From NCBI GenBank assembly GCA_031280885.1, contig JAITGD010000025.1, positions 1-36,244 on the forward strand: a stretch of 36,244 nucleotides of DNA. The letters are read 5' to 3'. This stretch comes from Prevotellaceae bacterium (GTDB lineage: Bacteria; Bacteroidota; Bacteroidia; Bacteroidales; UBA932). The position numbers and the translations under genes were made by a program. The notes beneath the pieces are model-generated. The model had not been told where the DNA came from and searched no databases. It saw only the letters and a list, made by a program, of their open reading frames with translations. Within the stretch, counting starts at the first letter, position 1, and each line of letters begins with the position of its first letter. This document shows positions 1 to 36,244 of the stretch, piece by piece.

Positions 1-465
1 AACGACCTTGCAAAAGATTCGCTTGACGAATGGATATATTATCTGAAAAACGATGTAATTCTCGACAATTTCAGAGCAAAAGGACTTCCTGAAGCACGCG
101 AAATTCTGAAAGTTGATGCTCTTTCAAAAGAGGAACGCGCCGCTTATTATCACCATTTAGACATGATGTTGCTGGAAAGAAACGCCATTTCGGATTCAAT
201 AGACAAAGGACATTTTGAAGGTCGTGCCAAAGGTCGCGCCGAAGGTCTTGTTGAAGGACGTGCCGAAGGTCTTGTTGAGGGTCTTGCTAAAGGTCTTGCT
301 AAAGGTCGTGCTGAAGGTCTTGCCAAAGGTCGTGCAGATGGGCTTGCAGATGGTCTTGCCAAAGGCGAAGCTGAGCGAAAGGCTCTGGAATCAGCCTTAG
401 AAAAAGAAAAAGCCGAACGCGAAGCCCTTGAAGCCGAAATTAAACGACTTAAAGACATTTTTTAG
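1..465 (+). CDS. Rpn/PD-(D/E)XK nuclease family transposase-like protein, C-terminal part
   Basis: The reading frame is open from base 1, so the N-terminal nuclease core lies outside the window and only 154 residues are visible. They contain a helical stretch (DEWIYYLKND, then KAEREALEAEIKRLKDIF at the end) flanking twelve tandem tetrapeptides of the form G-(R/L)-(A/V)-(K/E/D). In the family of Rpn recombination-promoting nucleases / PD-(D/E)XK transposases, this charged Gly-rich repeat followed by a short coiled coil is a common C-terminus. The nuclease motif itself cannot be checked here, so the family call rests on the tail and on LKVDALSKEERAAYYHHL-like sequence. The TAG stop lies inside a TTTTTTAGACATTTGGAC word that belongs to the family A intergenic repeats. 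Confidence 0.7.
   Translation, partial: NDLAKDSLDEWIYYLKNDVILDNFRAKGLPEAREILKVDALSKEERAAYYHHLDMMLLERNAISDSIDKGHFEGRAKGRAEGLVEGRAEGLVEGLAKGLAKGRAEGLAKGRADGLADGLAKGEAERKALESALEKEKAEREALEAEIKRLKDIF
220..375 (+). repeat. 12-bp tandem repeat inside the Rpn-like gene
   Basis: Twelve 12-bp units (GGTCKTGCYRAA-like) plus one degenerate unit encode GRAK/GRAE/GLVE/GLAK tetrapeptides. The unit length is a multiple of three, so copy-number change would lengthen or shorten the tail without shifting the frame. Confidence 0.9.
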
Positions 466-490
466 ACATTTGGACATTTTTTAGACATTT
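463..490 (+). repeat. Family A 8-bp-type repeat at the Rpn-like stop codon
   Basis: The words TTTTTTAGACATTTGGAC and TTTTTTAGACATTT start on the stop codon of the preceding gene. They are diverged members of the TTTTAGAC/TTTTGGAC family seen at 9168, 11213, 12206, 22555 and 30846. Confidence 0.6.
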
Positions 491-517
491 AGATGTATAA
501 TTTTTAATTGAAAAAAG

Positions 518-613
518 CCAGCCTGCGTAGCGTCTTGGTTCTTGGTTCTTGGAATCCTGAATCATTCTTGCATAGCTGTCTTGGTTCTTGAAATCCTGAA
601 TCATTCTTAATTA
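518..613 (+). repeat. Family B intergenic repeat (two direct copies)
   Basis: Two copies of a word of the type GTCTTGGTTCTTG followed by GAATCCTGAATCATTCTT, about 50 bp apart, fill the gap before the secreted-protein gene. They are reverse-orientation relatives of the AGAACCAAGAGCCAAGAC words at 5602-5845 and 8075-8230. I see no clear TAnnTTTG promoter in the gap. Confidence 0.75.
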
Positions 614-615
614 AC

Positions 616-3381
616 ATGGTAGTATCATTTTGGAGATTGTGGTGTTCGATTGCGGCTTTTATTCTGATTGGCCTCGCATCGATACAGGCTCAGGATAGAA
701 CATTCTGGTTTGTTGTTCCCGATTTGGCCTATCAAAGCAATAGCGGTAGCGAAACGGTGGACAGACCGGTGTTTTTTGTCATAAGCACAGGCGCGGAAGC
801 TGCTACTGTTGTTATGTCGATGCCGGCAAACTCAATAAACTTTTCGGCGCGGACATTCAATATCGCCGCCAATTCGTCGGAACGAGTAGTTTTCAATAGT
901 GCGAGCGAGATGGCGTCAATAGAAAACAGCGTGCTTGACGCTACTTGCGGAGTGAAAAATAATAAAGGCGTGCTTTTTACCTCAAGCGCTGAGGTAACGA
1001 TATACTATCAAGTTGATTCACCTAATTCAAAAGATATTTTCACACTCAAAGGCTCGAAGGCATTGGGGCTGGATTTTTACACTCCGTTTCAAACGCGATG
1101 GAACAGCAGTCCCAATCATAACGACGCATATCCACAGTTTCATATTGTAGCTACTGAAAATAATACTACGGTGAATATCCTTCCAAAGGCAAACATTGTA
1201 GGCACAAATGCCGGAGTGTTGAAAACGGTGATACTGAATCGTGGCGAGACCTTTGCCGCACGAGCGAGAAATGCTTCTCTTCGTCTTGACGGATCGAGGG
1301 TTACATCCGATAAGCCTGTGGGAGTGGTGGTGGCCGACGATGAAATGCAGGCCGACGGCGCTCTGGATCTGGGCGGCGACCAGATAGTGCCGGTATCGTG
1401 CTTAGCAACAAATCATGTGCTTATACGCGGATTTACGTTTGATGCGTATGGCGATTACATTTATATCTTAGGAACAAGACCGAATACGCAGATATTCTTC
1501 GACAGCGACCCTACGGTGCAAAGAACAATCCAGGCGGGCGAAACCTTCGAAATGAAAATGGATAATAACACGCTTACCCGCTATATCCGTAGCAGCGAGC
1601 CTGTTTATCTTTATCAGGTTTCGGGCGTTGAGGACGAACTTGGCGCTGCGCTTGTGCCGGGGATGTATTCCATCAATTCGCGACGGATATCCTTGTACAC
1701 AGGAGCTTCCGGGCCGGAAATTAGCGACTATCTTTTCCTTCTTGTACGTAGCGGCAACGAAGGCAATTTCTTGCTGAACGGCGAATCGGGAAAGATTAAT
1801 GCGTCGAGTTTCAGCGCTATATCCGGACTTCCGGAGTGGAAATACGCACGTATCGACGTCAGCAATGCGATAAGGCCGTCTTCCGTTAATGTGGTTGAAA
1901 ACATACACGGAGCTTTCGCTTTGGGATATTTCCGCAATGCGAACAACAAGTCGGCTTTGTATGGATATTTATCGATGTTTGGCCAGCTCGAACTTCCCGA
2001 TACGACGCAGGCCTGTCGCGGACAAGAACTTACTTTGGATGCCGGCTATGCAAAATCGTACAAGTGGTGGAAAAGCGGCGAGCCGAGCCGCGTCCTTTCC
2101 ACTGAGGCAATATATAAGGTTCCGGCCAACGAAACAGGCTGGTACTGTGTGCGTGTCGAGCAGGATCCTTTTCAGGTAATCGATTCTACTTACGTCAAAA
2201 TAGAGGAATTTAACGCTCTTGCCAATATTCCCGTCCTGTTCAAGGTCGGAACTCCGCAGGATTTCTCGGTGAGCCTTGCTCAGGAAACAGACAAATCGTA
2301 TTCGTGGACTTTCTCGGGAGCTACGACCGAAACTTCTTCGACGCCTAATCCTTCGGGAATAGTGTGGCCGGAAGCAGGCGAGGCAAACCTCAGTCTGACA
2401 ATAAGAAATAATCGATTGCATTGCGATACTGTAATTACACGAAAATTAATAGTTTATGGCACGAAAGACACAACGGTATGTCTCGGCACAGAGCTTAGCC
2501 TGTCGCCACTCGAAAACGGCGTTCATGCAGAGGTAAGGTGGTATTCCGATAGTCCTTATTCCACTCTGATTCACACAGGTGAAAGCATTACGTTTCGCGC
2601 CGCATCAGCAGATACGGTTCTTTATTTCATCATACGCTCAGAAGGAGAGGAGGTGAAAGATAGTGTCAAAATATCAGCAATAAACCCTCCGACGGTCAAA
2701 GCAATGAGCGATACGCTAATCTGTTACGGAGATGCGATATTTCTGCATGAGGAATACGACGCTTCTTCGATTGCATGGAACGTCGAAAGGAGAGAAATAC
2801 GTCCGAAGTTTACTGAGGATTATATCGTTACAGCCAGCCGTCGTCCTTGTCCCGACGTGCGCGACACGGTAACTATTACGGTCAATGATTCGCTGTACAT
2901 CAGTCCCGACGCGCTGCCTGCTCATCAGAAAGGAGCGCCATATTTGCAGCAACTAACAAGCAATGCAGCAAATCCATTCTTTGTTTCGCACGATTTGCCC
3001 GAAGGATTCACAATGAGCAACGATGGCGAAATCAATAAAATAGCGCTCAATGCCAAAATGCAGGATACAAAATTCACCGTAACCATAACCGACGATTACG
3101 GCTGCGAACTTGTTAAAGAATACGAGCTTGTAGGCCAGCTTTTTGTTCCTGAAATATTTACACCCGATAATGACGGAGTAAACGACCGTTTTATGAAAGG
3201 ATTTAGCTTGATTATCTACGACCGGCTGGGAATTAAAATCTTCGAGGGCGACGACGGCTGGGATGGAACGTGTAAAGGTCAAGCAGTTCAGCAGGATACA
3301 TATTTTTATATTTTGAATTATACTGACGACGACGGCGCAAAAGCCAAACTTCAAGGGCCAATTACAATAGTGAGGATGTAA
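616..3381 (+). CDS. Secreted IgGFc-binding-like protein with T9SS type B (CHU_C) sorting domain
   Basis: The 921-residue product has a signal peptide (hydrophobic residues about 8-24, ending SIQAQ). A long beta-rich N-terminal half contains FHIVATENNTTVNILPKA and DYIYILGTRPNTQIFF, which resemble the IgGFc-binding N-terminal domain found in Bacteroidota surface proteins. Ig-like or PKD-like segments follow (about 460-840, with CRGQELTLDAG, CLGTELSLSP and CYGDAIFL segment starts). Residues 842-921 form a gliding-motility/CHU_C domain with the hallmark FTPDNDGVNDRF. In this family the C-terminal domain directs export across the outer membrane by the type IX system. The ligand is unknown; binding of immunoglobulin is a family name, not something shown here. 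The ATG is preceded directly by family B repeats. Confidence 0.9.
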   Translation: MVVSFWRLWCSIAAFILIGLASIQAQDRTFWFVVPDLAYQSNSGSETVDRPVFFVISTGAEAATVVMSMPANSINFSARTFNIAANSSERVVFNSASEMASIENSVLDATCGVKNNKGVLFTSSAEVTIYYQVDSPNSKDIFTLKGSKALGLDFYTPFQTRWNSSPNHNDAYPQFHIVATENNTTVNILPKANIVGTNAGVLKTVILNRGETFAARARNASLRLDGSRVTSDKPVGVVVADDEMQADGALDLGGDQIVPVSCLATNHVLIRGFTFDAYGDYIYILGTRPNTQIFFDSDPTVQRTIQAGETFEMKMDNNTLTRYIRSSEPVYLYQVSGVEDELGAALVPGMYSINSRRISLYTGASGPEISDYLFLLVRSGNEGNFLLNGESGKINASSFSAISGLPEWKYARIDVSNAIRPSSVNVVENIHGAFALGYFRNANNKSALYGYLSMFGQLELPDTTQACRGQELTLDAGYAKSYKWWKSGEPSRVLSTEAIYKVPANETGWYCVRVEQDPFQVIDSTYVKIEEFNALANIPVLFKVGTPQDFSVSLAQETDKSYSWTFSGATTETSSTPNPSGIVWPEAGEANLSLTIRNNRLHCDTVITRKLIVYGTKDTTVCLGTELSLSPLENGVHAEVRWYSDSPYSTLIHTGESITFRAASADTVLYFIIRSEGEEVKDSVKISAINPPTVKAMSDTLICYGDAIFLHEEYDASSIAWNVERREIRPKFTEDYIVTASRRPCPDVRDTVTITVNDSLYISPDALPAHQKGAPYLQQLTSNAANPFFVSHDLPEGFTMSNDGEINKIALNAKMQDTKFTVTITDDYGCELVKEYELVGQLFVPEIFTPDNDGVNDRFMKGFSLIIYDRLGIKIFEGDDGWDGTCKGQAVQQDTYFYILNYTDDDGAKAKLQGPITIVRM

Positions 3382-3384
3382 ATG

Positions 3385-3415
3385 TATCGACCTACGCATC
3401 GATAAATCCTTTTTT
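3385..3415 (+). terminator. Possible weak intrinsic terminator after the T9SS gene
   Basis: TATCGA and TCGATA form a 6-bp stem around CCTACGCA, followed by AATCC and a six-T run. The stem is short and the T-run is not directly adjacent, so this is only a candidate. Confidence 0.35.
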
Positions 3416-3426
3416 GCTCATCTTAG

Positions 3427-3490
3427 CTTTCCAATAGTCTAAAAGTCTAACAGTCTAAAAGTCCAATAAAAAGTCAAACAGTCCAAAAGA
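3427..3490 (+). repeat. Family A 8-bp tandem repeat (AGTCYAAM orientation)
   Basis: Consecutive 8-bp words AGTCTAAA, AGTCTAAC, AGTCTAAA and AGTCCAAT, then looser copies, lie between two same-strand genes. This block does not touch a stop codon and has the opposite orientation, relative to its upstream gene, to the other family A loci. Confidence 0.85.
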
Positions 3491-3506
3491 AGTCGAAAAA
3501 TAATAC

Positions 3507-3514
3507 TATATTTG
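3507..3514 (+). promoter_or_regulatory. -7 promoter element of the polyprenyl synthase gene
   Basis: TATATTTG matches the Bacteroidota -7 consensus TAnnTTTG. It lies 77 bp upstream of the preferred ATG at 3592. No convincing -33 TTG at the usual spacing is visible. Confidence 0.55.
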
Positions 3515-3591
3515 CATCAATTTTCAGGCACGCATGTCGGGAAACTCTACAAAGAGTGTCGGTGTGTGCAAAAGCATTTAATATTAGTCGG

Positions 3592-4572
3592 ATGTATTCA
3601 TCAAACGAACTTAAAGAATTAGTAGAGAGATCGCTCAAAGGGATATTGCATCCCGAAGGACCTTCGGAACTATATGCGCCGGTGTCTTACAGCCTTTCGG
3701 TAGGCGGCAAAAGAATCAGACCGGTACTCGCCTTGCTGGCTTGTAACATGTTTACTGATCACATTACAGATAAGTGCGTTCTGCCAGCCATAGGTCTGGA
3801 AATGTTCCACACTTTCACTCTGGTGCATGACGATATCATGGACAAGGCAGACATGAGACGCAATCAAGCTTCGGTTCATAAAAAATGGAATAGCAACATT
3901 GCCATACTTTCGGGCGACGCTATGTGTATAGACGCATACAGGCTTATGTGTCAAGCAGAAATATCTAAATTGCCCGAAATATTGGCCTGCTTCAACAAAG
4001 CGGCCTTGAATGTGTGCGAAGGACAGCAATACGACATGAACTACGAGGCAAAATCCTCTATCACCGAAAACGATTATCTGAAAATGATAGAATTGAAAAC
4101 CGGTAAATTGATTGCCGTCGCAGCGCAGATAGGAGCAATTCTCGGAGGAGCTTCGACGCCGGATGTGGACAAACTCTACAAAGTGGGTCTGAATCTCGGA
4201 ATGGCATTTCAAATTCAGGATGATGTGCTGGATACTTATTCGGATTCAAAAAAGCTGGGTAAAGACGCCGGATTGGATATTGCTCATAATAAAAAGACTT
4301 ATCTGCTGATTTCGGCTATTCGTCTGGCTGCGGGCGAACAGAAAAAACAGCTGAATATACTGCTCAAACCAAATACGGAAATCGACCCGAAAGAAAAGTA
4401 TTTAGCCGTCAAATCAATTTACGACGAGCTTAAAGTCAGAGATTTGGCCGAAGCCAAAATAAAAGAATACTTCTCGAAAGCCGCCTCCGAATTGAATGGA
4501 GTAGGAGCAAAACCGGAACGAAAACAGGCAATGGAAGAATTTGTCAATCAACTTATAACACGTCAAAGCTAA
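3592..4572 (+). CDS. Polyprenyl diphosphate synthase (probably short-chain)
   Basis: All-alpha isoprenoid synthase of 326 residues that condenses isopentenyl diphosphate with allylic diphosphates in the cytoplasm. Both Mg-binding aspartate motifs are present: DDIMD at 80-84 followed by MRRN, and DDVLD at 210-214. SVGGKRIRP near residue 36 is the substrate-binding segment. The residue five positions before the first aspartate is Phe (FTLVHDD). In characterised trans-prenyltransferases an aromatic residue there limits chain length, so FPP or GGPP is more likely than a long quinone chain; this is inference. I chose ATG 3592 over an in-frame GTG at 3556, because the family start (MYSSNELKELV) fits and the extra 12 residues match nothing. 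The DUF4254 gene follows after 12 bp. Confidence 0.92.
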   Translation: MYSSNELKELVERSLKGILHPEGPSELYAPVSYSLSVGGKRIRPVLALLACNMFTDHITDKCVLPAIGLEMFHTFTLVHDDIMDKADMRRNQASVHKKWNSNIAILSGDAMCIDAYRLMCQAEISKLPEILACFNKAALNVCEGQQYDMNYEAKSSITENDYLKMIELKTGKLIAVAAQIGAILGGASTPDVDKLYKVGLNLGMAFQIQDDVLDTYSDSKKLGKDAGLDIAHNKKTYLLISAIRLAAGEQKKQLNILLKPNTEIDPKEKYLAVKSIYDELKVRDLAEAKIKEYFSKAASELNGVGAKPERKQAMEEFVNQLITRQS

Positions 4573-4584
4573 AAGAGCAAATCA

Positions 4585-5193
4585 ATGGAAAAATTGTTCA
4601 GCAAATTGTGCATCGATATATTCAGGCAATCAATCGACGATTATCATGTTACGGACAATGTGGATAGCGTGATTAAAAATCCTTATACACACCCGAATAT
4701 CGAATATTATCTGTATCTGAAAAACACTATCGACACAGTGCAGTGGCATTTGGAAGATATTATCCGCCGTCCGGACATCGACCCTGTGGAAGCGTTGAAA
4801 ATCAAAAGACGAATCGACAAATCAAATCAAGATAGAACCGATTTGGTAGAGCTAATCGACAGTTGGTTTCTCGATAAATACAAGGATGTAAAGCATTTAC
4901 CGGAAGTTACCATCAATACTGAAACTCCGGCATGGGCTGTGGACAGATTGTCGATACTCACTCTGAAAATATATCACATGCGTTGCGAAACCCTGCGTGC
5001 CGACGCTTCTCGGGAACATATCGAAGCATGTAAACAAAAACTTAAAGTGCTGGAAGAACAGGAAAACGACCTGTCGCAGGCTATCGACAGCCTTATCAGC
5101 GATATAGCCGCTGGCCGAAAGTATATGAAAATATATAAACAAATGAAAATGTACAACGATCCGGCCTTGAATCCAGAACTTTACGGAAAATAA
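4585..5193 (+). CDS. DUF4254 family protein
   Basis: The 202-residue cytoplasmic helical protein matches DUF4254 through VQWHLEDIIRRPDIDP and IKRRIDKSNQDRTDLVELID. The biochemical role of the family is unknown. In other Bacteroidota it is often found near lipopolysaccharide or glycosyltransferase genes, which is not the case here. It has no signal peptide or membrane segment, and the last third (about 140-180) is predicted coiled coil from its KLKVLEEQENDLSQAIDSL pattern. It sits 12 bp after the polyprenyl synthase gene and 3 bp before the DUF2721 gene, so the three are probably cotranscribed. Confidence 0.85.
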   Translation: MEKLFSKLCIDIFRQSIDDYHVTDNVDSVIKNPYTHPNIEYYLYLKNTIDTVQWHLEDIIRRPDIDPVEALKIKRRIDKSNQDRTDLVELIDSWFLDKYKDVKHLPEVTINTETPAWAVDRLSILTLKIYHMRCETLRADASREHIEACKQKLKVLEEQENDLSQAIDSLISDIAAGRKYMKIYKQMKMYNDPALNPELYGK

Positions 5194-5196
5194 TTG

Positions 5197-5646
5197 ATGG
5201 GCGAAAACGAATTGACTTTGACCACTCCCGCCTTGCTGTTTTCGGCATTGTCGTTGCTTATGCTGGCTTTTACAAACCGATTTCTGGCTCTGGCTCAACT
5301 TGTTCGCAATGTTCATGCCGAATACAAAACAAATCCCGACAAGATTCTTCATTCTCAAATCCGCAATCTGCGCAAGCGATTACGACTGATTCGCGATCTT
5401 CAAGTCGCCGGTATCGGAAGTCTGCTTTTATGCGTAGTTTGCATGTTTTTGGTGTATGTCGGATACAAAGCCGCCGCAACCATGGTATTCGGCGTAGCTC
5501 TGATGTTGCTGATTATTTCGTTGATAATGACCATCTGGGAAATACTAATATCCATCCACGCCCTGAATTACCGCCTCAGCGACGTAGAGGAATTTCAAGA
5601 AGAATCAAGATTTCAGGAGCCAAGAGCCAAGACTTCAGGACGGTAA
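5197..5646 (+). CDS. DUF2721 family membrane protein with repeat-derived tail
   Basis: The 149-residue product matches DUF2721: an N-terminal hydrophobic helix (PALLFSALSLLMLAFTNRFL), a basic amphipathic linker (LRKRLRLIRDLQ), then two further transmembrane segments around residues 70-115. Function is unknown. ATG 5197 is preferred over the TTG directly before it. The family-like sequence ends near residue 132 (YRLSDVEEFQ). The last residues (about SRFQEPRAKTSGR) and the TAA stop are encoded by the first unit of the family B repeat that fills the gap to mnmD, so the native C-terminus seems to have been replaced or extended. Confidence 0.82.
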   Translation: MGENELTLTTPALLFSALSLLMLAFTNRFLALAQLVRNVHAEYKTNPDKILHSQIRNLRKRLRLIRDLQVAGIGSLLLCVVCMFLVYVGYKAAATMVFGVALMLLIISLIMTIWEILISIHALNYRLSDVEEFQEESRFQEPRAKTSGR

Positions 5647-5845
5647 ACGTCTTGTGGAATCAAGATTTCAAGAACCAAGAGCCAAGACTTCAGGACGGTA
5701 AACATCTTGTGGAATCAAGATTTCAAGAATCAAGAGCCAAGACTTCAGGACGGTAAGCATCCTCACTCCAAACGTCCTGACTCTTGGTTCTTGAAATCTT
5801 GGTTCTTGAAATCTTGGTTCTTGAAATCTTGGTTCTTGGCTCTAA
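5602..5845. repeat. Family B inverted repeat between convergent genes
   Basis: Three direct units with a period of 55 bp (starts near 5602, 5657 and 5712), each containing CAAGAGCCAAGACTTCAGGA, are followed from about 5777 by reverse-orientation 15-bp units, CTTGGTTCTTGAAAT, repeated four times. The two halves can pair over long stretches. The element covers the 3' ends of both flanking genes: it encodes the DUF2721 tail and, on the other strand, an NQDFK-repeat tail of MnmD. Confidence 0.9.
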
Positions 5846-6491
5846 GAACGTGCCTTTTCCCGCCGATGCCGGATAGTCGTTCGACTTTAAAACCGGCTGC
5901 TCTCAATGCCTGTTTTACTGTTCCTTTCGACGAATAAGTCAGCAATATTCCCTGCGGGACTAAAGTTTTGCGCAGAGCCTCGAACACTTCCTGCGTCCAC
6001 ATTTCGGGCTGTGTATTAGGCGAAAAGGCGTCAAAATAAATTATATCGAAATCTTTTCCTGTTTCGCCGGCAAGGTAAGTTGCAAGGTCGAGATGCAGTT
6101 TTTGGAAACGGAAATCGTCAAGAAAATGAATTTCGTTCCATGTAAGTTTGTGAAGATAGGCAAAATCCTGAATTTCACATTCAAGCACATCGGCATAATT
6201 CAGCTGAGCGATTGTTTTTTCGGCAACAGGAAAGGCCTCTATCGTTTCAAAATAAACCTTGAGTTTGCGTTTGCGGGCTTCGAGCATGGCGAGCAGCACG
6301 TTCAGTCCTGTGCCGAATCCGATTTCGAGTATTCTGAAATTATCTTTGGATGCAAAATACTCAAAACCTGCATCGACAAACACATGCCGAGATTCCTGTA
6401 CCGCTCCGCGTAGCGAGTGATAACTTTCGCCCAATTGATTATTGTACAAGGTATGAGAGCCATCGTCGGTAAATTCTATTTTTGTAAACAT
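5763..6491 (-). CDS. mnmD: tRNA U34 5-methylaminomethyl-2-thiouridine methyltransferase, MnmD-type
   Basis: The 242-residue protein corresponds to the methyltransferase domain of MnmC (Methyltransf_30). It would use SAM to methylate 5-aminomethyl-2-thiouridine at tRNA wobble position 34. The SAM loop is LEIGFGTGLNVLLA, and the catalytic-region motif is IIYFDAFSPNTQPEMW. The FAD-dependent MnmC2 half is absent, as is common outside proteobacteria. The ATG at 6491 is preferred over a TTG two codons upstream. The family-like sequence ends at GGKRHVLRA. The last 24 residues, with NQDFK repeated three times and then NQESGRLE, are encoded by the family B repeat. It diverges from the GH3 gene. Confidence 0.9.
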   Translation of the reverse strand: MFTKIEFTDDGSHTLYNNQLGESYHSLRGAVQESRHVFVDAGFEYFASKDNFRILEIGFGTGLNVLLAMLEARKRKLKVYFETIEAFPVAEKTIAQLNYADVLECEIQDFAYLHKLTWNEIHFLDDFRFQKLHLDLATYLAGETGKDFDIIYFDAFSPNTQPEMWTQEVFEALRKTLVPQGILLTYSSKGTVKQALRAAGFKVERLSGIGGKRHVLRAKNQDFKNQDFKNQDFKNQESGRLE

Positions 6492-6494
6492 GCA

Positions 6495-6502
6495 CAAAAT
6501 TA
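6495..6502 (-). promoter_or_regulatory. Possible -7 element of mnmD (leaderless or nearly so)
   Basis: On the minus strand TAATTTTG matches TAnnTTTG and ends 3 bases before the mnmD ATG. If used, transcription would begin at or within a few bases of the start codon, giving a leaderless mRNA. A single match of this degenerate motif in AT-rich DNA is weak evidence. Confidence 0.3.
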
Positions 6503-6513
6503 CAGATTATTTG

Positions 6514-6521
6514 TACTTTTG
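6514..6521 (+). promoter_or_regulatory. -7 promoter element of the GH3-family gene
   Basis: TACTTTTG matches TAnnTTTG. It lies between the in-frame ATG at 6490 and the preferred ATG at 6577, so a transcript from it could only be translated from the later start. Confidence 0.5.
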
Positions 6522-6576
6522 TCTCGTGCGAGTTGCGATGCGTGTGCAACAGCGCTTGATACGAAAAATAAATACT

Positions 6577-8076
6577 ATGCTTAATAAAATAGCTTTGTCG
6601 CTGTACAAAAAGCGTTTACAAAGCGCCGACGCTTTCAGAAAAAACCCCGGCGCAGCCCAGCAAAAAGTATTCCGTTCCCTGCTCGAAGCCGGACAACAAA
6701 CGGAATACGGCACGAAATACGGCTTCTCAAAAATCAAAAGTATAGACGATTACCTGCGGCAAACGCCGGTGGTCGATTACGGCGACTTGAAACCTTACAT
6801 AGATAGAATGCGTGCCGGCGAAAAAAATATCCTCTGGAACACTGCTATACAATGGTTTGCAAAATCGTCGGGAACGACGGCGGCAAAAAGCAAATTCATT
6901 CCCGTGAGCAAGGAGTGCCTGCGCGATTGTCATTTCAGCGGATTGCGCGACGTAACTTTGCAATATCTCCTGCGATATCCCAACTCTAAACTGCTCGGCG
7001 GAAAATCATTGACGCTTGGCGGCAGCCACGTGCCCGACGAATCGCAAAGCGGAGTAAAATACGGAGATCTCTCTGCTGTGATGATTCAAAATACGCCATG
7101 GTATATCGAACCGATTAGAGTGCCGTCGCGAAAAACTGCCCTCATTGCCGATTTCGATAAAAAAACCGAAGAAATAGCTCGACAGGCAATCAAACAGAAA
7201 ATAGTCAGTTTTGCAGGAGTGCCATCATGGAATCTTGTGCTAATGAAGCGAATACTCGATTATGCCGGAAAAAATAACCTGATCGAACTTTGGCCTGATT
7301 TGGAAGTCTTTTTTCACGGAGGAGTGGCTTTTGGCCCATACCGAGAACAGTTTCAGAAAATAATCCCTTCGGAACAAATGCGTTACATGGAAACATACAA
7401 CGCATCCGAAGGATTTTTTGCCTTACAGGACGAACCGACGGATAGCGCGATGCTTCTGCTTGCCGATAATGGTGTGTTTTACGAATTTATGCCGACCACA
7501 GAACTCGGCAAAGCCTTTCCTAAAGCCTTTACTATGAACGAGGTGAAAACAGAGGTAAACTATGCTGTGATTATAACTACCAACGCCGGTTTATGGCGTT
7601 ATTTGATAGGCGATACGGTGAAATTCGTCTCGCTGTATCCGCACAAAATAAAAATTACAGGACGTACAAAGCACTTTATCAATGTGTTTGGCGAAGAACT
7701 TATAGTCGATAACGCCGAAGTTGCCCTCTCGAAAGCCTGCGATGTTACGGGCGCTGTGATAACGGAATACACTGTTGCTCCAATCTTTATGGACGCTGAA
7801 ACAGCCAAAGGCGCTCACGAATGGCTGATTGAATTTGAAACGCCTCCAAACGATTACGAACAATTCGCAAATATCTTAGACGCAGCCCTCTGCGAAGTAA
7901 ATTCGGATTACGAAGCCAAACGTGATAGAGACACAACTCTGAAACGACTGAAACTAACAGTCTTGGATAAAGGAACTTTCTACGAATGGATGCGTCGTCG
8001 AGGAAAAATCGGCGGACAAAACAAGGTGCCGCGAATGAGCAACTCGCGAGAATACGCAGAAGAACTAATTGCTTAG
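6577..8076 (+). CDS. GH3 auxin-responsive promoter family protein (acyl-adenylating enzyme)
   Basis: The 499-residue cytoplasmic protein belongs to the GH3 branch of adenylate-forming enzymes, which in plants couple small carboxylic acids to amino acids. Bacterial substrates are unknown. The nucleotide-binding motifs are visible: SSGTTAAKSKFIP, YNASEGFF and YLIGDTVKFV, followed by TGRTKHFINVFGEEL in the C-terminal lid. The start at 6577 (MLNKIALSLYKKRL) fits family N-termini. An in-frame ATG at 6490 would add 29 unmatched residues and lies upstream of the likely promoter. The TAG stop abuts a family B repeat that separates it from the convergent ptb gene. Confidence 0.88.
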   Translation: MLNKIALSLYKKRLQSADAFRKNPGAAQQKVFRSLLEAGQQTEYGTKYGFSKIKSIDDYLRQTPVVDYGDLKPYIDRMRAGEKNILWNTAIQWFAKSSGTTAAKSKFIPVSKECLRDCHFSGLRDVTLQYLLRYPNSKLLGGKSLTLGGSHVPDESQSGVKYGDLSAVMIQNTPWYIEPIRVPSRKTALIADFDKKTEEIARQAIKQKIVSFAGVPSWNLVLMKRILDYAGKNNLIELWPDLEVFFHGGVAFGPYREQFQKIIPSEQMRYMETYNASEGFFALQDEPTDSAMLLLADNGVFYEFMPTTELGKAFPKAFTMNEVKTEVNYAVIITTNAGLWRYLIGDTVKFVSLYPHKIKITGRTKHFINVFGEELIVDNAEVALSKACDVTGAVITEYTVAPIFMDAETAKGAHEWLIEFETPPNDYEQFANILDAALCEVNSDYEAKRDRDTTLKRLKLTVLDKGTFYEWMRRRGKIGGQNKVPRMSNSREYAEELIA

Positions 8077-8230
8077 AACCAAGATAGCAAGACCCAAGAG
8101 CCAGGACGTTTTGACGGTCATATAGGGGCATGGCGCGCCTGGCCACTACAATGCGTATTCTTTCCAAACGTCCTGATTCCTGCAATCTTGGTTCCAAAAG
8201 TCTTGGCTCTTGTAATTTTGGTTCCAAAAA
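8075..8230. repeat. Family B inverted repeat between convergent GH3 and ptb genes
   Basis: The left arm (8075-8110) reads AGAACCAAGA...CAAGAGCCAGGACG. The right arm (8165-8230) carries the reverse complements, including AACGTCCTGATTCC, CTTGGTTCC and GTCTTGGCTCTTG. The loop includes the self-complementary GGCGCGCC. The element runs stop codon to stop codon, as at 5602-5845, and could act as a bidirectional 3' structure. Confidence 0.85.
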
Positions 8231-8231
8231 A

Positions 8232-9134
8232 TCACTTCGCCATCATTGCTGCTAAGGCTATTGAATTAAGTTTTGTTTCGATAGTGTCGCCGCGCGACGA
8301 AAGCACGCAAGGAGCTTTTGCTCCGGCCACTATTGCAGCAAGTTGAGCGTTAGTGAATTTGCCGATAGTTTTATAGAAAGTATTGCCGGCTTCGATATTC
8401 GGAAATAGCAGGCAATCAGCGTCGGCGGCTACCGGGCCTCCCACTTTCTTGATTTCGGCCGATTCCTTATCTATTGCCACATCAACAGCTAAAGGCCCGT
8501 CGATATAAGCATTTTTGATCTGTCCGCGTTCGCCCATTTTGGAAATAATTGCTGCATCGACGCAAGCCTGCATCGCGGGCGACATTTGCTCAGTTGCCGC
8601 AATAACAGCCACTTTTGGCTTTTCGATACCCAAGGCTCTCGCCGTATTGATAAGGTAATTGCAGATAGCGATTTTTTGATGCAAATCGGGCGCGGGAATA
8701 ACGGCAATATCGCCGAATACCAGCATCTTTCCGTATGCTGTGGTACTCATCAGCGACACATGGCTTAGCACAGCTTTTGGCGGAAGCAGGCCTGTCTCCT
8801 TGTTAAGAATGGCTCGCATATACTTATCGGTACTGCACAAGCCTTTCATCAGCAAATCGCCCTCGCCCTTGTTTACGAACTCCACCGCTTTAAATGCGGC
8901 TTTGGTTTCGTCGGCTTCCTGAACGATGTGGAATTTGCAGCAGTCGATCTGTTCTTGTTTGCAAACAGCCTGAATAGTAGCGGTGTCGCCCACCAGAGTA
9001 GCATCAACTATGCCGGTATCAACAGCCATACTTACAGCGCCTATAGTATGCGAATCGTTGGCATAGGCGGCCACCAAACGTTTTTTTGGCTTCGATTTCA
9101 AAAGCTCAAAAATTTGATAAAAAGAAGTTACCAT
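8232..9134 (-). CDS. ptb: Phosphate butyryltransferase-type phosphotransacylase
   Basis: The 300-residue enzyme of the PTA_PTB fold exchanges CoA on acyl-CoA for phosphate. Length and sequence follow phosphate butyryltransferases rather than the longer acetyl enzymes: DLLMKGLCSTDKYMRAILNKE, KMGERGQIKNAYIDGPLAVD, LLFPNIEAGN and a C-terminal SRGDTIETKLNSIALAA. It lies 93 bp downstream of ackA on the same strand, so the pair would convert an acyl-CoA to acyl phosphate and then to the acid plus ATP. Whether butyryl-, branched or acetyl-CoA is preferred cannot be read from sequence. The TGA stop is followed directly by the family B repeat. Confidence 0.88.
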   Translation of the reverse strand: MVTSFYQIFELLKSKPKKRLVAAYANDSHTIGAVSMAVDTGIVDATLVGDTATIQAVCKQEQIDCCKFHIVQEADETKAAFKAVEFVNKGEGDLLMKGLCSTDKYMRAILNKETGLLPPKAVLSHVSLMSTTAYGKMLVFGDIAVIPAPDLHQKIAICNYLINTARALGIEKPKVAVIAATEQMSPAMQACVDAAIISKMGERGQIKNAYIDGPLAVDVAIDKESAEIKKVGGPVAADADCLLFPNIEAGNTFYKTIGKFTNAQLAAIVAGAKAPCVLSSRGDTIETKLNSIALAAMMAK

Positions 9135-9137
9135 TTT

Positions 9138-9165
9138 ATGAATTATGAATTATGAATTATGAATT
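9138..9165. repeat. Four copies of ATGAATT just upstream of ptb
   Basis: A perfect 7-bp tandem repeat (four units) ends a few bases before the ptb start codon on the minus strand, in its leader. Change in copy number would alter leader length. Confidence 0.85.
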
Positions 9166-9167
9166 AT

Positions 9168-9235
9168 CTGTCCAAAAATCCAACAGTCTAATAGTCCAAA
9201 AGTCTAATAGTCTAACAGTCCAACAGTCTAATTAG
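9168..9235 (-). repeat. Family A 8-bp tandem repeat overlapping the ackA stop codon
   Basis: About eight AGTCYAAM words fill the ackA-ptb gap. On the minus strand the first word, TTAGACTG, supplies the TAG stop of ackA (9230-9228). Confidence 0.9.
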
Positions 9236-10433
9236 CTAATTTTGCGGTATCTATAGCGATAACAAGTTCTTCGTTTGTTTCGGCCAGCACGAGTTTTAGT
9301 TTCGATTGCGGCGTACTTATTATAGCATCATTTCGACGGTTATCGTTTGCTGTCGGATCGATTTCGGCGCCGAGGTATCCCAGATAGCTTGATATTCCGG
9401 CGCGTACTTCGGAATCGTTTTCGCCGATTCCTCCGGTGAACACCACCATATCTACACCATTCATAGCTGCGGCGTATGCTCCGATGTACTTGACCATGCG
9501 ATAGATAAACATGTCGATTGATAGTCGAGCGCGTTTGTTACCCTCGCCGCAGGCTGTCCACAAGTCGCGCACATCCGAAGAAACGCCTGATATTCCGGCC
9601 AATCCGCAGTTTTTATTCATAAAAGCATTGATTTCGGCGGAGGTTTTGTGCTCTATTTCTTGCAGATATGTTATTACGCCGCCGTCGAGATCGCCGCAAC
9701 GTGTTCCCATCATCACGCCTTCGAGTGGAGTGAATCCCATTGAAGTATCCACCGAAAGTCCTTTGTTGATGGCTGTTACAGATACTCCATTGCCCATGTG
9801 GCAGGTTATGATTTTCGATTGTTCGAAATCAAGGCCTGTCATTCGGCAGGCTTTTTCGGCCACGAATTTGTGGCTTGTGCCGTGAAATCCGTAGCGACGA
9901 ATTCTGTATTTCTCGTAATATTCGTAAGGAATGGCATACAGATACGCTTTTTCGGGGATGCTTTGGTGGAACGAGGTGTCGAACACTGCTACCTGCGGCA
10001 CTTTGGGAAGGAGTTTTTCCATCGACAATATTCCTTTCAGATTGGCCGGATTGTGCAGTGGAGCAAGTTCTGCGCATTTTTCGATATCGATTTTAGCGCG
10101 TTCATCAACCACCACGCTGCCCGAGAAGTACTCGCCTCCATGGGCTACGCGATGTCCGACGGCGTCGATATCGTTGATGTGTTTAAGCACGCCATGCTCG
10201 CTGTCGGTCAATGCATCCAGAATAGCATTGACTCCTACGGAGTGGTCGGCGTATGCTTTTTTTAGCTCGTAAACGGCTTTGCCCGTGGGCTTGTGTACGA
10301 GAAGGCCTTCGGGTAAGCCGACACGTTCGACTATGCCTTTAGCCAGTACTTTACTTTCGTCGCAGTTGTTCGACATGCTCAGCAGCTGATACTTAATTGA
10401 CGAACTCCCGCAGTTTAAAACAAGAACATTCAT
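9228..10433 (-). CDS. ackA: Acetate kinase
   Basis: Enzyme of 401 residues that makes acetate and ATP from acetyl phosphate. Family signatures are present: VLNCGSSSIKYQL at the N-terminus (acetate kinase type; butyrate kinases begin differently), RRYGFHGTSHKF, ITCHMGNGVSVTAI and VVFTGGIGEND. Length is normal for AckA. It has its own likely promoter at 10501-10508 and precedes ptb. No acetyl-type Pta is present in the window. The stop codon is provided by the adjoining family A repeat. Confidence 0.95.
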   Translation of the reverse strand: MNVLVLNCGSSSIKYQLLSMSNNCDESKVLAKGIVERVGLPEGLLVHKPTGKAVYELKKAYADHSVGVNAILDALTDSEHGVLKHINDIDAVGHRVAHGGEYFSGSVVVDERAKIDIEKCAELAPLHNPANLKGILSMEKLLPKVPQVAVFDTSFHQSIPEKAYLYAIPYEYYEKYRIRRYGFHGTSHKFVAEKACRMTGLDFEQSKIITCHMGNGVSVTAINKGLSVDTSMGFTPLEGVMMGTRCGDLDGGVITYLQEIEHKTSAEINAFMNKNCGLAGISGVSSDVRDLWTACGEGNKRARLSIDMFIYRMVKYIGAYAAAMNGVDMVVFTGGIGENDSEVRAGISSYLGYLGAEIDPTANDNRRNDAIISTPQSKLKLVLAETNEELVIAIDTAKLAN

Positions 10434-10500
10434 TCGGAATCGGTAATAAAAACAAGATATTTACTAATATCCCGTTGATTAAACTTCTAATAAAACATGT

Positions 10501-10508
10501 CAAAGGTA
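10501..10508 (-). promoter_or_regulatory. -7 promoter element of ackA
   Basis: On the minus strand TACCTTTG matches TAnnTTTG, 67 bp upstream of the ackA ATG, in the AT-rich gap after the upstream gene. Confidence 0.5.
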
Positions 10509-10560
10509 ATGATAAATTATTTATACGCGCTCGAACTGCGATAATTTTTCTTAAACACCA

Positions 10561-11193
10561 CTATTCCAGCGATTCACAATACTGCATTAGCTTGCGTAAA
10601 TCGGCTTCGAGTTTGAAATTTGTCTCATGTTCAAGCACAAAATCGTCAATTTCCTTCGAGAATTTTCCATACATCTTGACAAAGCCGCGACGGTTGGCCG
10701 GTTCTACCTTGCTTTCAGCCAGATGGAAGCGTTTGGTGTACTCTTTCTGTCGCACCAACCAGAAACTGCTATCCACTGCCATACTTACGCCCTCGGGCAT
10801 GGGGCCGTTGGATTCGAGCTGCTTATCGAGCTTATCCTTAGAAACAGCTTTCGTTCCGGGATTTGTCTTCACCGTTGCGCGGACTTTCAGCGCGAGTACA
10901 GCTCTGTCGCCATCCATAAGGATTTGTCCAAGCTCGCCATCCAAAGGAATAAACTGCGTCCCGCTGATACTGAGATACTCAACCTCCTCCGAAATAGTTA
11001 CCGATTTCCGCCGATTACCTTCGTTCATCATCATACGTCCGGTAAGCAGATTATAGTTCATATATGCTTTAACCACAGAGCCTTCCTTGTAATACACTGT
11101 CCCCGATTCGAAGCGAGGCATCAAGTACTGCGGCTGCGACAATAGCGGCAAGCAGCAAAAACTTAATAATGATAATAATGATATTGTTCTCAT
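10561..11193 (-). CDS. Exported protein of unknown function
   Basis: I do not recognise a named family. The 210-residue product has a signal peptide (hydrophobic residues about 4-17, then LLSQ), so it is probably periplasmic. The first part looks beta-rich (GTVYYKEGSVVKAYMNYNLLTGRMM, a pattern seen in uncharacterised Bacteroidota exported proteins). The last 60 residues are charged and helical (KMYGKFSKEIDDFVLEHE). It has no cysteine-rich, enzymatic or T9SS motif that I can see. It follows the CDF transporter gene after a 60-bp gap filled by a family A repeat and may be cotranscribed with it. Confidence 0.7.
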   Translation of the reverse strand: MRTISLLSLLSFCCLPLLSQPQYLMPRFESGTVYYKEGSVVKAYMNYNLLTGRMMMNEGNRRKSVTISEEVEYLSISGTQFIPLDGELGQILMDGDRAVLALKVRATVKTNPGTKAVSKDKLDKQLESNGPMPEGVSMAVDSSFWLVRQKEYTKRFHLAESKVEPANRRGFVKMYGKFSKEIDDFVLEHETNFKLEADLRKLMQYCESLE

Positions 11194-11212
11194 ATTTGCA
11201 TTTTAATTAATA

Positions 11213-11258
11213 TCCAACAGTCTAAAAGTCCAACAGTCCAACAGTCCAACAGTCTAAA
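11213..11258 (-). repeat. Family A 8-bp tandem repeat overlapping the CDF transporter stop
   Basis: Five to six AGTCYAAM words. On the minus strand the run TTTTTTTAGACTG supplies both the last Phe codons and the TAG stop of the transporter gene. Confidence 0.9.
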
Positions 11259-12147
11259 AAAAGTCCCCCTTCATCGGTTCAACGTGAATTGTAACATGAG
11301 TATCGGCGCCGAATCTATCTCGCAGTTTTCGTTCGATTTCGCGAGTAACCTCATGCGCTTTTTCCACCGTTTCGTCGCCCGGAAGACGCACGTGCATCTC
11401 TATGGCTACACGATTGCCTATCTTTCTGGTACACAGATTGTGAACATCTTTTGCTCCGGTAGTTTCAGCGAGAGACTTTATTTCGTCTTTTGTTTCTTTT
11501 GATAGTGAACCTTCGAGCAATTCGCCGGCGCTTCGGATGATCAATCCAACGGAAGCCTTAACCACGAAAACGCTGACCACTACGGCTGCTATCGGGTCAA
11601 GCACAGCCCAGCTATCTCCGAGAACGATTGCTCCGGCAATGCCCAGCGTAGTGCCTATCGACGAAAAAGCGTCGGAACGGTGATGCCAAGCATTGGCCAG
11701 CACTGCCTCGCTGCCCAGCCGGCGACTTGTGGCGGCAGTGTAGCGATACAGCCATTCTTTGATAACTATCGACACAAGAGCCACAACGAGCGCTACAAGC
11801 TTCGGACGCCCAGTCGCTTCGCCACAGATGAAATCGACAATATGCTCGCTTCCAGAATAAAAAATGCCCGTGCCGACAGCGGCCAACGACAAGCCGATAA
11901 GCAGAGTCGCCGCCGTCTCGAACTTCCCGTGTCCGTAGGAATGGCTTTCATCGCGTGGTTTCGACGCAAGACCTACAAAGGCTATAACAACCACATCAGT
12001 AAGGAAATCCGACAAAGAATGAACCGCATCGGCCACCATAGCAGCGCTGTTACCTGCTATTCCTGCCGCTAATTTTATCACAAGCAAGCCGGCGTTGGCC
12101 ACCGCTCCGATACCCGTTACTCTGTAGATTTCCTTTTTACGATTCAT
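11254..12147 (-). CDS. Cation diffusion facilitator family metal exporter
   Basis: The 297-residue inner-membrane protein of the CDF family exports divalent metals (Zn, Fe, Mn or similar) by proton antiport. The first metal-site motif is DAVHSLSDFLTD near residues 40-51, followed by SHSYGHGKFET and, in the fifth helix, HHRSDAFSSIG. A cytoplasmic C-terminal domain (about 215-297) ends in HVTIHVEPMKG. The paired HxxxD/DxxxD-type residues are intact, so it looks functional. Metal preference cannot be assigned. The C-terminal GDFF and stop run into a family A repeat. The likely promoter is at 12189-12196. Confidence 0.93.
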   Translation of the reverse strand: MNRKKEIYRVTGIGAVANAGLLVIKLAAGIAGNSAAMVADAVHSLSDFLTDVVVIAFVGLASKPRDESHSYGHGKFETAATLLIGLSLAAVGTGIFYSGSEHIVDFICGEATGRPKLVALVVALVSIVIKEWLYRYTAATSRRLGSEAVLANAWHHRSDAFSSIGTTLGIAGAIVLGDSWAVLDPIAAVVVSVFVVKASVGLIIRSAGELLEGSLSKETKDEIKSLAETTGAKDVHNLCTRKIGNRVAIEMHVRLPGDETVEKAHEVTREIERKLRDRFGADTHVTIHVEPMKGDFF

Positions 12148-12188
12148 TTACAACTGATTCCAACTGAAAGCTGCTTTTGTATCCGACG

Positions 12189-12196
12189 CAAAAGTA
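12189..12196 (-). promoter_or_regulatory. -7 promoter element of the CDF transporter gene
   Basis: On the minus strand TACTTTTG matches TAnnTTTG, 41 bp upstream of the ATG. The family A/B composite repeat starts immediately upstream of it. Confidence 0.5.
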
Positions 12197-12205
12197 TAAA
12201 AATTC

Positions 12206-12314
12206 TTTTGGACTTCTTTTGGACTGTTGGACTTTTGGACTTTTGGACAGCCGTCTTAGCTCTTGCAATCCACTTCTTACTCAGTCCAAAAGTCTAACAG
12301 TCCAAAAGTCTAAA
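12206..12314. repeat. Composite inverted repeat: family A arms around a family B core
   Basis: The left arm has about five TTTTGGAC-type words (12206-12248). The right arm has AGTCCAAA, AGTCTAAC, AGTCCAAA and AGTCTAAA (12283-12314). Between them is a word of the family B type (GTCTTAGCTCTTGCAATCC). The right arm meets the rhuM remnant precisely where its homology stops. Confidence 0.88.
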
Positions 12315-12521
12315 TTGCGTGCCGCGCTTGCTTCTCACACGAAAACCGATGGCAAGAATCATGTCCAAACTATAAAAAGTTACCTTGTAATTCTTGCCGT
12401 CGGCAGCAGTTGTTAAGTAATTCTTAATAACTGAATTTGCATCCAATTCCTTTTCATCCAATATATTAATGATATGCCAGCTGACATTTTGCTTCGAGGT
12501 GTCAAAAAGTTCTGCGAGCAT
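12312..12521 (-). pseudogene. rhuM-family remnant, truncated at both ends
   Basis: The translation contains LAELFDTSKQNVSWHI, SVIKNYLTTAADGKNY and SLDMILAIGFRVRSKRGTQF, characteristic of the N-terminal part of RhuM (virulence/death-on-curing associated) proteins of about 300 residues. Only about 70 residues remain. An in-frame TAA lies directly before the ATG, so the real N-terminus is missing. After RGTQF the frame runs into the family A repeat (RLLDC, then TAG). It is therefore an internal fragment, probably non-functional, left between the CDF gene and the his operon. Confidence 0.85.
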
Positions 12522-12556
12522 TTATATTTTTGATAACCTCGTTTCAGATAAGTTTG

Positions 12557-12564
12557 TATCTTTG
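12557..12564 (+). promoter_or_regulatory. -7 promoter element of the his operon
   Basis: TATCTTTG matches TAnnTTTG, 29 bp before the hisB ATG. A TTTTTG at 12528-12532 might serve as -33, but the 24-bp gap is longer than usual. I see no his leader peptide or attenuator. Confidence 0.55.
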
Positions 12565-12593
12565 CGCCGTATTTACTAAAGGATCAAAATAAA

Positions 12594-13724
12594 ATGTCAA
12601 AACAAGCGCTTTTCATCGATCGCGATGGAACCATTATTGTAGAGCCGGCGGAGGATTTGCAGGTGGACAACCTCGAAAAACTTGAATTTCGCGCCGGTGC
12701 AATTACCGCTCTTGCGGCTATCGCCCGACTGGATTTCGAGCTTGTACTCGCTACAAATCAGGATGGACTTGGAACGGACGCTTTTCCGGAAGCCGATTTC
12801 TGGCCTGCTCATAATAAAATGCTGAAGACACTGGCCGGCGAAGGAATTGTCTTTGCAGAACAATTGATTGATCGTAGTTTCGAACATGAAAACAGCCCGA
12901 AACGAAAGCCGCAAATCGGAATGTTCGGAAAATTCCTAACAGAAGATTATAATCTACCAAAATCCTTCGTTATTGGCGACAGAATCACAGATATACTGCT
13001 GGCAAAAAACCTTGGATCTCGCGGAATTTTAATGCAAGCAAAAGAAATCGGAACCCAAATGCTACAGGAAGCAAATCTTCTGGACGTCTGCGTATTGACT
13101 ACCGACAGCTGGAGCGAAGTTTCCGAGTTCCTGAGAACCGAAGAACGAACCGCTGAAATCAACAGAAATACCTCTGAAACACAAATTTCGGTCTTCATCG
13201 ATCTCGACGGTCGCCGAAAATCAGCAATAAGCACTGGATTAGGCTTTTTCGACCACATGCTATGGCAAATTGTCCATCATGCGGGAATCAGCATGTCAAT
13301 AGAAGTTAAAGGTGATCTCCATGTGGATGAACACCATACCATCGAAGACGCTGCGATAACTATCGGAGAAGCAATCCATCGGTCGCTTGGGTCGAAGAGG
13401 GGCGTCGAAAGATACGGCTATGCACTACCAATGGACGACTGCGATGCGTTTGCTCTCCTGGACTTCGGCGGACGTATTGACTTCCAATGGCGTGCAACAT
13501 TCAGTAGAGAAAAAATAGGAGACGTACCTACGGAAATGTTTCCACACTTCTTTAAGAGTTTAACTCATGCGGCGCATTGTAATCTGCACCTCGCAGCAAT
13601 CGGTGATAATGAACATCATAAGATAGAAGCTATATTCAAAGCCTTCGCGCGTGCCTTGCGTTGCGCAATACGCCGCGACCCTTTCTCGATGGAATTGCCA
13701 ACAAGTAAAGGCGTGATATGGTAG
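12594..13724 (+). CDS. hisB: Bifunctional histidinol-phosphatase / imidazoleglycerol-phosphate dehydratase
   Basis: The 376-residue protein catalyses two steps of histidine synthesis. Residues 1 to about 165 are a HAD phosphatase (FIDRDGT with D9 and D11, TNQDGLG, and [16 protein letters not shown]). The remainder is the dehydratase, with [26 protein letters not shown] and [17 protein letters not shown] metal-binding motifs. The Cys-rich zinc loop of the E. coli phosphatase domain is absent ([12 protein letters not shown] in its place), which I believe is normal in Bacteroidota. It is first in the operon here; hisG, hisD and hisC are not in the window. The TAG stop overlaps the hisH start by 7 bp. 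Confidence 0.96.
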
Positions 13725-14302
13725 CTGTTATAGACTATGATTGCGGAAACCTCCGCTCGGTAAGCAACGCGCTCGCGAGGCTGCGCTGCGAACACCGCAT
13801 CACCAGAGATGAATCCACCGTCCGTTCTGCCTCGCACATAATCCTGCCAGGCGTCGGAGCCGCTTCATCAACAATGAAATCCCTCAAAAATACAGGCTTA
13901 GACAAGCTGCTGCCTCAACTCTCGCAGCCCGTACTTGGAATCTGCATCGGGATGCAGCTAATGTGCCGGTTCAGCGAAGAAGGAAACGTGCAATGTCTCG
14001 GAATCTTCGAGGCCAACGTGCAGCGACTTGTTGTACCCGACGGATTTAAGGTGCCGCACATGGGATGGAATACCGTCGTTCAATGCAGCTCGCCGCTCAC
14101 CGAAGGAATTGCCGATGGCGCATACTTTTACTTTGTACATTCATACGCGCCAACGCCCGAAAAACACAGCGCAGCGCTAACTTACTACGGAAATCCTTTT
14201 AGCTCGATATTGCAGAACGCCAACTTCTTCGGTACGCAGTTCCATCCCGAAAAAAGCGGAGCCGCCGGAGAACGACTACTCGCTAATTTCATTAAACTAT
14301 GA
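13718..14302 (+). CDS. hisH: Imidazole glycerol phosphate synthase, glutaminase subunit
   Basis: Class I glutamine amidotransferase of 194 residues that supplies ammonia to HisF. The nucleophile is Cys76 in LGICIGMQL, and the His176/Glu178 pair lies in [15 protein letters not shown] and FYFVHSYA are typical HisH segments. It overlaps hisB upstream by 7 bp and hisA downstream by 4 bp (ATGA), indicating translational coupling. Confidence 0.96.
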
Positions 14303-15021
14303 TAGAAATTATTCCTGCGATGGACCTTATCGACGGGCGATGCGTCCGTCTATCGCAAGGAGACTACTCAAAAAAAACAATTTACAGCGAAAATCCCCTC
14401 GAAATCGCTACAATGTACGAAGCGCACGGCGTCCAAAGGCTACATCTGGTAGATTTGGACGGCGCAAAAGCCGGAAAAATAATCAATCACCGAATACTCG
14501 AAAAGATTGCTACTCGAACCTCTATTACAATCGATTTCGGGGGAGGGCTGAAAGGCGACGACGACCTTAGAATCGCTTTTGAGTGTGGAGCGCAGATGGT
14601 TACCGGTGGAAGTATCGCTGTAAAAAATCCCGCATCATTCCAAAAATGGATCGACCGTTATGGAGAACAAGCTATTATACTCGGAGCAGATTGCCGAAAA
14701 GGTAAAATAGCAGTGGCAGGATGGATAGAAGATACCGAACTCGAAGTGGCGTCATTTATAGACAGTTGGAGAAAACGTGGAATATCCAAAGTAATTTGTA
14801 CAGACATCGCAAAAGATGGTATGATGGGCGGTGCGAACTTGGATCTGTATCGCGAAATCATCCGAAGTAACCCAGATATATATCTGATAGCCAGCGGTGG
14901 AGTTGGTAGTGTGTCGGACGTCGAGCGTCTGGCCGAAGCAAACATTCCGGCGGTGATAGTCGGAAAAGCGCTATACGAAGGAAAAATCAGTTTACAGCAA
15001 ATCGCAAAATTTCTATGTTAG
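14299..15021 (+). CDS. hisA: ProFAR isomerase (1-(5-phosphoribosyl)-5-[(5-phosphoribosylamino)methylideneamino]imidazole-4-carboxamide isomerase)
   Basis: TIM-barrel isomerase of 240 residues, fourth step of the pathway. The N-terminal catalytic Asp9 lies in [26 protein letters not shown] and the second-half [14 protein letters not shown] (second catalytic Asp) and [11 protein letters not shown] phosphate-binding segments are intact. It begins inside the hisH stop and ends 7 bp inside hisF. Confidence 0.96.
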
Positions 15022-15770
15022 CAAAACGAATTATTCCCTGCTTAGACGTCAAAGACGGTGCAACAGTTAAGGGAATTAACTTCCTAAGCCTCCAATCGGT
15101 AGGCGATCCGGTAGAACTTGGACATAAATACGCAAACGAAGGCGCCGACGAACTTGTTTTTCTCGACGTCAGCGCAAGTTTCGAGGGACGTAAAACCTTC
15201 GCTGACTTGGTTGTACGCATCGCCGAGAGAATAAACATTCCCTTTACGGTCGGCGGAGGTATTTCCTCCTTAGACGACGCCGCTCGGCTGCTCGTTGCAG
15301 GAGCCGACAAGGTGAGTATCAACAGCGCTGCCGTCAATCGCCCTGATTTAATCGACGAAATTGCACTACGTTACGGCAGCCAATTTGTTGTTGTAGCCAT
15401 TGATGCAAAAACTGTCGATGGCCGCTGGACTGTTACTACGCACGGAGGTAAACGTCTCACCGACCGCGAATTATTCAGCTGGGCAAAAGAGGCTGAAGCG
15501 CGTGGCGCAGGCGAAATTCTGTTCACCTCGATGGATCATGATGGTACAAAAGGCGGATATCCATGCTCGACATACGCCCGTTTGTGCGAAAGCCTCTCCA
15601 TACCCGTAATCGCTTCAGGGGGAGCTGGCTCTGTTGATGACGTCGCACGGGTACTGACGCTCGGAAAGGCCGACGCAGCCTTAGCCGCAAGCATCTTCCA
15701 CTACGGCGAAATACCAATACCAACGCTGAAGCAAGCCCTCATAAACAAGGGCATAAACATAAGAACATAA
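15015..15770 (+). CDS. hisF: Imidazole glycerol phosphate synthase, cyclase subunit
   Basis: TIM-barrel cyclase of 251 residues that pairs with HisH to make imidazole glycerol phosphate and AICAR. Catalytic Asp11 is in [11 protein letters not shown], and the second Asp is in [13 protein letters not shown]. Both phosphate-binding loops ([11 protein letters not shown] and [10 protein letters not shown]) are present. The ATG overlaps the hisA stop by 7 bp. hisIE follows after 27 bp. Confidence 0.97.
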
Positions 15771-15797
15771 GTACATTCATTTAAAATATATAGTGAT

Positions 15798-16415
15798 ATG
15801 AAAACAACGCTACAGTTCGACGAGCTGAATCAGGCCAAAAACGCCGACGGGCTAATCCCTGCTATCATTCAGGACGACAGTACGCTGGCTGTTCTGATGC
15901 TCGGATACATGAACCGCGAAGCATTCGACCGCAGCTTGGCCGAAAAACGTGTAACTTTCTACAGTCGTACCAAACAACGGCTGTGGACAAAGGGCGAAAC
16001 AAGTGGGAATTACATGCAGATAGTATCTATTGAGGCCGATTGCGACTCGGACGCCTTACTCATACGGGTGATTCCTCATGGACCCGTCTGTCATCGAGGC
16101 ACGCAGAGCTGTTTTTGCGACGATAAGGTCGAGGGCTTCATACGCCGTTTGCAAAAAGTGATACAAAGCCGTCATATCGACATGCCGCCAAGCTCTTACA
16201 CTACCTCTCTCTTTACGAAAGGCGTAGCGAAGATAGCACAAAAAGTAGGCGAAGAGGCGGTGGAAACCGTTATAGAGGCAGTAGCCGGAAATCGCGAGGC
16301 TATGCTCTATGAAGCAGGCGATTTAGTGTATCATCTCTTGGTTCTGCTCGAAGCTACAGGATGTTCAATTGCAGATATCGAACAGGAGTTGGCTAAGCGA
16401 CATAGAATATCCTGA
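15798..16415 (+). CDS. hisIE: Bifunctional phosphoribosyl-AMP cyclohydrolase / phosphoribosyl-ATP pyrophosphatase
   Basis: Protein of 205 residues catalysing steps two and three of histidine synthesis. The N-terminal HisI domain (1 to about 115) shows MLGYMNREAFDRSL, FYSRTKQRLWTKGETSGN, EADCDSDALL and the zinc-binding HRGTQSCF. The C-terminal HisE domain shows KGVAKIAQKVGEEAVETVIEA and EAGDLVYHLLVLL. It is last in the operon and is followed by a strong terminator. Confidence 0.97.
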   Translation: MKTTLQFDELNQAKNADGLIPAIIQDDSTLAVLMLGYMNREAFDRSLAEKRVTFYSRTKQRLWTKGETSGNYMQIVSIEADCDSDALLIRVIPHGPVCHRGTQSCFCDDKVEGFIRRLQKVIQSRHIDMPPSSYTTSLFTKGVAKIAQKVGEEAVETVIEAVAGNREAMLYEAGDLVYHLLVLLEATGCSIADIEQELAKRHRIS

Positions 16416-16430
16416 ATTTATTGGCAGGAA

Positions 16431-16482
16431 AACACAGATTGGCACAGAGTTTCGATTCTGTGCCAATCTGTGTTTTTGTTTC
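16431..16482 (+). terminator. Intrinsic terminator of the his operon
   Basis: A perfect 19-bp stem (16431-16449 with 16458-16476) encloses the 8-base loop GTTTCGAT. The 3' arm ends in a T-rich tract (GTTTTTGTTTCTT). It starts 15 bp after the hisIE stop. The sequence is nearly symmetrical, so it could also act on transcription from the other side. Confidence 0.85.
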
Positions 16483-16634
16483 TTGATGGTATATAGCATT
16501 TTCTCCATCTAAAAAATCTGCGTCCGCATATAAAAAAGTTTTTCTTATGATGAATGTTTAATGAAATATATGGAATTTAAATAAAGCTGCTGTATGCGTA
16601 CAACGCGACGTCAAAAAACACAAAAAATATCACG

Positions 16635-16990
16635 CTGGCGTATTGTACGCCGGTCGGAGCTGAGCAAAATCTCTGCCTGGCGTAATGTACGCCGGTCGGA
16701 ATTTAGTAAAATCTCTGTCTGGCGTAGCGTACACCGGTCGGAATTTAGTAAAATCTCTATCTGGCGTAATGTACGCCGGTCGAAAACTTGCAAAAATACA
16801 TCCGGCGTAAGCTACAGCAGTCGGAAATTATCGAAAATACCTTTGGCGTACCTTACAGCAGTCGAAAACTTGAGGAAGTAACGCTGGTGCGCGCATACAA
16901 CGGTCGGAATTTAGTAAAAAGTCCCTCCGGCGTACCTTACACCAGCGGCAATATTTATAAAAAAGCGACTGATGTAGTGTACATCAGTCG
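16635..16990. repeat. Array of nine palindromes spaced about 42 bp
   Basis: Units of about 42 bp share the core GGCGTA-NNN-TACGCC and an AT-rich linker like TCGGAATTTAGTAAAATC. Core centres fall at about 16644, 16686, 16728, 16770, 16811, 16852, 16892, 16936 and 16978, an average of 41.8 bp. The first four units are nearly identical. Units 5 to 8 are degenerate. The last is a perfect 11-bp inverted repeat, CGACTGATGTA with TACATCAGTCG around GTG, with a changed core sequence. A further degenerate unit may lie near 16591. It occupies the gap between convergent hisIE and recF, and no protein-coding interpretation is convincing. Confidence 0.85.
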
Positions 16991-17006
16991 TAAATTTATT
17001 TATGTT

Positions 17007-17033
17007 CCGGTTAGCTTATGATTAATTAACCGG
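17007..17033. terminator. Small inverted repeat next to the recF stop
   Basis: CCGGTTA and TAACCGG pair across 13 bases, starting 5 bp beyond the recF stop codon. There is no strong T-run on the recF strand, so it is a weak candidate for the end of the recF operon. Confidence 0.35.
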
Positions 17034-17038
17034 CGTAT

Positions 17039-18181
17039 TTATATTTCCTCTGATGGAGTTTCGTTTTCTATTGATTTTGATGATGGTTCGGCGATTAGCT
17101 CTGCTTTTCCCGCTTCGATTCTGAAGAGTTTATAGTCTGTTGCAGTCTTTTCGAGCAGGCGATCAAGTCGGTTTTTATTGCTATCGGTCAGAAATATCTG
17201 GCCAAAGCCATTTCCGACAACCAGCGTAATCAACCTCTCGACCCTTCCGGTGTCTAATTTGTCGAAAATATCGTCGAGCAATAGGATAGGAGAGAATCCG
17301 GCGTGTTGCTTTATGATATGAAATTGAGCCATTTTCATTGCGATGAGGTATGTCTTTTGCTGCCCCTGCGAACCGGCATAACGGACGGCTCGCCCGTCGA
17401 TTTCCATGCCAAGATCATCGCGATGAACGCCCGTCGTAGTATGTTGCATGAAGAGATCTCTATCGAGACTTTCTTCCAGCAATTCAGCCAGCCGTCCGCG
17501 ACTTAAATCGGAGCGATACAGCAGGTTCGGCGATTCCTTACTGTCGGATATCGAGGCGTAAACTTCGCGGAAAGTCGGCGTAAAGGCTTGGATTAGCGCT
17601 GCGCGTTTTTCGTAGATCACTTGGCCTGAGTTCGAGAGGCTTTCGTTGAGTATTTTCAGCAGTTCGCTGTCGATATTGCCACTTTTCAGCAGTTTGTTAC
17701 GCTGCGCAATCGTGTGATTGTATTTGAGTAGCGCGTTCAGATAGTCTCTGTCGGTCTGAGCGATAACTGCATTGAGAAACTTTCGTCTCTCTTCTCCGCT
17801 GTCGCTTATCAGCGAAGTATCCGAAGGGGTGATTATAACTATTGGGATGTGTCCGATGTGTTCCGATAGGCGCTCGTACTCTTTGACATTCAGCTTAAAA
17901 GATTTTTTACCGTTACGTTTCACTCCGCATGATACCGTGATTTCTTCCTGACGGTGGTCGTATATTCCTTTGATAATAAAATACTGTTCTTTGTCGCGAA
18001 TATTTGCGGTATCGCCTGTCTTGAAATGACTTTTGCACATCGAGAGGTAGTAGATACTATCGAGCAGATTAGTTTTGCCTTCGCCATTATCTCCGGCGAA
18101 GCAATTCAGCACCGGCGAGCAGTCGATTTCAATTTCTTCGATATTTTTAAAGTCCGTAAGAGCGAGATGTTTTAAGTACAT
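17039..18181 (-). CDS. recF: DNA replication/repair protein RecF
   Basis: SMC-like ATPase of 380 residues that helps load RecA at single-stranded gaps. The Walker A motif is GDNGEGKTN at 30-38. The signature and Walker B regions are YAGSQGQQKTYLIAMKMAQ and ILLLDDIFDKLDTGRVERL, followed by GQIFLTDSN. A short acidic tail (SKSIENETPSEEI) follows the conserved core. It is the last of four tightly spaced minus-strand genes (FKBP lipoprotein, rsmA, radC, recF) and is not next to dnaA or dnaN in this window. Confidence 0.96.
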   Translation of the reverse strand: MYLKHLALTDFKNIEEIEIDCSPVLNCFAGDNGEGKTNLLDSIYYLSMCKSHFKTGDTANIRDKEQYFIIKGIYDHRQEEITVSCGVKRNGKKSFKLNVKEYERLSEHIGHIPIVIITPSDTSLISDSGEERRKFLNAVIAQTDRDYLNALLKYNHTIAQRNKLLKSGNIDSELLKILNESLSNSGQVIYEKRAALIQAFTPTFREVYASISDSKESPNLLYRSDLSRGRLAELLEESLDRDLFMQHTTTGVHRDDLGMEIDGRAVRYAGSQGQQKTYLIAMKMAQFHIIKQHAGFSPILLLDDIFDKLDTGRVERLITLVVGNGFGQIFLTDSNKNRLDRLLEKTATDYKLFRIEAGKAELIAEPSSKSIENETPSEEI

Positions 18182-18199
18182 TGTCAGCGTATTGAGGTC

Positions 18200-18895
18200 T
18201 CAGAGGAGTACATTATCGGCGAAGCTGAAGTATTGTGCATCGGCTATAATTATGTGGTCGCTTAGTATGATGTTGAAGTATTCAAACGCTGTTTTGAGTT
18301 TATTTGTCAGCGCTTTATCAGCGACGCCCGGATTACAGTTTCCAGAGGGATGGTTGTGTACTGCGACGACCGAAGAAGCGGAGTTTTCCAGCGCTAATTT
18401 GACGCATATTTTCACATCCACCGAAGTATTCTCTACGCCGCCTTGTCCGACTTTGATTTTGTTTATTACTGTGCCTGCGCGGTTTACGAATAACAGCCAA
18501 AACTCCTCATAGTTGAGGTCGGCGAGCAGGGGGTAGAAGATGTCGAAGACTTGTTTCGAGGTGGTTATCTTTGTTTTGAGTGGCGATTCGGCATTTTTGC
18601 GTCTTCTGCCGAGTTCCATAGCCGCCGCAATTGTAACTGCGCGCGCTTCGCCAATGCCTTTGAATCGACGCAGTTCAGCAATGCCAAGTTTGCCGAGCTT
18701 GTTGAGATTATTATCCACAGAGGCAAGCAGGCGTTTGGCCAGATCGACGGCAGTTTCTTCCGTATTGCCCGAGCCGATGAGAATCGCAATCAATTCGGCG
18801 TCGCTAAGGGCTGAGTGTCCCTTACTCAGCATCTTCTCACGCGGACGGTCGTCCTTTGCCCATGCTTTTATTGGTAGATGTTCCTGTTCGTTCAT
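18200..18895 (-). CDS. radC: RadC-family JAB/MPN domain protein
   Basis: The 231-residue protein has an N-terminal helix-hairpin-helix region (ALSDAELIAILIGSG, LRRFKGIGEARAVTI) and a C-terminal JAMM metalloprotease-like domain. The metal motif is HNHPSGNCNPGVAD with His180, His182 and Asp193. A repair role has been questioned for this family, so the true function is uncertain. It lies 18 bp upstream of recF and 15 bp downstream of rsmA. Confidence 0.95.
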   Translation of the reverse strand: MNEQEHLPIKAWAKDDRPREKMLSKGHSALSDAELIAILIGSGNTEETAVDLAKRLLASVDNNLNKLGKLGIAELRRFKGIGEARAVTIAAAMELGRRRKNAESPLKTKITTSKQVFDIFYPLLADLNYEEFWLLFVNRAGTVINKIKVGQGGVENTSVDVKICVKLALENSASSVVAVHNHPSGNCNPGVADKALTNKLKTAFEYFNIILSDHIIIADAQYFSFADNVLL

Positions 18896-18910
18896 TGGAT
18901 TTGCCCGCGA

Positions 18911-19681
18911 TTACGGTTTTAGAATTTTCGACAGCTCTCGTGTCAGTTCCTCGAATTGTTCGATGTTTAATCTTTCAGGTCGAAGCGTTTGCAGCGGGTG
19001 GTTGAGTGTTTGTTTTCCGAGTAGCGGTTTCAGCGAGTTGCCGATAATTTTTCTTCGTTGGTTGAAAGTACTTTTGACTATTCGGATAAATAGCGCTTCG
19101 TCGCAGTTCATCATTTTCCGCGAGTTACGTTTGAGTTTTACTACAGCTGACTTCACTTTCGGCGGAGGGATGAACACATTTTCATCGACAGTAAAGAGGT
19201 ATTCCACATCGTACCAGCATTGTAGAAGGATGCTCAGTATTCCATACGTACGGTTTCCGGAGTTTGCGGCCATTCGTTGCGCCACTTCCTTTTGCACCAT
19301 GCCTACTACTTCGGGAATCAGCTCTTTATTTTCGATAATTTTGAAGAATATTTGCGATGAAATATTGTACGGAAAGTTACCTATGACCGAGAATTGTTGT
19401 CCTGCAAATGTTTCCATGAGGTTCATGTCGAGGAAATCAGCCTGATAAAGTTTATCTGCAAGGATAGGATATGCTTTGTGCAAAAAAGAAATGGACTCGC
19501 GGTCGAGTTCAACGGCGCGCAAGTCCAGATCATTACGTTTCAGCAGGAAATTGGTAAGCACTCCTGTTCCCGGCCCCACTTCCAATGCTCTACCCGATAG
19601 AGCTTCGAGCGAAGCGGTTATATCGCGGGCAATATTTTTGTCCTTTAGGAAATGCTGCCCCAGCGATTTCTTCGCTCTCAT
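18911..19681 (-). CDS. rsmA: 16S rRNA A1518/A1519 N6-dimethyltransferase
   Basis: KsgA/RsmA of 256 residues dimethylates two adjacent adenines near the 3' end of 16S rRNA. The N-terminus is the typical KKSLGQHFLKD. The SAM loop EVGPGTGVLTN is at 34-44 and the catalytic NFPY at 102-105, with VVGMVQKEVAQRMAA and FNQRRKIIGNSLK later. It lies 12 bp after the FKBP lipoprotein gene in the same operon. Confidence 0.96.
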   Translation of the reverse strand: MRAKKSLGQHFLKDKNIARDITASLEALSGRALEVGPGTGVLTNFLLKRNDLDLRAVELDRESISFLHKAYPILADKLYQADFLDMNLMETFAGQQFSVIGNFPYNISSQIFFKIIENKELIPEVVGMVQKEVAQRMAANSGNRTYGILSILLQCWYDVEYLFTVDENVFIPPPKVKSAVVKLKRNSRKMMNCDEALFIRIVKSTFNQRRKIIGNSLKPLLGKQTLNHPLQTLRPERLNIEQFEELTRELSKILKP

Positions 19682-19693
19682 AATTAGATGTGC

Positions 19694-20428
19694 TTATTTT
19701 TCTGTTTTTACCTCGACGGGTTCGGTTTGACTTTTTGGCGAGGAGTTATCGGGATAAACTTTCAGCAGTTCGACCTCAAAAATCAAAGCAGATCCAGGTC
19801 TGATAGTCGGTCCGGCGTATCGATCGCCATACCCCAGTTCGGCAGGGATAAACAGCTTGTAGCTTGCGCCTTCCTTCATCATTTGCAGGCCTTCGATCCA
19901 TCCTCTGATTCCGCTGTTGAGCGAAGTTTTGAGAGGTTTGCCGTGGTCGTGCGACGAGTCGAACTTAGTACCGTCCATCAGCGTACCGGTGTAATGTACT
20001 TCGACTGTGTCAGTTGGCTTCGGGCTAATGCCTTCGCCTTCTTTGATAATTTGGTATAGCAATCCGCTTTCGGTGCTGTCTATACCTTCTGATTTCCTGG
20101 TCTTTTCAAGGAAATCGATGTTTTCTCTCTTGTACTTTTCCTGCATTTTGAGCATGTAGGAATTGATTACTTCGAGAGCCTTGTTGTTGCTCATCTCGAT
20201 TGAATCCTTTGTAAGGACGTCGTATATTCCCGACATGAGATAAGCAGTGTTTACATCGAGTTTGCTTTCGTCGATTCTGCGTTTGATTTCAGACGCTTCG
20301 AACACTCCGATTGCGTAGCTCATTGAATCTCTGTCAGACGAAGAACGGCTTAATTTTTCTCCGCCAGGATTGTTGCACGAGGAAATGAGGTAGCCCGCGC
20401 AACAGAATAAAAGAAATAATTTCTTCAT
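19694..20428 (-). CDS. FKBP-type peptidyl-prolyl isomerase lipoprotein
   Basis: The 244-residue protein has a lipoprotein signal (LISSC, Cys18), so it is anchored at a membrane on the periplasmic side. An N-terminal dimerisation-type helical region (SMSYAIGVFEASEIKRRI onward) precedes the FKBP domain at about 122-228 (TVEVHYTGTLMDGTKFDSS, PAELGYGDRYAGPTIRPGSALIFEVELL). It is thought to assist folding of exported proteins. The final SQTEPVEVKTEK lies beyond the fold. It is the first gene of the operon leading to rsmA, radC and recF and diverges from atpE. Confidence 0.93.
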   Translation of the reverse strand: MKKLFLLFCCAGYLISSCNNPGGEKLSRSSSDRDSMSYAIGVFEASEIKRRIDESKLDVNTAYLMSGIYDVLTKDSIEMSNNKALEVINSYMLKMQEKYKRENIDFLEKTRKSEGIDSTESGLLYQIIKEGEGISPKPTDTVEVHYTGTLMDGTKFDSSHDHGKPLKTSLNSGIRGWIEGLQMMKEGASYKLFIPAELGYGDRYAGPTIRPGSALIFEVELLKVYPDNSSPKSQTEPVEVKTEK

Positions 20429-20471
20429 ATTAAATACTTTATTATCGTTAAATAGCGTTTATATTCGGATG

Positions 20472-20479
20472 CAAAAATA
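20472..20479 (-). promoter_or_regulatory. -7 promoter element of the FKBP-rsmA-radC-recF operon
   Basis: On the minus strand TATTTTTG matches TAnnTTTG, 43 bp before the ATG. A TTG at 20500-20498 lies 18 bp further upstream, close to the expected -33 position. Confidence 0.6.
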
Positions 20480-20542
20480 AAACTTATTTCAATATACCAA
20501 GAAATTCGCCGCAACAAAAGTACAACATTCCGCGTAATTTTA

Positions 20543-20550
20543 TACATTTG
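20543..20550 (+). promoter_or_regulatory. -7 promoter element of atpE-recN
   Basis: TACATTTG matches TAnnTTTG, 85 bp upstream of the atpE ATG, in the divergent gap with the FKBP operon. Confidence 0.5.
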
Positions 20551-20635
20551 CCGAAAATTTTGCGCCGAAAACGGAGCAATAAATGTACGATAAACAGGTA
20601 TTAATTATTTATATAACGTAAATTTCACAATAGAA

Positions 20636-20893
20636 ATGACTTTATTAACAATTTTTCTGCAAGTGGCCGCCGGAGCCGGCCTTGGCAAAATGGGCGCTGC
20701 TTTGGGCGCCGGAATAGCTATAGTAGGCGCTGCCTTGGGCATTGGACGTATCGGGAGTTCGGCTCTGGATGCGATGGCTCGTCAGCCCGAGAGTACCAAC
20801 GACATACGCTCGAACATGATTCTTGCCGCAGCATTGATCGAGGGTGCAGCTTTTTTTGCGCTCTTAGTGTGTATTCTCGTTCTTGTTTTGTAG
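20636..20893 (+). CDS. atpE: ATP synthase F0 subunit c
   Basis: The 85-residue hairpin membrane protein forms the rotor ring of the F-type ATP synthase. The Gly-rich first helix (GAALGAGIAIVGAALGIGRIG), the polar loop ARQPE and the ion-carrying Glu in the second helix (ALIEGAAFFALLV) are all present. The residues after that Glu are Gly-Ala rather than the Ser-Thr of sodium-type rings, so proton use is likely. No other ATP synthase gene is in the window. It is followed 9 bp later by recN. Confidence 0.93.
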   Translation: MTLLTIFLQVAAGAGLGKMGAALGAGIAIVGAALGIGRIGSSALDAMARQPESTNDIRSNMILAAALIEGAAFFALLVCILVLVL

Positions 20894-20902
20894 TTCGACG
20901 AA

Positions 20903-22576
20903 GTGCTTGTCGATTTAAACATAGAAAATTACGCACTGATTGACAAACTCAATATCCGTTTCGATGCGGGTTTGAGTATAATCACCGGCGAAACAGGCGC
21001 CGGAAAATCCATTTTGCTTGGTGCGCTCTCGCTCGTTCTCGGCGAACGCGCCGACACGAACGTCCTGAAAAATAAAGATAAAAACTGTGTTGTGGAAGGG
21101 ATGTTTCGTATCGACGGTTACGGTTTGACTGCGATTCTCGCCTCCAACGACATCGACGTGCCGAGAGAAGGCGAACTGATAGTCAGACGGGTGATAAATC
21201 CTGCGGGCAAATCGCGAGCTTTTATCAACGATTCGCCAGTGAGCGTCAGCACGATGAAGGAAATCGGCGACAAGCTCATCGACGTTCATTCGCAGCACCA
21301 AAATCTGCTGTTGGCAACCGGAGGATTTCGACTTTCGGTGGTCGATGCGCTTGCCGTACAAGGCTCGATTCGTGATGAATATGGCGCAGCCTACGGCGAT
21401 TATCGAGACAAAGAACGCAAACTCGCCTCCCTGCGCGAACTCAGCGCTCAGGCAAAAAACGATTACGAATACATCAAATATCGTTACGAACAGCTTGAAC
21501 AAGCCAAACTTCTGGCCGGCGAACAGGAGGATCTCGAAGCGGAGGCAAGCCGTCTGCGTCATGCCGAAGAAATTCGCGAAGGCTACGGACGAATCACTGC
21601 GACGCTCTCCGGCGACGAAATATCGGTGAGCGACATGCTGAAGGAAATCGAACATATATTCGGCAAACTCGCCGCCGTGCATCCCGAATCGAAAGAACTC
21701 GCCGAGCGTACACATTCGATATTGATTGAAGTAAAGGATGTTGCCGAAGAATCGGAGCGTATCGGCGGACAGTTGCAAAGCGACCCTTCGCGTTTAGCCG
21801 AAGTCGAACAGCGACTGAATCTTATATACGATCTTCAACAAAGGCACAGAGTCGATACGGTAGCCGAACTGATTGCAATTCGGGACAAATTGGACGCGGA
21901 AATAATCGCCGCAGACAATTTCGACGAGGAACTCGCCGCTCTGCAAAAGGCTGTGGATGAGGCTTTCGATAAGGTGAAAAAACTCGGAGCAAAGTTGTCG
22001 GAAGGCAGAAGCGGGGCTATTCCAGAGATCGAAAGATACATAACTTCAATGCTCAAACAGCTTGGTATTCCGAATGTTGTATTCAAGGTGCGCCTGACTT
22101 CGGACGGCGATTATACCGCCACCGGTCGCGACGAGATCGGTTTTATGTTCTCGGCCAACAAGGACGTTGCGCCGCGCGAAATATCGAAGGTGGCTTCGGG
22201 CGGCGAAATGTCGCGTTTGATGCTTTCACTCAAATCATTGCTCGCCGAAAGCGTAAAATTGCCGACAATAATTTTCGACGAAATCGACACCGGCGTATCC
22301 GGCGAAGTTTCCGATAAAATGGGCGACATAATCAAGCGATTGTCGAAGGGAGTGCAGGTAATCAATATAACGCATCTGCCGCAAGTAGCAGCTAAAGGCG
22401 ACAGTCATTACCTTGTTTACAAGGAGGATACAGCAACGGCTACTCTTACCAAAGTGCGCCGTCTGAATCGCGATGAACGTGTCGATGAAATAGCAAAAAT
22501 GCTCAGCGGAAGCGTAATTACCGACGCCGCCATCGCGCACGCAAAAACGCTGATTTTTGGACTTTTGGACAGATAG
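20903..22576 (+). CDS. recN: DNA repair protein RecN
   Basis: SMC-like protein of 557 residues involved in double-strand break repair. The Walker A motif GETGAGKS is at 29-36, followed by a long coiled-coil middle (about 155-370). The ABC signature is VASGGEMSRLMLSLKS, and the Walker B region is TIIFDEIDTGVSGEVSDKM. It starts with GTG (MLVDLNIENYALID is the normal family start; no in-frame ATG is nearby) 9 bp after atpE, so it is probably cotranscribed. The last residues, FGLLDR, and the TAG stop are encoded by the first three units of the family A array that follows. Confidence 0.95.
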   Translation: MLVDLNIENYALIDKLNIRFDAGLSIITGETGAGKSILLGALSLVLGERADTNVLKNKDKNCVVEGMFRIDGYGLTAILASNDIDVPREGELIVRRVINPAGKSRAFINDSPVSVSTMKEIGDKLIDVHSQHQNLLLATGGFRLSVVDALAVQGSIRDEYGAAYGDYRDKERKLASLRELSAQAKNDYEYIKYRYEQLEQAKLLAGEQEDLEAEASRLRHAEEIREGYGRITATLSGDEISVSDMLKEIEHIFGKLAAVHPESKELAERTHSILIEVKDVAEESERIGGQLQSDPSRLAEVEQRLNLIYDLQQRHRVDTVAELIAIRDKLDAEIIAADNFDEELAALQKAVDEAFDKVKKLGAKLSEGRSGAIPEIERYITSMLKQLGIPNVVFKVRLTSDGDYTATGRDEIGFMFSANKDVAPREISKVASGGEMSRLMLSLKSLLAESVKLPTIIFDEIDTGVSGEVSDKMGDIIKRLSKGVQVINITHLPQVAAKGDSHYLVYKEDTATATLTKVRRLNRDERVDEIAKMLSGSVITDAAIAHAKTLIFGLLDR

Positions 22577-22857
22577 ACTATTGGACTTTTAGACTTTTGG
22601 ACTTTTAGACTTTTAGTCTTTTAGACTTTTAGACTTTTAGACTTTTAGACTTTTGGACTGTCAGAAAGTCCTGGCTCTTGATTCTTGTAATCTTGGCTCA
22701 ACAGTCCAAAAACAGTCCAACAGTCCAACAGTCCAACAGTCCAACAGTCCAACAGTCCAACAGTCCAACAGTCCAACAGTCCAATAGTCCAACAGTCCAA
22801 AAACAGTCCAACAGTCCAACAGTCCAACAGTCCAAAAACAGTCCAACAGTCCAAAAA
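22555..22857. repeat. Large family A inverted array with family B core, downstream of recN
   Basis: Thirteen consecutive 8-bp units (TTTTGGAC/TTTTAGAC type) fill 22555-22658 without a break. A 41-bp spacer holds a family B word (CTTGTAATCTTGGCTC). About eighteen opposite-orientation units (AACAGTCC) then fill 22700-22857, with three AAA insertions between units. The arms could form a cruciform or, in RNA, a stem of roughly 100 bp. The left arm begins inside recN. Confidence 0.95.
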
Positions 22858-22864
22858 TTGTTAT

Positions 22865-22872
22865 TAGTTTTG
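22865..22872 (+). promoter_or_regulatory. -7 promoter element of the YdjM-like gene
   Basis: TAGTTTTG matches TAnnTTTG, 46 bp before the ATG and 7 bp beyond the last family A unit. The region where a -33 element would lie is repeat sequence. Confidence 0.45.
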
Positions 22873-22918
22873 CGGCGGATTTTAGATTGGTATGAGATAT
22901 TTAAACATCGGATAATTA

Positions 22919-23938
22919 ATGGATTCTCTAACACATGTATTGATAGGTTCGACAATCGGACAGGCAATTGCGGGTAAAAAATACGGAGGCAAAGCCTTGT
23001 TTTGGGGGGCGGTTGCAGGAAGCGCGCCCGACGTCGATTCAGTTTTTCAATGGCTTTTTACGCCGGTAAATTCTTTGTTTTTTCATCGAGGCATATCTCA
23101 TTCGCTTCTGTTTTGGGTGATTTTAAGTCCTTTGCTGGCATGGCTGATAAACAAGATTCACAAAGGCGACAAGGCCGATTTCCGAAGTTGGCTCAAACTT
23201 ACGTCGATAGCCTGGTTTTCGCATCTTTTTGTCGATATGTTCAACACTTACGGAACGGGGATATTCGAGCCGTTTTCGCATCAGCGCGTGGCTTTCGATT
23301 CGATTAACGTGGTTGATGTTTTCTTTTCGTTTCCTCTGTTGATTGCTTTGATTCTGTGTTTTATGCTGAAATCTGTGAATCGTCGCAGAGTGGCGTCAGT
23401 GTCGGCCTTAGTTTTATCGACAGCTTATCTATGTTTTACTATTGTAAACAAAATCGGAACCGAACACTCTGTCGAACATCAACTTGCCGAACAGAGCGTA
23501 AAGTTTCGGCGTTTATTGTCGTCTCCCTTGCCGCTCGCCAATTTAGCATGGATGATAACCGCCGAAGACAGCACGGGATATTGGACTGGAACATACTACA
23601 ATACATCCAAAAACGAAATAAATTTTGAATATATTCCTAAACAGGACGAACTGTCGGAATCGTTTGAAGGTTTGCGTGATTTCGAAAGATTGCAGACTTT
23701 TACCAAAGGCTGGTATGCGCTTCAAAGCAACGAGGATTCTGCGAAAAACATCAACGAAGTAACATTGTACGATCTGCGATTCAGTTCCTTATCCTTTACG
23801 GAATCGGAACGTTTTGTGTTTCGATTCACCATGCAGCGCGACGGCGACGGAATGAAAGTAAATCGAACCAGACCAATAAGATATATAAACGGACGCAACG
23901 CAAGAGAATATTGCCGAAAAGTGTTTCGACGGACGTAA
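22919..23938 (+). CDS. YdjM/LexA-binding-like membrane-bound metal-dependent hydrolase
   Basis: The 339-residue protein belongs to the membrane-bound metal-dependent hydrolase family (YdjM, formerly DUF457). Conserved His and Asp motifs occur in order: MDSLTHVLIGSTIG, GSAPDVDSVFQW, FFHRGISHSLLFW and SHLFVDMFNTYG. They alternate with four transmembrane segments in the first 190 residues. The C-terminal half (about 195-339) is soluble and less conserved. The substrate is unknown. It is convergent with the glycosyltransferase gene, leaving only 9 bp between stops. Confidence 0.88.
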   Translation: MDSLTHVLIGSTIGQAIAGKKYGGKALFWGAVAGSAPDVDSVFQWLFTPVNSLFFHRGISHSLLFWVILSPLLAWLINKIHKGDKADFRSWLKLTSIAWFSHLFVDMFNTYGTGIFEPFSHQRVAFDSINVVDVFFSFPLLIALILCFMLKSVNRRRVASVSALVLSTAYLCFTIVNKIGTEHSVEHQLAEQSVKFRRLLSSPLPLANLAWMITAEDSTGYWTGTYYNTSKNEINFEYIPKQDELSESFEGLRDFERLQTFTKGWYALQSNEDSAKNINEVTLYDLRFSSLSFTESERFVFRFTMQRDGDGMKVNRTRPIRYINGRNAREYCRKVFRRT

Positions 23939-23947
23939 TTCGCCGGT

Positions 23948-25120
23948 TTATCGCTCGGCTGCAATCGTTTGAATGTACGTTGCTAGGTCTTGAAACACTT
24001 TCATTTTCTCTGCATTCAATGTTTTTGCAAGTTCTTTTGCGGTTTCTTTTTTTCGTTCCAATTCCTTTGTGTCGAATCGTTGGAAAAAATCATCTGTATC
24101 TTCTTCAACATCACCCGTGTAAGTAATCAGCCATCCTGCTTTTTGCAGTAACTGCCAGTTGTCGGATTCCGCTTCTCCATTGTATAAAAAAGCGCTGCCC
24201 GCACATACGGAACTGACCGTTTTGGACGGTACGGAAATATGCGTACATTGCGGAAACAAGGACGCCAGATGTATATCTATGTATTTCAGATGTTCTCGTT
24301 TCACGGGAGGAATAATTTCGATCCCTTTCTTTCCATTGACATATTGCTTTATGGACTGCACTTTTTCTCCGTATCCGTAAACAGACAGAACAAGTTTGAA
24401 TTTTTCCGTATCAAGATGGTCAACAATCGCGTACAAAAAATCCAAAGAATGTGGCGCACCGAGATTTCCGACATATCCCAGCCGGATTTTACTTCCGTCT
24501 GCTGCCCATTGTGGCATTTCCGAAGCGGCATAATGCTGCATGTCGAATATCCCGCAGGGTATCTGAAAAAAACAAATCGGTTTATTGTTATATCTTTTCT
24601 TTAAAAAATCGGTTTGCAAAGGTCCCAGTGAAATGATAGCCTGCGGAGCATTTTTTACGGTCAGTCGATAAAACCATTTATACAAAAAACTTTTCGCCGA
24701 AACAAGTCCCCATGCCGCAAAAGCCTCCGGATATAAATCCATAGCCCACAATATCCATTTTCTTTTCTTCAAAAGAAGCGCGGCCCACATGTTCAGCAAC
24801 GAAGGGTCGGTCATTACAATAGTAAGGTCGCAAGGTATTTTCTTCGATTTCCGTATCAAAAAATATCCCGACAGCAGATTGGCAAACAGGCGCAGGATTT
24901 TGTTCTCACCGTTGTACAACGTATTTACCTTGAAAATATTCCCTGCCGGAACAACGCCGCTTTTTCCCTGAAAAGAAGAATCGACATGAATCACATTCAC
25001 TTCTATACCAGCGTCAATCAGGTATTTTGCCAGTTCCGCCGCCGATTCGCCCGTGATACCTTTATAAGGAGGATAGTCTCGGTTTACAATATTGACCCTT
25101 ACCTTTTTTGTGTTGTCCAT
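23948..25120 (-). CDS. Glycosyltransferase, GT4-like
   Basis: The 390-residue protein has two Rossmann-like halves typical of GT-B glycosyltransferases: [25 protein letters not shown] at the start (acceptor side) and [24 protein letters not shown] with a C-terminal nucleotide-sugar binding half ([23 protein letters not shown]). It probably adds a sugar to a cell-surface glycan; donor and acceptor are unknown. ATG 25120 is preferred because the upstream 45 codons of open frame overlap the SDR gene in another frame. The start overlaps the SDR stop by 22 bp, so the two are coupled. Confidence 0.85.
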
Positions 25121-26151
25121 GCCTGATATATCTCCGAAAATGTATCTTCCAGACTTTTCGTTATATCCCATGCGGGATAATGCGCCTTCATTTTCGACAA
25201 ATCGCTGTAATAACAGATATGGTCGCCGATACGATTGGCTTCCTGATATTTCCATTTCATCGGAATGCCCGAAATACGGGAAATCATATCAAAAGCTTCC
25301 AGAATGGAACAGGTATTGTCTTTTCCGCCGCCGATGTTGTAAACTTCGGCAATTCGCGGCGCGTTGACAAATTCTTCGATGAAACGGGCAACATCGTATG
25401 AATGAATATTGTCGCGCACCTGTTTTCCCTTATAGCCGAAAACCGTATATTCCCTTTCTTCGAGATTGCATTTGACGAGATAACTCAGAAAACCGTGCAG
25501 TTCTACGCCGGTATGATTCGGTCCCGTCAGACAGCCGCCGCGCAGACAGGCGGTCGGCATATCGAAATATCGTCCGTATTCCTGAACGGAAATATCGCCC
25601 GAAACTTTCGACGCTCCGAACAGCGAATGTTTGGTATGGTCTATCCTGAATGATTCCGGTATGCCGTTTTTATACTGTTCGTCCGCATAATCCCAGCGTG
25701 TTTCCAGCTCGACAAGCGGTATTTCATTCGGAGCATCACCGTAAACCTTGTTGGTCGACATGTGTACGAAAGGAATCTGCGTCGAATATCTTCGCGTGGC
25801 TTCCAGCAGGTTAAACGTTCCTACGGCATTTGTGTCAAAATCGTCGAACGGAATCGCAGCCGCCTTGTCATGGCTCGGTTGCGCCGCCGTATGGACGATA
25901 GCGTCGGGCTTTATGTCCCGAATGATTTTAAGAACGTTTTCGCGGTCGCGAATATCCAATTCGTGATGCGTATAATCTTTAATGGTCGTTTCCAGCCGGA
26001 GCTGATTCCAGCGCGTATCGCCCGATGGTCCGAAAAAAATGGCGCGCTGATTGTTGTCGATGCCATGAATTTTCCATCCGAGATTTGCAAAATGAACGCA
26101 TACCTCCGAGCCGATAAGTCCCGAAGAACCTGTAACTATAAGTGATTTCAT
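25099..26151 (-). CDS. NAD-dependent epimerase/dehydratase (extended SDR, CDP-tyvelose epimerase-like)
   Basis: Nucleotide-sugar SDR of 350 residues. The NAD-binding loop is [12 protein letters not shown] (residues 6-17), with [21 protein letters not shown] and [12 protein letters not shown] following. It resembles CDP-paratose/tyvelose 2-epimerases. At the usual catalytic YxxxK site it reads FGASK (Phe178, Lys182), discussed in the findings. ATG 26151 gives the canonical N-terminus [11 protein letters not shown]; the 22 residues available upstream are unlike the family. It forms a two-gene surface-glycan unit with the glycosyltransferase downstream. Confidence 0.87.
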
Positions 26152-26185
26152 GCTCAAAATTTCGTTTTTAATTTGACTATTTATC

Positions 26186-26203
26186 GCCTTGCAAATGCAA
26201 GGC
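26186..26203. promoter_or_regulatory. Perfect inverted repeat at the SDR transcription start
   Basis: GCCTTGC-AAAT-GCAAGGC is a 7-bp perfect inverted repeat directly downstream of the SDR -7 element, so it spans the expected transcription start or lies at the very 5' end of the mRNA. It could be an operator or a 5' stabilising hairpin. Confidence 0.55.
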
Positions 26204-26204
26204 G

Positions 26205-26212
26205 CAAAGATA
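26205..26212 (-). promoter_or_regulatory. -7 promoter element of the SDR-glycosyltransferase pair
   Basis: On the minus strand TATCTTTG matches TAnnTTTG, 53 bp upstream of the SDR ATG. Confidence 0.55.
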
Positions 26213-26281
26213 CACACAATCTGCTAACCAGAAAATTTGAACCTTCATCCCCCCAAAAAAACCATGCTTTAATATTTTTTG

Positions 26282-26289
26282 TACATTTG
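26282..26289 (+). promoter_or_regulatory. -7 promoter element of bamD
   Basis: TACATTTG matches TAnnTTTG, 27 bp before the bamD ATG, consistent with the start at 26317 and not with the longer open frame from 26173. Confidence 0.6.
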
Positions 26290-26316
26290 CGCAATTATGT
26301 GTTATTAATTATAGGC

Positions 26317-27159
26317 ATGAAGATATTAACAATCAAAAAAATAACCTTTATAATGATGGCTTTTTTGACGGCAGGATGCGGAGGTTACAACAAGATTCTT
26401 AAAAGTTCGGACAATGAATTAAAGTATAAAGCCGCTCTAAAATATTTCAATAAAGGAGATTTTGCTCGATCAACCCCGCTGTTTGAAGCTCTGGGAATGC
26501 CCTTTGAAGGCACGCAACGTCAAGATACAGTGAACTATTACGAAGCAAAAGGTTATTACATGCTGCACGATTACGAAGTGGCCGATTCTTATCTCGCAAA
26601 CTTTTGCAGAGTGTTCGGACGAAGCAAATTCGCCGAAGAAGCATATTATCTGAGAGCTAAAAATTTATATCGTATGTCGTTTCGCTCGGAACTCGACCAA
26701 GCTAACACAGTCAAAGCTATTGCCGCTTTCAGTGAATTTCATTCAAAATATCCCGAATCGGAACTCGGAAAAAACGACAAAAACCATTTCACCGAATTGC
26801 AAAACAGACTCGACCATAAAGCATTCATGTCGGCTAAATTATATTACCAAATAGATGATTACAAGGCCGCGATAGTAGCGCTAAGAAACAGCGTCAAAGA
26901 TTATCCTAATAGTCAATACAAAGAAGAACAAATGTTTCTGATCTTGAAATCGAGCTACGTATATGCTAAAAAAAGTGTAAAGAAAAGACAGGCCGAAAGA
27001 TACATCGCAGCAATCGACGAATATTATAACTTTATGAGCGAATTTCCTGAATCGAAATACTCGAAAGAAGCAGAAAATATGTATCAAGAAGCTCTCTCTT
27101 TCACCAAAAAACGAGGATTATCCTTAGAAGCGGAAACCCCGCAAGACGTAAATAAATAA
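26317..27159 (+). CDS. bamD: Outer membrane protein assembly factor BamD
   Basis: Lipoprotein of 280 residues with lipobox LTAGC (Cys21) and TPR-like repeats (LKYKAALKYFNKGDFARSTPLFEAL, VKAIAAFSEFHSKYPESE, DDYKAAIVALRNSVKDYPNS, AAIDEYYNFMSEFPESKY). It is a periplasmic component of the BAM complex that inserts outer-membrane beta-barrels. ATG 26317 is chosen because it places the signal peptide at the N-terminus and lies just after a good promoter element. Omega and coaBC follow, a gene order widely seen in Bacteroidota. Confidence 0.94.
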   Translation: MKILTIKKITFIMMAFLTAGCGGYNKILKSSDNELKYKAALKYFNKGDFARSTPLFEALGMPFEGTQRQDTVNYYEAKGYYMLHDYEVADSYLANFCRVFGRSKFAEEAYYLRAKNLYRMSFRSELDQANTVKAIAAFSEFHSKYPESELGKNDKNHFTELQNRLDHKAFMSAKLYYQIDDYKAAIVALRNSVKDYPNSQYKEEQMFLILKSSYVYAKKSVKKRQAERYIAAIDEYYNFMSEFPESKYSKEAENMYQEALSFTKKRGLSLEAETPQDVNK

Positions 27160-27191
27160 ATAATCAACAATAGATTCAAATACAAATAAAC

Positions 27192-27515
27192 ATGGAATTT
27201 AAAAGAGCAAGCCACTGCCCGGGCAATACGGTTACACGCGACGTAGAAAAATTAGACAAAGTAACCGGAAATACTTACGAAAGCGTAATGGTTATCGCTA
27301 AAAGAGCCAATCAAATAAGCGTAACTATGAAGCAAGAACTCTCTAAAAAATTGGAAGAGTTTACCAGCTTCAGCGAAAGTATCGAAGAAGTGTTCGAAAA
27401 TCGCGAACAAATTGAAATGTCAAAACATTACGAACAACTTCCAAAATCGACCCTGCAAGCAATTCAGGAATTTCAAGAAGGTAAAATATACTTCAGAAAA
27501 GCCGAAACAAAATAA
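27192..27515 (+). CDS. rpoZ: RNA polymerase omega subunit (Rpb6-like)
   Basis: The 107-residue protein matches the Bacteroidota Rpb6/omega form. GNTYESVMVIAKRANQIS is the conserved helix that clamps the beta-prime C-terminus, followed by KQELSKKLEEF and VFENREQIE. It supports assembly of RNA polymerase. It lies 32 bp after bamD and is probably cotranscribed. Confidence 0.93.
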   Translation: MEFKRASHCPGNTVTRDVEKLDKVTGNTYESVMVIAKRANQISVTMKQELSKKLEEFTSFSESIEEVFENREQIEMSKHYEQLPKSTLQAIQEFQEGKIYFRKAETK

Positions 27516-27526
27516 CTGAATCTCGG

Positions 27527-27541
27527 CGGGCAAAATGCCCG
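27527..27541 (+). other. Short GC hairpin between omega and coaBC
   Basis: CGGGC-AAAAT-GCCCG is a perfect 5-bp inverted repeat 11 bp after the omega stop. It is followed by GC-rich sequence, not by a T-run, so a terminator role is doubtful. The rest of the 100-bp gap shows nothing I can name. Confidence 0.45.
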
Positions 27542-27618
27542 TTGCGTTTGCGCGGCAAATTAACAGCTGCTCCGACATTGGAGTAAAGCTTATCAACGTC
27601 CATGGTTAAATCTCTGTG

Positions 27619-28845
27619 ATGCTGAATAAAAAAAATATACTCTTAGGTGTAACGGGCGGAATAGCTGCTTACAAAACCGCAAGCTTGACCCGCCTTTTTG
27701 TGAAGGCCGGAGCCGATGTACGGATTCTGATGTCTGCTACTGCAAAGCATTTCATCACTCCTTTGACCCTGGCCACTCTGTCGAAACATCCCGTGATGGT
27801 CGATTTCTTCAATCCCGAAAACGGCGATTGGAATAGCCACGTCGAGCTGGGTTTGTGGGCCGACGCTTATCTCGTTGCCCCGGCTACGGCAAACACCGTC
27901 GGCAAAATGGCGGCTGGAATTGCAGATAATTTGCTGCTCACAACGTACCTCTCGGCAAAATGTCCTGTATTTATTGCCCCTGCAATGGATTTGGACATGT
28001 ACAGGCATCCGTCTGTAACAAAAAACCTCGACACGTTGCGCTCGCTCGGAATCACAATCATCGAACCCGAAAGCGGTGAGCTGGCAAGCGGACTCACAGG
28101 AAAAGGAAGAATGGCCGAACCGGAAACAATTATCTATTCTCTGAACGCTTTTTTCGACGCTCCATTCTCCGGAATGCACATTTTGATAACCGCCGGGCCT
28201 ACTTACGAAAGAATCGACCCCGTGCGTTTCGTCGGGAACTTTTCAACCGGAAAAATGGGATATGCTTTAGCCGAAACACTCGCCCAGCAAGGAGCAAAAG
28301 TGAGCCTTGTAAGCGGACCCTCGATGCTAAATTGCAAACACCCGAACATCAAAAGAATAAACGTCGAATCGGCACAGGAAATGTACGAAGAATGTGTGAA
28401 AATATTCCCCTCTTGCGAAATCGGAATAATGTGCGCAGCCGTTGCCGACTATACTCCCGAAAATCCTGTGAATCATAAAATCAAATCCAAACACGACGAA
28501 GGATTAATCCTCAAACTATCGAAAACAAAAGACATCGCAGCAGAACTCGGAAAAATGAAAACCGACCGTCAGCTGCTGGCTGGTTTCGCTCTCGAAACCG
28601 ATAACGAACAAAGTAACGCCTCAAATAAACTGAACGCGAAAAATCTCGACTTCATCGTACTTAATTCCCTGAACGACCAGGGCGCTGGATTCGCAGGCGA
28701 TACTAATAAAATCACAATCATCGACGCAAAAAACAAAGCCATCCATTACGAATTGAAATCAAAAACGGATGTGGCGCGCGACATTGCCGAATATCTGAAA
28801 AAACAATTGCCCGAAACCAAATCAAAACATCAAAACATCGTTTGA
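27619..28845 (+). CDS. coaBC: Bifunctional phosphopantothenoylcysteine decarboxylase / phosphopantothenate-cysteine ligase
   Basis: Coenzyme A biosynthesis enzyme of 408 residues. The N-terminal flavoprotein CoaC domain shows GVTGGIAAYKTASL, the catalytic-His segment NSHVELGLWADAYLVAPATANT and APAMDLDMY. In the last, Asp replaces the Asn of the textbook PxMNxxMW motif, which I believe is common in this phylum. The CoaB domain shows ITAGPTYERIDPVRFVGNFS, CAAVADYTP and KIKSK. ATG 27619 is preferred over the GTG directly before it. Confidence 0.95.
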   Translation: MLNKKNILLGVTGGIAAYKTASLTRLFVKAGADVRILMSATAKHFITPLTLATLSKHPVMVDFFNPENGDWNSHVELGLWADAYLVAPATANTVGKMAAGIADNLLLTTYLSAKCPVFIAPAMDLDMYRHPSVTKNLDTLRSLGITIIEPESGELASGLTGKGRMAEPETIIYSLNAFFDAPFSGMHILITAGPTYERIDPVRFVGNFSTGKMGYALAETLAQQGAKVSLVSGPSMLNCKHPNIKRINVESAQEMYEECVKIFPSCEIGIMCAAVADYTPENPVNHKIKSKHDEGLILKLSKTKDIAAELGKMKTDRQLLAGFALETDNEQSNASNKLNAKNLDFIVLNSLNDQGAGFAGDTNKITIIDAKNKAIHYELKSKTDVARDIAEYLKKQLPETKSKHQNIV

Positions 28846-28859
28846 TAAAACATCTAAAT

Positions 28860-30167
28860 ATGAAATCTATATCCTTGATTATCGAAAGAGAATTTATGAG
28901 CCGTGTGCGAAAACGCTCATTTATCCTGATTACTCTCTTGGCTCCTTTTCTTTTTGCAATGGCGATTCTGATTTATGCCTGGATCTTTTCGGCTAAAGAC
29001 ACCGAAATCCAGCAAGTTAAATTGATCGATAATTCAGCTATGATAGCAGATAAACTGCCCGACGCCGATTATTTTCGATTTGAAAAATTGCCCCCGACCC
29101 CTCTCGATTCCCTGAAAGCTACTTACGCAGCCTCCGGCGAACATTACATAATCCTGTATATCGACGGAAAATTGAACGAATTGCCCGCAAATTTCGCCCT
29201 CTATTCCGATAGACAAACAAACGGAGACCTTGAACGTTATATCAAAAATACAATAAACAATATCATCGAAGATTATAAGCTGAGACAGTATAACATCGAA
29301 AATCTCGACGAAATAATGAAAGATGTAAACACAAACATCGACCTCCGAACTATCAAATGGAGCAAAGACGGACGCGACGCCGAAACAAATACCTATCTCT
29401 TGATGGGAATATCATACGTTCTGGCTTTTCTTATCTACATGTTCATCTTTATGTTCGGAATGATGGTCTTGCGAGGCGTCATCGAAGAAAAATCCAACAG
29501 AATTATCGAAGTTATCGTCTCGTCTGTCAAACCTTTTGAATTGATGATAGGCAAAATCATCGGAATCGCTCTCGTTGGAATGTTACAATTCCTCTCTTGG
29601 ATCATCCTCACAGCCGTTTTTGTCTTCCTTGCTGGATTTTTTATCCCGAAAACAGGCGACGCTCAAGCACTCGGAGAACTTGCGCAAATGCAACCCGACG
29701 CGCAAAACCAAATCTTCTCCATATTCGCCACCACATTTAGCAATATCAACATCACAGCAATCTTAGTAAGCTTCCTCGTCTTTTTTGTGGGAGGATATTT
29801 ACTCTACGCTTCCATGTTTGCCTCGATTGCATCGGCAGTTGAAGCCGAAGCCGACGTACAACAACTAATAATGCCCGTTACAATTCCTCTAATGTTAGGA
29901 ATGATGCTTATGATGCACACATTTCAATATCCGCACAGCACGCTTTCGTTTTGGGCTTCGATGATTCCATTCACTTCATCGATGGTAATGATGGCGCGCG
30001 TCCCATTTGGAGTTCCCGCCTGGCAATTGCTGCTCTCGGCTGCCATACTCTTCGCTACTTTTATCTTCTTTTGCCGGCTTGCAGGGAAAATCTATCGCGT
30101 TGGAATACTAATGTACGGCAAAAAACACTCCCTTAAAGAAATGTGGAAGTGGATTAACTATAAATAA
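28860..30167 (+). CDS. ABC-2 type transporter permease (NatB-like)
   Basis: The 435-residue inner-membrane protein has one N-terminal helix (about 20-43), a periplasmic domain (about 45-185) and a cluster of five to six helices from about 185, with EEKSNRIIEVIVSSVKPFELMIGKI in the first cytoplasmic loop. This is the ABC-2 fold of NatB/YhaP-type exporters. The cognate ATPase gene is not adjacent on either side, so the partner must be elsewhere or absent. ATG 28860 (MKSISLIIEREFMSRVRKRSF) fits the family; a TTG start at 28842 inside coaBC is less likely. Confidence 0.88.
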   Translation: MKSISLIIEREFMSRVRKRSFILITLLAPFLFAMAILIYAWIFSAKDTEIQQVKLIDNSAMIADKLPDADYFRFEKLPPTPLDSLKATYAASGEHYIILYIDGKLNELPANFALYSDRQTNGDLERYIKNTINNIIEDYKLRQYNIENLDEIMKDVNTNIDLRTIKWSKDGRDAETNTYLLMGISYVLAFLIYMFIFMFGMMVLRGVIEEKSNRIIEVIVSSVKPFELMIGKIIGIALVGMLQFLSWIILTAVFVFLAGFFIPKTGDAQALGELAQMQPDAQNQIFSIFATTFSNINITAILVSFLVFFVGGYLLYASMFASIASAVEAEADVQQLIMPVTIPLMLGMMLMMHTFQYPHSTLSFWASMIPFTSSMVMMARVPFGVPAWQLLLSAAILFATFIFFCRLAGKIYRVGILMYGKKHSLKEMWKWINYK

Positions 30168-30198
30168 TACCGAAAAAATTACATTAATATCATAAATC

Positions 30199-30849
30199 AT
30201 GCTTCGAGAACTAAACAAAACAAACTCCGTTTTCAATAAATTCCTGTCGGAAATGCGCGACGTCCAATCGCAAAAAGACAGTATGCGTTTCCGTCGTAAC
30301 CTTGAACGGCTGGGCGAAATCTTTGCCTACGAAATCAGTAAAGAACTGCATTATGAACTAAAATCGGTGCAAACTCCGCTTGGTATCGCCGATATGTATC
30401 TTCCCACTGCCAAAATCGTGCTTGGAGCAATCCTTCGGGCTGGTTTACCGCTGCATCAGGGACTGCTCAACTACTTCGATGCTGCCGAAAATGCCTTCAT
30501 CTCGGCTTACCGAAAGTATGGAAAAGATAACAAATTCACTATCCAATTTGAATCGATTTCTTGCCCTACTATCGAAGGAAAAGTGCTGATCCTCTGCGAC
30601 CCCATGATGGCTACCGGAGCTTCTATGGAATTAGCTTATAACGCCCTGCTTACTCGCGGACGTCCCGCGCATACGCACATCGCCGCCCCTATTGCAAGCC
30701 GCGACGGTGTGGAGTATATCTTGCGACATCTGCCTGCTGACGACGTTACTCTGTGGACCGGAGCTATCGACGAGGAACTTACCATAAAGTCTTATATAAT
30801 TCCCGGACTTGGCGATGCAGGTGACTTAGCCTATGGAAGTAAACTTTAG
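30199..30849 (+). CDS. upp: Uracil phosphoribosyltransferase
   Basis: Salvage enzyme of 216 residues that makes UMP from uracil and PRPP. The PRPP loop is LILCDPMMATGASM, the substrate loop is AILRAGLPLHQGLL, and the C-terminal uracil-binding segment is YIIPGLGDAGDLAYG. Its TAG stop lies in the first word (TTTAGAC) of a family A repeat. The last codons (GAAGTAAACTT) recur 58 bp downstream as part of a tandem duplication. Confidence 0.95.
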   Translation: MLRELNKTNSVFNKFLSEMRDVQSQKDSMRFRRNLERLGEIFAYEISKELHYELKSVQTPLGIADMYLPTAKIVLGAILRAGLPLHQGLLNYFDAAENAFISAYRKYGKDNKFTIQFESISCPTIEGKVLILCDPMMATGASMELAYNALLTRGRPAHTHIAAPIASRDGVEYILRHLPADDVTLWTGAIDEELTIKSYIIPGLGDAGDLAYGSKL

Positions 30850-30935
30850 ACTTTTGGACTTTTAGACTTTTAGACTTTTGGACGATTGGATTTGAAGTAA
30901 ACTTTAGACTTTTGGACTTTTGGACGATTAGACTT
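30836..30935 (+). repeat. Family A repeat with a 58-bp tandem duplication that includes the upp 3' end
   Basis: TTTTAGAC/TTTTGGAC words fill the upp-rpe gap. The 28 bases starting GAAGTAAACTTTAGAC at 30836 recur at 30894. The duplicated segment includes the final upp codons and stop. Confidence 0.9.
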
Positions 30936-30960
30936 TTTGATGATTAGAACTTTTGAACAG

Positions 30961-31617
30961 ATGAATCTTCTCTCAGTTTCTTTGCTTGCTGCCGACTTCG
31001 GATTTCTTGCTCGCGACGTCGAAATGGTGAATCTCAGCGAAGCCGATTGGTTTCACATCGACGTTATGGACGGCGTTTTTGTTCCAAATATCTCCTTCGG
31101 ATTTCCCGTGATGAAGGCCGTAAAAAAATGCGCCCTCAAACCGCTCGATGTTCATCTGATGATAACAAAACCCGAACTGTATCTCGACGATTTCAAGGAC
31201 GCAGGAGCCGAAATCCTAACCGTTCACTACGAAACTTGCCCGCATCTGAACAGCATCATCAATAAAATAAAATCATGCGGAATGAAAGCAGGCCTCGCCT
31301 TGAACCCCCACACTCCCGTAAACCTCGCCGAAAACATAATCCACGAACTTGATCTTCTGCTCGTGATGTCGGTAAACCCGGGCTTCGGCGGTCAGAAATT
31401 TATCGACCATTCTTTACGAAAAATCGAGCAGGCAAAAGAACTAATCATCAAACACAGTTGCAAAACTTTGATTGAAGTGGACGGAGGTATCGACGCTCAA
31501 AACGCAAGTCAAATATACTCGGCCGGAGCCGACGTGCTTGTCGCAGGAAACGCAATATTTTCATCCCCAAATCAGAAAGAATACATCCAAAGAATGAAAA
31601 ATACATCTAAAAGATAG
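30961..31617 (+). CDS. rpe: Ribulose-phosphate 3-epimerase
   Basis: TIM-barrel enzyme of 218 residues in the pentose phosphate pathway. It shows SLLAADFG, the metal-binding WFHIDVMDGVFVPNISFG (His32, Asp34), DVHLMITKPE, MSVNPGFGGQKF and EVDGGIDAQN. ATG 30961 gives the normal family N-terminus. The in-frame ATG at 30940 would add seven residues (MIRTFEQ) that are encoded by diverged family A repeat. Confidence 0.94.
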   Translation: MNLLSVSLLAADFGFLARDVEMVNLSEADWFHIDVMDGVFVPNISFGFPVMKAVKKCALKPLDVHLMITKPELYLDDFKDAGAEILTVHYETCPHLNSIINKIKSCGMKAGLALNPHTPVNLAENIIHELDLLLVMSVNPGFGGQKFIDHSLRKIEQAKELIIKHSCKTLIEVDGGIDAQNASQIYSAGADVLVAGNAIFSSPNQKEYIQRMKNTSKR

Positions 31618-31656
31618 CAAACAACAAAACAAAAATAACTTACAAAGTCAAAAAAT

Positions 31657-32136
31657 ATGCTTACAAATATTAAAAACATGCTCGCCGAGAGCCAAGAATT
31701 GATTATGGATGTTCAACACATGACGCTGGATACCCAAGAAATGATTTTGAATACTCAATCAATGATTATGGAGAATCAAAGCCTGATTCTGGAAATCAAA
31801 TGTATGAATCCGGAAATCAAAAACATCGATCCGGAAGCTAAAAACAGAATTGCGGAAATCAAAAACATGAACGCGGAAATCCAAAGCATGATCACGGAAA
31901 CTAACAACATAGCTACGGAAATCAACGTCATGATTACAGAAATCCACAACGTGATTGACGAGACCCAAGTCATGAAGCCTGAACCTCAAAACATGATCGC
32001 AACATTCCAATGCACGAACACAAAGTGCCAAAACATGACCATAAAGATCAAAAGCACGACCACAAATATCAAAAGCATTAACACAAGGACGCAGGGCATG
32101 AGACAAGAGCTTAAAAGTATAATTAGAAACCGCTGA
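31657..32136 (+). CDS. Pure heptad-repeat coiled-coil protein, function unknown
   Basis: No family is recognised. The 159 residues divide into 22 consecutive heptads plus five residues with no insertion or deletion, from residue 1 onward. The consensus is (M/I)-x-x-E-(I/T)-(Q/K)-(N/S), for example MNAEIQS, MITETNN, IATEINV, MITEIHN. Hydrophobic residues recur at positions 1 and 5, the 4/3 spacing of a coiled coil. The DNA is correspondingly a degenerate 21-bp tandem repeat. It has no signal peptide or membrane segment and sits between rpe and pgi on the same strand. Long open frames also exist on the opposite strand because of the repeat, so expression is not certain. Confidence 0.55.
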   Translation: MLTNIKNMLAESQELIMDVQHMTLDTQEMILNTQSMIMENQSLILEIKCMNPEIKNIDPEAKNRIAEIKNMNAEIQSMITETNNIATEINVMITEIHNVIDETQVMKPEPQNMIATFQCTNTKCQNMTIKIKSTTTNIKSINTRTQGMRQELKSIIRNR

Positions 32137-32187
32137 TTCTTGCTCCCCTGCTACTGAATCCAGCAAACAAAACTCTCGAAAATAACA

Positions 32188-33522
32188 ATGACTATCAAAC
32201 TGAACATCAAAAACGCAAGCGTAAACCTCGCATCCGAAGAATGTGACGCGCTGAAAAAAGCAGCAATGTCTGCAAATGCTTCCCTGCACGAAAAAAACGG
32301 GCTGGGGAACCAATTTCTGGGATGGGTAAACCTCCCTTCATCTATCAGCGAAGCCGATATCTTCGAAATCGAATCGACTGCCGAAACTTTGGCCGAAACT
32401 TCGGACCTGGTTGTGATTGCAGGAATCGGCGGCTCGTATCTCGGAGCTAAAGCCGTACTGGAAGCCCTCGGCGACGCCTTCCAACCCGAACAAGGACGAC
32501 CAAAAATGCTCTTCGCCGGACACCATCTCGACGAAGATTACATGTATGAACTCATCAGAATGTTACATGGAAAACGTGTGAGCTGCATCGTTATCTCAAA
32601 ATCGGGAACCACCACCGAACCTGCTCTCGCTTTTCGTATCCTGAAACAATACATCGAAAAGCAATACGGCAAAGAAGATGCGGCTAAACGCATTGTAGCT
32701 GTTACCGATAAAGAAAAAGGCGCGCTGAAACAAACTGCCGATAAGGAAGGCTACAAAACCTTTGTGATTCCCGACGACGTCGGCGGGCGATTCTCCGTAC
32801 TGACTCCGGTTGGTCTCTTGCCTATTGCCGTTGCAGGTTTCGACATAAGACTGCTGCTTAAAGGAGCTGCCGACATGGAATTGGCCTCCGGTATCGACGC
32901 TGCATACGAAAACAACATCTGCGCACAGTATGCCGTAGTCAGAAACGCCCTCTACAAGCAGGGAAAACACATAGAACTGCTTGCAAACTACTCGCCAAAG
33001 CTGCATTTCCTCGCCGAATGGTGGAAACAACTCTTCGGCGAAAGCGAAGGGAAACAAAACAAAGGTATTTTCCCCGCAAGCGTCGATTTTACTTCCGATC
33101 TGCACTCATTGGGGCAATATATCCAGCAAGGTGAAAGAATTTTGTTTGAAACTGTAATCAGTATCAAAAACCCGCAATACGAATTCATCGTCCCCGAAGA
33201 CCCCGAAAACCTCGACCAACTCAATTTTATGGCCACAAAACGAATAAGCGAAGTCAATCGAATGGCCGAACTCGGCACAATGCTCGCTCACCTCGACGGC
33301 GGTGTGCCAAACATCCGCATCGAAATCCCCGAACTAAGCGCTTACTTCCTCGGTCAACTGATTTATTTCTTCCAGAAGGCCTGCGGAATCAGCGGATACA
33401 TGCTCGAAGTAAATCCCTTCGACCAACCGGGAGTAGAAGACTATAAACGAAACATGTTCGCTCTGCTCGGAAAACCGGGTTACGAAGCTGAAAACCAAAA
33501 ATTGATGACAAGAATAGAATAG
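32188..33522 (+). CDS. pgi: Glucose-6-phosphate isomerase
   Basis: Glycolytic isomerase of 444 residues, the shorter Bacillus-type length. It shows [16 protein letters not shown], the phosphate-binding [43 protein letters not shown] and C-terminal [17 protein letters not shown] with the catalytic Lys/Gln region. It lies 51 bp after the heptad ORF and is followed by a strong terminator. Confidence 0.96.
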
Positions 33523-33545
33523 TTTTTCCCATACTATTTGAACGG

Positions 33546-33587
33546 TAGTCGCAAGAGGTCGAAAGACTAAACTTGCGGCTATTTTTT
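33546..33587 (+). terminator. Intrinsic terminator of pgi
   Basis: TAGTCGCAAG pairs with CTTGCGGCTA (10 bp, one G-T) around a loop that itself can form GTC-GAAA-GAC. A run of six T follows directly. It starts 23 bp after the pgi stop. Confidence 0.85.
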
Positions 33588-33648
33588 CCACTCAATCTCG
33601 AAATGCGAAAACTCTCTTCGGATGTACTGAAACTCAAAAAACCACAGC

Positions 33649-35550
33649 ATGAAAACTCCTCTCTGCTCACTCGTCGCAAAGCTCCTGATGATGCTTACTT
33701 TGACCCCTTGCTTCAACGCAAACGCCCAAAATCAACAGCTCGATTCGATTTGGGAAATCAGCGAACAGCGATGCACTCTCTTCAAAAACGCAATCCGGTA
33801 CACAGAAATCTCGTCCAAACATAAATTAGAAGCATACCGAGAACTTCTGGGTGCTTACGCCTCATTTTCGCCCGATAGCGTGATAGCTTACGCCTCAAAC
33901 GCAATCGACCTGGCACGAAGATTGAACGAAAATCAACTCGAACTCGACTTTCTTTTCCATCTCGGAGCCGCACATTGCTTCAAAAACAATCATCAGGAAG
34001 GAATCGAAGTCTTCGACAAAGCAGGTAATCTCGCCCTGAAATACGGTAACATCCATGCGCAAGCAAGCGCTTTCTCAATGACCGCCTTTGCTTATGCTTT
34101 GCAAGGAAAATACCACACCGCAATCGATTTCTACCTCAAAGCTCTCCACATCTTTGAAACAAAAAATATGACCGAAGGCAAAATAACGGCCTTTACTAAC
34201 CTTGCAGAAATTTATCGAAAACTTAATAACTATTGGCTGGCTATTCAATACTTAAACAAAGCCTCAAACCTTTGCAGCGAAAACAAAACACTGCCGCGTG
34301 AGCGATACCAATGGCGAATCGTGCAAATTTATAACGAATACGCCTTCAATTACCTCGAACAAAAGAAAGCCGACAGCGCTTTGATCTTCGCTTTGATGGC
34401 CGACAGCATTAACCAAGGTTCGGGGGTGATTAATAAATGCTATACCAAGAAACTTTTAACCGATATTTACCTCACGCAACACAAAACCGAACTTGCCATG
34501 AACGCCGCGCAGGAAGCATATCGCCAAGCCGACATCCTAAAAGATAAACATCTCTATGTGATGGCAAAAAAAGCTCTCTCGGACGTCTATCTTATGATGA
34601 AAAAATATCCCGAAGCCGAAGCCGAAGCTCTCGAAGCCTGGACAATCGATTCAAGCGACGTCAATGAATCGAGAATGGTGGCCGCAAACATTGCAAGAGC
34701 TAACATTCTGATGAACCGGCACAACCGAGCAGCCGTTTTTATGAAAAAATACGCCCGCCTCAACGAACAATACTCCGAGAATAGCTTCCAAACAGTCATT
34801 TCGGACATGACAATACAGTACGAAACAAATAAAAAAGAACAAAGCATCGAAGCTCTCGAAGGTCGCAAGGAGCTTTACCTCGTCATCGGCCTCCTCGCAG
34901 TCTTTTTTGCCATCTCTATATGGATAATCTTACATCAAAAAATCAAAAGCGAACAAAAAGAACAGCAAATAATGGCCGCAAACGCCATCTGCGAGTGGGA
35001 AAAAAACGAACGTAAACGTTTTGCTGGCGAACTTCACGATGGAATAAACGGTATGCTGTCTGCAATGAAAATCGAACTGAATACCTCACAAAATTTACAG
35101 GACATCGTAAACAAACTCGACATCTGTATTGACACAATCCGACGAATGGCAAGACGAATGATTCCCGTTTCTCTCGAAAAATTAGGCATAAAAGCCGCTT
35201 TGAACGATTATTGCTGTTCTTTTCCCAATGTTTCATTCAATTTCATGGGCGATGACCGTCGTATCGACCACACAATCGAGTTCAACCTATATTGTTGCGC
35301 CTGCGAATTGATAAACAACGCCGTAAAACACTCCGCCGCCGAAAATATCGACCTCCAATTAGTCCAAAACAAACAGCAGATAGAACTAATCGTATCCGAC
35401 GACGGCGTCGGATTCGACACTTCTACAATAATCTTTGGCTCAGGACTAAAAAATATCCACAACAGAGTAACAGCCTGCAAAGGTCAAATCGAAATCATCT
35501 CCTCACCGGGAAACGGAGTGGAAACAATAATTCAATTCAAACTCTCCTGA
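33649..35550 (+). CDS. TPR-containing sensor histidine kinase (HisKA_3/NarX-DesK type)
   Basis: The 633-residue protein has a signal peptide (about 1-26, ending NANAQ) and a periplasmic domain of about seven TPR-like repeats (about 45-370, such as AQASAFSMTAFAYALQGKYHTAIDFYLKAL). A single transmembrane helix lies at about 408-428, followed by a short coiled coil. The kinase has the H-box RKRFAGELHDGINGML with His463, and the ATPase shows CELINNAVKHS, DDGVGFD and GSGLKNIHNRV. ELHDG marks the family that phosphorylates LuxR-type regulators. No response regulator lies beside it in the window. It follows pgi after a terminator, so it is probably transcribed separately. Confidence 0.92.
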   Translation: MKTPLCSLVAKLLMMLTLTPCFNANAQNQQLDSIWEISEQRCTLFKNAIRYTEISSKHKLEAYRELLGAYASFSPDSVIAYASNAIDLARRLNENQLELDFLFHLGAAHCFKNNHQEGIEVFDKAGNLALKYGNIHAQASAFSMTAFAYALQGKYHTAIDFYLKALHIFETKNMTEGKITAFTNLAEIYRKLNNYWLAIQYLNKASNLCSENKTLPRERYQWRIVQIYNEYAFNYLEQKKADSALIFALMADSINQGSGVINKCYTKKLLTDIYLTQHKTELAMNAAQEAYRQADILKDKHLYVMAKKALSDVYLMMKKYPEAEAEALEAWTIDSSDVNESRMVAANIARANILMNRHNRAAVFMKKYARLNEQYSENSFQTVISDMTIQYETNKKEQSIEALEGRKELYLVIGLLAVFFAISIWIILHQKIKSEQKEQQIMAANAICEWEKNERKRFAGELHDGINGMLSAMKIELNTSQNLQDIVNKLDICIDTIRRMARRMIPVSLEKLGIKAALNDYCCSFPNVSFNFMGDDRRIDHTIEFNLYCCACELINNAVKHSAAENIDLQLVQNKQQIELIVSDDGVGFDTSTIIFGSGLKNIHNRVTACKGQIEIISSPGNGVETIIQFKLS

Positions 35551-35552
35551 AT

Positions 35553-35612
35553 TATGAATTAGCTTACGCAGAACCAGGATTACAAGAACCAAGAGCCAGG
35601 ACAGCTTACGCA
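35553..35612 (+). repeat. Family B repeat after the histidine kinase gene
   Basis: Two copies of AGCTTACGCAGAACCA flank ACAAGAACCAAGAGCCAGGAC, beginning just after the kinase stop codon. This repeats the pattern of family B sitting at gene ends. Confidence 0.75.
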
Positions 35613-35626
35613 GAACCAAGTCTGTC

Positions 35627-35706
35627 CCACCACCGTCCCAAGCCGTCCCAAAAAGTCCCAAACCGTCCCAAAAAGTCCCCAGTCTGTCCCTCCGTCACCG
35701 TCCCGC
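35627..35706 (+). repeat. GTCCC-rich short tandem repeat
   Basis: About ten GTCCC words, the central ones at 10-bp spacing (GTCCCAAAAA, GTCCCAAACC), resemble family A with an extra C and a longer period. The following 110 bp up to 35816 contain only two ACCTCATT words and nothing I can assign. Confidence 0.75.
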
Positions 35707-35816
35707 CATCTAACACAACCTCATTTACACCTTATTTAACCAACAAAACAACCTCAGTAGCAAAGGAGGCGTCTCCCGAAAGAACCTCATTACCTCATTA
35801 TCGCCGCAAGAAAGCC

Positions 35817-35963
35817 CACAAAACCCTTTTGCGACCTCACAAAACCCTTTTGTAACCTCACAAAACCCTTTTGCGACCTCACAAACCCCTTTTGTAAGCT
35901 CACAAACCCCTTTTGTAAGCTCACAAAACCTTTTTGCGACCTTGTAAAACCCTTTTGCGACCT
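35817..35963. repeat. 21-bp tandem array of CAAAA-CCC-TTTTG palindromes
   Basis: Seven units of exactly 21 bp start at 35817, 35838, 35859, 35880, 35901, 35922 and 35943. Each holds the inverted repeat CAAAACCCTTTTG or the variant CAAACCCCTTTTG, separated by linkers of the type CGACCTCA or TAAGCTCA. The array runs directly into the GCCCCGCAGGGGC palindrome. Confidence 0.9.
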
Positions 35964-35966
35964 TGC

Positions 35967-36139
35967 AAGCCCCGCAGGGGCGGCACTTTATTAACCGTAG
36001 GCTTTAGCCTACGGGCAGCGCATGTACACATCAAGCCAAAAGTCCCGCAGGGACGACACTTGAAAGGTCAATAACAATAAGTGTCGCCCCTGCGGGGCTT
36101 TGGGGAAGCTGTCTAAGCTCTCAATCCGTAGGCTAAAGC
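35967..36139. repeat. REP-like palindrome cluster
   Basis: A 22-bp sequence, AAGCCCCGCAGGGGC plus GGCACTT, at 35967-35988 recurs as a variant at 36040-36061 and inverted at 36079-36100 with one mismatch. CCGTAGGCT-TT-AGCCTACGG, a perfect 9-bp inverted repeat, is at 35995-36014, with a half copy at 36125-36139. Palindromes of this type are abundant in Bacteroidota intergenic DNA. Confidence 0.85.
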
Positions 36140-36160
36140 CCAATGTCATCAAGTTAAGGT
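36140..36160. mobile_element. Probable terminal sequence of an insertion sequence
   Basis: The CCGTAGGCTAAAGCC palindrome breaks off at 36139, where its second arm should continue TACGG. The sequence CAATGTCATCAAGTTAAGG begins there, and 2 bp further on is the stop codon of a probable transposase. This fits an insertion sequence inserted in the palindrome, extending beyond the window. Confidence 0.45.
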
Positions 36161-36244
36161 TCATGCTGCACGTTTATAATTCTTTAGGGTATAATGTTTG
36201 GAGTCGGGCTTTTGTTTTTTTCTTCGGGGATATTTTCTACCCGG
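36161..36244 (-). CDS. Probable transposase, last 27 residues
   Basis: The minus-strand frame is open from the window edge to a TGA at 36163-36161. It encodes a very basic tail (GRKYPRRKKQKP, ending LKNYKRAA) typical in character of DDE transposase C-termini of Bacteroidota insertion sequences. The visible part is too short to assign a family. Confidence 0.4.
   Translation of the reverse strand, partial: PGRKYPRRKKQKPDSKHYTLKNYKRAA

Follow-up and report, generated by a model that had tools for sequence, protein, structure and literature searches.

Tandem arrays of short 7-base units in intergenic regions are known from cyanobacteria, e.g., Calothrix, as STRR heptamers, with several families of units in one genome. 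Arrays of the heptamer type are on record for various groups of bacteria, and there is no agreement about their origin or role. Rehm et al. (2015, PMC4692102), the introduction of whose paper mentions the STRR heptamers, describe hundreds of intergenic arrays of the heptamers GGGAATC and GGGGA(C/T)T, with two variable positions, in Xanthomonas and Nostoc. They are found next to genes of all kinds, two Xanthomonas genomes contain 70 and 75 convergent pairs, and some arrays overlap a stop codon. The G-rich strand is the sense strand after stops and the antisense strand before starts, i.e., it is directed outward from the gene. A second unit, TAACTGA, has been described in Beggiatoaceae, cyanobacteria and five Bacteroidetes (MacGregor 2015, PMC4679880). 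This unit has a stop in each of the three frames, and 13 of its sets extend over the stop codon of an upstream gene. In the main genome, most sets immediately precede a start codon and share one orientation, with one inverted case only.

The arrays described here were found in a window of 36,244 nucleotides, the whole stretch of DNA that was analyzed, which is contig C44 of a draft genome of 2.66 Mb (89% complete). The best recN relatives among the named records belong to MAGs labelled Prevotellaceae bacterium, which we take to come from termite guts, and the source bacterium probably also stems from a termite gut. Its arrays share with those of Rehm et al. (PMC4692102) a short tandem unit at many, mostly intergenic sites, convergent pairs, an outward direction of the G-rich strand, and overlap with stop codons. 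In contrast to them, the period is 8 instead of 7, the G-tracts of at least three that go with G-quadruplex formation are absent (the longest G run in the units is GG), the unit carries TAG/TAA and becomes a stop codon, it is not under-represented between divergent genes (the counts are small), and it is here confined to one species. The period of 8 makes the octamer arrays a variant of the heptamer-type arrays and not a plain member. With the TAACTGA arrays (PMC4679880) they have in common the stop-bearing unit, the overlap with gene stops and the occurrence in Bacteroidetes. Unlike these, the unit is NNTTRGAC, and the arms face inward and are located behind stops and before promoter-like boxes. 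In their general description, i.e., short intergenic tandem arrays with several unit families, they also resemble the cyanobacterial STRR. Neither this octamer nor a measured capture of stop codons was found in open-licence papers, a text search with the letters of the repeat retrieved no paper, and at listing level nothing was found in open-licence papers on arrays in termite-gut Bacteroidales.

The first example is the array at the 3'-end of recN (20903-22576, + strand), which encodes a protein of 557 amino acids, the final codons of which are array units. The left arm (22555-22658, + strand) runs outward from recN and was present as the sequence-only reading had described it. It consists of 13 NNTTRGAC octamers, TTTTAGAC and TTTTGGAC with variants, in the order TTTTGGAC, TTTTGGAC, AGATAGAC, TATTGGAC, TTTTAGAC, TTTTGGAC, TTTTAGAC, TTTTAGTC, four TTTTAGAC and TTTTGGAC. 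The first two units and a part of the third are coding, and the TAG within the third octamer (22574-22576) is the stop codon of recN, which the sequence-only reading had not noted. A spacer (22659-22703) is followed by the right arm (22704-22856, - strand), which is composed of octamers in the opposite orientation that read GTCCAACA or GTCCAAAA on the + strand. Just outside of the right arm, TAGTTTTG (22865-22872, + strand), 47 bases before an ORF at 22919, matches the motif TAnnTTTG, presumably the -7 box of Bacteroidota promoters. The frame analysis agreed with what had been claimed from the letters: three successive TTTTAGAC units (22619-22642) put one stop into each of the six frames, and the right arm with its GTCC units is open in several frames, with a single stop over all six (a TAG on the + strand at 22785). 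Across the whole left arm every one of the six frames has 2-3 stops, and in the recN frame the stop that follows the recN TAG lies 15 codons further on. However, base-shuffled copies of the 104-base arm stopped all six frames in 1217 of 2000 cases, and the array behind upp leaves one + frame and one - frame without stops; six-frame stopping alone is thus no sign of function.

The window contains several further arrays. The octamer GTCYAAAA occurs in 37 copies, compared to 3.6 expected copies and a maximum of 8 in 100 shuffles. In four additional cases the preceding gene ends on the TAG of the first unit, i.e., behind upp (gene 30199-30849, array 30844-30933, TAG 30847-30849, + strand), behind the acetate kinase gene (9228-10433, array 9170-9233, - strand), behind a cation efflux gene (11254-12147, array 11220-11259, - strand), and behind an ORF ending at 465 (array 460-486, + strand). 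In addition, an inward-facing pair of arms is located between two divergent genes (12206-12315), and a single arm is found upstream of the ORF at 3556 (3437-3468, - strand).

The analysis was extended to a sample of the genome that consisted of 41 stretches including the window (483,656 of 2,657,402 bases), in which a simple ORF caller found 374 ORFs of at least 100 amino acids. The first sampling batch contained mostly contigs with listed array sites, and the second mainly filled in the remaining low-numbered contigs; contigs C36, C38 and C40-C212 (except C44) and parts of some long contigs past 20,000 bases lie outside of the sample. The number of arms therefore cannot be taken as a density for the whole genome, and the stop codon comparison is one within the sample. 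It yielded a large difference: TAG was the stop codon in 25 of the 32 genes with an outward TTTTRGAC array downstream, compared to 44 of the 316 genes without an array (p = 5.6e-14, 41 stretches), when only units strictly downstream of the stop codon were counted for the assignment of an array. Since a stop codon is part of the unit, contact with an array can be read from the gene itself: the share of TAG stops increases from 14% to 78%. Also the register was verified. The TAG was followed by AC, as in the unit, in 22 of the 25 array genes, and in none of the 44 array-free TAG genes; thus only three of the array-side TAGs were out of register. The four genes that precede an arm of the opposite orientation end with TAA (three) or TGA (one). 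In 17 of the 25 cases no unit was coding before the array TAG, one unit was coding in six cases, and two and three units in one case each. As only 193 of 520 units are of the TAG type, a blind overrun of the gene end would leave longer array-coded tails, which suggests that an immediate stop is of advantage or is favoured by the way in which the junction forms. An exact 6-mer repeat profile around the stops told less about this genome than the unit search, as exact matches are interrupted by variant units.

Six array-ended genes (recN, ackA, hflX, HPPK, dsbD and upp) were compared with their orthologs across the genus; the cation efflux gene had only distant matches and was dropped. None of the nine recN orthologs that were read to the stop ends with TAG, all have TAA or TGA, and the RecN protein ends 1-4 residues later than eight of them and 12 residues earlier than the ninth. 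Judged from this comparison, the end of the RecN protein was most likely written by the array. The clearest case is hflX (stretch L024, 559-1716). The protein is 13-14 residues shorter than all ten comparable orthologs, none of which uses TAG, it is devoid of the C-terminal tail around DAGRYPFGNF of the orthologs, and the array begins at the hflX stop. Thus, at least one protein tail that is common to the orthologs is missing in the array genome. Acetate kinase (ackA) is 2-6 residues shorter than all nine orthologs, again none with TAG, and HPPK is 9-22 residues shorter than five of seven orthologs and 1-2 residues longer than the other two (TAG in one of seven). The length of DsbD lies within -3 to +8 residues of eight orthologs, three of which have TAG, and Upp has the same length as eight of nine orthologs, seven of the nine having TAG. 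In the latter two cases, therefore, some of the TAGs may be older than the array and may have provided the junction. In an unselected comparison, the tails of array-free genes varied from -17 to +18 residues (55 comparisons, 49 genes), and those of array genes from -10 to +3 residues (6 comparisons, 4 genes). In view of this wide variation without arrays, shortened tails alone prove little; the stop codon count is the main evidence and hflX is the strongest single case.

The explanation that is considered probable as a whole is that the intergenic NNTTRGAC arrays capture stop codons, and that they are tolerated passengers that rewrite gene ends and not a dedicated barrier to readthrough. An array would spread or grow into the 3'-end of a gene, and it would persist in those cases in which a TAG unit closes the reading frame immediately. 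As the period is not a multiple of three, a TAG would be offered in every frame within a few units. The outcome of such a capture would be the loss of a tail (hflX, acetate kinase), the addition of residues (recN) or no change (upp), and the arrays themselves would most likely be passengers that the genome tolerates. The ORFs stem from a simple caller, and no array-free allele was seen. The intergenic location, the outward polarity, the inward pairs of arms and the unit TAG that usually is the gene stop are counted features.

These features were quantified with a unit search. The sample contains 72 arms of at least three units with a total of 520 units, the reversed sequences contained none, and the 16-mer GTCYAAAAGTCYAAAA has 425 copies in the genome, compared to zero for the pattern read backward. 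According to the simple caller, 63 of the 72 arms are intergenic, and the unit spacing is 8 in 420 of 448 steps. The NNTTRGAC strand runs outward from the flanking gene or promoter, and at gene 3'-ends the G-rich strand is directed outward in 50 of 62 arrays. Adjacent arms of opposite orientation face inward in 16 of 16 cases in the unit search, and in 22 versus one cases with a different detector. The 16 pairs are located between divergent genes (3), between convergent genes (3) and between tandem genes of each kind (3 each), and one flank is unknown in four cases. Their centres vary in sequence and in length (9-67 bases, one of 316), the two arms of a pair are of unequal length, and many arms are single. 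Arrays are equally regular beside promoters. Of the 25 arms beside gene starts, 11 have a TAnnTTTG box no more than 50 bases from their outer end, compared to 2 of 36 arms facing gene ends, and 70 of 360 ORF starts have this box at -60 to -10. Several contigs start in or beside arrays (L021 4-115, L061 4-115, L025 4-35, L051 112-207), and thus long arrays probably break the assembly and their true lengths are underestimated.

The order of the units within the arms was also analyzed. Mirror symmetry between paired arms was absent (12 of 97 positions, 15.0 expected), and a fold-back origin, in which one arm serves as the template of its partner, was therefore rejected. The same applies to slippage by one unit, because identical neighbours were not clustered (151 of 448, compared to 151.2 in shuffled arms). 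An excess of identity was present at distances of two and four units, with 155 of 376 two-unit repeats compared to 128.9 in shuffled arms, and 16-base dimers thus seem to undergo slippage. Runs of identical units common to different arms were no longer than in shuffled arms, except for a few pairs (five with runs of at least six, compared to about 2.4).

Next, the occurrence in relatives was analyzed. A spread of the unit to relatives was rejected: among 393 genomes of the order the octamer 16-mer matched in 16, the own genome included, and the next highest count was only 9; the octamer arrays are essentially confined to the own genome. In a set of 60 relatives, congener G002 had 17 octamer matches, all on its contig C178, the first 118 bases of which (L071 1-118) are identical to the start of contig C2 of the own genome. 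Going by this identity, C178 is likely a stray contig of the same assembly, which would explain the only large octamer count in a congener. Three congeners (G002, G004 and G010) were sampled with 73 stretches and 766,491 bases, using the G-over-C strand skew as detector, which is cruder than the unit search and leaves arrays of low skew unscored. Their intergenic arrays mostly have a period of 7 and other units. Nevertheless, opposite neighbours faced inward in 11 of 12 cases (7:0 in G002, 3:0 in G004 and 1:1 in G010), the G-rich strand was directed outward at 43 of 51 gene ends, and the stop codon together with three bases was found again one period (7) later in 12 genes. That species with unrelated units have the same polarity suggests that such arrays are generated by a common process. 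G002 also contains a TTAACTGA array (L072). In G004, inward heptamer arms surround a similar centre, GTTGCTTACGC..., at three sites (L084 10918-11243, L116 8007-8242, L117 6791-6904), suggesting a common core.

The sequence-only reading had proposed that the arrays act as translational barriers, i.e., that they are kept at gene ends because their TAG and TAA units stop readthrough and antisense ribosomes in every frame, and that random ordering of the two unit types relative to gene ends would speak against this. Stops on both strands of the units and the six stopped frames of the recN arm fit this proposal, and in the 29 arms facing gene 3'-ends the nearest unit was of the TAG type in 16 cases, whereas 11.6 would be expected if the composition of the individual arms is taken into account (P = 0.053). 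The excess is, however, due to the 13 arms in which the TAG of the first unit is the gene stop (13 of 13). In five arms the stop is in a later unit, and in the 11 arms behind an intact stop the nearest unit was of the TAG type only twice (3.4 expected), and nothing here indicates that a back-up stop has been selected for. The ordering is thus random behind intact stops and not random where the unit is the stop, and the units decide where ribosomes stop as array-borne primary stop codons and not as a barrier behind the stop. In addition, 5 of 29 arms have a TAG in every sense frame (9.5 after shuffling of the unit order), two frames of the upp array are free of stops, arrays beside promoters, where no translation has to be stopped, are just as regular, and the published arrays with the same geometry (PMC4692102) use GGGAATC, a unit that by our own reading lacks stops in all frames of that strand. 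At gene starts the nearest unit was of the TAG type in 5 of 24 arms (8.5 expected). Of the units that come after the stop unit, 11 of 23 in the frame of the gene and 18 of 58 in the other two were of the TAG type; these raw counts would fit a weak back-up role. On balance a barrier function is highly unlikely. The inverted arms could also form a long hairpin at the transcript end and serve as a terminator or as a stabilizer of the mRNA 3'-end. The 16 inward pairs and the predicted folding of the recN spacer region (-107.5 kcal/mol, z -8.3 compared to 100 shuffles) agree with this, but a GC-rich stem followed by a U tract is not what was found. A U-rich arm precedes an A-rich arm and A tracts come after the stem, which is the reverse of an intrinsic terminator, and the lone terminator-like site in 22400-23000 is at chance level (1 versus 0.6 expected). 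Of the 12 inward pairs for which both flanks are known, 3 lie between divergent genes, a place without transcript ends, which is as many as in the other gene arrangements, and many arms are single. This function is regarded as unlikely.

Two further explanations concern the origin of the arms. They could be the terminal inverted repeats of a mobile palindromic element similar to MITEs or REPs, which later were expanded. That inward-facing pairs are the rule and that several G004 arrays have a similar centre would be expected for such an element. It is nevertheless improbable, because within the own genome the 16 pairs have differing centres, the arms are unequal and often single, and the runs of identical units hardly exceed those of shuffled arms. 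Alternatively, a unit of 7-8 bases with a fixed polarity could be added, in a telomere-like manner, to free 3' DNA ends at intergenic breaks, the two ends being joined afterwards. If true, this would explain the outward G-rich strand in every gene context, the inward pairs, the arms that are not mirror copies of each other and lack clusters of identical neighbours, and the different unit in each congener. However, a reverse transcriptase as source of templated repeats was rejected, as RVT_1 had no match in the own genome (89% complete), G002, G004 and G010; it is present in 6 of the 13 genomes of the genus, and thus does not track the arrays. Joining of ends by Ku was likewise rejected, as Ku was found in none of the 13 genomes, and the excess of 16-base repeats points to ordinary slippage. 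In view of these negative results, telomere-like addition is given a very low probability. The plainest account of the origin is slippage of dimers together with spread into tolerated sites. It leaves the polarity unexplained, as does stop-codon capture, the preferred reading of the gene ends. With the stop codon as a trace, the inertness of such arrays becomes a countable question in any genome that carries them.

The window was also searched for Rfam RNA families, with no match at gathering score. Additional repeats are present in the spacers. Arrays of the 7-base unit ATTATGA directly adjoin octamer arrays (window 9136-9167; L028 11710-11850), and thus several unit families are nested within one spacer. 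A second family of intergenic repeats with CAAG/CTTG words is found at 5602-5838, 8162-8229 and 22672-22697 of the window, with a 55-base unit in 2.9 copies and TCTTGGTTCTTGAAA in 3.8 copies, and a piece of this family forms the spacer between the two recN arms. In-frame tandem repeats of 12 and 21 bases are located inside ORFs or at ORF ends (217-365 and 31575-32136). Lastly, the 21-base repeat CACAAAACCCTTTTGCGACCT is present in seven copies at 35817-35963, and stretches resembling it were seen in L031 (1692-2172) and in L027 (about 3090-3400).
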